Assembly: GCA_016786765.1 (NCBI GenBank)
Contig: JAEUUZ010000059.1
Span: 1 to 64,000, forward strand
Source of the DNA: Chitinophagales bacterium
Lineage (GTDB): Bacteria; Bacteroidota; Bacteroidia; Chitinophagales; LD1
Reading direction: 5' to 3'
Length of the DNA stretch: 64,000 bases
Under the pieces are notes generated by a model that had not been told where the DNA came from, made no database searches, and worked only from the letters and a program-made list of their open reading frames with translations. The position numbers and the translations under genes are program-made. Shown in pieces: positions 1-64,000 of this stretch. Within the stretch, counting starts at the first letter, position 1; each line of letters starts with the position of its first letter.

Positions 1-5155
<5,155 letters not shown>

Positions 5156-5177
5156 TTCAATTCCTTCCATTAAAATT

Positions 5178-5209
5178 GGCTACAAGATATCTTGTAGCCG
5201 ATTTTTTTT
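5178..5209 (+). terminator. Rho-independent terminator after the collagen-like gene
   Basis: A perfect 22-nt palindrome (GGCTACAAGAT and its complement, 5178-5199) is followed by eight T at 5202-5209. It lies between two convergent genes. On the minus strand only a weak T-run follows the stem, so its use for dnaE is less certain. Confidence 0.85.
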
Positions 5210-5213
5210 ATTG

Positions 5214-8200
5214 TTAGTTGAGTTTTACGTCTACTTCTTCTAAAGCTTGTAAGGCTTTGAAGACTTCATTGACAGGGTTAACCATAAATTTTCGAGAGTA
5301 TACATTTAATACAATTTCTTCGCCTTCGTGTTTTAGTTTCATATACACCGGAAGTTTGCCGGGGTGTTGCTCGAAAATGAGTTTCATTTCGTCAATAATT
5401 CTCTCCGATAATGTAGCGGCATCAATGGTAACTGTAATATTTTTTGAGACTTTATCTCGGACTTCAGAGAGTAACTCAATTTTCAATATCTTAAATTCAA
5501 AATTATCGGGTTGGTTGTAACGCGGTTGATAGCGTCCGTTGATATATACCATTGCCCCAAGCGTTTCCGCAAAGTTTTTGAATTGAATGTAATCTTTGCC
5601 GAATAAGGCGAATTCAAAGGTGCCTTCAAAATCTTCCAATGTAAACGACACATATTGATTGCCGGTTTTAGACACTTTGGTAATCGTTTTACTAATGATA
5701 CCGGCAATCTTTAAATCTTTATCCTTTACTTCAGGGATATTCTTTAAGGAGCAATTCGTGAAATTTTCAATTTCTAACTTATAATCATCGAGCGGATGGC
5801 CGCTTATATAAATACCTACAACTTCTTTTTCGTATTTCAATTTTTCCAACAGTGGATACTCTTCTTGTTTAGACACGGCCGGTTCCGACATTTCTACCGA
5901 AATGGATTCGCCAAACAACGAATTTTGATTCATGGTTTTAGCGCTCTGTTCGTTATTGCCATAGCGAATCATTTTTTCAATCAAATTCATACCGTCTTTA
6001 GGATCCGGAAGCAAGAATGTTGCTCGAGAATATTGTTGAAACGAATCAAATGCACCGGCATACGCTAAACTCTCCAATGATTTTTTGTTCACTGTTCGGA
6101 GGTTTACACGTTTCGCAAAATCGAAAATGGATTGATATGGGCCATTGAGTCTTCGCTCTTCCACAATCGATTCAACAGCTGCTTCTCCAACCCCTTTGAT
6201 GGCCGATAAAGCATAACGTATTTCTCCTTTTTTATTGGCTGCAAAGCGGATGTTACTTTCATTCACATCCGGTCCAAGAACAGGTATACCCATTTTGCGC
6301 GATTCCTCCATAAAGAAAGTAATCTTCTCCAAGTTCCCTTGGTTATTCGACATCACTGCAGCCATGTATTCTGAAGGATAATGTGCCTTCAAATAAGCAG
6401 TTTGATAAGCCACTAGCGCGTAACAAGTCGAGTGCGATTTGTTGAATGCATATTGTGCAAAGGCTTCCCAATCGGTCCAAATTTTTTCCAAGATTTTGGT
6501 ATCGAACCCTTTGCTGTTTCCACCTTCCATGAATTTGGACTTCATCTTGTCCAGCACATCTTTCTGTTTTTTTCCCATGGCCTTACGCAGCGTATCGGCA
6601 TCCCCCTTCGTGAAACCTCCTAGTTTCTGCGAGAGCAACATCACTTGCTCTTGGTAAACGGTAATTCCGTAGGTGTCCGACAAATATTCTTCCATCTCCG
6701 GAAGGTCGTAGGTTACCACTTCTTGCCCTAATTTTCGTTTGATGAATTTTGGGATATACTCTATAGGGCCCGGACGATATAAGGCGTTCATAGCAATCAA
6801 ATCGCCAAAACGATCGGGTTTTAGGTCGCGCAAATATTTTTGCATACCGGCCGACTCGAATTGGAACGTACCATTTGTTTCGGCTCGCTGATAAAGTTCA
6901 AATGTTTTTAAATCATCTAACGGAATAGTATCGATATCGATTTTAACGCCATGATTTTGCTCAATCAATACCAAACTATCGCGAATAATGGTAAGGGTTT
7001 TGAGTCCCAAAAAGTCCATTTTAATTACCCCGGCATCTTCAATAATATTGCCTTCGAATTGCGTAATCCATAAATCCGTATCCTTGGAAGTGGCTACAGG
7101 AAGAATATCAGATAAGTCTGATGGCGCAATGATAATTCCTGCGGCATGTAATCCTGTACTTCGCACAGAACCCTCTAGAATGGCTGCTTCTTGAAGTATG
7201 GTTGCTTGCAAGTCTTTCCCGTTGTATATCTCTCGCAGCTTCTTAATATTGTCCATATCTTCAGCTTGATAACCTTCTTTTTCTTTCAAGGATTTAGGGC
7301 CATCGAGCGGAGCGAAGAGTACGCGATTCAATACTGTTCCCGGTTTATCGGGCACCAACTTTGCTAGTGCATTGGCTTCCGGCAAAGGTAAGTCCATTAC
7401 CCTACATACATCTTTGATACTCATTTTGGCAGCCATAGTACCATAAGTAACAATTTGAGCAACTTGGCTTTTCCCGTATTTCTGTACTACATAATCGATT
7501 ACTTTTTGGCGACCTTCATCATCAAAATCGGTATCGATATCGGGCATTGACTTACGATCGGGGTTCAAGAAACGCTCAAATAGTAAGTTGTATTTAATGG
7601 GGTCGATGTTGGTAATGCCAATGCAATACGCTACCGCAGAACCCGCTGCAGATCCCCGTCCGGGACCAATCATTACGCCTAAATCGCGTCCGGCTTTAAT
7701 GAAATCGGCAACAATTAAAAAGTAGCCTGCAAATCCCATCGTTTTTACCGTATGCAACTCAAAGCGTAAACGTTCTTCCACTTCTTGGGGGATATCTTTG
7801 TAGCGCTCTTTTGCTCCCATAAAGGTGATGTGCTCCAAATAATCATCTTGCGAAGCATAGCCTTCCGGGATTTGATAATGCGGCAACATAATGTCGCGCT
7901 TCAATTTCAGGTGTTCTACTTTGCCAAGAATTTCCTGAGTGTTATCAATGGCTTGCGGAACGTCTTTGAAAATCGTAGACATTTCCTGCGTATTCTTGAA
8001 ATAAAACTGATCGTTATAGAACGCGAAGCGTTTGCCTTTGGAAGAAACATCTTCATCAAAGTCCTTCATTTTTTCTGTTGATTGCTTTTCGCCCGTGTTG
8101 ATACAAAGCAAGATATCGTGGGCATTGGCATCTTTTTGATCGATGTAATGCGAATCGTTTGAAGCAATAACCTTAACGTTATATTTAATGGCCCACTTCA

Positions 8201-8810
8201 ACAAGACCTGATTCACTTTTTCTTGTTCGGCCATGCCGTGGCGCTGGATTTCAATGTAGTAATCGACTTCACCGTTTTCGCGGGTAAACAAATCTAACCA
8301 CCATTTGAATTCTTTTTCGCCTGCTTCTTCACCTTTTTTGAGAATAGTTTGCGGCACTTCAGCACCAATGCAGCATGTGGTGGCGATTAGACCTTCATGA
8401 TATTGTAGAATTAACTCTTTATCGATTCGAGGGTATTTACCGTACAATCCCTCGATATAGCCGAGGGAGCAGAGTTTCACCAAATTTTGATAGCCCTTTG
8501 CGTTTTTCGCCAACAGCAATTGGTGGTACCGTTTATCGCGATCGTCTTTGGTAAATTGGCGTTTGTGACGATTCTCTACTACATAAAACTCGCAACCTAC
8601 AATGGGTTTGATTTTATTAGGCTCCTCTTTGGTGTTGTATTTGGCGGCTTCAGCAACAAATTGAAATACACCAAACATATTGCCGTGATCGGTAATCGCT
8701 AAGCCTTTCATGCCATCGTTCACTGCTTTTTTGTACATGCTTGAAATATCGGCTGCTCCGTCAAGCAACGAATATTGGGTATGACAATGGAGGTGAACGA
8801 AGTTAGACAT
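5214..8810 (-). CDS. dnaE: DNA polymerase III subunit alpha
   Basis: Catalytic subunit of the replicative polymerase, 1198 residues, a usual length for DnaE1. The N-terminus starts at once with a PHP domain (HLHCHTQYSLLDG). The palm motif PDIDTDF places the catalytic aspartates at about Asp424 and Asp426. The finger/thumb region, helix-hairpin-helix (IKGVGEAAVESI) and a C-terminal OB fold (LKIAGIISK onward, ~residue 1000) follow in the normal order. The first PHP metal-site residues look intact (HLHCH), so some PHP nuclease activity is possible but unproven. The gene stands alone: it converges on the collagen-like gene, and a 241-bp gap separates it from the next gene upstream. Confidence 0.98.
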   Translation of the reverse strand: MSNFVHLHCHTQYSLLDGAADISSMYKKAVNDGMKGLAITDHGNMFGVFQFVAEAAKYNTKEEPNKIKPIVGCEFYVVENRHKRQFTKDDRDKRYHQLLLAKNAKGYQNLVKLCSLGYIEGLYGKYPRIDKELILQYHEGLIATTCCIGAEVPQTILKKGEEAGEKEFKWWLDLFTRENGEVDYYIEIQRHGMAEQEKVNQVLLKWAIKYNVKVIASNDSHYIDQKDANAHDILLCINTGEKQSTEKMKDFDEDVSSKGKRFAFYNDQFYFKNTQEMSTIFKDVPQAIDNTQEILGKVEHLKLKRDIMLPHYQIPEGYASQDDYLEHITFMGAKERYKDIPQEVEERLRFELHTVKTMGFAGYFLIVADFIKAGRDLGVMIGPGRGSAAGSAVAYCIGITNIDPIKYNLLFERFLNPDRKSMPDIDTDFDDEGRQKVIDYVVQKYGKSQVAQIVTYGTMAAKMSIKDVCRVMDLPLPEANALAKLVPDKPGTVLNRVLFAPLDGPKSLKEKEGYQAEDMDNIKKLREIYNGKDLQATILQEAAILEGSVRSTGLHAAGIIIAPSDLSDILPVATSKDTDLWITQFEGNIIEDAGVIKMDFLGLKTLTIIRDSLVLIEQNHGVKIDIDTIPLDDLKTFELYQRAETNGTFQFESAGMQKYLRDLKPDRFGDLIAMNALYRPGPIEYIPKFIKRKLGQEVVTYDLPEMEEYLSDTYGITVYQEQVMLLSQKLGGFTKGDADTLRKAMGKKQKDVLDKMKSKFMEGGNSKGFDTKILEKIWTDWEAFAQYAFNKSHSTCYALVAYQTAYLKAHYPSEYMAAVMSNNQGNLEKITFFMEESRKMGIPVLGPDVNESNIRFAANKKGEIRYALSAIKGVGEAAVESIVEERRLNGPYQSIFDFAKRVNLRTVNKKSLESLAYAGAFDSFQQYSRATFLLPDPKDGMNLIEKMIRYGNNEQSAKTMNQNSLFGESISVEMSEPAVSKQEEYPLLEKLKYEKEVVGIYISGHPLDDYKLEIENFTNCSLKNIPEVKDKDLKIAGIISKTITKVSKTGNQYVSFTLEDFEGTFEFALFGKDYIQFKNFAETLGAMVYINGRYQPRYNQPDNFEFKILKIELLSEVRDKVSKNITVTIDAATLSERIIDEMKLIFEQHPGKLPVYMKLKHEGEEIVLNVYSRKFMVNPVNEVFKALQALEEVDVKLN

Positions 8811-8918
8811 GGCGTTAATTTATGCGGATGACAAAATGAATTCGAAAACTAATTCGAACCCAATGGCGAATTTAACGAAACCAAATCCAAAGTAGGTGGG
8901 TGTGGAAAAATAAAACTT

Positions 8919-8999
8919 TGTGCACACAACATCATGTCAGGTGCATATCATGATGTCCCTATTTTCTAGCTATAAATGTCAAAACTGTTAAACGGTTTT
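8919..8999. promoter_or_regulatory. Cluster of dyad symmetries upstream of dnaE
   Basis: The 8811-9051 gap separates dnaE from the P460-like gene, both on the minus strand. It holds TGTGCACA (8919-8926), ACATCATG/CATGATGT (8929-8936 and 8949-8956) and a near-perfect AAAACTGTT-A-AACGGTTTT dyad (8981-8999). None has a T-tract that would mark a terminator. They could be operator sites for dnaE or remnants of an upstream 3' end; no regulator can be named. Confidence 0.3.
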
Positions 9000-9051
9000 A
9001 CAATTGCCGGACTTAGCATGAACTATTCTGATGCTAAATAAGGTGAACTGC

Positions 9052-9549
9052 TTAGGGAAATAAATTAAACACTGCGTTATAATCTCTCGAATTGGTGGAA
9101 TGGCAAGAAACACAACCTTCGCCTTTTTTGGCAACGGAATAGGCTGCTTTGCCATCGTTTGCATATTCTGCCCATTTCCATCCTGCACCGGTACTGCCTT
9201 GGCTAGCTTTTTCCATCACTGCTAGGAGTTTGAGTGAGCCGGTTGGAGAATCGTAAAGTTCTTTTACTACAAGTGAACCTTCAGGGAATGAACCGCCAAC
9301 CGGGAGTTTTCCATTATCTGTCATAGCATTAATGGCAATTGAATTATAGCGCATTCTAAAATAGGCATTATGCGGACTAGAAGCAGAGGATTGTAAAATG
9401 GTTGTATTGTTTTTGTAGAATGTAAAACCGGCATCCGATTTTACCTTTTCGTACAAACTTTTGTCTTCATCGGTTGTTTTGGAACAACTTGTTATAAGTA
9501 ATGAAAACGACAGTAAGGTGAATAGAAAGATTGTTGTTGATTTTATCAT
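9052..9549 (-). CDS. Cytochrome P460-like lipoprotein with one c-type haem site
   Basis: 165 residues. A signal peptide ends in a lipobox (LITSC, Cys22), so the protein should be a membrane-anchored periplasmic lipoprotein. The core (FPEGSLVVKE, then WKWAEY) and a single C-terminal CVSCH haem motif (Cys146, Cys149, His150) match the cytochrome P460 family layout. Members of that family oxidise hydroxylamine or NO, or are haem c' proteins of similar fold. The Lys that cross-links to haem in true P460 cannot be assigned by eye, so enzymatic activity is open. The nitrite/NO cluster is 11 kb away, which is suggestive but not evidence of linkage. Confidence 0.7.
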   Translation of the reverse strand: MIKSTTIFLFTLLSFSLLITSCSKTTDEDKSLYEKVKSDAGFTFYKNNTTILQSSASSPHNAYFRMRYNSIAINAMTDNGKLPVGGSFPEGSLVVKELYDSPTGSLKLLAVMEKASQGSTGAGWKWAEYANDGKAAYSVAKKGEGCVSCHSTNSRDYNAVFNLFP

Positions 9550-9613
9550 GCTATAGCTGTTTTAGTGGACATGAAATTACGAAATCATGGTTGCGATTAG
9601 GGGAATAAATGGA

Positions 9614-10585
9614 TTAGTTAATACTGAATCGGATAGAGCGGTTATTGCTTTTTACGAGATATACTCCGGGGGATGAATTGCTCAAGCGAATCTGATTTTC
9701 TCCTTTTCTCAAAATTCCTTTTTGAACAGTTTTTCCGGCCATATCTGCAATAATGAAATCTGTTTCAATCGCACTGTTTACATTAATAAATCCATTTGCA
9801 ATTGGATTGGGATACAACGAAAGTTGGTCTGTACTTTGATGGCTTTCAACACCGGAGAACGTTCCAATATTCAGCTTCTGCTTATTTGCATTAATGATTG
9901 ATTTATTCGTAGTATTTGCTAGAAACGCAAATCCTGTTAACAAGGAATGATTCCAGGTTCCGGATGTGGAGTAGTTTTTTGAAATGACAAGACTATCGCC
10001 AACATTCACCGGTAAAAGCACCTCCATTCCGCTTGAATCGGTTAGTGCTTTGCGCATTACTCCATAATGTTTATTAATTCCGTTTGGAGCCGCATAGCTT
10101 ACTGAGTCTTCACCAATAGCTAAATATAATTTAGCTTGTGTAGTGTTGTCTATTGCTTTTTTGATGATGGTAGTGTTGAACTGGGCAGTAGTAGATGACG
10201 TTTTTTCGTGGACTATTTTAATTTCAAAATTTGAAAGTTGATTTAGGTACGCATTAATTGAAGCTGTATCGAGCATATTATTTACTTCAACCCCTTGAAC
10301 TAAAACGTGCGGTGTTGAGCCATAAATGGCGTAGTTTTTTGTTCTGCCATCGTATTCCGTTTTGTTTTGCTGGCTGAAAAAGCAACTGGAGTAGGGGGCA
10401 CTCGGGTAATAGGCAATTTGAATAAGGTTGGGGTATTGCTGTATGGTATTCATAATGCCTGGTTCCAATGCACCGCAAGTGCTGCATCGCGAATTGGTGA
10501 ATAACTCGACAATCACATTTTTAGGAACTTGTGCATTCGCCCAAAGGCAAGTAATTAATGTAATTATAATTAGTAGATGTTTCAT
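9614..10585 (-). CDS. T9SS-sorted thioredoxin-fold (Omp28-like) protein
   Basis: 323 residues. Signal peptide (cleavage likely after ANAQ), then a thioredoxin-like start with a CSTC redox motif at Cys34/Cys37 in a VELFTNSRCSTCG context, as in Omp28-type outer-membrane proteins. The C-terminal ~75 residues form a type A T9SS sorting domain (LSLYPNPIANGFINV, then GVYLVK). The protein is therefore predicted to cross the outer membrane by T9SS and stay on or leave the surface. Its own promoter probably lies in the 202-bp divergent gap shared with the macroglobulin gene. Redox function is inferred only from the CxxC. Confidence 0.8.
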   Translation of the reverse strand: MKHLLIIITLITCLWANAQVPKNVIVELFTNSRCSTCGALEPGIMNTIQQYPNLIQIAYYPSAPYSSCFFSQQNKTEYDGRTKNYAIYGSTPHVLVQGVEVNNMLDTASINAYLNQLSNFEIKIVHEKTSSTTAQFNTTIIKKAIDNTTQAKLYLAIGEDSVSYAAPNGINKHYGVMRKALTDSSGMEVLLPVNVGDSLVISKNYSTSGTWNHSLLTGFAFLANTTNKSIINANKQKLNIGTFSGVESHQSTDQLSLYPNPIANGFINVNSAIETDFIIADMAGKTVQKGILRKGENQIRLSNSSPGVYLVKSNNRSIRFSIN

Positions 10586-10638
10586 TGGTCGATTGTATTG
10601 AATTGATTTCTTATTTGTTTCAAATAAATATTCAGAAT

Positions 10639-10656
10639 CGATACAAACGCGTATCG
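10639..10656. promoter_or_regulatory. Inverted repeat in the divergent promoter region
   Basis: CGATAC-N6-GTATCG, perfect 6-nt arms, lies 54 bp upstream of the T9SS thioredoxin-fold gene and 132 bp upstream of the macroglobulin gene. It has the form of an operator, but it occurs once and no regulator is adjacent. Confidence 0.25.
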
Positions 10657-10787
10657 TTGGTTTATATTGTGTAAATATTACACCTTTTAGAAGGGCAACT
10701 ATTTAAGTTACTGAAAGTAAAAAATCCACCACCATTTTCGTTAGTTTGGGAAAGATTATTTATAGATTTAACTAAAATCTTTTCTCC

Positions 10788-13700
10788 ATGAAATTTTCGG
10801 TTCGAATTGCCTGTTTTGTGATGCTTGTCATTGCCATTTCTTCCTGCAACAAAAATAAAGTCCAGTTGCTTTATACCAATGCCAAAGAGGAAGTTAGCAC
10901 CTTAGGAAACCTCACGTTTAGTTTTGACAAAAACATGGTGCCTGATTCGTTGCTGGAAATGTGGGATAGTACCGAATATATTGCCTTTGAACCGAATATT
11001 CCGGGGCGTTTTCGTTGGACAAGCGTGAATGAACTGGTGTTCTCTCCGGCTGCTGAATTGCCGGCTGCTACTGATTTTAGGGGCACGTTTACGCGTAAGC
11101 TTAACCGCTATGCATATAGTCTTTCGAGCTTGCCTAAATTGACGTTTCATACTCCTTATCAAAAATTGGAAACGGTAAATGCCTTATGGACGTTGACGAA
11201 TGAAACTTCCGGCATACCAATGGCACAATTGGAATTGTATTTTTCTTTTCCTGTTGATCCTTCACAATTGAAAGATGTATTACAAATCAGTGAAGGAAAG
11301 CAAGAAAAGAATTTTCAAATTGTAACGGCCTCAAAGGATGCTAAAATTGAAATCAATATCAGCGATTTGAAAGCAGAAGACAGAGATTATAATTTGACGG
11401 TAACTTTAAAAGCAGGGCTGAAACCCGCTAATGGAGGAGCAAGTACAAAAGAACCCGTGACAATGAATGTGCAATTATTGTCGCCATATACTTTGGCAAT
11501 ACAAGAGGTACAAGGGCATCACGATGGCGTAGAAGGTTCTGTGAAAGTGTTTACTTCGCAGCCTGTAATAGCTGAAGCAATAGAGTCGTACGTTTCGCTT
11601 GATCCGAAAACACCATTTAAAACGATTGTTGAAAAGAACGGATTTACTATTGTTTCCGATAAAATTAATCCGGCCAATGTTTATCAATTGCATTTGCGTA
11701 AAGGCATGAAAGGTAAGATTGGTGGAGAATTGAAGGAAGATTATACGGCTGATTTGCAATTTGGAGAATTAGAGCCTTCTATCAGTTTTGGCAATCGAAA
11801 GGCTGTATATCTTACTCCCAAAGGCAATCGAAATATTGAAGTGAACATTATTAATGTGCCTAAAGTAAAATTGATCATTACAAAAATTTATGAGAACAAC
11901 TTATTAGCGATGAATCGCATGGGGTATTACGAGAACGATTATGGCGATTATGAAATGAGTGAGGCCAGCGATTATCAATTAGGTGATCGCATTTTTGAAA
12001 CAACGATTGAAACAGCAAAATTGCCGAAACATGGAAGTGGTCGATTGTTGAAGATGGATATAGCCGATAAGTTGCCCAATTTTTCTGGCGTATATAACGT
12101 AACGATTCAATCGGAAACCCAATACTATTTGCGCGAGTCGAGAGTAATTTCACTTTCCGATATTGGTTTGATTGCAAAACGAGGAAAGGATAAAATGATG
12201 CTTTTTGCTAATTCTATTCAATCGGCTACAGGCCTTTCAGGGGTTCAGTTTCAAGTGTATGGGGCGAATAACCAAATTGTAGCCAAAGGGGTTTCAAACA
12301 AAGATGGAATTGCGGAAGTGGCTATTCCTGCCAGTCAGTTTTCGGGTTTTACCCCCTTTATGGTTACCGCAAAATTGGGGAATGATTTTAATTATCTTCC
12401 GTTTAATACTACACGCGTTGAAACATCTCGGTTTGAAGTGGATGGATACAGTCCGAATGCATCCGGCTTACAAGTTTTTGTTTATGGCGATCGCGATATG
12501 TATCGTCCCGGTGAAAAGATAAATGTGAATGTTATTGCTCGTGCCGATAAATGGAAAGTGCCTTCTGCTCAGCCTATTAAGTTGAAGCTGCAAATGCCCA
12601 ACGGTAAGGAGTTGAAACAAATTCAAAAAGTACTCAACGAGCAAGGTTCTGTTGATGCTTCCTTTGATATTCCAGCAGCCGCTATTACCGGTACCTACAC
12701 ACTTTCTGTTTTAAATGGTAATGATGTGGTATTGGCTACGTCTAATTACATGATCGAGGAATTCATGCCCGATAAAATTCGTGTACGTACATCGCTCGAT
12801 AAAAATGCATTGAATGTTGGTGATGCTGCTGTGCTTTCGGTTCAAGCGGATAACTTATATGGTACTCCGGCAAGCGGTAAAAATTACGAATGCGAAATTC
12901 AGGTAGATCGAAAATACTTTGATGCCGGGCGATTCAGTAGATTTAATTTTGAACTCAATGCCAGTACGTTAAGCTTGGATAAAGTAGAGCGCAAAGGGCA
13001 GTTGAACGAACAAGGGCAAGCTAAGGAAACCTACGCAGTGCCTACGAATTGGGTGAACAACGGACAATTGGATGTATATTTCTTTACCACTGTGTTTGAT
13101 GAATCGGGTCGTCCGGTGAATCGCAAATCAACTGCTACAGTATACACACAACCTTATTTCTTGGGTGCCGCCAATGGCGATAACTATTATTGTCCGGTGA
13201 ATCAATTTATGAAATGTAATTTGATTGCTTTAGATAAAGCATTGAAGACTGTTTCAGGTAAGGCGCATGTGCAAGTGGTGAAGCATGAGTACAAAACTGT
13301 GTTGAATAAATCCGGGGAATATTTTAATTACAATTCGCAGATTGAAGATAAAGTTTTGGTGGATCAAACTGTAGTGGTTTCAGGCGAAAACACAGTTTAT
13401 TCTTACATGCCAAAAAGCAATGGAGAGTATGAAATTCGGGTAGCCCTTCCCGGAGCCAATAATTTTGTTCGTATGCCTTTCTATTGCTATGGTTGGGGAT
13501 ACAACACCTATTCTTCGTTTGAGGTGAATACAGAAGGTACAATTGATATGGAAGCGGACAAGGAAAAATACAGTGTTGGAGAAACGGCCAATATTTTATT
13601 GAAAACGCCTTTCAATGGAAAAGTGATTGTGACTTTGGAACGCGATAATGTGCTAAAAACTTTTGAAGTGCAAACCGATAAACGTTCTGCAATGATTTCA

Positions 13701-16145
13701 ATTCCCATGAAAGATGAGTATTTGCCGAATGTGTATGTAACGGCCACATTGATTAAACCACATAGTGAAACAGATTTACCGCTCACTGTAGCGCATGGAT
13801 TTACTTCGGTATCCATTCTACAATCTAATAGACATGTGAATCCTGAGATTCTTGCTCCTAAATCGGTGCGCTCAAATACCCATCAAGTGATTAAGGTAAA
13901 AGCAATGCCAAATTCTAAAATTACTTTTGCAGCAGTAGATGAAGGTATCTTACAAATTACCGGATTTAAAACGCCTGATCCTTATGAATATTTCTATCAG
14001 AAATGCGCATTGGGTGTGCATTCATACGACATGTATCCATTGCTGTTTCCTGAGTTGAAAGGCACAACATCGAGTGTAGGTGGAGATGGTTTTGATTTAT
14101 CGAAGCGTGTGAATCCGATTAGTGCGAAGCGTGTGAAATTACTCACATATTGGAGTGGCGTTAAAGATGTGAATGGGAGTGGAGAAGCTACTTTTGAGTT
14201 TGATATCCCTTCGTTTGCAGGTGAAGTACGCTTGATGGCAGTTTCATATAAAGATGAAAAATTTGGTAGTGCACAATCGAGTATAACTGTTGCCGATCCA
14301 ATTGTGGTAAATACAACCTTGCCAAGGTTCTTAAGCCCGGGTGATACTGTGAATGGCGCTATTGTTTTGTCGAATACATTAACTACTGCACAAAATGCTA
14401 GTGTGGATTTATTGGGAGCTAAGGGTGTAAGCGTGATTTTTGAATCCGGTAAATCGGTTTCACTTACCGCTAAAGGTGAAGTGAGAGTGCCGGTTAAAAT
14501 TGTTGCCGGTAACGTGATTGGTGTAACTTCTTTAAAAACAAAAGTAACCGGTAGTGGGGTTAATTTTGAAGATGTAACTGAGATGGCTATTCGTCCGGTG
14601 AGTTCTTTGCAAAAATCGTTTAGCAGCGGGGAAATTGGAGTGGGACAAACTAAATCTGTAAGTGCTTCAAACCCTATGTTTATTGATGGTTCACAAGCTT
14701 ACAAGTTGACCGTGAGTCGTTCTCCATTAATTGGTTTTGCGAAAAACTTATCGTACTTAATGAATTATCCTTATGGGTGTTCAGAGCAAATTGTTTCCAC
14801 GGCATTCCCGCAACTTTACTTTGCTGATATCTGTAATGGACTAAGTAAAGATTCCAAAAACAGTGCAGCCTTTAATGTGACAGAGGCGATTCAGAAATTG
14901 AAGATGCGACAAACCTATTCAGGAGGAATAACGCTTTGGGATGATGGTTCAGAACATTGGTATGCATCTGTATATGCCGCACATTTCTTGGCAGAAGCGA
15001 AACGGGCGGGTTTTGAAACAGATAAAGTCTTTACTGATAATTTGTGCAATTATCTAATTCAAAAGCTGAAAGCAAAAAGTAGTATTCCATACTATTACAA
15101 CCGCGGACAAAATCGAATGATTGCCCCACGCGAAGCTGTATATAGCTTGTACGTACTGGCTTTGCATGGAAAGCCGCAGGTGAGTATGATGAATTATTAT
15201 GATGCGAATAAGAGTCAGTTAACGGCTGACTCGAAGTATATGTTAGCATGTGCATATGCAATTGCCGGCAACAGAGGAAAGTACAGCGAATTATTACCGC
15301 AAAGTTTTGGCAGTGAATTGGCAGATGCGGAAACCGGAGGGTCTTTTGGTTCAGCATTACGAGATGAAGCTTTGGCACTAAATGTATTGTTGGATGTGGA
15401 TGCAAAAAATCCGCAAGTTACTGTGATGAGTAAACACATTGCCGACCAACTGAAATCACGCGAAGGCTATTTCAGTACGCAAGAAAATGTGTTCTCTATT
15501 TTGGCGCTTGGGAAAGTAATGCGTGCGGCAAAAGTCAATAAAGCGAATGCTTCCATAAAGGTAAATGGAAAACAAGTATATCGTTTTGAAGGAGGTACTT
15601 ATACGCTGTCTTCTAAAACATTGCCTGCCGGGAAAATTGATATTACTGCGGAAGGCGAAGGCTCCATCTATTATTTCATGGAGCAAGAAGGAATTACTCG
15701 CGATGGTTCTTACAAACAAGAAGATAACTTCTTGAAAGTGCGCAAAACCTTCTACGACAGATATGGTCATGTGTTGAACGGAAACACCTTTAAGCAAAAC
15801 GATTTAATTATTGTGGGAATTACTTTAGAAAATGCATTCTCTCGTTCTGTAGATAATGTAGTGGTGACAGATATGTTGCCTGCAGGTTTTGAAATCGAAA
15901 ATTCTCGTATCAACGAAATACCTGGCATGGATTGGATTAAAGATGCCTCTTATTCAGATGCGATTGACATACGTGATGATCGGGTAAATATTTTCACGGA
16001 TGCCAATGGTAAGAAGAAATTTTACTATGCTGTCCGTGCAGTAACACCGGGTTCATTCCATATGGGTCCGGTATCTGCCGATGCCATGTATGCTGCAGAG
16101 TATCACAGTTATAACGGAGGAGGAATGATTAATGTAGTTAAATAG
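10788..16145 (+). CDS. Bacterial alpha-2-macroglobulin lipoprotein
   Basis: 1785 residues. Lipobox at IAISSC (Cys20) predicts membrane anchoring facing the periplasm. The order is MG-type domains, an MG2/A2M region with repeated beta-sandwich domains, the SWAxVKD-like A2M core around residues 1110-1180, then the thioester motif CSEQ (Cys1331, Gln1334) after NYPYG, and an alpha/alpha-barrel TED domain. Family members trap proteases through the thioester and are thought to protect the envelope. In many bacteria the gene sits beside pbpC (PBP1C); here pbpC is at the right edge of the window, about 46 kb away. Three base pairs separate it from the next gene, so the two are probably co-transcribed. 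Confidence 0.93.
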   Translation: MKFSVRIACFVMLVIAISSCNKNKVQLLYTNAKEEVSTLGNLTFSFDKNMVPDSLLEMWDSTEYIAFEPNIPGRFRWTSVNELVFSPAAELPAATDFRGTFTRKLNRYAYSLSSLPKLTFHTPYQKLETVNALWTLTNETSGIPMAQLELYFSFPVDPSQLKDVLQISEGKQEKNFQIVTASKDAKIEINISDLKAEDRDYNLTVTLKAGLKPANGGASTKEPVTMNVQLLSPYTLAIQEVQGHHDGVEGSVKVFTSQPVIAEAIESYVSLDPKTPFKTIVEKNGFTIVSDKINPANVYQLHLRKGMKGKIGGELKEDYTADLQFGELEPSISFGNRKAVYLTPKGNRNIEVNIINVPKVKLIITKIYENNLLAMNRMGYYENDYGDYEMSEASDYQLGDRIFETTIETAKLPKHGSGRLLKMDIADKLPNFSGVYNVTIQSETQYYLRESRVISLSDIGLIAKRGKDKMMLFANSIQSATGLSGVQFQVYGANNQIVAKGVSNKDGIAEVAIPASQFSGFTPFMVTAKLGNDFNYLPFNTTRVETSRFEVDGYSPNASGLQVFVYGDRDMYRPGEKINVNVIARADKWKVPSAQPIKLKLQMPNGKELKQIQKVLNEQGSVDASFDIPAAAITGTYTLSVLNGNDVVLATSNYMIEEFMPDKIRVRTSLDKNALNVGDAAVLSVQADNLYGTPASGKNYECEIQVDRKYFDAGRFSRFNFELNASTLSLDKVERKGQLNEQGQAKETYAVPTNWVNNGQLDVYFFTTVFDESGRPVNRKSTATVYTQPYFLGAANGDNYYCPVNQFMKCNLIALDKALKTVSGKAHVQVVKHEYKTVLNKSGEYFNYNSQIEDKVLVDQTVVVSGENTVYSYMPKSNGEYEIRVALPGANNFVRMPFYCYGWGYNTYSSFEVNTEGTIDMEADKEKYSVGETANILLKTPFNGKVIVTLERDNVLKTFEVQTDKRSAMISIPMKDEYLPNVYVTATLIKPHSETDLPLTVAHGFTSVSILQSNRHVNPEILAPKSVRSNTHQVIKVKAMPNSKITFAAVDEGILQITGFKTPDPYEYFYQKCALGVHSYDMYPLLFPELKGTTSSVGGDGFDLSKRVNPISAKRVKLLTYWSGVKDVNGSGEATFEFDIPSFAGEVRLMAVSYKDEKFGSAQSSITVADPIVVNTTLPRFLSPGDTVNGAIVLSNTLTTAQNASVDLLGAKGVSVIFESGKSVSLTAKGEVRVPVKIVAGNVIGVTSLKTKVTGSGVNFEDVTEMAIRPVSSLQKSFSSGEIGVGQTKSVSASNPMFIDGSQAYKLTVSRSPLIGFAKNLSYLMNYPYGCSEQIVSTAFPQLYFADICNGLSKDSKNSAAFNVTEAIQKLKMRQTYSGGITLWDDGSEHWYASVYAAHFLAEAKRAGFETDKVFTDNLCNYLIQKLKAKSSIPYYYNRGQNRMIAPREAVYSLYVLALHGKPQVSMMNYYDANKSQLTADSKYMLACAYAIAGNRGKYSELLPQSFGSELADAETGGSFGSALRDEALALNVLLDVDAKNPQVTVMSKHIADQLKSREGYFSTQENVFSILALGKVMRAAKVNKANASIKVNGKQVYRFEGGTYTLSSKTLPAGKIDITAEGEGSIYYFMEQEGITRDGSYKQEDNFLKVRKTFYDRYGHVLNGNTFKQNDLIIVGITLENAFSRSVDNVVVTDMLPAGFEIENSRINEIPGMDWIKDASYSDAIDIRDDRVNIFTDANGKKKFYYAVRAVTPGSFHMGPVSADAMYAAEYHSYNGGGMINVVK

Positions 16146-16148
16146 ATT

Positions 16149-17714
16149 ATGAACGTTACAGCAAAAGAAATTATACGTACAGCACCAGCTCGTTTTCGTG
16201 CTGAGAAGTCGGAAGGAATAAATACTGTCTTTCATTTTGATATTTCAGGAACCGATGGCGGACAATTTACCTTTGTTATTCAAAATAGCACCTGTCAATT
16301 GCAGCAAGGTTTTCAAGGCGAAGCAAAATGTGTGATTACAACTTCCGATACGCATTATCGCGATTTGGAAACCGGTAAGCTCAATCCACAATTGGCATTG
16401 ATGATGGGAAAGGTGAAAGTGAGTAGCTTAACAGAGATGATGGCTTTCTCGAAATTGTTTCGAAAGTTTGATGAAAAATATTTGTCAGAAAATGCAAATG
16501 TATCCGGTAGTTTTGAAGAAGTTATTCGGCCTTCACTTGACGGACCTTTAAAGGGCATTCGTATTCTTGATTTTTCACGTTTGCTTCCGGGGCCTTTGGC
16601 TACAATGCTCTTAGCCGATATGGGTGCAGAAGTTATTAAAGTAGAAGACCCAGATAATCCGGATTATATCCGAAGTTTTGAGCCCATGATGGATGAAACT
16701 TCGGCTTTTTACTATGCATTGAATCGGAGCAAAAAATCTTTAGCAGTAAATTACTTAGAGCCGGATGGAAAGCGAGTTATATACGAATTGGTGAAGTCTG
16801 CCGATGTTGTTGTAGAACAATATCGACCGGGAGTAATGAAAGCATTAGGTTTAGATTATGCGACATTAAAAGCGTTTAATCCTAAGTTAATTTATGCATC
16901 CATTACAGGTTACGGTCAAGCATCGAGTATGGCTCAAGTTGCAGGGCATGATTTGAATTACATTGCATTGGCCGGATTGTTAGGTGTAAATGGTCAAGAT
17001 GCTGATTCGGTAGTAATTCCGGGCTTTCAATTAGCGGATATTGCTGGAGGCTCATATATGGCAATGAATGCAATTTTAGCAGCATTGTTTCAACGCGAAA
17101 GAAGAGGTGTAGGGGAGCATCTAGATGTTGCTATGACGGATGCAGTTGTACCATTGACTGCACTTCCGTTTGCAGAATATCAAGCTACCGGAAAAGTATC
17201 CGAGCGTGGTGCATTTCAACTTTCGGGCGGTTTAGCCAATTACAATGTATTTCGTTGTGCAGATGGAAAGTTTATTGCGTTAGGTTCATTAGAACCAAAG
17301 TTTTGGAATCAAATATGCGCTGCCTTAAATAAAACGGAATGGACTAACATAGTGCTTGAAGGTCAATACGCCCACGAAGCTGTTAAAACAGAACTCAAAG
17401 CTATTTTTCTGGAGCAAACAAGAGATTATTGGGTTACATTTTTTAAAGGGAAGGAGGTATGTGTATCAGCTGTTAATGAAATCGATGAGTTAGTTTCAAA
17501 TCCTTATCTACAAGAAAAGAAGCTTTTTATAAAACAACAGATTAATAATATAGCATTTCATACCGTTAAAATGCCAGTTTCATTTGAGTCGAGCCGTGAT
17601 AATGGCGCTTGGATTGCACCACAATTGGGGGAAGATACGTATACTATATTAAAGGGAATTCACATGTCGGAGTCAGAAATTTTACGTCTTCGAACAGAAA
17701 ACATTATTAAATAG
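16149..17714 (+). CDS. SCP2 domain fused to CaiB/BaiF-family alpha-methylacyl-CoA racemase-like enzyme
   Basis: 521 residues. Residues ~1-110 resemble an SCP2 sterol-carrier/lipid-binding domain (GTDGGQFTFVIQ, ending LMMGKVKVSS). From ~130 on is a family III CoA-transferase fold (RILDFSRLLPGPLATMLLADMGAEVIKVE as two overlapping stretches). GHDLNY gives His267 and QLADIAGG gives Asp297. These correspond to the acid/base pair of Mycobacterium MCR (His126/Asp156) with the same 30-residue spacing, which favours racemase over CoA transferase. Expected role: epimerising 2-methyl-branched acyl-CoA for beta-oxidation. The N-terminal SCP2 domain could present long or sterol-like acyl-CoA to the enzyme (inference). 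The CoA-transferase alternative is not excluded. Confidence 0.8.
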   Translation: MNVTAKEIIRTAPARFRAEKSEGINTVFHFDISGTDGGQFTFVIQNSTCQLQQGFQGEAKCVITTSDTHYRDLETGKLNPQLALMMGKVKVSSLTEMMAFSKLFRKFDEKYLSENANVSGSFEEVIRPSLDGPLKGIRILDFSRLLPGPLATMLLADMGAEVIKVEDPDNPDYIRSFEPMMDETSAFYYALNRSKKSLAVNYLEPDGKRVIYELVKSADVVVEQYRPGVMKALGLDYATLKAFNPKLIYASITGYGQASSMAQVAGHDLNYIALAGLLGVNGQDADSVVIPGFQLADIAGGSYMAMNAILAALFQRERRGVGEHLDVAMTDAVVPLTALPFAEYQATGKVSERGAFQLSGGLANYNVFRCADGKFIALGSLEPKFWNQICAALNKTEWTNIVLEGQYAHEAVKTELKAIFLEQTRDYWVTFFKGKEVCVSAVNEIDELVSNPYLQEKKLFIKQQINNIAFHTVKMPVSFESSRDNGAWIAPQLGEDTYTILKGIHMSESEILRLRTENIIK

Positions 17715-17823
17715 CTGCGGTTGTTTTCGAAATAAATCCTAAAAAGCTTATTCCTATTGCCATAAAATAAGCATAGTCTACTTTCGTTCGTGGTACTAAG
17801 GGAGGTTTTATTATATTGCGCAT
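17707..17823 (-). CDS. Candidate 38-residue single-span membrane protein
   Basis: A short reading frame fills the gap between the fusion gene and the isomerase gene on the opposite strand. It begins ATG at 17823 with a basic N-terminus (MRNIIKPPLVPRTK), then a hydrophobic stretch (YAYFMAIGISFLGFI) and ends KTTAAI. The basic-then-hydrophobic pattern is protein-like. It overlaps the 3' end of the upstream gene by 8 bp, and no clear ribosome binding site is seen. I do not recognise a family. Confidence 0.35.
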   Translation of the reverse strand: MRNIIKPPLVPRTKVDYAYFMAIGISFLGFISKTTAAI

Positions 17824-17833
17824 TATTTTTTTT

Positions 17834-18820
17834 ATGCAAGAGTATATTATAGATTTTCCGAAACAGCTTAAAGATGCATTAACTTTAGTTAAATCTAATG
17901 CTTTGAGTGTTCGTACCGAACCAATTGCCAATATTGTAATTTCAGGTTTAGGCGGCTCGGGCTTTTTGGCGGACTGCTTGTTTGATTTATGTATTGATAC
18001 TGTTACAGTTCCAATATTGGCAAATAAAGGGTATTCGTTACCAAAATTTTGTGATGCGAAGACATTACTCATTTTAGTTTCGTATTCAGGAAATACGGAA
18101 GAAACATTGAGTTGTTTTCATGAAGCGGTAGCCCTGAATTTAAAACCAATTTGTGTAAGTTCCGGAGGAAAATTGAAAGACTACGCTTTAGCCAATGGTT
18201 TCGATCATGTGATTATGCCTCCTGGTTTCCCTCCAAGAGCTTCGTTAGCCTTTGGCGTTACTAATCTTTTTTACATTCTTAATCATTTTGGGATGTATTC
18301 AATTGATGTGCAAGATACGTTTTCAAAACTGAGTGATTTTCTGTTAGCTTCTCAAACAGATATTAAGGCACAGACTAAAAATTTTGCGTTGCATTTCAAA
18401 AACAAAATTTTAGTGGCATATGCCGAAGATAAAATCGATAGTGTAGCATTGCGATTAAAGCAACAAATTAACGAGAACTCTAAAGCTTTTTGTTGGTACA
18501 ATATAATTCCTGAACTCAACCACAATGAGGTGGTAGGATGGAAGCAAGGCCATCACGAAATTGGAAGTTTGTTCATTCGTACTTCATTTGAAAATGTACG
18601 TAACAAGCATCGTTTTGATTTTCTGAAACCCCTATTGTCGAATTATGTGAATGAAGTACTTGAAATTCGGGCCGAAGGAGCCACTTTCTTTGAACAATAT
18701 TTTTATTTGATTCATTGGTGTGATTGGTTGTCGTATTATTTGGCCTTGGAACATGAGCAAGATCCAACGGAAGTTCGAGTAATCGATAATCTTAAAGCGT
18801 ATTTAAACAATATCAATTAA
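17834..18820 (+). CDS. Bifunctional phosphoglucose/phosphomannose isomerase
   Basis: 328 residues from ATG 17834. An in-frame TTG at 17816 is possible, but the extra six residues are not needed. The SIS-domain glycine loop ISGLGGSGFLAD and the sugar-phosphate site VSYSGNTEETLS are clear. The C-terminal half, with the ELNHNEVVGW motif, is that of the bacterial PGI/PMI family, which interconverts glucose-6-P, fructose-6-P and mannose-6-P. It is followed after 1 bp by the pseudouridine synthase, so it is probably the first gene of a three-gene run with queA. Confidence 0.92.
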   Translation: MQEYIIDFPKQLKDALTLVKSNALSVRTEPIANIVISGLGGSGFLADCLFDLCIDTVTVPILANKGYSLPKFCDAKTLLILVSYSGNTEETLSCFHEAVALNLKPICVSSGGKLKDYALANGFDHVIMPPGFPPRASLAFGVTNLFYILNHFGMYSIDVQDTFSKLSDFLLASQTDIKAQTKNFALHFKNKILVAYAEDKIDSVALRLKQQINENSKAFCWYNIIPELNHNEVVGWKQGHHEIGSLFIRTSFENVRNKHRFDFLKPLLSNYVNEVLEIRAEGATFFEQYFYLIHWCDWLSYYLALEHEQDPTEVRVIDNLKAYLNNIN

Positions 18821-18821
18821 G

Positions 18822-19889
18822 ATGATTGGTAGCGAACAGGAAGATCCCGTTTCATTTGATGAGTTGGGGGATGATTTGTACACCCAAGTTGATATTGTTA
18901 TCGACAAAGGGCAAGAGCAGATACGTATCGATAAGTTTTTAGCCAATCGTTTATCCTCTAACATTTCCCGTTCTAGAATTCAATCGGCAGCAGATGCAGG
19001 TAGTATTATTGTAAATGGGAAGCCTGTAAAATCGAATTATAAAATTCGACCGCTCGATAATATTTCGTTGCTAATTCCTAAACCTGTTGAGGCCTACGAT
19101 TTATCTCCTGAAAATATTCCTTTAGAGATTTTATATGAAGATGATGAGTTGTTGGTCATTAATAAACAACCGGGGTTAGTTTGTCATCCCGGAATTGGAA
19201 ATCACCGTGGAACCCTTATCAATGCGTTGTTGTATCATTTCGAACAATTACCCCAAGGAAAGGAAAAATTCAGACCTGGTATGGTACATCGTTTGGACAA
19301 AGATACGAGCGGTATTATGGTAGTAGCCAAAACGGAATTTGCATTAGCACATTTATCCAAGCAGTTTTTTGATAGAACAACACAGCGCAAGTACTATGCT
19401 TTAGTATGGGGAAATGTAACAGATGATGCAGGTACGGTTACCGGCAATATTGGTCGTCATTCGCGCGAACGTATGCAGTTTGAAGTCTTTCCTGACGGGA
19501 GTTTTGGGCGACATGCAGTTACGCATTACAAGGTTGTGGAGCGATTTAATTATGTGACATTAGTGGAGTGTAAATTGGAAACGGGTAGAACGCATCAGAT
19601 TCGTGTTCATATGAAATATATTGGGCATACCTTGTTTAACGATGCACGTTATGGTGGTGATAAAATTTTGAAAGGCACTATTTACAGTAAGTACAAGCAA
19701 TTTATTGATAATTGTTTTAACATGCTGCCTCGTCAAGCGTTGCATGCCGCCTCATTAGGGTTCAAGCATCCCCGCACCGGTGAAGATTTTTATTTCGAGA
19801 AAGAATTGCCTTCTAATTTTCAAGATTTGCTTACTAAATGGAGAAAGTATTGGAATACAATAGCGCTAACGAATTTAGATGATGAATAA
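18822..19889 (+). CDS. RluA/RluD-family 23S rRNA pseudouridine synthase
   Basis: 355 residues. An N-terminal S4 RNA-binding domain (IRIDKFLANRL to VNGKPVKSNYKI) is followed by the catalytic domain with HRLDKDTSGIMV; the nucleophile is Asp159. The C-terminal ETGRTHQIRVH motif is present. RluD makes pseudouridines in helix 69 of 23S rRNA. The S4 domain and length fit RluD better than RluA, but the exact target position is not proven. Its last 11 bp overlap queA, suggesting translational coupling. Confidence 0.92.
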   Translation: MIGSEQEDPVSFDELGDDLYTQVDIVIDKGQEQIRIDKFLANRLSSNISRSRIQSAADAGSIIVNGKPVKSNYKIRPLDNISLLIPKPVEAYDLSPENIPLEILYEDDELLVINKQPGLVCHPGIGNHRGTLINALLYHFEQLPQGKEKFRPGMVHRLDKDTSGIMVVAKTEFALAHLSKQFFDRTTQRKYYALVWGNVTDDAGTVTGNIGRHSRERMQFEVFPDGSFGRHAVTHYKVVERFNYVTLVECKLETGRTHQIRVHMKYIGHTLFNDARYGGDKILKGTIYSKYKQFIDNCFNMLPRQALHAASLGFKHPRTGEDFYFEKELPSNFQDLLTKWRKYWNTIALTNLDDE

Positions 19890-21069
19890 TCGATTTTTGT
19901 CGTTAAGTAATTTTAAGTATGCGTTACCTGAAGCACGCATTGCCAACTTTCCGCTCCAGCAACGCAATACATCTAAGTTACTGGTATATCAAAAAAGTGA
20001 CATAACAGAAGATTGTTTTTCAAATCTTTCAAACCATATACCGGAAAATGCATTGTTGGTCTTTAATGATTCCAAAGTCATTCCGGCACGCATTGTCTTT
20101 AAAAAATCGACCGGAGCAAAGATAGAAGTGTTCTGTTTAGAATGTTTGGAAGAATCCTCGAAATGCTCTGTTTGGAAGTGTTTTGTGGGTGGAGCAGCAA
20201 AATGGAAAGAGGAAACATTAATGCTCCAACAAGGTGAACTTGTTCTAAGTGCTAGAATGTATCAAAGAACTGAAGATGCTTATGAAATTCATTTCGAATG
20301 GAACGTTGAAGGCAAATTATTTTATGATGTATTAGATACTTTTGGCGATATTCCATTGCCTCCTTATATCAAAAGAGAAACAGTAGAGTCAGATAAAGAT
20401 ACTTACCAAACTGTTTATTCCTCAGCAAAAGGTTCTGTGGCTGCACCAACTGCAGGATTACATTTTACGGAATCTGTATTTAAAACGTTGCAAGAAAAAT
20501 GCATCAATCGAGCATTTGTGACATTACATGTTGGAGCAGGAACATTCAAGCCAATTAAAACTGCAAATGTATATGATCATACCATGCATACAGAGTGGAT
20601 TGATGTGTCGAAAGCATTTGTTGAACGAATAAAAAGTGGGGAAGATGTTTTCATTATTCCTGTTGGAACTACATCGTTAAGAACGCTTGAAACATTGTAT
20701 TGGTTGGGTGTAAAGGTAATGATTGATGGCGTTGACAATGCCAAAAATTTAGAATTGAAGCAGTGGGAAAACGAAAAGTATTCTGCCATTAACGTATCTG
20801 TTAAAGATGCATTTCAAGTATTATACGATTATTTAGAGGTGAATAATTTGGATCGTTTAATAGCCCGAACACAAATCATGATTACGCCTGATTATACCAT
20901 TAAAACAGCAAAGGCTATTGTAACTAACTTTCATCAACCTGAAAGTTCCCTATTGCTTTTAATAAGTGCCTTTGTAGGAAATGACTGGCATACGATTTAC
21001 GACTATGCTTTATCACACGATTTTCGTTTTTTGAGTTACGGAGACAGTAGTTTGTTGTTCTTAGACTAA
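19879..21069 (+). CDS. queA: S-adenosylmethionine:tRNA ribosyltransferase-isomerase
   Basis: 396 residues. QueA moves the ribosyl part of SAM onto preQ1-tRNA to form epoxyqueuosine, the penultimate queuosine intermediate. Family landmarks: FNDSKVIPARI near the N-terminus, SVAAPTAGLHFT in the middle, LHVGAGTFKPI, and the C-terminal TNFHQPESSLLLLISAF. The length is slightly above the usual ~345-350; the extra residues lie mostly in the variable inserted domain. It starts inside the preceding gene (ATGATGAATAA overlap; the second ATG is equally possible) and ends at a terminator facing norD. Confidence 0.97.
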   Translation: MMNNRFLSLSNFKYALPEARIANFPLQQRNTSKLLVYQKSDITEDCFSNLSNHIPENALLVFNDSKVIPARIVFKKSTGAKIEVFCLECLEESSKCSVWKCFVGGAAKWKEETLMLQQGELVLSARMYQRTEDAYEIHFEWNVEGKLFYDVLDTFGDIPLPPYIKRETVESDKDTYQTVYSSAKGSVAAPTAGLHFTESVFKTLQEKCINRAFVTLHVGAGTFKPIKTANVYDHTMHTEWIDVSKAFVERIKSGEDVFIIPVGTTSLRTLETLYWLGVKVMIDGVDNAKNLELKQWENEKYSAINVSVKDAFQVLYDYLEVNNLDRLIARTQIMITPDYTIKTAKAIVTNFHQPESSLLLLISAFVGNDWHTIYDYALSHDFRFLSYGDSSLLFLD

Positions 21070-21070
21070 A

Positions 21071-21100
21071 AGATTAATTAGCTACTTAATCTGATTTTTT
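21071..21100 (+). terminator. Terminator after queA
   Basis: Hairpin AGATTAA (21071-21077) with TTAATCT (21086-21092), followed by six T (21095-21100). The stem is AT-rich, so it is moderately strong at best. It overlaps the norD stop codon on the other strand. Confidence 0.5.
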
Positions 21101-22847
21101 CAAATAAGGCGATAAGTGTCGGAAGAAGTTCATTTGGTTCCGATAGTATTCGGTAATGATTTTGACCAAACATCTGGGGTAGATAATATCTGGCTTCTGC
21201 TTCAATGGCCATTGCAAATGAATTGATATTGTTTTGTTTTAGTTCCCGCAGTGCTTGTTTGGTGTCGTTAATTCCATGTTTTCCTTCATATTTATCGTAG
21301 TCATTTGGCTTTCCATCACTCAGTAAAATCAACCATTTGTTTTTTGCTTCTTGTTGTTTTAATTCATATCCGGCATGACGTAATGCAGCGCCAATTCGGG
21401 TATAACCACAAGGCTCTATGGCTCCAACTTTATTTTTTGCTTTATCCCATTTTTCATTAAATCCTTTTTGCGTAATATAATGTAGATGGTTTCGAGTCTT
21501 AGAGTAAAATCCTGAAATTGAAAAGCTAACCTGAAACTCATTTAATATTTCTCCGAATAGTATTGATACTTTTTTTTCAATATCCAACACTCTATTCCCT
21601 GCAACATAACCATCGCTCGATAAACTGTTGTCTAATAGCAATAGTATAGCCAAATCCTTTTCTTTTTTTCGTGTTGAGAGGTAGATTTTTTCAGATGGTG
21701 TAGTATTGCACCGGACATCAGTATATAAATCAATTATGGCATCTAAATCAAATTCACTTCCATCCGTTTGCTTTCTTTGTTGTATTCGTTTGTTATTAAT
21801 ACTTACAAGGGTTTTTCGCATTCCCAGTAGTATCGATTGATGCTCTTTAATTGTGTTTTGATAATATTCGGGATTCACTTCAATTTGTTTTTTTGGGAAT
21901 ACTCTGCAAAAATTCTCTTTATATTTTTTGTGAACATAGTCCCATTCGGGGTAGTAAATAAAAGCATCGTTCGTGTTTTTTTCTGCACTTTCCGATATGT
22001 TTGAATTTTCAATGAATTCCGCCTGGTAGACTGAATGGCTAGTGTCATCTACTCTTACCGTAAATTTCATGTTCAAATCATCTAATGCGTCTTGATGTTT
22101 TTCCAATTCGTCTTCTCCATCAAAATCTCTCCAAACACCGTCAAATTCTTCTGCTGTTTCTACTTTTTCGAAGTTATGCGTAAGCACGTAATCTTCTTGT
22201 TGCTTTTTATCAACTTCTATACGTTTTATTTCTTCAATTGCTTTAGCCTTTATGGTTGTAATTTCCTTTTGATTCGCATTACTGTCTATGTTATCGGAAA
22301 AGTGACTCAATTGATTTAATTGGGTTGAAGTGTTTTCATTTTTCATCCATTTGCCATACAACCATGTAAAATCAATTGTCTCATTCTTATCGGAATGAGT
22401 TTTTTCTATCATTGCTTTTAGTTGTTCATGAATAGAGAATGCTAGAGGATATTGTTCATGCATAACAGGTAGAACAATTGAAGCACTTTCCAATGCTTTT
22501 TGTTGGGCGGTTTGTGAATTGGGTGTTGATTCAATATTCCAATTCAACCCAAGTTCTTGTTGAATGGCCAAATAGCAAATTCTATAAAAATAGAATGAAA
22601 GATTTTCTTCGTATTTTTTGAAATATGAAAAATTTGACGGCAGAAAGAAATTGTTGTCTTTGTATCCACCTTCTCTTTCTGCCTCGAAAATTTCAATCGA
22701 TTTTCCGGTCAGTGCTCTAGCCATTATTAGAAGTCTTGTTCTAATCGAATTTAAATGAACGCTGTTTTCATTTTCGTGAACAGCTTTTTTCTTTCTTCTT
22801 TTGAAGAATTTTACAATTTGCTCAAAAATTAATTCATCTACATCCAT
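21078..22847 (-). CDS. norD: NorD-like VWA-domain protein for nitric oxide reductase activation
   Basis: 589 residues, soluble. The C-terminal ~190 residues form a von Willebrand A domain with the MIDAS motif DNSLSS after LLLL, and ILLSDGKPNDYD later. The rest is a charged, helical region without a named domain. NorD works with the AAA+ ATPase NorQ to activate cytochrome c-dependent NO reductase, probably by metal insertion. It is the last gene of the nitrite/NO block and starts 2 bp after norQ. The pairing with norQ, ric and norCB makes the assignment firm. Confidence 0.88.
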   Translation of the reverse strand: MDVDELIFEQIVKFFKRRKKKAVHENENSVHLNSIRTRLLIMARALTGKSIEIFEAEREGGYKDNNFFLPSNFSYFKKYEENLSFYFYRICYLAIQQELGLNWNIESTPNSQTAQQKALESASIVLPVMHEQYPLAFSIHEQLKAMIEKTHSDKNETIDFTWLYGKWMKNENTSTQLNQLSHFSDNIDSNANQKEITTIKAKAIEEIKRIEVDKKQQEDYVLTHNFEKVETAEEFDGVWRDFDGEDELEKHQDALDDLNMKFTVRVDDTSHSVYQAEFIENSNISESAEKNTNDAFIYYPEWDYVHKKYKENFCRVFPKKQIEVNPEYYQNTIKEHQSILLGMRKTLVSINNKRIQQRKQTDGSEFDLDAIIDLYTDVRCNTTPSEKIYLSTRKKEKDLAILLLLDNSLSSDGYVAGNRVLDIEKKVSILFGEILNEFQVSFSISGFYSKTRNHLHYITQKGFNEKWDKAKNKVGAIEPCGYTRIGAALRHAGYELKQQEAKNKWLILLSDGKPNDYDKYEGKHGINDTKQALRELKQNNINSFAMAIEAEARYYLPQMFGQNHYRILSEPNELLPTLIALFEKIRLSS

Positions 22848-22849
22848 TT

Positions 22850-23656
22850 TTAGATAAGTAGGTTACTGGTGTCCGTTAATGCTTGAATAATATCAAGGTC
22901 ATCCGTAAGAGGTTCAATTACAGCTACCTTTACAGCGTGTCTTTTGGGTAGTCCGCTAAAGATTAATTTTGCTGCATCAATCAATAATCGTGTTGAAACA
23001 GTTTCTGTTAAACCTAGTTCTCTCAGATTTCTTATTTTTTGCCCAATATTGACAAGTTTTTTTGCGATATCTTCACCAATTCCTGTTTCGTTGATAATAA
23101 TTTCTGCTTCCGTTTTAGCGTCAGGATATTGAAACGAAAGTGCTACAAAACGTTGTCTTGTTGAGGGTTTCAGTTCTTTATACCCTTTTTGATATCCGGG
23201 ATTGAAAGAGGCAATTAGCATGAATTTTTCGTGAGCTTTAATGGTTTCTCCAAGTTTGTCGATATACAACTCTCTTCTGTGGTCAGTTAATGAATGGATG
23301 GCCACAATAACATCCGGTCGGGCTTCTGCTACTTCATCTAAGTAAAGTATATACCCTTTTTTCACAGCAATGGTTAGTGGTCCATCAATCCATACTGTTT
23401 CGGCTCCTTTTATAATATAACGCCCAATTAAATCCGTTGAAGAAGTTTCTTCATGGCAGCTAATGGTAATGAGGGGTAAATTACATTGATGTGCAGCAAA
23501 TTCCACAAATCTAGATTTCCCTGTTCCGGTTGGCCCTTTTAGCAGTAATGGTAATTTGTTTTCAAATGTTTTTGTGAATACATCCAATTCTTTGCCAGTA
23601 GCTTTGTAATAAGGTGTTTTATTGTTTGATAACTTCGTTTCAGTAAGTATTTCCAT
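22850..23656 (-). CDS. norQ: NorQ/CbbQ-type AAA+ ATPase
   Basis: 268 residues. Walker A GPTGTGKSRFVE, Walker B ILYLDEVAEA, sensor motif IASFNPG and arginine-finger region KPSTRQRFVAL are those of the MoxR/CbbQ/NorQ group. With NorD it forms a chaperone ATPase needed for active NO reductase. One base pair separates it from ric; the block is tightly packed and must be one operon. Confidence 0.92.
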   Translation of the reverse strand: MEILTETKLSNNKTPYYKATGKELDVFTKTFENKLPLLLKGPTGTGKSRFVEFAAHQCNLPLITISCHEETSSTDLIGRYIIKGAETVWIDGPLTIAVKKGYILYLDEVAEARPDVIVAIHSLTDHRRELYIDKLGETIKAHEKFMLIASFNPGYQKGYKELKPSTRQRFVALSFQYPDAKTEAEIIINETGIGEDIAKKLVNIGQKIRNLRELGLTETVSTRLLIDAAKLIFSGLPKRHAVKVAVIEPLTDDLDIIQALTDTSNLLI

Positions 23657-23657
23657 T

Positions 23658-24389
23658 TTATTTTATGCTAATAATTTTTTCTAATTCTATGGCTTTAGGG
23701 AACAAGATGTTGTTCTCTAAATGCACATGTAGATGCAAATCTTGTTCGAACTCATCTAGTTTTGCATACAATGCTTTGAATGTATTACATGCCCATTCCG
23801 GTGGAGTGTAGTTATTGCTTAATATTGCAATTTCTTTTAGGATTTTGCCGACTGTTTCATGTTCTGATTCCATCATTTGAATAGGGTGTAATACTGTTCC
23901 AAATGTGGGCTTGGGAATTTGTTCATTGCCCCGTGATGCCTTGCAAACATTTTTAATGTATGGGAAAAGTATCCGCTCTTCTTTAATCATGTGTAGATTT
24001 AGTTCTTCAGCAACACCGATAAACAGGTTGTTGATTTCTATTACAGCAGGATGCGCATGCCCATGTACTTGTGCTACCTTGCTTGCATACGACAAAATAA
24101 GTGGAATAGCCTCCGAAACATATGCATGATGGGTATTAACTATATAGTCGCATAAAAAGTCTAATTCCCATTTGTCGTATTTCTGTTCAGCAGGTGTTGC
24201 TTCAGATAATTTGCGAAGATCTGCCTCTAATTTTTCGAATGGAATGTCAGCCTTCCTACATGCTTTTTCAATAGTAACGCCTCCTCCGCAGCAAAAATCG
24301 ATACCATATTTTTTGAAGATATGAGCCGATTTAACATTTTCTTTTACTAAGTCTCCAACCTTTTTTTCTTTTAATTCAATAACATTCAT
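23658..24389 (-). CDS. ric: Iron-sulfur cluster repair di-iron protein (RIC/ScdA/YtfE)
   Basis: 243 residues. An N-terminal ScdA-type domain with the double-Cys motif IDFCCGGG is followed by a hemerythrin-like di-iron domain. Putative iron ligands sit in HHAYVSE, HGHAH, HMIKEERILFPYI, SEHE and the terminal HVHLENNILFPKA. RIC proteins repair Fe-S clusters damaged by NO or oxidative stress, and one study line assigns NO reduction. Its place inside the NO block fits protection from self-made NO. Confidence 0.93.
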   Translation of the reverse strand: MNVIELKEKKVGDLVKENVKSAHIFKKYGIDFCCGGGVTIEKACRKADIPFEKLEADLRKLSEATPAEQKYDKWELDFLCDYIVNTHHAYVSEAIPLILSYASKVAQVHGHAHPAVIEINNLFIGVAEELNLHMIKEERILFPYIKNVCKASRGNEQIPKPTFGTVLHPIQMMESEHETVGKILKEIAILSNNYTPPEWACNTFKALYAKLDEFEQDLHLHVHLENNILFPKAIELEKIISIK

Positions 24390-24399
24390 AATTCATATT

Positions 24400-25725
24400 T
24401 TAGTTATATAATCCAATAAATTTCTTTTCTGAGAATGGTCTGATGATAATCATTAAGTAGGCCCAGTTCTGCACTTTGTCTGGTGTTACTGCCTTTTCTA
24501 AGTATTGTATCGTGGGTGTTCCGAAAAAATGACTATATCCTGCTTGAAATGAGATGGTCTTATTAAAAACATACCCACCAGATAAATCTAATTCTGCGCC
24601 TAAAAATTTATTTAAAGTAACAGGCCCTTTCTTAACTTCAGCATAAGCGGTAAATGCATTTCCATTTAATGCAATAAATGCCGATGGTGAAAAATCGTAT
24701 CTGAATTTTAAATAGGCATCAATTAATCCTACTGAATTCTCATGTCTGCCGCCAACATAAAACATATCCATATAGCCATTAAACATGTGGTTGGTACCAA
24801 AAAGTGGACTATAGGAGTAGTTGTTTTTTCCTGTATAAGCATTGGATGTGCCACTCAATACCTCAGCTCCGGCAGTAATTCGCAATTGATTCTTTTTAGT
24901 GGCATTAAATTTTAAAACATGTGAAACTTGAAGACTAATATCAAAGGCATTTAATGAGTTGTTTTTTATGTCTTTTCCAACTTGATGATAGTAGAATGCC
25001 GAAAGCGTTGTGTTTTTTAATTGTAGTCTTAAAGTGGGTAATCCAAAGGTTTGGGAAAATCGTATGCCTTTCTGTGTTACTTTGCCTGCAGTGTCTTTAA
25101 CAATAAACTGGCGACCGTTATTCCAAAGTAAAAATGAAAAATCAAATTTTCCTATTTTCTGTTCAATACGCAACATTTGTGCTGTTTTGTATTGATTAGT
25201 ATTCGTGAAAATGTTATTTGTTAACGACTCTGCATCTTGGTTGTATCCACCACCTAAATCCACTTTCGTATCTTTCTTTTCATATTTTAATAATGCAAAA
25301 TCGTGCGAACGACCTTGCAGTGCCCAATCTACATTACCTAAGAAGCGCGCATTGTCATAGTTAAGTTCCTGCCGTCCTACTTTCAAAGAAAAGCAACTGT
25401 CAAAATGTATTTGAGCCCACCCTTCATAAAGTGAAAATAGATTGTCAGTAATTTTTAGTTGCGCAGTACTACCCCAGGTTCTTACATCTTGGAAGCTTAC
25501 ATAGAATGTTAGTTTATTAACTTTGTATTTTCCTTCCAACCGAATACGTTGACTAATAAAAGCTGCCGGATCCGTACCCTTTTCAATTGCCTGTCCATAG
25601 CCGTGTCGCAGTTCAAAACGATCAACCATTTGTCCGTTGAAACTAAATTGACCTAACCCAATTTTTGCAATAAAAAGCAATAGCATAAATGTGATTGCCT
25701 TTTTTTTGAGTAAAAAGTTTTTCAT
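24400..25725 (-). CDS. Outer-membrane beta-barrel, alginate-export/porin family-like
   Basis: 441 residues. A hydrophobic signal peptide (cleavage after IGLGQ) and alternating beta-strand sequence throughout, ending with an aromatic C-terminal strand region, predict an outer-membrane barrel. Motifs such as RFELRHGYGQ, RIRLEGKYKV, LKVGRQELNYDNARFLGNVDW (read as two parts) match the alginate_exp porin group. Similar porins sit in Bacteroidota nitrite/NO clusters, perhaps to admit nitrite or copper. The substrate is inferred from context only. Confidence 0.7.
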   Translation of the reverse strand: MKNFLLKKKAITFMLLLFIAKIGLGQFSFNGQMVDRFELRHGYGQAIEKGTDPAAFISQRIRLEGKYKVNKLTFYVSFQDVRTWGSTAQLKITDNLFSLYEGWAQIHFDSCFSLKVGRQELNYDNARFLGNVDWALQGRSHDFALLKYEKKDTKVDLGGGYNQDAESLTNNIFTNTNQYKTAQMLRIEQKIGKFDFSFLLWNNGRQFIVKDTAGKVTQKGIRFSQTFGLPTLRLQLKNTTLSAFYYHQVGKDIKNNSLNAFDISLQVSHVLKFNATKKNQLRITAGAEVLSGTSNAYTGKNNYSYSPLFGTNHMFNGYMDMFYVGGRHENSVGLIDAYLKFRYDFSPSAFIALNGNAFTAYAEVKKGPVTLNKFLGAELDLSGGYVFNKTISFQAGYSHFFGTPTIQYLEKAVTPDKVQNWAYLMIIIRPFSEKKFIGLYN

Positions 25726-25731
25726 GATTTT

Positions 25732-26337
25732 TTATTTTGCTGTTTCTATAATTGTTTTTACAGTTTCTTGATTGTTCACCCCTAATCCTTCTTGTTGATG
25801 AATTAACTCACCTTGATGATTAAATACACTGATGATGTTTGAATGTGAAAAATCCATTGGTGATATTTCACGGTATTTTACTGAAAGCACATTAGCGAAT
25901 TCTTGCACACTTTCTTTGTTTCCCTGAAGAAATGTCCATTCATCTCCATCCATTTCTTTTTCTATTGCAAAAGCTTTTAGCCTTTCCGGTGTATCGTTTG
26001 TAGGATCTATACTTATGAGTATATACTGAACATCATTTTTTTTATTTTCCGGTATTTGCAGTGAGATGTTTTTCATGTCGGCCACTAAACGCGGACAGGC
26101 AGCCTTGCAACTGGTGTATATCATTACCATTACCAAAACCTTTCCTTTCAATTCTTTTAGGGTAATTTCTTTGTTCTCTTCTGTTCTCCATGTTGTGGTT
26201 AAGTTGAAGATAGATTCATCAGAAATATCACTTTTAGCTGTTGCCGCATTTGACTTCTCAACCGGAACGTTAGATGTTGAATTTGAGTGGCAATTGCTGA
26301 GCAATACGGTTGTTAATAGAAAAGTTATATAACGCAT
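25732..26337 (-). CDS. SCO1/SenC/PrrC-family copper protein
   Basis: 201 residues, thioredoxin fold. The N-terminus is a signal sequence that ends near LLSNC, a possible but imperfect lipobox. The copper site is conserved: CKAAC after MVMIYTS (the CxxxC pair) and a distal His in DFSHSN. SCO proteins deliver Cu to CuA or, in this setting, probably to the copper nitrite reductase NirK encoded two genes upstream (inference). It overlaps nothing but is only 2 bp from the SUMF1-fold gene. Confidence 0.9.
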   Translation of the reverse strand: MRYITFLLTTVLLSNCHSNSTSNVPVEKSNAATAKSDISDESIFNLTTTWRTEENKEITLKELKGKVLVMVMIYTSCKAACPRLVADMKNISLQIPENKKNDVQYILISIDPTNDTPERLKAFAIEKEMDGDEWTFLQGNKESVQEFANVLSVKYREISPMDFSHSNIISVFNHQGELIHQQEGLGVNNQETVKTIIETAK

Positions 26338-26339
26338 AA

Positions 26340-27122
26340 TTATTTATTTTGATAGTTTTTTACACAGCGAAAGCCTAGATTTTGTACTGCGTATTTGGCT
26401 TTTATACTCCCTCGAAATGCATAACGCATGAATGCGGCATAGTTCATCAAATCTGTGGCTCCAAGGGAACCGCTGCCACAAAACAAATTCCTGTCGTTGC
26501 TCGAATCTTTTCTAGACTCGCCTGAAATTAAAACAGAGTTAAAGTCAGCAGTCCATTCCCATACTAATCCATGCATATCATATACCCCCCAAAAGTTTTT
26601 AAACGTTTTTCCAATAGGGTTTGTAAATGTTTTTGGCGCTTCATACCAACTCAAAATATATTGATTGTAACTTTTCAGTTTTCTAGCATCTGAATTATTT
26701 TCATCGGCCATCGCTACATACTCCCATTCATCAATGGTTGGAAGTCTTTTGCCTTGGCATTTACAATATTCGTTGGCCGCAAACCATGAAACATTAGTGA
26801 CTGGTGCATTGGGTAACATTTTGTCTTGAAATGCAGTGTCGTTTTTCCATGTGTTCAAGTAATTACCATCAGCAAATATTTTCTTGATATTCGATTTTCT
26901 AAATTGTGGATGGCTTAAAAGAAAAAGTCGGAAGTCATTATTCGTTATTGGATACACATCCATATAGAAACTCTTTACATTCACTTTTTCAGAATCTCTT
27001 CCATAAATGGGTGCATATTTCCCTGCTCTAATAAAAACCATTGTTTGAGTTTGACTATATACGTTTTGTTGTAACAGCAAACTGACAAATACAGTCAAAC
27101 TCAAACGAATAATGGTTTTCAT
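26340..27122 (-). CDS. SUMF1/FGE-fold protein without the catalytic cysteine pair
   Basis: 260 residues with signal peptide (QQNVYSQ). The fold signature is clear: FYMDVYPITNNDF, PVTNVSWFAANEYCKCQGKRLPT (two adjoining stretches), GLVWEWTAD and the terminal NLGFRC. In true formylglycine-generating enzymes two Cys lie in a GGS-x-x-C-x4-C motif. The matching segment here reads CGSGSLGATD and lacks that pair, so formylglycine synthesis is not supported. The position between nirK and SCO suggests a periplasmic role in nitrite reductase maturation or support (inference). Confidence 0.85.
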   Translation of the reverse strand: MKTIIRLSLTVFVSLLLQQNVYSQTQTMVFIRAGKYAPIYGRDSEKVNVKSFYMDVYPITNNDFRLFLLSHPQFRKSNIKKIFADGNYLNTWKNDTAFQDKMLPNAPVTNVSWFAANEYCKCQGKRLPTIDEWEYVAMADENNSDARKLKSYNQYILSWYEAPKTFTNPIGKTFKNFWGVYDMHGLVWEWTADFNSVLISGESRKDSSNDRNLFCGSGSLGATDLMNYAAFMRYAFRGSIKAKYAVQNLGFRCVKNYQNK

Positions 27123-27127
27123 TGCAA

Positions 27128-28612
27128 TTATTTTCCTTTTACTTTCGCAACCATGGCCGATGTAACATCTTTGTTACTGTTGCCCCAGCTGCTGTACACA
27201 TAGGTTAGTACATTGGCAATTTCATCATTACTTAATGTTTGTGCCGGCATAGTGCTATTGTATTTCTTACCATTTACAACCAGCTCACCATTTTTACCAT
27301 GCATCACTATACTCACAGCCCTTTCTACATCAGCATTTAAGAAGTCTGATTTTGCCAAAGGTGGAAATGCATTCGCCACACCTTCTCCATTTTCTTGGTG
27401 GCAAGCAAAACATGTTTTTGTATACACAATTTTCCCTGCTGCGATTCTTTCGGAAAGTGTTGTTGCTTTAGGTTCTACGGCAGCATTGTCATCTTTAGGC
27501 ATACTTTGGATAGTTCCGCCTTCTGGGTTGTAAATACCCTCTACTTGCTTACCACTATAAATTTGTTTGTTTTCATCACCGGTTACTTTCAGCATACCAA
27601 GCGAGCCTTTATTAAACGTTCTAAAAATAGAGTGATCTACAATAATAAATGTTCCGGGTACTTCAACTTTAAAATCAACAATGGCCGATCCGCCTGCGGG
27701 TATTAATGTGGTCTGTACGTTTTTGTTAATCATCTCTCCTCCTTCAATGTGTACATGGTCGAATATTTCGCCAATGACATGGAATGAAGAAACTAAATTA
27801 GGGCCACCATTTCCAACGAATAATCGTACAGTTTCTCCTACTTTTGCAGTTATAGCATTGTCGCCTGTTAAGGATCCCACTTTACCATTGAAAACAATAT
27901 ATTCAGGATGTTCATCAACTCCTTTTTGCATATCGAAGGCCTGTAAACCTGTTTCCCCGTTCTTCCCTTTAGTGTAGAAATCACCTTGCATGATATAGTA
28001 CTCTTTATCAACTTTAGGCAAACCTCCTTCCGGTTCTACTAAAATTAACCCATACATACCGTTGGCAATATGCATACCTACAGGTGCTGTAGCGCAGTGA
28101 TAGACATATAAACCTTGATTAATTACTTTAAACGAAAATACTACTTCATGTCCGGGTGCCACAAATGATGAAGCGGCACCACCACCTTGTCCAGTTACGG
28201 CATGTAAATCAATGTTGTGTGGAAGTTTATTATCGGGATGGTTTTTAAGGTGAAACTCAACTTCATCGCCTACTCTAGTTCGAATAAAACTTCCAGGCAC
28301 AGAACCACCGAATGTCCAATAGGTATATTTTACACCCGGAGCCATTTCGCCTTCTTTCTCCAAAATTTCCATGTTCACAATTAACTTGGTTGCTTTTCTG
28401 TCGCCAACAGGTTTCGGAACTAATGGAGGTGCTGTGAGTTCAGCTATAGATTGTCCTTCTACTTTTATTTTAGTTGCATCTTCTGGTGTATTACCATTCT
28501 TATTATTACATCCCGATGTTGTTACCAAACCAATTATAGCGGTAATCATAAGGGCTACTCGAGCCCATTTTTGTATATTCATTTTCATTTGATTCATTTT
28601 TTGTTTAATCAT
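27128..28612 (-). CDS. nirK: Copper nitrite reductase fused to a C-terminal cytochrome c domain
   Basis: 494 residues from ATG 28612, chosen because ATGATTAA overlaps the norB stop; later in-frame ATGs (28588, 28582) are possible. Lipobox TTSGC (Cys35) predicts a periplasmic lipoprotein. Two cupredoxin domains carry all Cu ligands: type 1 His132, Cys173, His181, Met186; type 2 His137, His172, His278; the catalytic Asp is Asp135. After a linker, residues ~385-490 form a cytochrome c domain with CFACH (Cys401, Cys404, His405) and a plausible axial Met in STMPAQT. It reduces nitrite to NO; the fused haem should feed electrons directly to the type 1 copper. Confidence 0.95.
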
Positions 28613-29948
28613 TTTCATTGATTTCCAACGCCTCATCATTAGGTAATCCATACTTTACAAATTCGTAAATGAAAAGCCCAATACCCACACTAAACAAGGT
28701 TGCACAAAGCACAAGTACTAAAAAGTGGACTTGAATTTCCTTCTGTACATCACCAAAATCTACTCCCATTATTCGTTCCATATACACCTGCGCTACTCCC
28801 GCTGCAGCAAATGCGGCAGTCATACCAATCATACCTATATTGGATAACCAAAAGGCTAGAACTCCATTTACATTGTCGTACCTTTTTCTTCCTGTCAAGT
28901 TTGGAAGAGTGTAACTAATAATTGCCAATACAATCATTCCGTATGCTCCCCAAAATGCTAAGTGACCGTGCATAGCCGTTACTAATGTACCGTGGGTATA
29001 CATATTTACTGATGGTAGAGTATGCGCCATTCCCAATAAACCAGCTCCTACAAAGGAAATAATGGATGTGCCTAACGTCCAACTTAGTGCAATTTTGTTG
29101 GGATGTCTTTTTTCTCCTTTACGATACATTGCAACTGCAAATAGGGCCATTCCTAAGAAAGCAAGTGGTTCTAGTGCTGAAAAAATTCCACCAATAATCA
29201 ACCAGTATTTTGGGGTTCCGATGTAATAATAGTGATGCCCTGTTCCTAACACTCCGGAAATAAAGGTTAACCCAACTATTACATACAACCATTTTTCAAT
29301 TACTTCTCTATCAACTCCTGTTATTTTAATTAAGAGATAAGCAAGTATACCTCCCATAATTAATTCCCAAACACCTTCTACCCAAAGATGCACAACCCAC
29401 CAACGGAAAAATGAATCCATAGTTTGATTATCAAACCAAATCATTCCAGGTAAGTATAGTAAAGCAGCAAAGAGGAGACCCATGCTCAATACAAGCGAAG
29501 TTGTTGTTCTTTTTTTACCCATGAATAAGGTGACTAAAATCAACCCCAAGAAAGTAAGTACATTTACTACTACTAAGTAATCTAATGGGCGTGGAATTTC
29601 CAGAAACTTTCTTCCTTCCCAATAGTTAAAGTGATAGCCAATAATTGCTATTACACCAACTACTGCTAAAGAAATTAATTGAACATAGGCAAGCTTTACA
29701 CTAACAAGTTCGTTTTCTGCTTCTTCAGGGATAATGTAATACGCTGCTCCCATAAAGCCTGAGAGTAGCCACACCACTAATAAATTGGTATGAACCGCTC
29801 TTGCTGTGTTAAATGGAATAAAGCTGTGTAAATTGTCGTAGCCCATGTGCGCAAAACCCATGATAAAGCCATAGACAAGTTGTAATGTTAGGAGTAGCAT
29901 GGATAGCGCAAAGAACCAGTATGCTACTTTTTGTGATTTATATCTCAT
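28605..29948 (-). CDS. norB: Nitric oxide reductase large subunit
   Basis: 447 residues from ATG 29948; a longer reading frame exists, but it overlaps norC. About 12 membrane helices of the haem-copper oxidase superfamily. His residues expected to bind haem b, haem b3 and FeB sit in [32 protein letters not shown] and [10 protein letters not shown]; the Glu in WVEGVWELI is characteristic of cNOR. It lacks the Tyr-His of oxidases and the long N-terminal extension of quinol NOR. It reduces 2 NO to N2O using electrons from NorC. It starts 11 bp after norC and ends overlapping nirK. Confidence 0.95.
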
Positions 29949-29959
29949 AATAATCTTGT

Positions 29960-30397
29960 TTAAAAGTTTTGAGTTGTTTTGTATTTCGGTTTCGCTGGGA
30001 ATCCGTTCAGATCTGTATTCCCGATCCAAGTGAAAAAGGCGACTAAATCGTTAGCCTCTTCTTCTGAAAATCCATATGCCACCATCTTTCGTCCACGTGG
30101 CGACCAAGGTGTTTTTGACATCAAAGCCGCTTTTATGTAGTTATCGCCTCTACGTTCTACTACCTTTGTCAATTCCGGAGCATAGTAAGCTCCTTCACCC
30201 ATAATCGTATGGCAACCCATACAATTGTTGCTTTCCCACAAATGTTTTCCCCGAATTACTTGTGGTGTAATATTTTCAGCATGTGTTTGTTTTGGCACTT
30301 TAGTACTCAGCGAGTTCCACGATAATCCCAGAAAAACAGCAAAAGTCACCGCTGTACCTCCTAGGAAGAATGCACGTGCCTGTCCTTTTGATAACAT
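29960..30397 (-). CDS. norC: Nitric oxide reductase cytochrome c subunit
   Basis: 145 residues. One N-terminal transmembrane anchor (residues ~8-27), then a single haem c site CMGCH (Cys59, Cys62, His63). The flanking sequence (GEGAYYAPELTKV, YGFSEEEANDLVAFF) is typical of NorC. It passes electrons to NorB. The only recognised operator in this gap lies 23 bp upstream of its start codon. Expression should respond to the Rrf2-type regulator encoded next upstream. Confidence 0.95.
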   Translation of the reverse strand: MLSKGQARAFFLGGTAVTFAVFLGLSWNSLSTKVPKQTHAENITPQVIRGKHLWESNNCMGCHTIMGEGAYYAPELTKVVERRGDNYIKAALMSKTPWSPRGRKMVAYGFSEEEANDLVAFFTWIGNTDLNGFPAKPKYKTTQNF

Positions 30398-30419
30398 ATT
30401 GTTTATGTTTTAGTTAATT

Positions 30420-30433
30420 GGACAAAATTGTCC
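30420..30433. promoter_or_regulatory. Palindromic operator upstream of norC
   Basis: GGACAA-AA-TTGTCC, perfect 6-nt arms, extending to 9 of 10 matched positions per arm. It lies 23 bp before norC and overlaps a CAATTTTG element resembling the Bacteroidota -7 box (TAnnTTTG). A near-copy lies before the Rrf2 gene (30935-30948), so it is the likely binding site of that regulator. Confidence 0.65.
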
Positions 30434-30452
30434 GATTTGATTATAAAAAAAA

Positions 30453-30887
30453 TTAACCTTTTAAATTGAACGGTTGTTTACCCTTATTATTAATTAAGTC
30501 ATCCAATGTTACATTGTATAAACCTTGATTCAATTTTTCTCGAAGTGGGGCATAAAGTTTATGCACCGGACATGGATTCTTTTCTGAACAATCAGGTAAA
30601 CCTAAAAAGCAACCTGACGAAAAGTGATCACCTTCAATGGCTTTTATTATTGAAATAACTTTAGTTGAAACTATTTTTGATGTTGAAATTTCAAATCCAC
30701 CACCACTTCCTTTTACAGATGTTATAATTTTTGCAGCTACTAACTGTTGAAGTATTTTCGATGTAAATGCCGGTGGTGAGTCAATAGCTATCGCTACGTC
30801 TTTTACTGAAAAGCGCACACCAACTTGCTGATTAGCACTTATGAATAAGAGTGATTTTATAGCGTATTGACTAGCTTTTGATAACAT
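30453..30887 (-). CDS. Rrf2-family [Fe-S] transcriptional regulator, NsrR-like
   Basis: 144 residues. A winged helix-turn-helix (residues ~1-60, SVKDVAIAI, SKILQQLVAA) is followed by three cysteines, Cys93, Cys100 and Cys106, the Fe-S ligands of the family; spacing is close to that of NsrR (C-x5/6-C-x5-C). NsrR senses NO with its cluster and represses NO-detoxifying genes. The position directly before norCB-nirK and the paired palindromes support this role. IscR-type or other Rrf2 functions are not excluded. Confidence 0.85.
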   Translation of the reverse strand: MLSKASQYAIKSLLFISANQQVGVRFSVKDVAIAIDSPPAFTSKILQQLVAAKIITSVKGSGGGFEISTSKIVSTKVISIIKAIEGDHFSSGCFLGLPDCSEKNPCPVHKLYAPLREKLNQGLYNVTLDDLINNKGKQPFNLKG

Positions 30888-30934
30888 ATTGACTTTAATA
30901 TTACGTTGTAAATATACGTTAAAAAATATAAATA

Positions 30935-30948
30935 GGACAATGTTGTCT
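30935..30948. promoter_or_regulatory. Palindromic operator upstream of the Rrf2 gene
   Basis: GGACAA-TG-TTGTCT, a one-mismatch copy of the norC operator, 48 bp before the Rrf2 start codon. On the minus strand TTGTCC lies about 21 bp before a TATATTTA element, so the site could overlap a -33 box. This suggests autoregulation. Confidence 0.6.
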
Positions 30949-31011
30949 AATTAAAGAGATGATTTTTCTCAGTTTATTTGAATGATAAAAATCAGCATGT
31001 ATACTCTCATG

Positions 31012-32802
31012 TCAAATTGAACTCGTTGAGAAAATCCCCTCAATTTCTTTCGCATACTTTTCATAAATCACCTTACGCTTCAGCTTCATAGTAGGCGTAA
31101 GTTCGCCAGTTTCTACCGACCATTCTTCGGGCAACAATTTTATCTTTTTGATTTGTTCCCAATGGCCAAAGTTTGGGTTTAATTTTTCTACTTCCTGTTC
31201 CATCAATGCAATGATTTTAGGAAGTGCAATTAACTCGCAGTTGCTATTAAAATTTAAATCATGCTCTTTAGCCCATGCGCTCAATTGTATGAATGACGGT
31301 ACAATCAGCGCTGCAATGAATTTTTTATCATCTCCACCTACTACCATCATTTGTTCGATAAATGGGCATTCCTTCATCTTGTTTTCAATTACTTGAGGTG
31401 CAATGTATTTCCCCCCCGCAGTTTTGAATAACTCCTTCTTACGGTCTGTAATTTTTAAAAATTGTTTGCAGTTGTGTTCCAACCAAATACCAATATCACC
31501 GGTATGAAACCAACCGTCTTCAGAAATAACTTCTGCAGTTAGGTCGGGACGATTGTAATAGCCTTTCATCACATTTTTCCCTTTGGCCAAAATCTCTCCA
31601 TCTTCCGCCATTCTTATTTCAACACCTGGAATAGGCATGCCTACAGTACCAATACATCGACCTTCTTCTTCAATTCTATTCACACACAACACCGGTGAAG
31701 TTTCTGTTAATCCATAACCTTCTATCACTTGAATACCTGCAGCTGAAAACAATGTGATTAGACGAGGTTGCATAGCTGCTGCACCGGTTACAATAAAATC
31801 AACTTCCCCTCCTAATGCTTCACGCCATTTACTGAATACTAATTTTCGCGCAATGTTTAATTGAAACGAGTACCATAAACCATTACTTTCTCCAATTTTG
31901 TATTGCAAGCCAAGATCAATTGCCCAAAAAAATAATTTTTTCTTGAAGCCCGTCAATTCAACACCCTTGGCCATTATTTTTTCATACACCTTTTCCAATA
32001 AACGCGGAACTGTTGTGAACGTAAACGGTTTTATCTCTTTCAAATTTTCACCAATAGTCTCCAAATTCTCAGCGTAATGAACATGCATGCCAAATGATAA
32101 ATAGGCGTAAAATACCATCCGCTCAAAGCTGTGGCATAATGGTAAAAAACTAAGCGTTCGTTTCCCCGGGTCGAATGGTGTAACTTGACGAACACCATCA
32201 ATATTACTCACAATGTTGTTATGTGTAAGCATTACGCCCTTTGGATTGCCCGTGGTTCCTGACGTGTAGATGATTGTGGCTAAATCTTCGGAATTTACTT
32301 GAGCTTTACGTTTGTTGATTTCATCTTCATTTATCTCATTGGGTAGAATGGAGTAAAATGCTTGTAAATCATCCATTGCATCAAACGAAAAGATGCCTTT
32401 TAATGATGGCACTTTCGCATACAAGTTTTTTACTTTGTCAAAGATTTCAGCACTGCCTACAAAGGCATATTGTATTGCAGCATCATTGAAAATAAAAGCA
32501 TAATCGTTTTCTGAAATGTTTGGATACATGGGCACCGGAATCACACCAATTTGCATGGCGCCAATATCTGTGAAATTCCACTCCGGACGATTTTCAGCAA
32601 TGATAGCAATTTTGTCGTTTTGCTGTAATCCTTGCTGAATAAGCAGCTGACTAACTTTGTTTGAAAAAGTTTGAACTTCCTGAAACGTATAATGTCGCCA
32701 TTTTTTTTGTCCGGCAATACCTTCCTTGGCAGAAAGAAATTGTAGATTCGGATTGTTTACTACATGGTTGGCTAATGCATCAAATAAGCGTTTCGATTCC
32801 AT
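31012..32802 (-). CDS. Long-chain acyl-CoA synthetase (AMP-forming)
   Basis: 596 residues, ANL superfamily. The P-loop is IYTSGTTGNPKGVMLTHNN; the adenylate motif is EGYGLTETSPV; DGWFHTGDIG and the hinge TDRKKELFKTAGGKYI follow in order, with a C-terminal Lys region. It activates fatty acids to acyl-CoA via acyl-AMP and is probably membrane-associated or cytosolic. It ends the three-gene run with the isochorismatase and the ILVBL-like lyase (6 and 9 bp gaps), which supports a shared fatty-acid role. Confidence 0.9.
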   Translation of the reverse strand: MESKRLFDALANHVVNNPNLQFLSAKEGIAGQKKWRHYTFQEVQTFSNKVSQLLIQQGLQQNDKIAIIAENRPEWNFTDIGAMQIGVIPVPMYPNISENDYAFIFNDAAIQYAFVGSAEIFDKVKNLYAKVPSLKGIFSFDAMDDLQAFYSILPNEINEDEINKRKAQVNSEDLATIIYTSGTTGNPKGVMLTHNNIVSNIDGVRQVTPFDPGKRTLSFLPLCHSFERMVFYAYLSFGMHVHYAENLETIGENLKEIKPFTFTTVPRLLEKVYEKIMAKGVELTGFKKKLFFWAIDLGLQYKIGESNGLWYSFQLNIARKLVFSKWREALGGEVDFIVTGAAAMQPRLITLFSAAGIQVIEGYGLTETSPVLCVNRIEEEGRCIGTVGMPIPGVEIRMAEDGEILAKGKNVMKGYYNRPDLTAEVISEDGWFHTGDIGIWLEHNCKQFLKITDRKKELFKTAGGKYIAPQVIENKMKECPFIEQMMVVGGDDKKFIAALIVPSFIQLSAWAKEHDLNFNSNCELIALPKIIALMEQEVEKLNPNFGHWEQIKKIKLLPEEWSVETGELTPTMKLKRKVIYEKYAKEIEGIFSTSSI

Positions 32803-32808
32803 GGTTCA

Positions 32809-33360
32809 TTATTTAATCAATTTGCTAATGGCTTTGAACTCATCTGTACCTGCTTCATCTATTAGCATAAACAAAATCATTTCCGTAGAAACAATAAGGG
32901 CTCCCGATTGACGCATACGATCTATAGCGATGCCTTTGTTTTCAATTGTTCTTGAGGATACGGCATCTTGTACAACATGCACTGTAAATCCTTGCTCAAT
33001 AGCATCTAATGCTGTTTTCAATACACAGATATGCGATTCAACACCGCAGATAATGATATCGGAAATGTTGTTTTGTTTAAGTTTCGCTAAAACACTATCG
33101 CTGCGCATACAACTGAAACACATCTTTTCATCGATGCTAACATTTTCCGGAATTTGAATTTCAGTACATGTATGCCCTAAGCCTTTTGGGTATTGCTCTG
33201 TAACAATCGTTGAAATGCCGAGCACAGCAGCGCCACTTAATAGTTTGTTGACATTGCTGAAAATTCCTTCACTGCCTTGAATCACAGGCATCAAACGCTC
33301 TTGTACATCAATCACTAAAAGAGCTGTAGTTGTTCTATTCGGTAGTCCTATGTTTTTCAT
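32809..33360 (-). CDS. Isochorismatase-fold (ISOC-like) hydrolase
   Basis: 183 residues. The catalytic triad of the superfamily is seen as Asp18 (LLVIDVQ), Lys in EKMCFS and the nucleophile Cys in GVESHICV. The TEQYPKGLGHT segment resembles animal ISOC1/ISOC2 rather than nicotinamidase. Substrate unknown. Its tight packing with two lipid-related genes is the only functional clue. Confidence 0.85.
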   Translation of the reverse strand: MKNIGLPNRTTTALLVIDVQERLMPVIQGSEGIFSNVNKLLSGAAVLGISTIVTEQYPKGLGHTCTEIQIPENVSIDEKMCFSCMRSDSVLAKLKQNNISDIIICGVESHICVLKTALDAIEQGFTVHVVQDAVSSRTIENKGIAIDRMRQSGALIVSTEMILFMLIDEAGTDEFKAISKLIK

Positions 33361-33369
33361 AACTATTAT

Positions 33370-35097
33370 TTACATGGATATAGATCCTTTTCTAAATTCT
33401 GATTTTCCGATAATGGCATTAATGATATAGGGTGTTCCTTTTCTGCTTTTTACTTTGGCTTCTGCTGCAGTTGCGGCAAATGCTTCTATACTTTCTACGC
33501 GCTTTCCATCGCCACCAAATGCTTTGCCAATCATCTCATAATCGGAATGCGCTAAACAAACCGCACAATCGCTCTTTAATAAATCCACTTGATCACGGGC
33601 AATTTGTGTCCAACCTGCATCGTTACCAATCACTGAAATCACCGGTAAATTATGACGAACAAAGGTGTCGTATTCCATTAAACTATAGCCTGCACTTCCA
33701 TCACCATAAATGATATACACATCCTTTTCAGGGAAAACTAATTTTGCACCTAACGCAAACCCCGCACCAACGCCTAAAGTGCCGAAAACACCGGGGTCTA
33801 GCCACGATAAAGGCGAACGAGGTTTTAGTGTGTATGCCGATGTGGCTACAAAATCGCCTCCATCGGCAACAATAATTGTGTTATCATCTAGCATCGGCTC
33901 TAAAGTACGGAAGAGTTGCAATGCATTAATTCCATTGCTTTGCTCTGCTGCTTGCGCATCGATGTTTTTTTCTCGGTCATTATCTTTTGCACGTAATTGC
34001 TCAATCCATGCAGATGCATTGCATTGATATTGCTTTGCTAATGCAATCAGGAAATCCTGTGGATCGCCATGAATACCAATAGTAGGCCGTTTGTTCTTGT
34101 TCAAATCTTCCTTACTGCGATTGATAGAAACAAACGGACGATGGCCAATGTGATTCCCATAATCTAAGCGAAAATCGTTGGGTACACCGGCCAAAATAAT
34201 CAAGTCTGCTTCTTTAATGGCTTCCTTGCGTTTGTGGCGCATTTGCAATTTATTTTCCTTACCTAACAAACCACGCCCCATGCCACTCAAGTATACCGGA
34301 ATGCCCAGTTTAGCAACAGCTTCAGCCAATTCGTTGGCTTTCTTCGGATTCATCATCGCTCCACTACCTACTAACAGCAATGGCTTCGAGGCTTGTTTTA
34401 GTTTTGATACTACATTTGAAATATCGCTGCTGCTATGTTGAGGGTAAGTAGGTTGCGCAATAGGCGCATCAAAATTCACTTCAGTTTTACCTTCAAAGAG
34501 TTTACGCGCATGTCGGTTTACATACCACTGCACAACGCGTTCTTGTAGATTACGCGGTGGTACATCTTTACTTTTCGCTCCATACCACTCACGCACCAAT
34601 TCTTCGTGATAAAGTGTATCGATGGGGCATTCCACAAACACAGGACCAGGAATGCCTTCTTGCGCCATATAAAACGCTTTTTCTAAAATAGGAACAATGT
34701 CTTTTACTTTCGTGATGCGCGCTGCCCATTTCACATTGGGTTTCATCAGGCTCATTTGATCGATGTCTTGTAATGAGCCTCTTCCTTTTAAAATGGTGGC
34801 AGCACCGCCTCCCAACAATACCAATGGCGATTGCGCGAGATAGGCATTTTTTACGGCTGTAATGGTATTCGTTAAACCAGGACCGGCTGTAACTGCTGCG
34901 ACTCCGGGAATGCCGGTAAGCCGAGAAACAGCATCTGCCGCAAATACTGTGTTGACTTCATGGCGTGTGTCAATCACTCGAATGCCGAGTTTTTCAGCGC
35001 CAACAAAAATGGGCGATATATGTCCGCCACATAATGTAAACAAAAATTTTACCCCTTGTTTTTGGAGTACTTTTGCAATAATTTCTCCACCGTTCAT
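33370..35097 (-). CDS. Thiamine-diphosphate lyase of the ILVBL/2-hydroxyacyl-CoA lyase 2 type
   Basis: 575 residues. Domain order is PYR, central transhydrogenase-like, PP. The N-terminal part ([25 protein letters not shown] with the catalytic Glu, [15 protein letters not shown]) closely recalls vertebrate ILVBL (HACL2). The PP domain has [11 protein letters not shown] followed by ...VIGNDAGW, the Mg-ThDP site. Animal HACL2 cleaves 2-hydroxyacyl-CoA to an aldehyde and formyl-CoA in alpha-oxidation. Acetolactate synthase is less likely, since no regulatory subunit is nearby. The neighbouring acyl-CoA synthetase fits a fatty-acid alpha-oxidation role (inference). Confidence 0.85.
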
Positions 35098-35258
35098 GAA
35101 CGTATTTTTAGTTGTAAAAAGGAAATGAGTTGTGCTACAATTATTCGCATAACCAATTTAATACACGTTGTTTATGTTTACAACGAATATAAACTTCATT
35201 TAGCGAATAATGCGAAGATGTAGGGCAGAGGAGGTATGATTTTCGTCAGTGATGACAA

Positions 35259-36536
35259 CTATAGGCTATCCCCAAAATCCAATGCGGTTTGCAGTAAATG
35301 GTCGAGTTCAACATCTGTTGTACAATAGGGGGGGAGGAAATAGAGAACATTGCCTAAAGGGCGAATCAGTATGTTTCTGGCTTTGAAAAATGCCATGCAC
35401 TTTAATTTTACTTCATTGAGATAGCTAGTCGTTTCATTTGTTTTAATATCGAAGCGAAGCACAGTACCTAGGGTAGCTATGTTTTCAAAGGCATCATGCT
35501 GCTGAAGTAAGCTGGCTGCTTTTTTGTTCCATGCAGTTATCCTGGCTACGTTATCGAGTGTTTTTTCACTTTTAAATATAGCTAATGAAGCCACTGCAAC
35601 AGCACATCCTAAAGGATTTCCGGTGAAACTATGTCCATGAAAAAATGTCTTTTCTTTATTGTCGTCATAAAAAGCATCATAAATCGATTGCGCACAAGAG
35701 GTAAGTCCCATAGGCATTGCGCCCGCTGTTAGTCCTTTGCTAAAACACATAATATCGGGCTCAGTGCGCATATATTCACTGGCAAACATTTTTCCGGTTC
35801 TGCCAAATCCTGTCATTACTTCATCGGCAATTAAAAGAATGTTGGCAGATTTTAATTGCTGCAGAATCAAATCCAGATGTGCTGCATCGTAAATTACCAT
35901 ACCATTTGCGCCTTGCACCAAAGGTTCATAAATAAAAGAGGCTATGGCATGTTCTTGTATCAATTGATCAACAAGCGCCAACAAATCCGATATATTGTTT
36001 TCGTTTGGCACAGGAATGGTGAGAATATCGAATAGCAAAGGTTTGAACGGATTCGTAAACAATCCGCGCGCGCTTACCGACATGCTGCCAAACGTATCGC
36101 CATGATAAGCCCCTTCAAAAGCCAATACTTTGGTGCGGTGTTCATTTTTGTTGAACCAATATTGAAAAGCCATTTTCAAAGCCGCTTCAACCGCAGTAGA
36201 GCCATTGTCGGAAAAGAAAAATTTCTGTTGCTTATTCGGCAGATATGTTTTGAGCTGTTCGGCTAAACGAATGGCCGGTTCATGCGTGTTACCGGCAAAA
36301 ATAACATGTTCTAATGTTGAAGCTTGTTCAAATAGTTTTTGGGCAATGAATGGATGTGCATGGCCGTGAATGTTCGTCCACCAACTTGATGTAGCATCGA
36401 AATATCTGTTTCCTGCATTATCAATCAAATATGCGCCTTCTCCTTTCACAATGAACACATTCTCCGGTGCATTTTTTTCTTGCGTATACGGATGCCAGAT
36501 GAGCGATTGATCTAATGACGGTAAGTTCGAATCCAT
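35259..36536 (-). CDS. bioA: Adenosylmethionine-8-amino-7-oxononanoate aminotransferase
   Basis: 425 residues from ATG 36536; an upstream in-frame start adds 13 unlikely hydrophobic residues. Biotin synthesis: converts KAPA to DAPA with SAM as amino donor. BioA hallmarks are IWHPYTQ at the N-terminus, DATSSWWTNIHGHAHP, GAYHGDTFGSMS, the PLP-binding Lys in FSKGLTAGAMPMG and FFHGHSFTGNPLGCA. No other biotin gene is in the window, so it is not part of a local bio operon. PLP-dependent, cytosolic, probably dimeric. Confidence 0.95.
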   Translation of the reverse strand: MDSNLPSLDQSLIWHPYTQEKNAPENVFIVKGEGAYLIDNAGNRYFDATSSWWTNIHGHAHPFIAQKLFEQASTLEHVIFAGNTHEPAIRLAEQLKTYLPNKQQKFFFSDNGSTAVEAALKMAFQYWFNKNEHRTKVLAFEGAYHGDTFGSMSVSARGLFTNPFKPLLFDILTIPVPNENNISDLLALVDQLIQEHAIASFIYEPLVQGANGMVIYDAAHLDLILQQLKSANILLIADEVMTGFGRTGKMFASEYMRTEPDIMCFSKGLTAGAMPMGLTSCAQSIYDAFYDDNKEKTFFHGHSFTGNPLGCAVAVASLAIFKSEKTLDNVARITAWNKKAASLLQQHDAFENIATLGTVLRFDIKTNETTSYLNEVKLKCMAFFKARNILIRPLGNVLYFLPPYCTTDVELDHLLQTALDFGDSL

Positions 36537-36780
36537 AAACAATAATAGCAAATTCATAGTGAAGCACCTAGCCAATAGGTCATTGTCATAATGTTGTGGT
36601 TAGTATGTTTTCATGAATCGAATTGTGTTATATAACTAAAAATTATCTGCGAGTTTATTGCTGTCACTTTTGCGAGTTGTTCGTGTTTGAGCTTAATTGT
36701 TCGGAGGATGCGTATTAACGTATAAATTAAACTATTAAAGCGGTCTCTTCGATTTTCGAGGGGAAGTCTCTAGCGATTGT

Positions 36781-36942
36781 TTATGGATATTTCTCTTCGA
36801 AGACTCGTTTGAAAAGACGGAAAATATTTTTTACGAACACCTGTGGTGTTTGAGCAAGTAATGCAAATTCATTTTTATCATCTGCAATGATGTATAATTG
36901 ATAGAAAGGAGCTGCTCGAATTGTCTTATTAGCTTGTATCAT
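36781..36942 (-). CDS. 53-residue protein, translationally coupled to the DUF4249 gene
   Basis: The ATG at 36942 overlaps the DUF4249 stop codon in an ATGA arrangement, a common mark of real coupled genes. The product runs MIQANKTIRAAPFYQLY..., then an acidic turn (ADDKNEF), a short helix and a basic, aromatic C-terminus (NIFRLFKRVFEEKYP). There is no signal peptide, so it would be cytosolic. Composition is protein-like rather than random. I do not recognise a family. It would be the last gene of the receptor operon. Confidence 0.55.
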   Translation of the reverse strand: MIQANKTIRAAPFYQLYIIADDKNEFALLAQTPQVFVKNIFRLFKRVFEEKYP

Positions 36943-37760
36943 TGCACAATTAGTGTTTTGCTAACCTCACTTTGTGCACTAAAGCATCCTAGTGTTTCAG
37001 GGGTAATATTTGTTGGGGGATTAGCAGGTGCCACTGATCCGGCTATAGGGCTTCCAAATGAGTTTTGATTTAGTAAATTGTAGTATTCATAGACTTCTTG
37101 TGAAATAGAAATGAGTTGAATTGTTATTATATCTCCTTTTTGAAAACGAACCTGTCGCAAATTCTGTTCAAACAGTTTTCCGTCTTTAAGCCGGTCGTTT
37201 ACAACCACAAAATCTTTTATCAATTCTCCATTAACTGAAGCGCGAATCAAATAGAAGTTCTCAATACCAGACGGGTCATGAAATACACAGGTGACTAGTT
37301 TTCCTTCACCTCCTTGCCCTCCACCAAATCCACCACCGCTACTTTCAGACACCACCAACGTGTCAATTTGAACAATATTAGGCATCCTGCAAAGGGATTC
37401 ATAGAGTCTCCCTTCCACTTTCGCCTGAAATCGATAGGAACGACCAACAATACCCATAAATGAAGAATCTGTTTTGTATAAGCCGGGTTCTACCTCCTTT
37501 AATGTATCAAAAACTCCCGATTCATCGGTAATTACAACCCACTCAGGCGTTATTTTTTGAAACGAACTGCTTTCGTAGTAAGGCTGAGACTTAGAGAATT
37601 TTGCGAAGTATGGACCGGATGAGTTCGTAATATTTACTTCAATAACAAGTTGTGAAGTGACTGATTTTAAGTCAAGTTCAATTTCTTCGGTGCAGGAAGT
37701 GAAAACGATTGATGAAAAGCAAATGAATAGTATCAACCGCAGAGTGAATTTATTTTTCAT
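36939..37760 (-). CDS. DUF4249 lipoprotein
   Basis: 273 residues. Lipobox FTSC (Cys23) followed by TEEIELDL, the family's usual start, then beta-sandwich sequence (SQLVIEVNITN, YRFQAKVEGRLYES). A Gly-rich stretch (residues ~136-145) precedes a second beta-rich half. DUF4249 proteins are encoded next to SusC-like TonB-dependent receptors and are presumed to be surface partners. Here the gene overlaps the receptor's 3' end by 11 bp, a sign of coupled expression. Ligand unknown. Confidence 0.88.
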   Translation of the reverse strand: MKNKFTLRLILFICFSSIVFTSCTEEIELDLKSVTSQLVIEVNITNSSGPYFAKFSKSQPYYESSSFQKITPEWVVITDESGVFDTLKEVEPGLYKTDSSFMGIVGRSYRFQAKVEGRLYESLCRMPNIVQIDTLVVSESSGGGFGGGQGGEGKLVTCVFHDPSGIENFYLIRASVNGELIKDFVVVNDRLKDGKLFEQNLRQVRFQKGDIITIQLISISQEVYEYYNLLNQNSFGSPIAGSVAPANPPTNITPETLGCFSAQSEVSKTLIVQ

Positions 37761-40110
37761 GTGTTGAATTTTTCTTTTTAGGAATTGCTGTAAACTTAAA
37801 GTTGTAAGTTATGCTAGGAACCCATCGGAAGAGATAAGTTTTTTTAGCTACAGTTATATTTTTAGCTGCATCCTTTACCGAAAAATCAATGGAGTAAGCA
37901 TTCTTCTGTCCGTAAACATTATAGCAAGATATATTAAGGTCATGCTCATAGTTTTTTCGTTTTTTCAAAATAAAATTAGCGCTCAGGTCGAGGCGATGAT
38001 AGTTGGGCATTCTATCTTCATTTCGTGGACCGTAATAAGAAATTACCGATCCCCCAATTTCATATTTACCGCTTGGAAATGTTGTAGCATTTCCTGTATA
38101 GTATGTAAACACAGCGCTGATGTTTATTCGAGGAGTAATATCGTACATCAATACAACACTTAAATCATGTGTGCGATCGAACTTGGAATGAAACCACAAG
38201 CCTCCATTTACTTCATTAAACTTCCGCTCACTTGCACTAAGCGTATAGCTAATCCAACCTGTAAACTTACCAGATCTTTTTTTGAAAAAAACTTCTAATC
38301 CGTAAGCGCGCCCCAATCCATATATCAATTCTCTTTCTACCGTTTCGTTTGCTCTAAGCAACGAACCATCTCTGTAATCAATCTGATTTTGCATCCACTT
38401 ATAATATCCTTCTAATGAAACTTCAAACATATCTTTATAAAAATTTACAAAGTATCCGGCACTTACCTGGTCGCTGATTTGTGGTTTTATGTTATTACTG
38501 CTAAGCACCCATCGGTCTGTCGGATTGGAAGTAGTAGTGTTAGTTAGTTGCTGAATAGATTGTGTATTTCTGGAATACGCTAATTTTAAACTCATGTTTT
38601 TATAAAAGTTATAGCTCGAAGAAAAGCGCGGCTCTGGGTTGAAGTATGTTTTGCCGAACTGCCCTGCGTTTAATTGCAACGTATCTGTAGTTCCGTCATC
38701 GTTAAACGAATATTGTTTTGATGGTCCTGTAACACTGAATGTTGAAAGGCGAATGCCGTAGTTGATATTCAGTTTTTCCCAAAGCGTAACTTCATGCTGC
38801 ACATAAACACCGTTTTCCCAGCCGTAATTTTTTGAAAGTTTAAAAGTATTTACGAGCGCGGGATCGGTAGACGTAACTTCACCTGGAACAATAGTATGGA
38901 AAGTAGAAAGCAATCCAAATTTCAGTTTATTGTTACTATTTATATAGTAATCAATATTTTCTTTTAAAGAGAAATCGCGGATGGATGAATTGACATCTAG
39001 TCCAACATTGTTTAAACTTACAGAGTATTTAAAATCGTTGAAGATAAAAGAGGTGTTGGAGAAAATTTTTTGATTTATAACCCAATTCCATCTAGCGGTT
39101 GCTGTGCTGTTGCCATACTTGATTCCAAAATTCCCACCTAGTGAAAAATTATCCTGACCAAAATAGCCACTTATGAATATACGGTTCTTATCGTTGATAC
39201 GGTAATTGGCTTTTGCATTTATGTCAAAGAAATTCAAAGTGCTATTCTTCAAATTTTCCTGATTAGAGAGTTTGAGGAATAAGTCGGCATAAGTAGTTCT
39301 TCCCGATATGAAAAATGAACCTTTGTTTTTTACAATAGGACCTTCTACTGCCAACCGCGAGGTGATAAGCCCTATCCCTCCGCTGATTCCAAAATTGCGA
39401 TTGTTTCCTTCTTTCATTTTAACATCTAAAACGCTTGCAATTCGTCCGCCATATTCCGAAGGCATATTCCCTTTGTACAGTTGCACATCTTTTATGGCAT
39501 CGCTATTGAATGTGCTGAAAAAGCCAAGCATGTGAGCCGCATTGTATACGGGTGCTTCATCGAGCAGAATCAGATTTTGGTCACTGCTACCTCCACGCAC
39601 GTAATAGCCACTATTACCCTCACCTGCAGGCTGAACACCCGGCAACAATTGAATAGATTTGAGGATGTCGCGCTCACCAAATATTACTGGCAGTTTGTTT
39701 ATTTCTTTCATTTCAAGACTCATAACACTCATTTGAGCGCCACGAACATTTTCATCTTTTTTTTGTGCTGTAATTTCAACTTCTTTTAAGTTAGCTTCAG
39801 TACCTTTAAGCGTCACATTCAGTGTTTGATTACGCGTAGAATCAATAACAGAAAGAGATTCAATATAACCTACATAACGTACCAGTATTTTTTTTGCTTG
39901 AGAAGGCACAGACAGAGAGTAAAACCCATAATCGTTAGAGACCGTTCCGATAGTTGCCTGCCCTTCTACAGATATTGTTGCACCAATTAGTGCCTCGCCC
40001 GTTTGTGCATCACGAATGGTTCCGTTAATAGTAAAACCAGGTTGTTTCGTTTGCGCAGTGCAAATTTCGGAACATAGAACAAACAACAAGACAATTTTGT
40101 ATCTGCGCAT
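37750..40110 (-). CDS. TonB-dependent outer-membrane receptor with carboxypeptidase-like N-domain
   Basis: 786 residues from ATG 40110 (the longer frame from a GTG runs into the gene upstream). Signal peptide ends near CTAQ. Residues ~30-110 form a CarboxypepD_reg-like domain (TINGTIRDAQTGEALIGATI), then a plug domain (GYYVRGGSSDQNLILLDEAP; YGGRIASVLDVKM) and a ~22-strand barrel. It imports an unidentified large substrate using TonB energy. The partner DUF4249 and a small lipoprotein upstream suggest a multi-part uptake complex. Substrate cannot be read from sequence. Confidence 0.92.
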   Translation of the reverse strand: MRRYKIVLLFVLCSEICTAQTKQPGFTINGTIRDAQTGEALIGATISVEGQATIGTVSNDYGFYSLSVPSQAKKILVRYVGYIESLSVIDSTRNQTLNVTLKGTEANLKEVEITAQKKDENVRGAQMSVMSLEMKEINKLPVIFGERDILKSIQLLPGVQPAGEGNSGYYVRGGSSDQNLILLDEAPVYNAAHMLGFFSTFNSDAIKDVQLYKGNMPSEYGGRIASVLDVKMKEGNNRNFGISGGIGLITSRLAVEGPIVKNKGSFFISGRTTYADLFLKLSNQENLKNSTLNFFDINAKANYRINDKNRIFISGYFGQDNFSLGGNFGIKYGNSTATARWNWVINQKIFSNTSFIFNDFKYSVSLNNVGLDVNSSIRDFSLKENIDYYINSNNKLKFGLLSTFHTIVPGEVTSTDPALVNTFKLSKNYGWENGVYVQHEVTLWEKLNINYGIRLSTFSVTGPSKQYSFNDDGTTDTLQLNAGQFGKTYFNPEPRFSSSYNFYKNMSLKLAYSRNTQSIQQLTNTTTSNPTDRWVLSSNNIKPQISDQVSAGYFVNFYKDMFEVSLEGYYKWMQNQIDYRDGSLLRANETVERELIYGLGRAYGLEVFFKKRSGKFTGWISYTLSASERKFNEVNGGLWFHSKFDRTHDLSVVLMYDITPRINISAVFTYYTGNATTFPSGKYEIGGSVISYYGPRNEDRMPNYHRLDLSANFILKKRKNYEHDLNISCYNVYGQKNAYSIDFSVKDAAKNITVAKKTYLFRWVPSITYNFKFTAIPKKKNSTHEK

Positions 40111-40117
40111 AAATCTG

Positions 40118-40510
40118 TTATTGAACAATGATTGTGGTTCGAGCATTTTTATTCTGACATCTATTGCCTGAACAATCACCGCCTTTACAGAATGTGCCTT
40201 CTGCTTCTATAAGCGAAATGCCTGTGGTATCATAAGTAATGGTAATGAACTTATCTTTATCGCCACCACCACTTACAACTTTGTAAGAAGGCCCGGAAAT
40301 ACTTCTCCATTCCACGCATGGGTTGTTGTCGCTTGTAAGTTGTATTTTTACCTCCTTATGACTAATTACGGTGTCTTCGGTTGGAGTAAGCACAATATCA
40401 CCTACATTTTTTTTGCACGAAGAAATGGAAAGTAAAATAGCTGAAACAAAAAATGTAGTAACGAACACAATGTCACGTAGAGCTAATTTGTTTTCAATTT
40501 TGTTTTTCAT
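40118..40510 (-). CDS. Small Cys-containing lipoprotein, function unknown
   Basis: 130 residues. A hydrophobic leader (residues ~13-30) ends in a lipobox (LSISSC, Cys32). The mature part is beta-rich with an NPCVEW motif and a C-terminal FCKGGDC...NRC cluster, so disulfides are likely. It resembles a single Ig-like sandwich (TPTEDTVISHKEV). It is the first gene of the receptor operon, 7 bp from the receptor start, and carries the regulatory repeat upstream. No family recognised. Confidence 0.75.
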   Translation of the reverse strand: MKNKIENKLALRDIVFVTTFFVSAILLSISSCKKNVGDIVLTPTEDTVISHKEVKIQLTSDNNPCVEWRSISGPSYKVVSGGGDKDKFITITYDTTGISLIEAEGTFCKGGDCSGNRCQNKNARTTIIVQ

Positions 40511-40582
40511 TATTGTTTTTTTTCAGTTTGAAATGGCTTTATGTCCTCGAAAAACGAACAAATTAATTAAAGTGTGTATGTT

Positions 40583-40612
40583 AATAGGAGTATAGTCTAA
40601 ATGTAAAGGAGT
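40583..40612. promoter_or_regulatory. LytTR-type direct repeat upstream of the receptor operon
   Basis: AATAGGAGT-N12-TAAAGGAGT: two 9-bp direct repeats, 12-bp spacer, 21-bp period. This is the geometry known for LytTR regulators such as AgrA. It lies 73 bp before the first gene of the lipoprotein-receptor-DUF4249 operon. A second copy with the same spacing precedes the adjacent kinase gene. Confidence 0.65.
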
Positions 40613-40643
40613 TTGCACTTAGGAATTATGAGCTTAAGGGGAT

Positions 40644-41336
40644 TTAGGATTTGTATCTGTTGAAAAATTCCTCTTCGTAATTTATGCCAATAGGAATTTG
40701 AACTCCTTCAATAGAAATGATTTTACCACGAACCGATTCTATTCGATTTAATGGAACTATATAAGAGCGGTGTACACGAATAAAGTCGTGGGCCGGTAGC
40801 TTCATCATTACTTTTTTCATGCTTATAATGGATAAGATCGGTTTTTTGGAAAGTTGATGGATTTTGATGTAATCATCCATCGTTTCTATGTACAGAATGT
40901 CTGCAAACGGAATTTTTACCAACGAATATTCTGAACGAACAAATAAATGTTTTACTTCATATATGTTAGATTGTTTTAGATACATGTGATATTCCTTTGC
41001 CTTTTCACATGCTTGAAGAAAGCGTATAAAATCAAAAGGCTTCAATAAAAAATCAATTGCACTTACATTAAACCCTTCAATGGCGTACTCACTGAATGCT
41101 GTTGTGAAGATAACCATAGTGTTCTTTGAAATACCTTTGTAAAAATCAATGCCAAGTATATCTGGCATTTGAATGTCTAAAAATAAAAGGTCAACTGAAG
41201 CTTTATTAAGATGCTTTTCAGCTTCAGAAGTACGACTGAAAGTGTTTTGTAAGTCTAAGTATGGAACACGAGAGCAAAAATCCTCTATGATTTGCAATGC
41301 CAATGGTTCGTCATCTATAGCAATACATTGAATCAT
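40644..41336 (-). CDS. LytTR response regulator
   Basis: 230 residues. Receiver domain (residues ~1-115) with acidic pocket IAIDDE, phosphoacceptor Asp54 (LLFLDIQMPD), Thr in FTTAF and Lys in FLLKPF. The C-terminal half is a LytTR DNA-binding domain (FVRSEYSLVKIPFADILYIE; FIRVHRSYIVPLNRI). LytTR domains bind pairs of ~9-bp direct repeats. The kinase gene overlaps its start by 4 bp (41333-41336). The predicted targets are the two matching direct repeats at 40583 and 42389. Confidence 0.95.
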   Translation of the reverse strand: MIQCIAIDDEPLALQIIEDFCSRVPYLDLQNTFSRTSEAEKHLNKASVDLLFLDIQMPDILGIDFYKGISKNTMVIFTTAFSEYAIEGFNVSAIDFLLKPFDFIRFLQACEKAKEYHMYLKQSNIYEVKHLFVRSEYSLVKIPFADILYIETMDDYIKIHQLSKKPILSIISMKKVMMKLPAHDFIRVHRSYIVPLNRIESVRGKIISIEGVQIPIGINYEEEFFNRYKS

Positions 41337-42337
41337 TGTAAACAGAGTTTTAAAAAGACCGTGTAATGGTTGTCTAGGTCAGTAATGGTTAACTCGTGTT
41401 TGAAAGGATATAAATGTTCTAGGCGTTGCTTTGTATTGGCTATACCAAGACCGTAGTTTACGATCTGAGTAGAATGTAGTTTTGTTTTTTTATTCAATAC
41501 TTCAAGAGTTAGGGTGTTTAACTTGTCGCTGATGATTATGCTAATGTAACAAGGCTCTTCGGTACTTACTCCATGCTTAAAGGCATTCTCAATAAATGGA
41601 ATAAAAATTAGTGGGGCAATCTGATTTTGTAAGTTTTCTATATTAAAATGATAGTTTACGGTTACATTCGGAGTGAGTCTCAGCTTCTGCAAGTCAATAT
41701 AATTACTGATGTAGGTTATTTCTTTGTCAAGCATAACGAAATCACTACTGGTTTCTGTAAACACATGTCGCATGATGTTAGCTAACTTGAGTAACGCTCC
41801 AGGTGTGTTATCAGACTTCTGAAGTGCCATAGAATAAATACCGTTGATAGTATTGAACAAAAAGTGAGGATTGATTTGAGCTTTGAGAAATGCCAGCTCT
41901 GCTTTAAGTTTATGCTCTTCTGCGAGTTGCCAAAAGGAATATATCCGTAAGCCAAAAGAGATGAATAATATGGTGACAAAACGAAATATAATACTGCTAT
42001 ACACCATAGGAAAATTTAGCTTAATCTTGTATACTTCAGCATAAAGTATACTGGCGCTGATTACCACAGGTGCAAGTATTAACATAAGGCCAAGTATTAA
42101 AAAGGAAAAGTAAATCAAATGTTTACTTTTAACATAAAAGCGCGGTATCAGGTAATAGTAATTGACGTAGAAAAATAGAACGATGCAGATATTGGGGATA
42201 AAAATGCCAAAAAGCATTAAGAAGTTTTTCACCTCATCTTCTTTTAGTTTAATGTTTTGCAAAACAAAATGGGGCAGAAGAAAAAAAATCAGCCAAAAAC
42301 ATATTTGAAGAGAAATACTTATTATTTTCTTTGTCAT
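41333..42337 (-). CDS. LytS/YehU-type sensor histidine kinase
   Basis: 334 residues. Four N-terminal membrane helices (residues ~5-26, 37-63, 73-100, 110-135), then the His_kinase domain with KAQINPHFLFNTINGIYS (phosphoacceptor His158) and an ATPase with FIPFIENAFKHGV and a GLGIANTKQRLE G-box. No extracellular sensor domain, so the membrane part probably senses. It is the cognate kinase of the overlapping LytTR regulator. Expression is likely autoregulated through the repeat 52 bp upstream. Confidence 0.94.
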   Translation of the reverse strand: MTKKIISISLQICFWLIFFLLPHFVLQNIKLKEDEVKNFLMLFGIFIPNICIVLFFYVNYYYLIPRFYVKSKHLIYFSFLILGLMLILAPVVISASILYAEVYKIKLNFPMVYSSIIFRFVTILFISFGLRIYSFWQLAEEHKLKAELAFLKAQINPHFLFNTINGIYSMALQKSDNTPGALLKLANIMRHVFTETSSDFVMLDKEITYISNYIDLQKLRLTPNVTVNYHFNIENLQNQIAPLIFIPFIENAFKHGVSTEEPCYISIIISDKLNTLTLEVLNKKTKLHSTQIVNYGLGIANTKQRLEHLYPFKHELTITDLDNHYTVFLKLCLQ

Positions 42338-42388
42338 AAATGTTAAGGTAACAAGTGTTTAAATCAATTCAATGCAAATGAAATAAAT

Positions 42389-42418
42389 TAAAGGCGTATG
42401 TGCCGAATGTAAAGGAGT
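42389..42418. promoter_or_regulatory. LytTR-type direct repeat upstream of the histidine kinase gene
   Basis: TAAAGGCGT-N12-TAAAGGAGT, two 9-bp direct repeats with 12-bp spacer, 52 bp before the kinase start codon. The downstream half-site and spacing are identical to the site at 40583-40612, and flanking AAATTAAAG-like sequence is also shared. It should allow autoregulation of the two-component pair. Confidence 0.65.
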
Positions 42419-42462
42419 ATGAAAGGTGAAAAGGTTAGCTGCTTTGTTTTGGCTTTTACGCA

Positions 42463-42621
42463 TTATTGTAAAATTTTTGAGATAATTTCTTTTTCTTTAA
42501 AATAGAAGAGCCTTCTTCCTTTTTTTTGCTGAAGTATTGCCAATGGTCGTTGCCTATTTTTTTGTATTAACCTCGAAATAGACACCTCAGTTTTCGACAG
42601 AATTTGCTTACTGCTAACCAT
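42463..42621 (-). CDS. Candidate 52-residue helix-turn-helix (excisionase-like) protein
   Basis: ATG at 42621, stop at 42463. SKQILSKTEVSISRLIQKN followed by KKGRRLFYFKEKEII has the layout of small HTH_17/MerR-like proteins: a helix-turn-helix, then a wing of the type 'KxGRRxxFxKxEI'. It lies in the same frame as the upstream kinase gene, eight codons after that gene's stop. It could be a real small regulator or a decayed fragment. The site is not bounded by repeats. Confidence 0.4.
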   Translation of the reverse strand: MVSSKQILSKTEVSISRLIQKNRQRPLAILQQKKGRRLFYFKEKEIISKILQ

Positions 42622-42642
42622 AGCCAGACTGCTAATGGCTTC

Positions 42643-44154
42643 TTACCCCCTCGGCATCTCAATTCTGAATGTAGTGCCTTTATTCACTTCTGAAGATTTC
42701 ACGTAAATTTTTCCATGGTGATACTCTTCCACAATACGTTTAGTGAGCGATAAGCCCAAGCCCCAACCTCTGCGTTTGGTGCTGAATCCGGGTTCAAAAA
42801 TAGTATTGAATTTCCCCTTCGGAATACCACAACCGCTGTCTTTCACATCTACATACACCATGCTCGTTGAAGCACTAATATCAATGCTTAACTTGCCTGC
42901 ACCATTCATAGCATCTAATGCATTCTTCAATAAATTTTCCAAAACCCAATTGAATAGTTGTTTGTTGATATTGAACAACAAATCTTTTTCTTCAATGTGG
43001 ATGCTGAATTCAACATCTTTTGATGAACGTGCTTTGATGTACGTCACGTTCTCTTCAATCGTATCGAACACGGGTGTAGGTTCTAATTGCGGATGGGCAC
43101 CAATTTTCGAAAAACGATCTGCCACTAAAGTCAACCGCTCTACATCATGATCAATTTCCCCAATCACTTCTTCACCTACTTCTTGCAATTTATGCTCGCG
43201 TAAATAATCAACCCAAGCCGCCAACGATGAAATAGGTGTTCCCAGTTGATGTGCCGTTTCTTTTGCTAAACCCACCCACACTTGGTTTTGTTCGGCTCTA
43301 CGGGCATTGCTCATAGCTAGATAGGCAATGATAAGGAATGTTGCAAAAATGAGTAACTGAACAAATGGGAATAGCTTCAATTGTTTTAATGTGGCGGAAT
43401 CGTCAAAATAAATTTTCTGCATCTGATGCTCGCCAAGGTCTATGCTTATTGGCTCGTGGGCAGCTTTCATGCGTTGAATTGTGTGTTGAATTTTAGCAGC
43501 TGTGTTTACTTCCGAAGAATCTATATTACCAAAGGCAATTAGTTTTTCTTGTTCGTCTAACAGTAAAACAGGTGCAGAGGCAGTATTCACTACTACTTCG
43601 TTGATAAACGAGCTAATAATCTCATTAAGTGTGTTTTTTAACTCTGTAAAAAGATTTGAATCTTTATAGTAAATGAAACTGTTTTTTCCCATATAGGAAA
43701 TGGCAATAGGCGGATATTGTCGAAAAGAAACGAAGGCGGAATCAGAAATGTTTAAACGTTCTTTGGGAAGTTGCACCTCAAAGTTCCGAAAGTCAATCAC
43801 TTTGCCGTATTCATTGGACAGCACAACCGGAATATCGTTATTGCCGGTAATAATTTCGCTAAAGAAATTTAATTCTTCATTGTTTTCAACAGTAATAATG
43901 AACTTGGTTGATTGTGCCCAAATATTTACTTTTTTTCGCTCGTCAGCAGCAAGACGTGCAAAAAGATCGTTCGTGTATTTCACCAATTTTGCCCTTTTTG
44001 CAATAGCTTCTGCCCATAATTTAGCTTTCCGTTTTTCTTCGTCAGCTATTTTGTTGGTGATGTAATTAGTGTATAAGCTAGTGGCAATAGCAATCACTAT
44101 CGCCAACAATAGCAAGAAAACTTTATAATTCGATTTTCGGGCGTAAATGTCCAT
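42643..44154 (-). CDS. Orphan membrane sensor histidine kinase
   Basis: 503 residues. Two transmembrane segments (~14-30 and ~262-284) enclose a ~230-residue periplasmic sensor. No clear HAMP. The cytosolic part has HisKA ETAHQLGTPISSL (His302) and HATPase_c boxes LLKNALDAM (N), DSGCGIP (G1), FEPGFSTKRRGWGLGLSL (F/G2). No response regulator gene is adjacent, so it is an orphan. The stimulus is unknown. Confidence 0.92.
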   Translation of the reverse strand: MDIYARKSNYKVFLLLLAIVIAIATSLYTNYITNKIADEEKRKAKLWAEAIAKRAKLVKYTNDLFARLAADERKKVNIWAQSTKFIITVENNEELNFFSEIITGNNDIPVVLSNEYGKVIDFRNFEVQLPKERLNISDSAFVSFRQYPPIAISYMGKNSFIYYKDSNLFTELKNTLNEIISSFINEVVVNTASAPVLLLDEQEKLIAFGNIDSSEVNTAAKIQHTIQRMKAAHEPISIDLGEHQMQKIYFDDSATLKQLKLFPFVQLLIFATFLIIAYLAMSNARRAEQNQVWVGLAKETAHQLGTPISSLAAWVDYLREHKLQEVGEEVIGEIDHDVERLTLVADRFSKIGAHPQLEPTPVFDTIEENVTYIKARSSKDVEFSIHIEEKDLLFNINKQLFNWVLENLLKNALDAMNGAGKLSIDISASTSMVYVDVKDSGCGIPKGKFNTIFEPGFSTKRRGWGLGLSLTKRIVEEYHHGKIYVKSSEVNKGTTFRIEMPRG

Positions 44155-44206
44155 AAAGTAGATTCAATCGGTTTTCGAAACGTTTACTTGATGAACTTAT
44201 TGTTGA

Positions 44207-45655
44207 TTATTTGTTCAATTTACTATTCTTAACGCTATAGCCGAAGTATACAACTAAACCAATACCCAACCAAACAAACAACCGAATCCAGTTTTCTTTA
44301 CCCAAACCATAAATCATAGCAGCACACACCAAAATACCTAATATAGGAACAAATGGTACTAGAGGCGTTTTAAACGGACGCGGAGTATCCGGATCGGTGT
44401 TGCGCATAATAATAATTCCTGCACACACCAATACAAAGGCAAATAAGGTTCCAATACTGGTCATATCCCCTACAGTATCGCCAGGAACAAATGCTGCGAA
44501 AACGCTTACGAATAAGAATAGTAAAGCATTTGATTTGAAAGGCGTTTTAAATTTCGGGTGTAAATCAGAGAATACCGCAGGTAATAAACCATCTTTCGAC
44601 ATCGAGAAAAATACCCGCGATTGTCCCAACAACATCACTAATATAACCGAAGAAAATCCTGCTAATATGGCCACTGTTATCATTATGCTTAACCACGAAT
44701 AGCCCGGCATATAAGTAGTAATGGCATAAGCGACAGAAGCCTCATGACCGGCACCTCCAACACCAAAATCTTTATAATTTGCTACACCGGTTAGCACGTA
44801 AGAGAAAACTACATACAAAAATGTACACACTACCAACGAACCCAAAATGCCTATTGGCATTCCTTTCTGTGGCTCTTTTGCTTCTTGGGCGGCAGTAGAC
44901 ACCGCATCGAATCCAATAAAAGCAAAGAAAACAATACCTGCACCTTTCAAGATTCCTGTCCAGCCAAATTCACCAAATTTACCTGTGTTCTCGGGTATAA
45001 AAGGAACATGGTTTTCGGGGCGAATGAATTTCCAACCTAATGCAATAAACAGCAAAACTATAGCTACTTTTATAATCACAATAATGCCATTTACAACAGC
45101 CGATTCTTGCGTACCGCGCATCAATACTAGCGAGATAATCAATAAAATAAATAATGCCGGTAAGTTAATTAAACCATGTACTCCATCGGCTCCGGTTTGA
45201 AAAGGGGAGTGGCAGTATTCATATGGAATATGCATTCCGAAATTACCTAATAAATTATTAAGATACTCCGACCACGCAATGGCAACAGTAGCTGCACCTA
45301 ACGAATATTCCAGCACTAAATCCCATCCAATAATCCATGCTACAAACTCGCCTAAAGTGGCATAAGAATAGGTGTAGGCACTACCTGCAACAGGTATCAT
45401 AGCTGCAAATTCAGCATAACAAAGTCCGGCAAAGGCGCATCCTAATCCTGCTATCAAAAACGAAATAATAACAGCCGGTCCGGCATGCGAGCCTGCCGCT
45501 GCAGCAGTTCTAACAAATAATCCGGCTCCAATAATTGCTCCAATACCCAAGGCTACAAGTGCTAAAGAACCTAGTGAACGCTTTAACGTATGCTCTCCAC
45601 TGTGCGATTCATCAATTAACAGCGATACACTTTTTTTTCGAAATATGTCTGACAT
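44207..45655 (-). CDS. APC-family amino acid permease
   Basis: 482 residues, about 12-13 membrane helices. The N-terminal IGAIIGAGLFVRTAAAAGSHAGPAV segment (written in parts: GIGAIIGAGLFV, then GPAVIISFLIAG) is the substrate-binding glycine-rich helix of the APC superfamily. The CAT-like layout with EYSLGAATVA and a cytosolic N-terminus fits cationic amino acid transporters, but substrate cannot be decided. It stands alone, 52 bp upstream of the orphan kinase gene. Confidence 0.9.
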   Translation of the reverse strand: MSDIFRKKSVSLLIDESHSGEHTLKRSLGSLALVALGIGAIIGAGLFVRTAAAAGSHAGPAVIISFLIAGLGCAFAGLCYAEFAAMIPVAGSAYTYSYATLGEFVAWIIGWDLVLEYSLGAATVAIAWSEYLNNLLGNFGMHIPYEYCHSPFQTGADGVHGLINLPALFILLIISLVLMRGTQESAVVNGIIVIIKVAIVLLFIALGWKFIRPENHVPFIPENTGKFGEFGWTGILKGAGIVFFAFIGFDAVSTAAQEAKEPQKGMPIGILGSLVVCTFLYVVFSYVLTGVANYKDFGVGGAGHEASVAYAITTYMPGYSWLSIMITVAILAGFSSVILVMLLGQSRVFFSMSKDGLLPAVFSDLHPKFKTPFKSNALLFLFVSVFAAFVPGDTVGDMTSIGTLFAFVLVCAGIIIMRNTDPDTPRPFKTPLVPFVPILGILVCAAMIYGLGKENWIRLFVWLGIGLVVYFGYSVKNSKLNK

Positions 45656-45807
45656 GGTTTGTTTGTTTTTCTAAAACTAAAATTTTATTCGAATATGCTG
45701 AATTTTCGTTATTGAATGTACCAATAGCAAAAAGCTAGTCGAAAATATAGTTTTTGTGTTTTTTGTAAGAAGGCAGTTGCTTTTTCTTTCCGGAGAACCT
45801 CACCCAA

Positions 45808-45826
45808 CCCTCTCCAAAGAAGAGGG
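45808..45826. repeat. CCCTCT-loop-AGAGGG intergenic hairpin element
   Basis: A CCTCACCCAACCCTCTCCAAAGAAGAGGG stretch (written here in part only as CCCTCT-N7-AGAGGG) of the kind widely dispersed between genes in Bacteroidota. It lies in the 244-bp gap between the permease and antiporter genes, where nothing else is evident. No T-tract follows, so terminator activity is doubtful. Confidence 0.5.
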
Positions 45827-45899
45827 CAATGCAATTAGTTGTGAGTAGTATGCACACAATATAAAAATGGAGCGGTTGGTGCAAACACACAACTAAGCA

Positions 45900-47135
45900 T
45901 CATTTCACCGCAACACCTTTCATACTCCAATTATAAATAGGCATAGCCAATAAAGTAGTGCTCACGGCTATCAATACCAAAATCGAAAACGTATTCCCAT
46001 CAATAATTTTATACTCCAATCCAATACTCGCCACAATCAATTCCATCAAACCACGCGCATTCATCAATCCTGCCGTAGCCGATGATTCTCTATTGCTGTA
46101 TCCACTCAACTTCATGGTCACAAATACCGGAATGTATTTACAGGCAAAAGCAAATAAAACAATCACTAAGGTGGGTACAATCAAACCCGGACTAAAAATT
46201 TGCAAGAAATTCGTTTTCAATCCCGAGAAAGCAAAAAACAAAGGCAATAGCATCACTATCACAATGTCTTGCATTTTGTTTTTAATGGTATCCATCATCA
46301 TTTTTTCGCGAGGTATAGCCAAGCCTAAAATGAATCCACCGAATACACTGTATAAACCAATTTTATCGGTAATAATAGCCGCCATCAAAATAGCCATAAT
46401 GATATACGAGAAATGCGTTTGACTCATCTCTCCATCGGCTTTAATTTTTTGCGCGATTTTATTTAACACCGGTCGTAAAAAAACAAACACAAAGAAGATA
46501 AAGCACAACGCCCCAATCAATGTAACAAAGCCCATTCCAAACGAATTGTTCAGCGCTAACGAAGTAATAAAGGCCAATAAAATCCACGTCACCACATCTT
46601 GCGCACTGGCCGATAATAAGGCCAAAGAACCCAGTTTGGTTTGTATTAATTTTTTCTCGTCTAATATGCGCGCCAGCATCGGGAAAGCCATAATCGACAG
46701 AGCCGTTCCCATAAATACAGCAAACACCAAAAACGAAACAGAAGGCAAAGCCAAGGTATCGTAAAATAAATAGGCGGCTACAACACCCATCGCGAAAGGA
46801 ATAACCGTAGCCAACACCGATAATAGACTGGCCTGTTTCCGAACACTGTTATCCACTTTACTAAAATCGATATCCATACCCACCAAAAACATGTAGAACG
46901 AAAGACCAATATTCCCAACAAAATAAATCATCGGTTTCGTATCTGCAAAAAGGTAATTTGTTACCTCAGGCACAATCGAACTAAACAACGTAGGCCCCAG
47001 CAAAACCCCTGCAATCATCTCGCCCACCACTCTAGGTTGGTTGATATATACCATAAACGAGCCCACCAATCGAGCTAAAATAATAATCACCAACATGGCG
47101 GTGGCACTGTGTATAAAAAGTTCTAAGTTCGACAT
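45900..47135 (-). CDS. Cation/proton antiporter, CPA2 (Kef/NapA-like)
   Basis: 411 residues, ~12 membrane helices, no C-terminal TrkA domain. CPA signatures: QPRVVGEMIAGVLLGP, FLVGMDIDFS and the pore motif SAQDVVTW, in which Asp carries the proton/cation; here a Q-D rather than the N-D pair of electrogenic NapA, so an electroneutral exchanger is more likely (inference). LYSVFGGFILGLAIP and GLMNARGLMELI follow. Function: Na+ or K+ for H+ exchange. Monocistronic. Confidence 0.9.
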   Translation of the reverse strand: MSNLELFIHSATAMLVIIILARLVGSFMVYINQPRVVGEMIAGVLLGPTLFSSIVPEVTNYLFADTKPMIYFVGNIGLSFYMFLVGMDIDFSKVDNSVRKQASLLSVLATVIPFAMGVVAAYLFYDTLALPSVSFLVFAVFMGTALSIMAFPMLARILDEKKLIQTKLGSLALLSASAQDVVTWILLAFITSLALNNSFGMGFVTLIGALCFIFFVFVFLRPVLNKIAQKIKADGEMSQTHFSYIIMAILMAAIITDKIGLYSVFGGFILGLAIPREKMMMDTIKNKMQDIVIVMLLPLFFAFSGLKTNFLQIFSPGLIVPTLVIVLFAFACKYIPVFVTMKLSGYSNRESSATAGLMNARGLMELIVASIGLEYKIIDGNTFSILVLIAVSTTLLAMPIYNWSMKGVAVK

Positions 47136-47243
47136 ATTTCAAAAGCTGTAAAGTAAATATAGAATAACCTCGTAATTAACCATTTGTTGGCCTATGCTTA
47201 ATACAAAATCTTCAAACAAACAGCTTAAATCAAAAAATGTTTT

Positions 47244-47313
47244 GGGCGTTTTAACGGGCTTTCCGCTACAATCTTTTGTTCGTGCCTCACAAAAGGATTT
47301 TCGCTGCAATCCC
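47244..47313. repeat. Bacteroidota intergenic repeat element, copy 1
   Basis: Within the 665-bp gene-free gap 47136-47800. Core GGGCTTTCCGCTAC and a TTTTGT/ACAAAA dyad, ending in GCAATCCCT. The same core occurs, inverted, at 47666-47765 and in variant form at 49762-49870. Non-coding; the short reading frames crossing it are not genes. Confidence 0.55.
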
Positions 47314-47372
47314 TGACGCGGCATACTGCTACCATTCAACAATATTAGTCTTCAGACTAAGTAATGATAAGT

Positions 47373-47474
47373 CTATTATAATAAGATAAAACGCAGACTG
47401 CTTCGTTCCTCGCAGTGACGGATTTTTCATCGGTCGTCATTGCGATCAAGCGTCCGCGCTTGAGAAGCAATCTG
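47373..47474. repeat. Direct and inverted repeat block
   Basis: Two imperfect inverted arms: CAGACTGCTTC...TCGCAGTGACG (47394-47420) and CGTCATTGCGA...GAAGCAATCTG (47435-47474), the CGTCATTGCGA type of element common between bacterial genes. It is preceded by a 20-nt A/T-rich tract CTATTATAATAAGATAAAAC (47373-47392), which recurs at 47576. Confidence 0.6.
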
Positions 47475-47575
47475 TGTTTTGTTGAAGTCTTATTCCATGG
47501 TTCTCCTTTGGTTGGTGTTCCGCCACCAACCAATTTTTTTTCAAAGCCTTGACTTCGGGCTTAGTATAGAAAAGC

Positions 47576-47633
47576 CTATTATAATAAGATAAAACACAGA
47601 CTGCTTCTCCGCCTTTGGCGGATCGCAGTGACG
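47576..47633. repeat. Second copy of the direct repeat block
   Basis: Positions 47576-47607 repeat 47373-47404 with one mismatch over 32 nt. It then carries a TCCGCC-TTT-GGCGGA hairpin (47608-47622) and GATCGCAGTGACG. The two copies 203 bp apart suggest local duplication of an intergenic element. Confidence 0.6.
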
Positions 47634-47665
47634 ATAAAATTTTTAATGCATCATAGAACCACCAT

Positions 47666-47765
47666 GCCCGCGTGAAGGATAGCAGCGGAAAGCCCACAGG
47701 GCCGCTGCTTAGCGGCACGAGGACTTGCAGCGAATAGCCTGACCGCACGCAGTAAGGCACGCCCA
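47666..47765. repeat. Bacteroidota intergenic repeat element, copy 2 (inverted)
   Basis: On the minus strand it reads GGGCGTGCC...TATTCGCTGC...GGGCTTTCCGCTGCTATCC, with an internal CCGCT/AGCGG dyad. It shares the GGGCTTTCCGCT core with copy 1. A 104-residue reading frame crosses it and is judged not to be a gene. Confidence 0.55.
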
Positions 47766-47800
47766 GATACTTAAATCAACAAATCTTAAATCTTAAATGG

Positions 47801-48574
47801 CTAAATCTTAAATGAAATTGTCAAGCCATCATACGCAATACGCACGTTTTCCGGCAACTGCTTTTGCATCTCTGCATGCAGTCCAAACTGGTGGCTCAAA
47901 TGCGTGAAATACGCCCGTTCCGGTTGAATGAGGCGCACCATCTCCAACGCTTCTTCGATGGTGAAATGCGCATTGTGTTGATGATGCCGAAGTGCGTTAA
48001 TCACCAATATTTTCGTGCCTTTCAGCAATTCCATTTGATCAGGCGCAACGGTTTTCCCATCGGTGATATAGGTGAAGTCGCCAATTCTAAAGGCTTTCAC
48101 GGGGAGTTTATAATGCATCACCTCAATAGGCTGAACGGTAATATCTCCCACCTGAAACGGAGTGTTATCGATGCGATGAAAATGCACCTTTGGCGCAAAT
48201 TCGTACTCGGTGTTTTTAAAGGCATACGAAAATTGTTCGCGTATCATCTCCTCGGCATAATGGTCGCAATATAGCGGTATAGCCTCGGCTTGGCTAAAGT
48301 TAAACGGACGAATATCATCCAATCCCCCAATATGATCGCGGTGGCCGTGCGTTACTAAAACGGCATCTAAGTGTTGCACCTTTTCGCGCAACATTTGCTG
48401 TCGGAAATCGGGACCCGCATCTATACAAATGGTTTGTGTTGGGGTGCGAATCAATGCGGAAGTGCGTAGGCGTTTATCGCGCGAATCGGTGGATGTACAC
48501 ACCTCGCAATGGCAACTAATAAATGGAACTCCGCCCGATGTACCTGTGCCCAGGAAGGTGATTGAAATCTCCAT
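47801..48574 (-). CDS. PhnP-like metallo-beta-lactamase-fold hydrolase
   Basis: 257 residues. Zn ligands sit in THGHRDHIGG (HxHxDH), a later EVMH, ITDGK Asp and THLSH. The N-terminal LGTGTSGGVP and CHCEVC are typical of PhnP-type phosphodiesterases, which open cyclic ribose phosphates. No phn operon is here, so the true substrate is probably another cyclic phosphoester. Cytosolic. It is 19 bp downstream of the small protein gene and likely co-transcribed with it. Confidence 0.88.
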   Translation of the reverse strand: MEISITFLGTGTSGGVPFISCHCEVCTSTDSRDKRLRTSALIRTPTQTICIDAGPDFRQQMLREKVQHLDAVLVTHGHRDHIGGLDDIRPFNFSQAEAIPLYCDHYAEEMIREQFSYAFKNTEYEFAPKVHFHRIDNTPFQVGDITVQPIEVMHYKLPVKAFRIGDFTYITDGKTVAPDQMELLKGTKILVINALRHHQHNAHFTIEEALEMVRLIQPERAYFTHLSHQFGLHAEMQKQLPENVRIAYDGLTISFKI

Positions 48575-48593
48575 GGTGAAGGTAGTTTAAGGT

Positions 48594-48884
48594 TTAGGCA
48601 GCGTGTTCAAAAAGCGTATTCGGTTTCTGTGCGGTTAACTCGCGAAGAAATTTTTGCGATTCAGGGTCAAGGCTATTGACATCAATGTTCACAATGCCCA
48701 AAATCTCAATCAAACTGTTGATTTTAGCATCTACAGGGTGGAATTTGTTAATCACCACCACTTTTTTGTTTTCCAACAGGCAGTAACCCGAGTTAAACGA
48801 GCCTTTTTCGTAGCGCACAGTGTACCCCGCCTCATCGAAGATGCCTTCAATTTTCTTTTGTGTATGTGCGTTTAAACGAATCAT
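48594..48884 (-). CDS. Small conserved-looking protein of unknown function
   Basis: 96 residues, cytosolic, no motif recognised. Alternation of beta strands (TVRYEKGSFNSGYCLLENKKVVVINKF in two stretches) and two helices looks like a compact alpha/beta domain; RLNAHTQKKIEGIFDEAGY is the N-terminus. It precedes the PhnP-like gene on the same strand and diverges from the barrel gene. Function inference from context is not possible. Confidence 0.7.
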   Translation of the reverse strand: MIRLNAHTQKKIEGIFDEAGYTVRYEKGSFNSGYCLLENKKVVVINKFHPVDAKINSLIEILGIVNIDVNSLDPESQKFLRELTAQKPNTLFEHAA

Positions 48885-48918
48885 GGATAATTTTTTACCA
48901 AGACGAAATTACTTTCTT

Positions 48919-48926
48919 TATTTTTG
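48919..48926 (+). promoter_or_regulatory. Bacteroidota -7 box candidate before the barrel gene
   Basis: TATTTTTG matches the TAnnTTTG consensus. Transcription would start within a few bases of the ATG at 48931, so the mRNA would be leaderless or nearly so. No convincing -33 element was found. Confidence 0.3.
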
Positions 48927-48930
48927 TAGA

Positions 48931-49761
48931 ATGATGAAGAAACAAACATTGTGGATAATTCTATTTCCTGTTTTCATTTTTGCCCAATCGGTGGAAACCA
49001 AAAATGGGGCGCTCATTATCGATTTTAAGAGCAAAGAGCGTAAAGAAAAGGAGAAACGGGAGTTTGTGAAGCCGGGCGAGGAAGTAAAACCAAGCCTTTT
49101 TGAAGAAGAAAAACCCGAATCACCCGAGGAAGAACCGGTGGATTTGGATAAAGAAAGTCTATTTAAGGGCCTTTTTAGTGCCGGACTTAACCTTTCGCAG
49201 GTAGATGGTGATGCCGAATTTGGGTACAAAAAAGTGGGCGGCTATTTTGGTGTGGGCACTTTGGTGAAGTTTCACAAGAATTTTTCGGTGAGTTTAGAAA
49301 TGATTTATTCCATGCGCGGTGCTCGTCCGAAGTACCGCACCTACGATTCCTTGGGCTTGGGTTACCAAAACAAGTTTGATATATCGTATGATTATCTCGA
49401 CATTCCCATCAGTTTAAACGTACACGATAAAAAGTTTGTGATTTTTGGTGTGGGCCTCAATTTGGGCACCATGGTGCGCTACAAACAAACCGATCCGCGG
49501 GGCGAAGATATCACCAACAATGCCACCCGAAACGTAATGCCGCGCAAATTCGATTTGGCCTTCCAAACCAGCTTGGCGTTTATGATTAAGCGCCAGTTTG
49601 GCATTGGCGTTAAGTTTCAGTACACCGTGTTGAGTTTGCGTCCGTCTGTAGATTTGGTTAACCCCAAAATTAAAGGGCAATACAACAACATGATTACCGT
49701 GCGTTTCACCTATTTACTCGATCCTAAATTGATGAAATTCTTGAAACGCAATAAGAAGTAA
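48931..49761 (+). CDS. Outer-membrane beta-barrel protein, PorT-like family
   Basis: 276 residues from ATG 48931; the frame runs further upstream, but only from here does a signal peptide start (MMKKQTLWIILFPVFIFAQ). A charged linker (residues ~30-80, rich in Lys/Glu) leads into amphipathic beta strands (FSAGLNLSQVDGDAEF, GVGTLVKFHKNFSVSLE), as in 8-strand barrels such as PorT and related Bacteroidota proteins. Function unknown; PorT itself acts in T9SS, but this assignment is only by fold. Confidence 0.8.
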   Translation: MMKKQTLWIILFPVFIFAQSVETKNGALIIDFKSKERKEKEKREFVKPGEEVKPSLFEEEKPESPEEEPVDLDKESLFKGLFSAGLNLSQVDGDAEFGYKKVGGYFGVGTLVKFHKNFSVSLEMIYSMRGARPKYRTYDSLGLGYQNKFDISYDYLDIPISLNVHDKKFVIFGVGLNLGTMVRYKQTDPRGEDITNNATRNVMPRKFDLAFQTSLAFMIKRQFGIGVKFQYTVLSLRPSVDLVNPKIKGQYNNMITVRFTYLLDPKLMKFLKRNKK

Positions 49762-49870
49762 GCGGGCGAATCCCGCACTCCACTGCGTTTCGTTTGGGTC
49801 GGGCTATCCGCTTTACTGCGCTGCGCTCCGTGCTCGCTACTATCCCTTTCGCAACCTGCTGCGGGTTTAG
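49762..49870. repeat. Bacteroidota intergenic repeat element, copy 3
   Basis: Begins with a GCGGG-CGAAT-CCCGC hairpin (49762-49776) straight after the stop codon, then CGGGCTATCCGCT and GCTCGCTACTATCCC. Related in core to the elements at 47244 and 47666. No T-tract follows the hairpin. Confidence 0.5.
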
Positions 49871-49913
49871 CACCAAAGCTATACATTGGTTTGGTGAAAG
49901 GGGCAACGTTAGC

Positions 49914-52900
49914 TTACTTCATTAACGCAAACGAACCTGTTTTACTTTCATCTCCCTTCCCGGGTACATTGTATTTTACAAAGTAGACATAGATTTCAGT
50001 AGGTTGAAGCTCGGTTTTGAAATTACCATCCCAACCGGTGAGTGGGTTGTTATACAACAATTCTCCCCAGCGATTAAACACTCTGAATTCTTTAATAGTT
50101 ACTCCACTTCCGGCTCTAACAATCGGGAAAAATAAATCGTTTTGGCGATCTCCGTTTGGCGAGAAAGCAGTAGGAATAGCAATATCAACACCTGCTATCG
50201 AAATAACATTTACGGAATCCGTTGCCGCACAACCTGTGTAATTATCTGTTGCAGTAACATAGTAGGTGCCCGGTGCATTAATGATAGTGCTTACCGTTTT
50301 ATCGCCTGTGCTCCAAACATAATTAACTACGCCATTTGCAGTGGCAGTAAGCGTTACCGATGCTGCATTCAAAACGGTGTCGTTGCCGGCATCAACAAAT
50401 GGTGTTGAAGTGTTCGATACTACAATAACAGTGAATGCGGTGAAACATCCATTGACAGGGTCGTTTACTTTCAAAATATAAGTGCCGGCAGTAGTTACGG
50501 TTGTTGAATTATTCGTTGCTCCATTGCTCCAATTATAAGTCGCATTTGGTGTTGTAGAAGTAGCCGATAAAGTTACGGATGTTCTTAAACAGGTTAATGT
50601 ATCCACTGTGTTTCCGCTTACGTTAGGCGGAGTGGTGTTTTGGTTAACCGGTGTGGAAACAGATGCGGTGCAACCATTTGCAGGGTCAGTAGCCGATACT
50701 GTGTATGTTCCTGCAGTGCTCACAGTGGTGTTGTTTCCATTGGTTCCATCGCTCCAAACAAATGTAGTTCCTAATGTAGTTGATGCTGCAACCAACGTTA
50801 CATTCGCAAAATTGCAATTGATATCGGTATGATTGCCGATACTTACATTTGGCGCTGTTGTATTCTGAGAAACGGTTATAGTTGCAGAAGCAGAACATCC
50901 CCCCGGTTCAGTGGCAGTAACGGTGTATGTTCCTGCAGCTGTAATTGTATTGGTAATACTTATTCCTCCATTACTCCATGCATAAGTAACTCCTGCCGTT
51001 GTTGAATTGGCAACGAGAGTAACAGTTGTTGTTGTACAAGTCAAAACACTTGGAGTAGCAATACTCACATTAGGTGGTGTAGCTGTTTGTATTACAGTGG
51101 CTGATGTAGATGCAGTGCATCCGTTTGATGGGTCGGTAGCCGTAACACTATATGTTCCGGCAGATGTCACAGCTAATGTGTTTAAGGTACTTCCATCACT
51201 CCAAACTAAGTCAGTTACAATGGGTGTTGACGAAGCGGTGAGCGTTACACTCGGTGTAGTACAATTGAGCGCAGCTGGTGGGGCAATAGCCACTTTAGGA
51301 GGAATACTATTTTGTGTAACAGTAGTTGCTGCACTTGCCGTACAGCCATTGGTAGGATCTGTTGCCGTTACGGTATATGTACCCGGAGCATTAATGCTAT
51401 TCGTGCTTCCTGTTCCTCCGCCACTCCATGCAAAAGTTGCGCCTACAGTTGATGAATTTGCCGATAGGAGAGCACTTGTTATTCTGCAATTTAGCGATGT
51501 AGTTGCAGGTATACTTACATTGGGTATAGCTGTATTCTGTGTCACTGTTGTTGATGTAGACGCTGTACATCCACCCGGCTCTGTTACAGTAACAGTGTAG
51601 GTTCCGGGAGTGTTCACCGATTTTGTTCCACCTGTTCCACCACCACTCCATGCGAAAGTTGCGCCTGCCGTTGTTGAGCTTGCACTTAGCGTTTGGCTTG
51701 TTGTAGTACATGTCAATGCAACAGGCGAAGCAATACTTACATTAGGCGGGGTAGCTGTTTGTGTTACGGTTGTTGACGTTGAAGCTGTACAACCATTCGC
51801 AGGGTCAGTTGCAGTTACTGTATATGTACCGGCTGTACTTACCGATTTAGTACTTCCTGTTCCACCGCCACTCCACGCAAACGTTGCACCGGCTGTGGTG
51901 GAAGATGCGGTTAATGTTGCACTCGTTACGGTACAATTCAGTACAGCAGGAGGCGAAATACTCACATTAGGTGTTGTTGTATTTTGTGTAACTGTTGTTG
52001 AAGAAGATGCTGTACAACCATTCGCAGGGTCTGTGGCTGAAACCGTGTACGTGCCGGCTGTTGAAATACTTTTCGTGCTTCCCGGTCCACCACCACTCCA
52101 CGCAAAAGTTGCGCCTGCAGTTGTTGACGAAGCCGATAAAGTTACTGAGCTATTGATGCAATTCAATTGTGCAGGTGTAGCTATACTTACGTTAGGAGCA
52201 GTTGTATTTTGTGTCACCGTTCTTGATGCAGATGCCGTACATCCATTCGCAGGATCTGTTGCGGTTACAGTATATGTCCCTGCTGTTGAAATACCGGTGG
52301 TACTGCCTGTTCCTCCGTTACTCCAAAGATAAGTAACACCTGCTGTTGTTGAAGATGCTGTTAACGTTTGACTTGTTGTAACACAGGTAAGTGCTACAGG
52401 CACAGCTATACTTACATTTGGGGGTGTAGTATTTTGTGTTACCGTTCTTGAAGCTGAAGCCGTACAACCATTCGCAAGGTCTGTTGCTGTTACGGTATAA
52501 GTACCCGCAGTAGTCACTGTTTTCGTGCTTCCCGTTCCACCGCCACTCCATGCAAACGTTGCTCCTGCAGTAGTGGAAGCAGCTGTTAGTGTTTGACTGG
52601 TTGTAGAACATGTTAATGGAATCGGAGCGGCTAAACTTACATTGGGTGTAGAAGTATTTTGTGCAACTGTTGTAGATGCCGAAGCCGTACATCCGCCTGC
52701 AGTAACGGTTACGGTATATGTCCCTACAGCGGTTACTGCTTTTGTGGCTCCCGTTCCACCGCCACTCCATGCATAGGTGGCCCCAGATGTGGTTGACGAT
52801 GCGGTTAAGGTAACCGATGTGTTAGCGCAAGTAAGCGTAGCAGGTGGGGCAATACTAATATCAGGTGTACTTCCGCTCGGAGTTAAAACATAGGTTGCCG

Positions 52901-53843
52901 ATGCACTACATCCACCCGGATTAACAGTAAGCGTATACGTTCCGGCTCCGGTAACAGAAGTACTTGAAGCTGATGGAGATACTATGGTTGAGCCTACCGG
53001 ACCTGTCCATGAATAGGTAGGTGAGGTGGCATTGGTAACAGCAGTTAATGTAGTTGTTGATGATCCGCAAGGCAAAGCGGCTGCAGTAATAGATGCTGTT
53101 GGAGGTGCGGTTGCCACAATACTGGTGATGATGATAAACTGAGACCAAGGATTCGAACTATAGGTTGATCCACCGTTTCTATATCTAATAGTGATGGTCT
53201 TCACCGTTGAACCTGAAATAGAAATGTTATGCGACCCACAATCACAGCCTTGTGCAACACCGGTAATGGTTTTCGTGTTGCCCGCTGTTGTTATGGAATT
53301 ACTTCCGCAAGAGGTGATAGCAATATTGGCTGCAGGTACTGCAGCGTTTGAAGCATCGGTAGCCGAGATATCTACTACATCGGTAAAGTAATGTGAACCA
53401 TCACCACTCCAAATGGCCTGATTAATATCCCAAATTCTAAACGTAACCGGGGCACAAACCGGATTCGCAAAGGTTAATACCACTTGTTCGTAGCGCGATG
53501 TATTATTATCGGGGTAGTTGGCACTGAGTACCAAACCGCTTTGCGCACTGCTATTAGAGCAATAGCATGAACCTGACGAATAGTCGGCAATATTCATGCT
53601 TACTTCGTTGTAATAAAACGGAACTGCCGGAAGGGTAGTGTTGTTTCCGAAGCAAGTTGTATTCGCTAAAGTATTGGCTCTACTGTTGGCAAATTCAGTG
53701 TACGCTGCAGTCATTGTATTTCCGCCTTGCGTAGTAGAATACGAAGTGCTGCCGGAAGTCCAACTGGTAAATGGAAAAGTCTGAGCAAAAGTTTCAGAAC
53801 ATCCTACTAAGCATAGCAGTATCGAAAGGTAAAATTTAGACAT
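49914..53843 (-). CDS. T9SS type B cargo: long adhesin-like protein with 13 Ig-like repeats
   Basis: 1309 residues. Signal peptide (CSETFAQ). An N-terminal ~230-residue domain has several Cys and no recognised family. From ~240 to ~1200 are 13 repeats of about 79 residues; each has LTC...SVTLTA, a W-S-G/N-G, GTYTVTATDPANGCTAS and VTQNT. The C-terminal ~90 residues are a CHU_C/gliding-associated domain (IPTAFSPNGD; FRVFNRWGELLYN; GWDGNF). The repeats should form a stiff Ig-like rod, an adhesin or matrix protein. The adjacent 53933 gene is similar and on the same strand. Confidence 0.9.
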   Translation of the reverse strand: MSKFYLSILLCLVGCSETFAQTFPFTSWTSGSTSYSTTQGGNTMTAAYTEFANSRANTLANTTCFGNNTTLPAVPFYYNEVSMNIADYSSGSCYCSNSSAQSGLVLSANYPDNNTSRYEQVVLTFANPVCAPVTFRIWDINQAIWSGDGSHYFTDVVDISATDASNAAVPAANIAITSCGSNSITTAGNTKTITGVAQGCDCGSHNISISGSTVKTITIRYRNGGSTYSSNPWSQFIIITSIVATAPPTASITAAALPCGSSTTTLTAVTNATSPTYSWTGPVGSTIVSPSASSTSVTGAGTYTLTVNPGGCSASATYVLTPSGSTPDISIAPPATLTCANTSVTLTASSTTSGATYAWSGGGTGATKAVTAVGTYTVTVTAGGCTASASTTVAQNTSTPNVSLAAPIPLTCSTTSQTLTAASTTAGATFAWSGGGTGSTKTVTTAGTYTVTATDLANGCTASASRTVTQNTTPPNVSIAVPVALTCVTTSQTLTASSTTAGVTYLWSNGGTGSTTGISTAGTYTVTATDPANGCTASASRTVTQNTTAPNVSIATPAQLNCINSSVTLSASSTTAGATFAWSGGGPGSTKSISTAGTYTVSATDPANGCTASSSTTVTQNTTTPNVSISPPAVLNCTVTSATLTASSTTAGATFAWSGGGTGSTKSVSTAGTYTVTATDPANGCTASTSTTVTQTATPPNVSIASPVALTCTTTSQTLSASSTTAGATFAWSGGGTGGTKSVNTPGTYTVTVTEPGGCTASTSTTVTQNTAIPNVSIPATTSLNCRITSALLSANSSTVGATFAWSGGGTGSTNSINAPGTYTVTATDPTNGCTASAATTVTQNSIPPKVAIAPPAALNCTTPSVTLTASSTPIVTDLVWSDGSTLNTLAVTSAGTYSVTATDPSNGCTASTSATVIQTATPPNVSIATPSVLTCTTTTVTLVANSTTAGVTYAWSNGGISITNTITAAGTYTVTATEPGGCSASATITVSQNTTAPNVSIGNHTDINCNFANVTLVAASTTLGTTFVWSDGTNGNNTTVSTAGTYTVSATDPANGCTASVSTPVNQNTTPPNVSGNTVDTLTCLRTSVTLSATSTTPNATYNWSNGATNNSTTVTTAGTYILKVNDPVNGCFTAFTVIVVSNTSTPFVDAGNDTVLNAASVTLTATANGVVNYVWSTGDKTVSTIINAPGTYYVTATDNYTGCAATDSVNVISIAGVDIAIPTAFSPNGDRQNDLFFPIVRAGSGVTIKEFRVFNRWGELLYNNPLTGWDGNFKTELQPTEIYVYFVKYNVPGKGDESKTGSFALMK

Positions 53844-53932
53844 AGGTATAGATTAGATATAGTCTTGCAATATAATATAGAAACAGTAAAAATATCGTTG
53901 AATTAGCTAAAAGTTAACTGTTCTGCATTCCC

Positions 53933-56900
53933 TTATCGAATGAGGCTTATACTTCCTTTCTGCAAAGGCATAGCATAACCATCTATAAAAGTAATACGAA
54001 GCTGGTAAACATAAATTTGCGGGTTTTGCAAAACTCCATGAAATGTACCGTCCCAAGCGAATTTGCTGTCGCTCGATTCGAACACTTTTTCACCCCAACG
54101 GTTAAAAATGGTCATGCTCAGTTCTTTCCATAATTTTTTGTTGCCGAAAATTTCAAATACATCATTCGTTCCATCATTATTCGGTGTAAATGCACTTGGT
54201 ACGTATATCTGATAATCCGGTACAATGATTATACTGACTTGGCTTTCAGCCTTACAGCCATTTGTGTCCACCACCAATAAACCATACGAAATACTGTTTA
54301 CTGTATTCACAATCGGATTGCTGCAGTTACTACAGCTTAAATAAACAGCAGGATTCCAAGAATAGGAGAGTGGTGCATTTGCTCCATTCACTATTGGGTT
54401 TAGTTGAATAGTTTCTCCTAACGGAATCTGCACGGATGTCAAATTGGTAATCGATAGACTATCTCCTTCAATAATTTGTATGGTTTGGCTTAACGAACAA
54501 CCATTGGCATCTGTAACGGTAACATGGTATGTGCCACCATGCAATCCTTTCAATGACGGGCTCGTAGCTCCATTCGACCATAAATAAGTATATGGTTCAA
54601 CGCCTCCAGAAACATTGGTGTTGATGTATCCTTTCGCAACATCCGGACAAGGATTATCGCCCGAAACAATTGAAATTAAAGGCACTCCATTGGCATTAAT
54701 CAATACATCATCGGAAGCCGTACATCCGTTTACAGGATTCGTAGCAGTTACGGTATATGTATTGGGTGAAGTTACTGTTGTTGCAGCTCCTGCAGTTCCA
54801 TTACTCCATGCAAAAGTTGCTCCCGAAATGGTAGATGTTGCATTTAATGGAATAGAAGTAATTAAACAAGTAAGTGTTGCATCTGCTCCGGCATTCACAT
54901 CTGGTGTAGCAATATTTTGGCTCACCACTACCTGATCAACAGCCTGACAACCATTGTTCGGATCGGTAGCCGTAACACTGTATGTAGTAGCTGCGTTTAC
55001 AGTGGTTGATGCATTTGCTGTTCCATCGCTCCAAAGAAAGGTTACTCCTGGTGTAGTTGATGTTGCATTTAATGAGGCTGTTGTTGTTACACAGGTTAAT
55101 ACTTGATCCAATCCGGCATTGATGTTTGGTGAATTTACATTTGGTGTCACAACAACTACATCACTTGTTGAGCAACCATTTGTTGGATCGGTTACAACAA
55201 GGGTATAATTTCCGGATACATTCACCGAAGCGGTTGCCGTATTGCCATTTGTAATAGTACCAGGACCACTCCACGCATAGCTTACTCCTCCAGTTGATGA
55301 CGTTCCCGTTAAGGTTGCAGATGAAGTTGTACACGATAATTCTTGATCTAAACCTGCATCAACATTAGGCGTGGAAATATTTTGTGTTACATCCACTGCA
55401 TCTGAAATGGTACATCCATTACTCGGGTTTGTAGCCGTTACGGTATAAACGTTTGGCGAACTCACCAAGTTATCGGCAGTGTTTATTCCATTGCTCCATG
55501 CATACGTAACCCCTGCTGTTGTTGATGTTGCTTGTAATGAAGTGTTGGTAACTACACAGGTCAATAATACGTCAGCACCGGCATTCACATTTGGTATAGC
55601 GTTATCTAGCGTAACATCAACAGCATCGCTGGCCGTACATCCGTTGGAGGGATCTGTTGCGGTTACGGTATAGGTATTAGCGGTTGAAACCAACGTGCTC
55701 GCAGCGTTTGTACCATTGCTCCATGTGAATGTTGCCCCTGTAGTAGTTGAAGTTGCCGTTAAATTGGTATTCAATAAAACACAGGTTAGTGTTACATCTA
55801 ACCCTGCATCAACAATCGGTGGTGATGGTGGGAAAAGCACAAACGAAGTGTCTTTCGAACAGTTGGTAATGTCATCAGTTACGGTTACATAATAGGTGCC
55901 ACTTGCTAAATTTGAAAGGTCTTCAGTGGTTTCGCCATTTCCCCATGCATAGGTTAACATACCTAAAGCACCAGAAACAGTCATGTCTATAGCACCGTCA
56001 TTATTTGCACATGTTGGTTGCGACACAGTTGCTGCAAGGCTATGTGTGCAACAAGGAGTAATGCTTGCACCAATCGAGAACCAAGCCGAGTCGGTACAAC
56101 CCTTTGAATCTGTAGCATACATAATATAAGTGCCAGGTGTCATTCCATTTACAGGAAATCCGGTAACAGGTGTAATTGCTGAAGGATTGGTGGTAGGTGC
56201 ATAGCCCAATTGATATGGAGCCGTTCCGTAAAATGGCACAGCATTGTTAATCACTCCATTCGAAGCACCAATGCACGATTCGGGTGAGGCTTGAACAGGA
56301 TTCAGAAGCAAATCTTGTCGGGTTACCGAAAACCAAAATGTGTCGCTACAGCCGAAATTGTCTGATACTGTCAATACATAATCGCCAATAGCTACACCAT
56401 TATAAGGTAATGTTGGAATGGACGTTGTTGCCGATAAATTGCTTTGCGGAGCATAAACGTAGTTATATGGAGCTGTTCCTCCACTCACTAACACAGTGCC
56501 AATTGTACCTGTTGTTTCGTGGCAGGCTAATGTGTTTACAACAGCTCCTTGAATAGTTATGGCAGTAGGTGGTGTAACAATAGTAATGGTGGTGTCTTTT
56601 TCGCAACCATCTGCTGAAGTAATCGAAACTGTATAACTGCCTGCTCCTAATCCTGTTGCCGCATTCACATTTCCTACACCAGCATTGGTGCTCCAACTGT
56701 AATTATAAGGAGGTGTTCCTAATGAAGGATTCAATGATATCGAACCATTCGGATTGGAACAGCTAGGCTGCACAACAACAGCATTTGCGTTCGGAATTAC
56801 ATTGTTCATGCTCACTACAACGGCATCAGAAGCAGTACAACCGTTGTTTGGATCAGTTGCTGTAACTGTGTATGTATTCGCACTATTTACTGTATTGTTA

Positions 56901-59900
56901 GCAGTATTAATTCCGTTACTCCATGCAAATGTTACACCAGCTGTGGATGATGTGGCTTGAAGTGTAATTGATGTTCGAATACAATTGAGTGCTGTATCTA
57001 CTCCCGCATTAATGTTTGGAAGTGTTGCCGATGATGGTACTAGAATTGAATCTACTTTTGTACAGCCTCCTGCACCGGTTACGGTTACTTTTACATAGCC
57101 TGTCGATAATGCCGTTGCGGAATCAGCTGTTTGTCCGTTGCTCCACAAATACGTAAATGGCCCGGCACCTGCTGTTACAGTCACTTTTGCTTTTCCGGTT
57201 GGTGTTCCGCAACCTGAAGGTGAAGCGGTCATTGTAGTAGTGATAGATGTAGTTGAGCTCACTATTGCTGATCCTACAGCCGAACATACACTTGCATCTT
57301 TCACTGTTACCGAATAGGTGCCTGCCGCCAAATTTGTTGCTGTTGCAGTTGTTGTTCCACCCGTCCATGTGTAGGTATAAGCGCCTGTACCACCACTTGG
57401 TGATGCAGTTGCTGAACCATTACTCGCTCCACACGTTGCAGTGGTTGAGGAAGTCGCAATTGTTATTGCTGTTGGTTGAGTAATCGTTTGTGAAGTCACC
57501 ACTGTACAATTATTCGCATCTTTCACCGTAACAGAATATGTATTTGGAGCAAGAGCTGAAGCGCTTGATGTAGTGCTCACATTTGGCGACCAAGTATACG
57601 TTAATGAACCTGTTCCTCCACTTGCAGTAACTGTTACTGTGCCATTATTAGCACCATTACACGTAGCATCTGTTTTTGTAGAAGTAGCCGTTGGATTGGC
57701 ACTTGAACCAATAGTAACATTCGCAGTAGCAGAGCATAAATTGACATCTTTTACGGTAACTGTATACGTTCCCGCATTCATATTTGTAATGCTTGAATTG
57801 CTTCCTCCTGAATTACTCCACGTATATGTATAAGGAGAAACGCCACCACTCACTGTAGTTGTGGCGCTTCCATTCGCCAAACCACAAGTTGCATTGGTTG
57901 GTGTAGTATTTACTGTAATGGAAGGACAAGAACTACAAGGGGGTACAGATGCTACACTATAAATATTCACCGTTGTTCCAGCACCATCTACCACTTTAAT
58001 CGTGTCTTTTCCAACCGGTGGTGTAACTGTTGTAGCCCCTCCACCAAAGGTTTTCCAACCCATAGTTTTAACCCATGTTCCTGTACAGTTCCCAAAAATG
58101 ACTATACCCGAGCACGTTCTGCCTACTGAATCCCAAACCGACCAAGTAAAAGGTGCTGTTCCACCCGACACAGTTAAGTTTCCATTGGTTTCTCTGCACA
58201 CATGCACAGCGGAACATCCTGTAACCGTTATTATTGCTGAATCTTTACCGCAACCTAATTGATAGAATATTTTATGACTTCCTACTCCTGCAACTGTGGG
58301 GTCAAAAACGCCTGTTGTAGTATTCGTAATTCCCGGTCCGCTAAACGTTCCTCCTGCTGTTCCAACCGCAAGCGTTACAGGTGCATCATTCGCACACAAT
58401 GAAACCGGTGTTATACTTGCGTTGCAACAGTTTGTTGTTACAAGTGTTAGCGTTACATCATCTTGTCCTTTACAGCCGCCCGGACTGGTAACAATTACTC
58501 TATACGTAGTAGTAGCCGATGGCGTAGCATTTAACACTGCGGCAGTTCCCGCAGGTGCAGCAATTGCAGTTCCGTTTCCAAACAACGAGGGTCCTGTATA
58601 CCATTGATAAGTTCCGCCTCCTGATGCTGTTAATGTTCGCGATTGACCTGCACAGAAATTCTGATCGGGGATACTTACCACCGGTGCTGTTTCAACAGTA
58701 ACCGAAACATTGGCTGTAGCCGGACAAGCACCTTGTGTAACAGTTACAGTGTATACAGTTGTTGTTGTTGGAGCTACTGAAACGGTGGCTCCTATTTGTC
58801 CATCGCTCCATTGATAAAACGTGCCACCACCTGCTGTTAAAGATTGCGAGGCAGGCGAGTAGGTAAATCCTATGCCTAAAAAGCCCGGACTCTTACAAGT
58901 TGTTTTGTTCGCACTAATCGTTGGCGTTGGGTTTGCGCCAATTACAATGCTAAAATTGGAGTTCATATTATTACCGCACAAATCAAGAATATCTTGGCCG
59001 TGTAAAGAATAAGTACCTGTTGTTAATGCCGGTGAAATAGTTACATCAACTGTGTTCGATACACCATTCGCACAGTTGGTATTGGTGATGGTAACCGTAT
59101 GTCCGGGCAAGGTTAAATCTGCAGCTTGAAGCGTTGAACAATCTATGTATTCAGAGAAACGAAGTTTAAATTGTGTTGCAGAAGGACAGCTATTCGCAGT
59201 GGCATTTAATATGGTTGGAGGAGTAATATCCGTAATGGTTACAGAAGAAGCTTCATTCTTAAATTGAATGTTAAAGCCATCGTTTGATCCACTGTAAAAG
59301 TTAATGCAAACTGCATATTTATGAGAGGCCAATACATTCGGTCTGCGGTTAAATTTATTGCAATCCGATCCTTTGCTATCGGTAGAACAATCGTTTGGCG
59401 AACACGATCCACCGGCCTGACTACAAAGTGTACTGCTTAAACCTGTAGCTCCAGTGATTAACGAATAGTTACAGCTAATTTCTTGTCGTTGATTACTCGC
59501 ACAACCGGCAGTAACATCCCATAAAACAAAATCATAGTCCGTTGAACCCGATGGTGTAATGGTAAAATCAAGTGGGCCATCCGTTTGTGGCTGAAAAGAA
59601 TACCATACCGAACCTCCACTTCCTGTTCCCCCATAACATCCACCTGCATCATCACTCACTGCACCTAAATCGGTGTATTGGCCTGCAAGCGCTACTGCAG
59701 TTAAGTTTTGGCAAAGTGGAATGGCATACGGACAATCACTCTCCGGTTGCGAACGGCTACTTCCCCTTTGGTTGCTGCCATTCGAGGAGGGTATAATCAA
59801 GCCTCTAAAGTTGCTGATTGTTTTGTTAATGGAATTGGTGGGTATGTATTCAATCGTAATTTCCTTTCCGGTGATGTTTGCAATTTTATCGTAATGCGAA

Positions 59901-60199
59901 ATCGATCCAACCAACTGTCCTTTCGTGTTTTTTCCTAAATAAAAATTTAATCGCGAACCAATCGGAATATTCAATTCCTCAAAAAAGATGTCGATATCAA
60001 ACTGGCTATGAAAAGTAGTGATAAAATACTCGTTCAATAAAGGTCCCTCTTTCCCTCCATTATCATAGAATGTTCCTCCTGCAACATTGTAATCGCGTTC
60101 CTTCCCTAGTGTATATTCTTTTTTATCGGCTTGGCCGAAAACAGAGGCGTTGAAAATCTGAAAAACTAAAAAGCAAACGAAGTATAATTTCTTCATCAT
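53933..60199 (-). CDS. T9SS type B cargo: very long protein with SprB-like and Ig-like repeats
   Basis: 2088 residues. Signal peptide (ASVFGQ). The N-terminal part has a surface-associated domain (YAIPLCQNLTA) and a Cys-rich region; SprB-type repeats follow (for example ATCGLANGSATTTVSGG, SPYTYTWSN). The C-terminal third has at least seven Ig-like repeats with the same LTC...W-S-N-G...TYTVTATDP pattern as the neighbour. A CHU_C sorting domain (VPSAFTPNNDGTNDVFEIFG; MTIFNRWGEKVFESSD) ends it. SprB of Flavobacterium johnsoniae is the gliding adhesin; here motility is only possible, not shown. Confidence 0.9.
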   Translation of the reverse strand: MMKKLYFVCFLVFQIFNASVFGQADKKEYTLGKERDYNVAGGTFYDNGGKEGPLLNEYFITTFHSQFDIDIFFEELNIPIGSRLNFYLGKNTKGQLVGSISHYDKIANITGKEITIEYIPTNSINKTISNFRGLIIPSSNGSNQRGSSRSQPESDCPYAIPLCQNLTAVALAGQYTDLGAVSDDAGGCYGGTGSGGSVWYSFQPQTDGPLDFTITPSGSTDYDFVLWDVTAGCASNQRQEISCNYSLITGATGLSSTLCSQAGGSCSPNDCSTDSKGSDCNKFNRRPNVLASHKYAVCINFYSGSNDGFNIQFKNEASSVTITDITPPTILNATANSCPSATQFKLRFSEYIDCSTLQAADLTLPGHTVTITNTNCANGVSNTVDVTISPALTTGTYSLHGQDILDLCGNNMNSNFSIVIGANPTPTISANKTTCKSPGFLGIGFTYSPASQSLTAGGGTFYQWSDGQIGATVSVAPTTTTVYTVTVTQGACPATANVSVTVETAPVVSIPDQNFCAGQSRTLTASGGGTYQWYTGPSLFGNGTAIAAPAGTAAVLNATPSATTTYRVIVTSPGGCKGQDDVTLTLVTTNCCNASITPVSLCANDAPVTLAVGTAGGTFSGPGITNTTTGVFDPTVAGVGSHKIFYQLGCGKDSAIITVTGCSAVHVCRETNGNLTVSGGTAPFTWSVWDSVGRTCSGIVIFGNCTGTWVKTMGWKTFGGGATTVTPPVGKDTIKVVDGAGTTVNIYSVASVPPCSSCPSITVNTTPTNATCGLANGSATTTVSGGVSPYTYTWSNSGGSNSSITNMNAGTYTVTVKDVNLCSATANVTIGSSANPTATSTKTDATCNGANNGTVTVTASGGTGSLTYTWSPNVSTTSSASALAPNTYSVTVKDANNCTVVTSQTITQPTAITIATSSTTATCGASNGSATASPSGGTGAYTYTWTGGTTTATATNLAAGTYSVTVKDASVCSAVGSAIVSSTTSITTTMTASPSGCGTPTGKAKVTVTAGAGPFTYLWSNGQTADSATALSTGYVKVTVTGAGGCTKVDSILVPSSATLPNINAGVDTALNCIRTSITLQATSSTAGVTFAWSNGINTANNTVNSANTYTVTATDPNNGCTASDAVVVSMNNVIPNANAVVVQPSCSNPNGSISLNPSLGTPPYNYSWSTNAGVGNVNAATGLGAGSYTVSITSADGCEKDTTITIVTPPTAITIQGAVVNTLACHETTGTIGTVLVSGGTAPYNYVYAPQSNLSATTSIPTLPYNGVAIGDYVLTVSDNFGCSDTFWFSVTRQDLLLNPVQASPESCIGASNGVINNAVPFYGTAPYQLGYAPTTNPSAITPVTGFPVNGMTPGTYIMYATDSKGCTDSAWFSIGASITPCCTHSLAATVSQPTCANNDGAIDMTVSGALGMLTYAWGNGETTEDLSNLASGTYYVTVTDDITNCSKDTSFVLFPPSPPIVDAGLDVTLTCVLLNTNLTATSTTTGATFTWSNGTNAASTLVSTANTYTVTATDPSNGCTASDAVDVTLDNAIPNVNAGADVLLTCVVTNTSLQATSTTAGVTYAWSNGINTADNLVSSPNVYTVTATNPSNGCTISDAVDVTQNISTPNVDAGLDQELSCTTSSATLTGTSSTGGVSYAWSGPGTITNGNTATASVNVSGNYTLVVTDPTNGCSTSDVVVVTPNVNSPNINAGLDQVLTCVTTTASLNATSTTPGVTFLWSDGTANASTTVNAATTYSVTATDPNNGCQAVDQVVVSQNIATPDVNAGADATLTCLITSIPLNATSTISGATFAWSNGTAGAATTVTSPNTYTVTATNPVNGCTASDDVLINANGVPLISIVSGDNPCPDVAKGYINTNVSGGVEPYTYLWSNGATSPSLKGLHGGTYHVTVTDANGCSLSQTIQIIEGDSLSITNLTSVQIPLGETIQLNPIVNGANAPLSYSWNPAVYLSCSNCSNPIVNTVNSISYGLLVVDTNGCKAESQVSIIIVPDYQIYVPSAFTPNNDGTNDVFEIFGNKKLWKELSMTIFNRWGEKVFESSDSKFAWDGTFHGVLQNPQIYVYQLRITFIDGYAMPLQKGSISLIR

Positions 60200-60372
60200 G
60201 GGTTTAGAATAGGTATTAACTGACGTTTAACGAATCTACCAACCTAACAATTATATAACAGAAAAAACAGGCTTTCCTTAACTTTTCAACCAGTGGCTAA
60301 ATATTCTCTTTTCAATGCCATTTTATTATCGTTTTTACTTTCTCCACATATTCCTTATCTTTATTCTGTATC

Positions 60373-61791
60373 ATGAGAAAGATTGTCCTCTTTTTGCAGT
60401 TGTTGCCTATTTACCTCTTTGCTCAAAACAATTTTTGGAGTAACAACGGTGCATTCGTTTCAATAAAAGATAAAGCTTATTTATCTGTTGTGGGCGATAT
60501 GCATAATCTACGCGGTGGATTATATGACAACACCGATTCTATCTTTCTAACAGGTGATTGGCGAAATGATGCAGGGAACAATGCCTTTACAGACATTGAT
60601 AGTGGCTATGTGTTTTTTCATGCGGCCGATCAAACCATTAAGGGAAACGATGAAACTTATTTTCACAACTTGGTGCTGAAAAATCAAGGCGTAAAATATG
60701 CCGTTTTGGATGCCAAGGTGGATGGTGTTTTAGATATGACCGATCGCGAATTTAGTGTGGATACGAATACCATTTGGGTACGCAATGCAGATTACGGGGC
60801 TGTTAAGCGAACAACCGGTTTCTTATCGAGTTGGAAAGATGGTGGACTTTTGCGTTACACCAACGCAACGAATACCTATTTATTTCCTGTGGGTTCTAAT
60901 TACATTACTTCGCGTTATCGTCCGGTAGAAATAACGCCAACATCCACCGATTCTAATATTTACAAAGCCCGTTTTGCTAATGTTGACCCCTCAACAGAAG
61001 GTTTTAGCCGAAATAATCGCTTTCACTTAGTATGTGAAGTTAACCCGAATTGGTATCACCGACTGTATCATCCCCAAGGCAACGACAGTGCCGAGATTGC
61101 TATTTTCTATGATGCCGCCAGCGATGGAGATTGGGATGATATCGTACATTGGCAACGGGTTCCGCAATGGGAAGCCATTTTCCGCGATACCATTTTGTCC
61201 GGTAGTCCATTCAACCGCATTTCGAAAACGCGATGGAATAATTTCCGTTTCTCTCCTTTTGCATTAGCGATTACCTCTCCTCCATTTGCAATTGCAGGGG
61301 TTGATACCATCATTTGGAAGTACGATACAATTCAGCTACAAGGCGCTGGCGGAAGTGCATTTAGTTGGCGCCAACCCTATAACATGATTTGTCCGAGCTG
61401 CCCCGATCCTTTGGTTCATCCTGAAAAAGACTATATCTATTATCTTACAGTATGGGATGACAAAGGCTGTGTGGATTACGACAGCTTGCGCATCTTAGTT
61501 CGCGATAAACCATTGGTGAAATTCTTTATCCCCGATGTAATTACACCTAATGGCGATGGCTACAACGATTATTGGCATATCCGCGATTTGGAACGATATA
61601 CCGATAATTCAGTCCAAATCATTAATCGTTGGGGCGATCAAGTATTTTATGAAAAGCCCTACAGTCAATCGTGGGTTGGGCGATACAAAGGTGAGCCTTT
61701 GCCTGAAGGAACCTACTATTACATCATTTATGTGAAGGATAATGAGGGAAAAGAAGTGCGTTTTGATGGCCCATTAACAATCGTGAAGTAG
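60373..61791 (+). CDS. T9SS type B cargo protein, no repeats
   Basis: 472 residues. Signal peptide (LLPIYLFAQN). The N-terminal half is beta-rich (FVSIKDKAYLSVVGDM; VLDMTDREFSVDTNTIWV), similar to cargo that sits on the cell surface. An Ig-like stretch with GADTI-type sequence (AIAGVDTIIWKYDTIQL) precedes the CHU_C domain (PDVITPNGDGYNDYWHI; VQIINRWGDQVFYE). It is 1 bp from the PorP/SprF gene, the usual operon pair of type B cargo. Confidence 0.85.
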   Translation: MRKIVLFLQLLPIYLFAQNNFWSNNGAFVSIKDKAYLSVVGDMHNLRGGLYDNTDSIFLTGDWRNDAGNNAFTDIDSGYVFFHAADQTIKGNDETYFHNLVLKNQGVKYAVLDAKVDGVLDMTDREFSVDTNTIWVRNADYGAVKRTTGFLSSWKDGGLLRYTNATNTYLFPVGSNYITSRYRPVEITPTSTDSNIYKARFANVDPSTEGFSRNNRFHLVCEVNPNWYHRLYHPQGNDSAEIAIFYDAASDGDWDDIVHWQRVPQWEAIFRDTILSGSPFNRISKTRWNNFRFSPFALAITSPPFAIAGVDTIIWKYDTIQLQGAGGSAFSWRQPYNMICPSCPDPLVHPEKDYIYYLTVWDDKGCVDYDSLRILVRDKPLVKFFIPDVITPNGDGYNDYWHIRDLERYTDNSVQIINRWGDQVFYEKPYSQSWVGRYKGEPLPEGTYYYIIYVKDNEGKEVRFDGPLTIVK

Positions 61792-61792
61792 G

Positions 61793-62761
61793 ATGAAAGA
61801 TACATTGCGATGGATTGCTTTTTTGTTCTTGAATGTTATTGTCACTGTTGCATCAGCGCAGCAAGTGGAAGAATTTTCTTTGATCCGTGAAAATGCCTTC
61901 ATCCTTAATCCGGCTCTTACCGGTAGTAAAGGCTGGCTCAGTGGAACAGCTACCTATCGAAAGCAGTTTACCAATATTCGCGAAGCGCCATACACCGCTT
62001 ATTTAGGGCTAGAAGGACAAATTGCCGATAAGAACGTTGGACTGGGCGGTTTTTTTATTCAAGATCAAACCGGACCAACCGGACAAACAGGATTTGGCAT
62101 TTCAGCTGCTTATCAGTTTCGATTTAATCAGCACGAATTGATGAACGAAGATCAAGTGCATTACAACACGTCTACACGCCACATGCTCACCATTGGTTTG
62201 GGCATTAGTGTGATGCAGTATCGTTTACGTGCCGATAAGCTAAATCCCGATGTACAGAACGATCCAAGTCTCTCCACATTACGTGGGGCTCAATATTTTC
62301 CGGATGCTTCATTGGGTATCTATTATCAATATCGCGAGTTTTTTTATGCCGGTTTTTCTGTACCACAATTGTTTGGATTGAACATTAAATATGGTGCAAC
62401 GAATGGCTACAGCGAGATTCGAAAAGTGCAGCATATCAATGTTTTGTTAGGAGGGAAAATTCTTTTTGGTGAATATGAACGCGTTGCCCTCGAACCGGTT
62501 GCCGCCTTGCGTTGGGTGAAAAATGCACCGTTACAAGCTGATATTGGGATGCGTGTAAAATTCATTAAAACGTTTTGGGTGGGAGCTACTTATCGAACAA
62601 AATCGAAAGTGCTCTTCGATGCAGGTTTTGAAATTCTAAAAGTTGGGCGAGTATGTTATTCTATGGATTTCGAAGTCTCTAAGCTGAGAAAAGATGCCGG
62701 TCTTTCGCATGAGGTTACCATTGCTTTTGTGATTAAGTCGGCTAAAAAGTACCGCTATTAA
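61793..62761 (+). CDS. PorP/SprF-family T9SS outer-membrane protein
   Basis: 322 residues. Signal peptide (VTVASAQQ), then FSLIRENAFILNPALTG, the family hallmark, and a beta-barrel with GLGGFFIQDQTGPTGQTGF. PorP/SprF proteins help secrete or anchor the specific type B cargo encoded next to them. The cargo gene lies 1 bp upstream, so the partner should be the 472-residue protein. It may also serve the two giant cargo proteins encoded to the left. Confidence 0.9.
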   Translation: MKDTLRWIAFLFLNVIVTVASAQQVEEFSLIRENAFILNPALTGSKGWLSGTATYRKQFTNIREAPYTAYLGLEGQIADKNVGLGGFFIQDQTGPTGQTGFGISAAYQFRFNQHELMNEDQVHYNTSTRHMLTIGLGISVMQYRLRADKLNPDVQNDPSLSTLRGAQYFPDASLGIYYQYREFFYAGFSVPQLFGLNIKYGATNGYSEIRKVQHINVLLGGKILFGEYERVALEPVAALRWVKNAPLQADIGMRVKFIKTFWVGATYRTKSKVLFDAGFEILKVGRVCYSMDFEVSKLRKDAGLSHEVTIAFVIKSAKKYRY

Positions 62762-62796
62762 ATGTCTTTTTTGCTAAAGACTATGTTGTTTCATGC

Positions 62797-64000
62797 ATGA
62801 ATAGAATTTCGTTTATTTCTTTTTCAAAGTGCATCTTCACAGGAATTGCAGCGATGCTTATCGTGGCTATTGTACTGAACCTCATTTTCCCTTTGCCCGA
62901 TAAAATTGATTATTCTACAACAGTATATGCCGCTGATGGAACATTGTTGAATGCTTATTTGAGCAAAGACGATAAATGGCGCATTGCATCTGAAAAAAAC
63001 GAAATCAGCAAAGTATTACAAGTAGCATTGATGGCCAAAGAGGATAAGTATTTCCGTTACCATTTTGGCGTAAATCCTGTGGCTATTACAAAATCTGCAT
63101 TTGGGAATGTGTTTCATTTGAAACGGCTATCCGGTGCATCTACCATTACCATGCAAGTAGCGCGAATGTTGGAACATCGGCCCCGAACGATTTGGAGCAA
63201 ACTAGTAGAAGTTTTTCGCGCTGAACAATTAGAGTGGAAATATTCGAAAGATGAAATCTTGCAACTGTATTTTAATCTTGTACCTTATGGTGGCAATATT
63301 GAAGGGATTAAATCGGCTTCGTTAATTTACTTTCAAAAACCCCCACAACAACTGAGTTTGGCAGAAGCTGTAACCTTGTGTATTATTCCAAACCGACCGA
63401 ATGCTCACATACGTTATGGTGTTCCATTCTTAATTAAAGAGCGTAATCGATGGTTGCGAAAGTTTAAAGAAGAAAATACTTTTTCACCAAAAGCACTGGA
63501 TGAAGCCATGCTGGAACCACTGCAATTACAGCGTCACGAACTGCCTAAGTTTTCTCCGCATTTAGCGTATCGTTTGAAAAAATCCGGCTGCACAACCATC
63601 AAAACAAATATTCAGTTTAATCAACAACTCAAAATTGAGCAACTCACTCAAAATTATGTAGGCACGCTAAAAACATTGAATATCAAAAATGCTGCAGTTC
63701 TGGTTATCGATAATCGAAGTATGAAGGTAGTTGCTTATGTGGGTTCTGCCGATTATTACGATAAAACAGATGGCGGGCAAGTAGACGGAATACGCGCCAT
63801 TCGCGAACCGGGAAGTACGCTTAAACCATTGTTGTATGGACTTAGTTTCGATAAGGGTTTAATTACACCCAAAACTGTTTTGAAAGATATTCCTATCAAT
63901 ATCAATGGATTTAGTCCTGAAAATTTCGATAAATTGTTTCATGGTTATGTTACTGCCGAGTTTGCATTATCGAATTCTTTGAATATTCCTGCTGTATTAT
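62797..64000 (+). CDS. pbpC: Penicillin-binding protein 1C, 3' truncated
   Basis: The frame starts at ATG 62797 and runs off the right edge, giving 401 residues. A TM helix (~13-32) is followed by a GT51 transglycosylase domain: LMAKEDKYFRYHFGVNP with catalytic Glu82, GASTITMQVARML, and EILQLYFNLVPYGGN. The transpeptidase domain has begun: REPGSTLKPLLYG gives Ser340-x-x-Lys343, and SLN in LSNSLNIPAV is the second motif. It makes peptidoglycan in the periplasm. In many bacteria it sits beside the alpha-2-macroglobulin gene, which here is 46 kb away. Confidence 0.93.
   Translation, partial: MNRISFISFSKCIFTGIAAMLIVAIVLNLIFPLPDKIDYSTTVYAADGTLLNAYLSKDDKWRIASEKNEISKVLQVALMAKEDKYFRYHFGVNPVAITKSAFGNVFHLKRLSGASTITMQVARMLEHRPRTIWSKLVEVFRAEQLEWKYSKDEILQLYFNLVPYGGNIEGIKSASLIYFQKPPQQLSLAEAVTLCIIPNRPNAHIRYGVPFLIKERNRWLRKFKEENTFSPKALDEAMLEPLQLQRHELPKFSPHLAYRLKKSGCTTIKTNIQFNQQLKIEQLTQNYVGTLKTLNIKNAAVLVIDNRSMKVVAYVGSADYYDKTDGGQVDGIRAIREPGSTLKPLLYGLSFDKGLITPKTVLKDIPININGFSPENFDKLFHGYVTAEFALSNSLNIPAVL

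Follow-up and report, generated by a model that had tools for sequence, protein, structure and literature searches.

The stretch of DNA analysed here, 64,000 nucleotides of contig JAEUUZ010000059.1 from a Chitinophagales bacterium (hereafter the window), carries a histidine kinase gene and a LytTR response regulator gene directly before a TonB-dependent receptor operon, raising the question of whether the regulator controls its neighbour as well as itself, and through which site. All six genes of the locus lie on the minus strand, in the order kinase, regulator, lipoprotein, TonB receptor, DUF4249 protein and 53-aa ORF. The kinase gene (41333..42337; PF06580, Pfam E-value 1e-23) overlaps by 4 nt the gene of the regulator (40644..41336), which has a receiver domain (PF00072, 2e-17) and a LytTR DNA-binding domain (PF04397, 3.5e-15), and the Pfam domains of the two proteins fit a kinase/REC-LytTR pair. 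After a gap of 133 bp comes the first gene of the target operon, encoding a putative lipoprotein of 130 aa (40118..40510), followed by the TonB-dependent receptor (37750..40110), in which Pfam finds an N-terminal carboxypeptidase-regulatory-like domain and a plug, by its partner, a lipoprotein that Pfam assigns to DUF4249 (36939..37760), and by the 53-aa ORF (36781..36942), which shares a 4-nt ATGA overlap with the DUF4249 stop. The tight spacing of these four genes supports their being one operon. On the same strand, a HATPase_c histidine-kinase-like gene (42643-44154) stops a short way before the kinase promoter, so that its transcription might continue into the kinase and regulator genes. 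Elsewhere in the window, a 1309-aa protein (49914-53843) contains many similar repeats (motif like NGCTASASTTVTQNTT) and ends in a C-terminus resembling a secretion/gliding-type C-terminal domain.

The first-pass annotation had inferred that the receptor operon would be a ligand-responsive uptake unit with a private sensor, a reading that the proteins do not support. The kinase consists of four hydrophobic helices and the kinase core, with no extracellular domain and no sensor domain recognised by Pfam. We found no evidence that the kinase senses the ligand of the receptor, and most genomes of the order have the receptor-DUF4249 pair but not this regulator beside it. Receptor relatives are present in 387 of 398 genomes of the order, and the window genome itself has a second receptor-DUF4249 pair (G000:C59:169951-172299; receptor 58% identical) with no linked regulator. 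The adjacent receptor and DUF4249 genes in the window constitute a TonB receptor/DUF4249 transport pair. The predicted DUF4249 model (pLDDT 85) is mostly beta-strand and matched only generic two-domain beta-sandwich proteins with a low TM-score, and assigning a function from the fold was therefore dropped. The 130-aa lipoprotein had no Pfam or NCBIfam match and no clear homologue among 395 class genomes; its orthologues were abandoned as a guide, since there was no match in the family and those in the class were weak (E 0.0005-0.007). No family match was found for the 53-aa ORF, and a search of Rfam gave no match.

Two LytTR-type paired sites lie in the locus, and they are best read on the minus strand, as all six genes lie there. 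The kinase promoter site (ACTCCTTTA-N12-ACGCCTTTA) reads ACTCCTTTA cattcggcacat ACGCCTTTA from 42418 to 42389, 51 bases before the kinase start (42337), and the site of the lipoprotein/receptor operon promoter (ACTCCTTTA-N12-ACTCCTATT) reads ACTCCTTTA catttagactat ACTCCTATT from 40612 to 40583, 72 bases before the lipoprotein start (40510). The 9-12-9 repeats claimed by the first-pass annotation were thus found at exactly the coordinates that it gave, with a period of 21 bp in both, and each is, as it had said, upstream of the first gene of a transcription unit. Outside the 9-mers the two sites have in common CATT after the first half and AT before the second, and their distances to the start codon differ between the two promoters. 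A sigma-70 promoter scan was set aside as not meaningful for Bacteroidota. The -7 element TAnnTTTG is visible in the kinase promoters of Chitinophaga (TACCTTTG); the window has only a degenerate TACCTTAA, and its promoter positions were therefore not assigned.

We considered whether these repeats could have arisen by chance, or be left over from a local duplication, without any role in regulation. In dinucleotide shuffles of the window, the degenerate pattern found no match and the 3-mismatch consensus a mean of 0.11, as compared with 2 observed. When the whole genome (G000; 3,624,525 bases) was scanned with mismatch-limited patterns, the two window sites were the only matches to the consensus at up to 2 mismatches. 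With the kinase site alone as query, 10 matches at up to 3 mismatches were obtained, the lipoprotein site among them, as compared with 6 for the reversed control, showing that sequence similarity alone is not decisive; this near-control frequency is a point in favour of chance. Location is more telling: 13 other near-matches (up to 3 mismatches) were fetched from the genome and all 13 overlap ORFs, the least obvious one lying inside an HU-like gene. The two window sites, in contrast, each stand before the opening gene of one of two neighbouring transcription units, and no other match examined has a promoter position. The first-pass annotation had proposed that a motif at background frequency would tell against its reading; the sites stand apart from the background mainly by location. 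The flanks of the two copies are dissimilar, arguing against a recent duplication. As the sites also recur at corresponding positions in relatives, with the shift fixed at 21 bp, as described below, we regard chance or duplication as a very improbable account of the repeats.

Relatives of the regulator (37-59% identity) were collected from genomes of the family, GTDB species and the order, and the 200 bp before each linked kinase was compared with itself at different shifts, in 107 loci after dereplication. The best 9-mer self-match averaged 6.71 at shift 21, as compared with 5.71-6.12 at all other shifts from 12 to 40, and a 9-mer repeat of at least 8/9 was present at shift 21 in 30 of the 107 loci, as compared with 0-9 at shifts 12-20 and 22-40. 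A first pass over 90 kinase-promoter regions agrees with this result. About 70% of the relatives' kinase promoters had no strong repeat at this strict cut, which would miss weaker ones. The letters of the half-sites vary by lineage, with TTACCGACC/TTACCGAAT in one group and CCCGATAGA/ACCTATAGA in another. The excess at shift 21 shows that a repeat of 21-bp period in the kinase promoter is characteristic of the whole class, with variable letters, and the link between the window and its relatives rests on architecture and position, the exact half-site letters not being conserved. In one group of relatives, a search for second targets with the TTACCGA sites exceeded the reversed control in some genomes; it was dropped, as the matches were too many to interpret.

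The sharing of a site between the kinase promoter and the neighbouring operon was examined in 124 loci, by taking the best pair with one site in the kinase promoter and the other within 360 bp downstream of the regulator gene. A joint score of at least 22.5 was reached at shift 21 by 7 of the 124 loci, including the window locus, as compared with 0-1 at other shifts, and a score of at least 21 by 13 loci, as compared with 0-4. The higher score occurred in 0.1% of mismatched cross-locus pairs (binomial test, nominal p about 5e-11). Because self-repeats raise the score, simple-sequence loci such as L095 also score, and the shift control guards against this bias in bulk, not locus by locus. Besides the window, four loci were convincing: Flavobacterium zepuense (L087), with TTTGCCGCA/TTTACCTCA and TTAACCGCA/TTAACCTCA and a secreted M43 peptidase just downstream; L050, in which a carbohydrate-binding Cthe_2159 protein is the second downstream gene; and L251 and L218, with a DUF3500 protein and a PepSY-like protein, respectively, just downstream.

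The kinase-regulator-receptor-DUF4249 order of the window is kept in three Chitinophaga loci of the same genus group, C. filiformis (L081), L230 and L232. We found that all three have TTCTTCGCA-N12-TTCTTCTCA before the receptor, with identical half-sites, and that their kinase genes are preceded by a related repeat of 21-bp period, which in C. filiformis is TACTTCTAC-N12-TTCTTCTCA. At both promoters these sites have diverged in their letters from those of the window and have kept the same 21-bp architecture, although CATACT(C/T)CT is common to the kinase sites of C. filiformis and the window. The conservation upstream of orthologous genes that the first-pass annotation had called for therefore holds for the architecture and not for the exact letters. 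In the regulator tree, the regulators of Chitinophaga, Symbiothrix, L207 and L228 form one strongly supported clade that does not include that of the window (100/97; two changes), indicating that linkage to the receptor either evolved on two or more occasions or is an ancestral trait that has frequently been lost. L207 and L228 fit the arrangement less closely, the receptor being 6 kb distant or sharing only 30% identity, and no shared site was recognised in them. In the Candidatus Symbiothrix locus (L092 4890-8345; contig JAISKM010000030.1), the kinase gene is apparently without its membrane part and an unrelated 381-aa ORF (Fic-like by eye) occupies the place of the Chitinophaga TonB receptor, while the kinase-promoter site is retained, and the locus looks as if it were decaying. 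In C. filiformis, a second copy of the receptor-promoter site with a downstream promoter-like stretch lies at about 6210-6330 of L255 (G779:C9:52209-52238); no receptor, kinase or regulator homologues were found in the 14 kb around it, and it is possibly an orphan promoter copy.

Receptor operons lacking a linked regulator served as a negative control. The first set (n=19) showed an unexpected excess at shift 21, which on inspection was largely due to coding sequence and a 21-bp tandem array, and a second set of 19 showed no distinct excess at this shift. In L190, a tandem array of roughly 21-bp units (AAAGTGCGAGTGA...) precedes the receptor operon. Two loci with no linked regulator have LytTR-like pairs upstream of the TonB gene, ACACCTCAA-N12-ACATCTCAA in L189 and CGTTTCAAC/CGCCTCAAC at 21 bp in L191, which suggests that these may be real sites and that an unlinked LytTR regulator may control the receptor operon in some relatives.

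Taken together, the spacing enrichment, the joint-site test and the Chitinophaga loci support what the first-pass annotation had proposed, namely that the paired site is of LytTR type and that the linked regulator controls both itself and the receptor operon. The regulator very probably binds the same paired site before its own genes and before the adjoining operon. In the mechanism that we propose, the REC-LytTR protein would be phosphorylated via the co-transcribed PF06580 kinase, and a pair of regulator molecules would bind cooperatively to two 9-bp half-sites lying 21 bp, or two helical turns, apart. Binding at 42389-42418 would result in autoregulation, and binding at 40583-40612 in control of the lipoprotein/TonB receptor/DUF4249/53-aa operon. 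One possible alternative is that the sites are bound by another LytTR protein encoded in this genome, alone or together with the linked one, and that the linked regulator has only a secondary part in controlling the receptor operon. The genome encodes at least two further LytTR regulators (C34:127513 and C29:8194; 34-35% identity), and LytTR cross-regulation is published for S. mutans (PMC6193735). However, no 21-bp repeat was seen in the stretches scanned before the kinases beside these two paralogues, other loci of the class have, after their own regulator, a site that matches the one in the kinase promoter, and the lipoprotein site of the window sits between the linked regulator and its neighbour operon, so we consider control by another regulator improbable.

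The sign of the regulation is a separate matter. The regulator might repress both promoters, by negative autoregulation, with the operon on when the kinase is inactive; the sign is not readable from sequence, and the distance between the site and the lipoprotein start would allow the site to overlap the core promoter. However, most characterised LytTR sites that lie immediately before a promoter serve activation (PMC6193735; AgrA, PMC4227749), and the two window sites are located 50-100 bp ahead of the start codons and not across them. Positive control was taken as the default on the basis of published LytTR systems (HdrR, PMC6193735), and repression seems unlikely to us, though somewhat less so than binding by another regulator. 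We therefore prefer the hypothesis, which we hold with considerable confidence, that the linked regulator binds both sites and controls itself and the adjacent operon, most likely activating both promoters.

LytTR systems are abundant in Bacteroidota, and the regulation predicted here is of a known, ordinary kind that appears to recur across the phylum. What the locus would add is a general, self-labelled 21-bp pattern in Bacteroidota. It is about an even question whether, class-wide in Bacteroidota, the paired site of the kinase promoter, in a 21-bp version specific to each pair, recurs at the promoter of the controlled genes, often those of the next operon, so that orphan targets would become readable, with receptor/DUF4249 operons having come under such control more than once. 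If this is true, sequence alone would reveal the targets of hundreds of orphan kinase/LytTR systems, by the rule that a repeat at exactly 21 bp with the same letters at the kinase and target promoters predicts the controlled genes, a rule that would extend to receptor operons of unknown cargo. The window locus offers a precise, testable candidate pair of sites.

LytTR sites in general consist of 9-11-bp repeats with 11-13-bp spacers (PMC4847170), and LRS-like repeats have been mentioned for Bacteroides (PMC6193735); in the open full-text literature we found no paper defining the target site of a kinase-linked LytTR regulator in Bacteroidota. The window locus resembles BtsS/BtsR and YpdA/YpdB of E. 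coli in its PF06580-type kinase, its REC-LytTR regulator and the direct repeat at a target promoter. The YpdB site, GGCATTTCAT-N11-GGCATTTCAT, has the same 21-bp period, and YpdB binds its sites A and B in sequence (PMC4847170); the target in E. coli is a transporter gene, to which the receptor operon may be likened. Unlike these systems, the window kinase has four helices and no Pfam-recognised sensor domain, the target is a TonB receptor operon adjoining the regulator, and sites are present at both the kinase and the target promoters. The regulator scores 93.3 bits against NCBIfam NF008677 (BtsR), far below the curated cut-off of 246, and thus does not qualify as a BtsR orthologue. In HdrRM and BrsRM of S. 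mutans, direct repeats of 9 bp, in most cases separated by 12 bp, likewise lie upstream of the regulator's own promoter, and sites of this type are also found at the target genes (PMC6193735). HdrR activates its own promoter by binding, upstream of it, to a pair of 9-bp repeats with a 12-bp spacing; the published sites of this form include ACCTCTTAG-12-ACCACTTAA, and half-sites such as ACCTCTTAG resemble ACTCCTTTA of the window (PMC6193735). However, the HdrRM and BrsRM regulators are not two-component proteins and are held by a membrane inhibitor, and the window pair, in which the regulator has a receiver domain and its partner is a histidine kinase, falls outside the LytTR Regulatory System (LRS) definition of a receiver-less regulator with a membrane inhibitor. 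The closest counterpart of the target operon is BT2172-BT2173 of Bacteroides thetaiotaomicron, the same TonB transporter/DUF4249 gene pair, for which a conserved operon and similar mutant phenotypes are reported (PMC11003636); it is the only such pair with a published genetic test of joint substrate uptake. In contrast to that operon, for which a linked LytTR system is not mentioned (PMC11003636), the window operon begins with a small lipoprotein gene, also includes a 53-aa ORF, and has a kinase and regulator linked to it.
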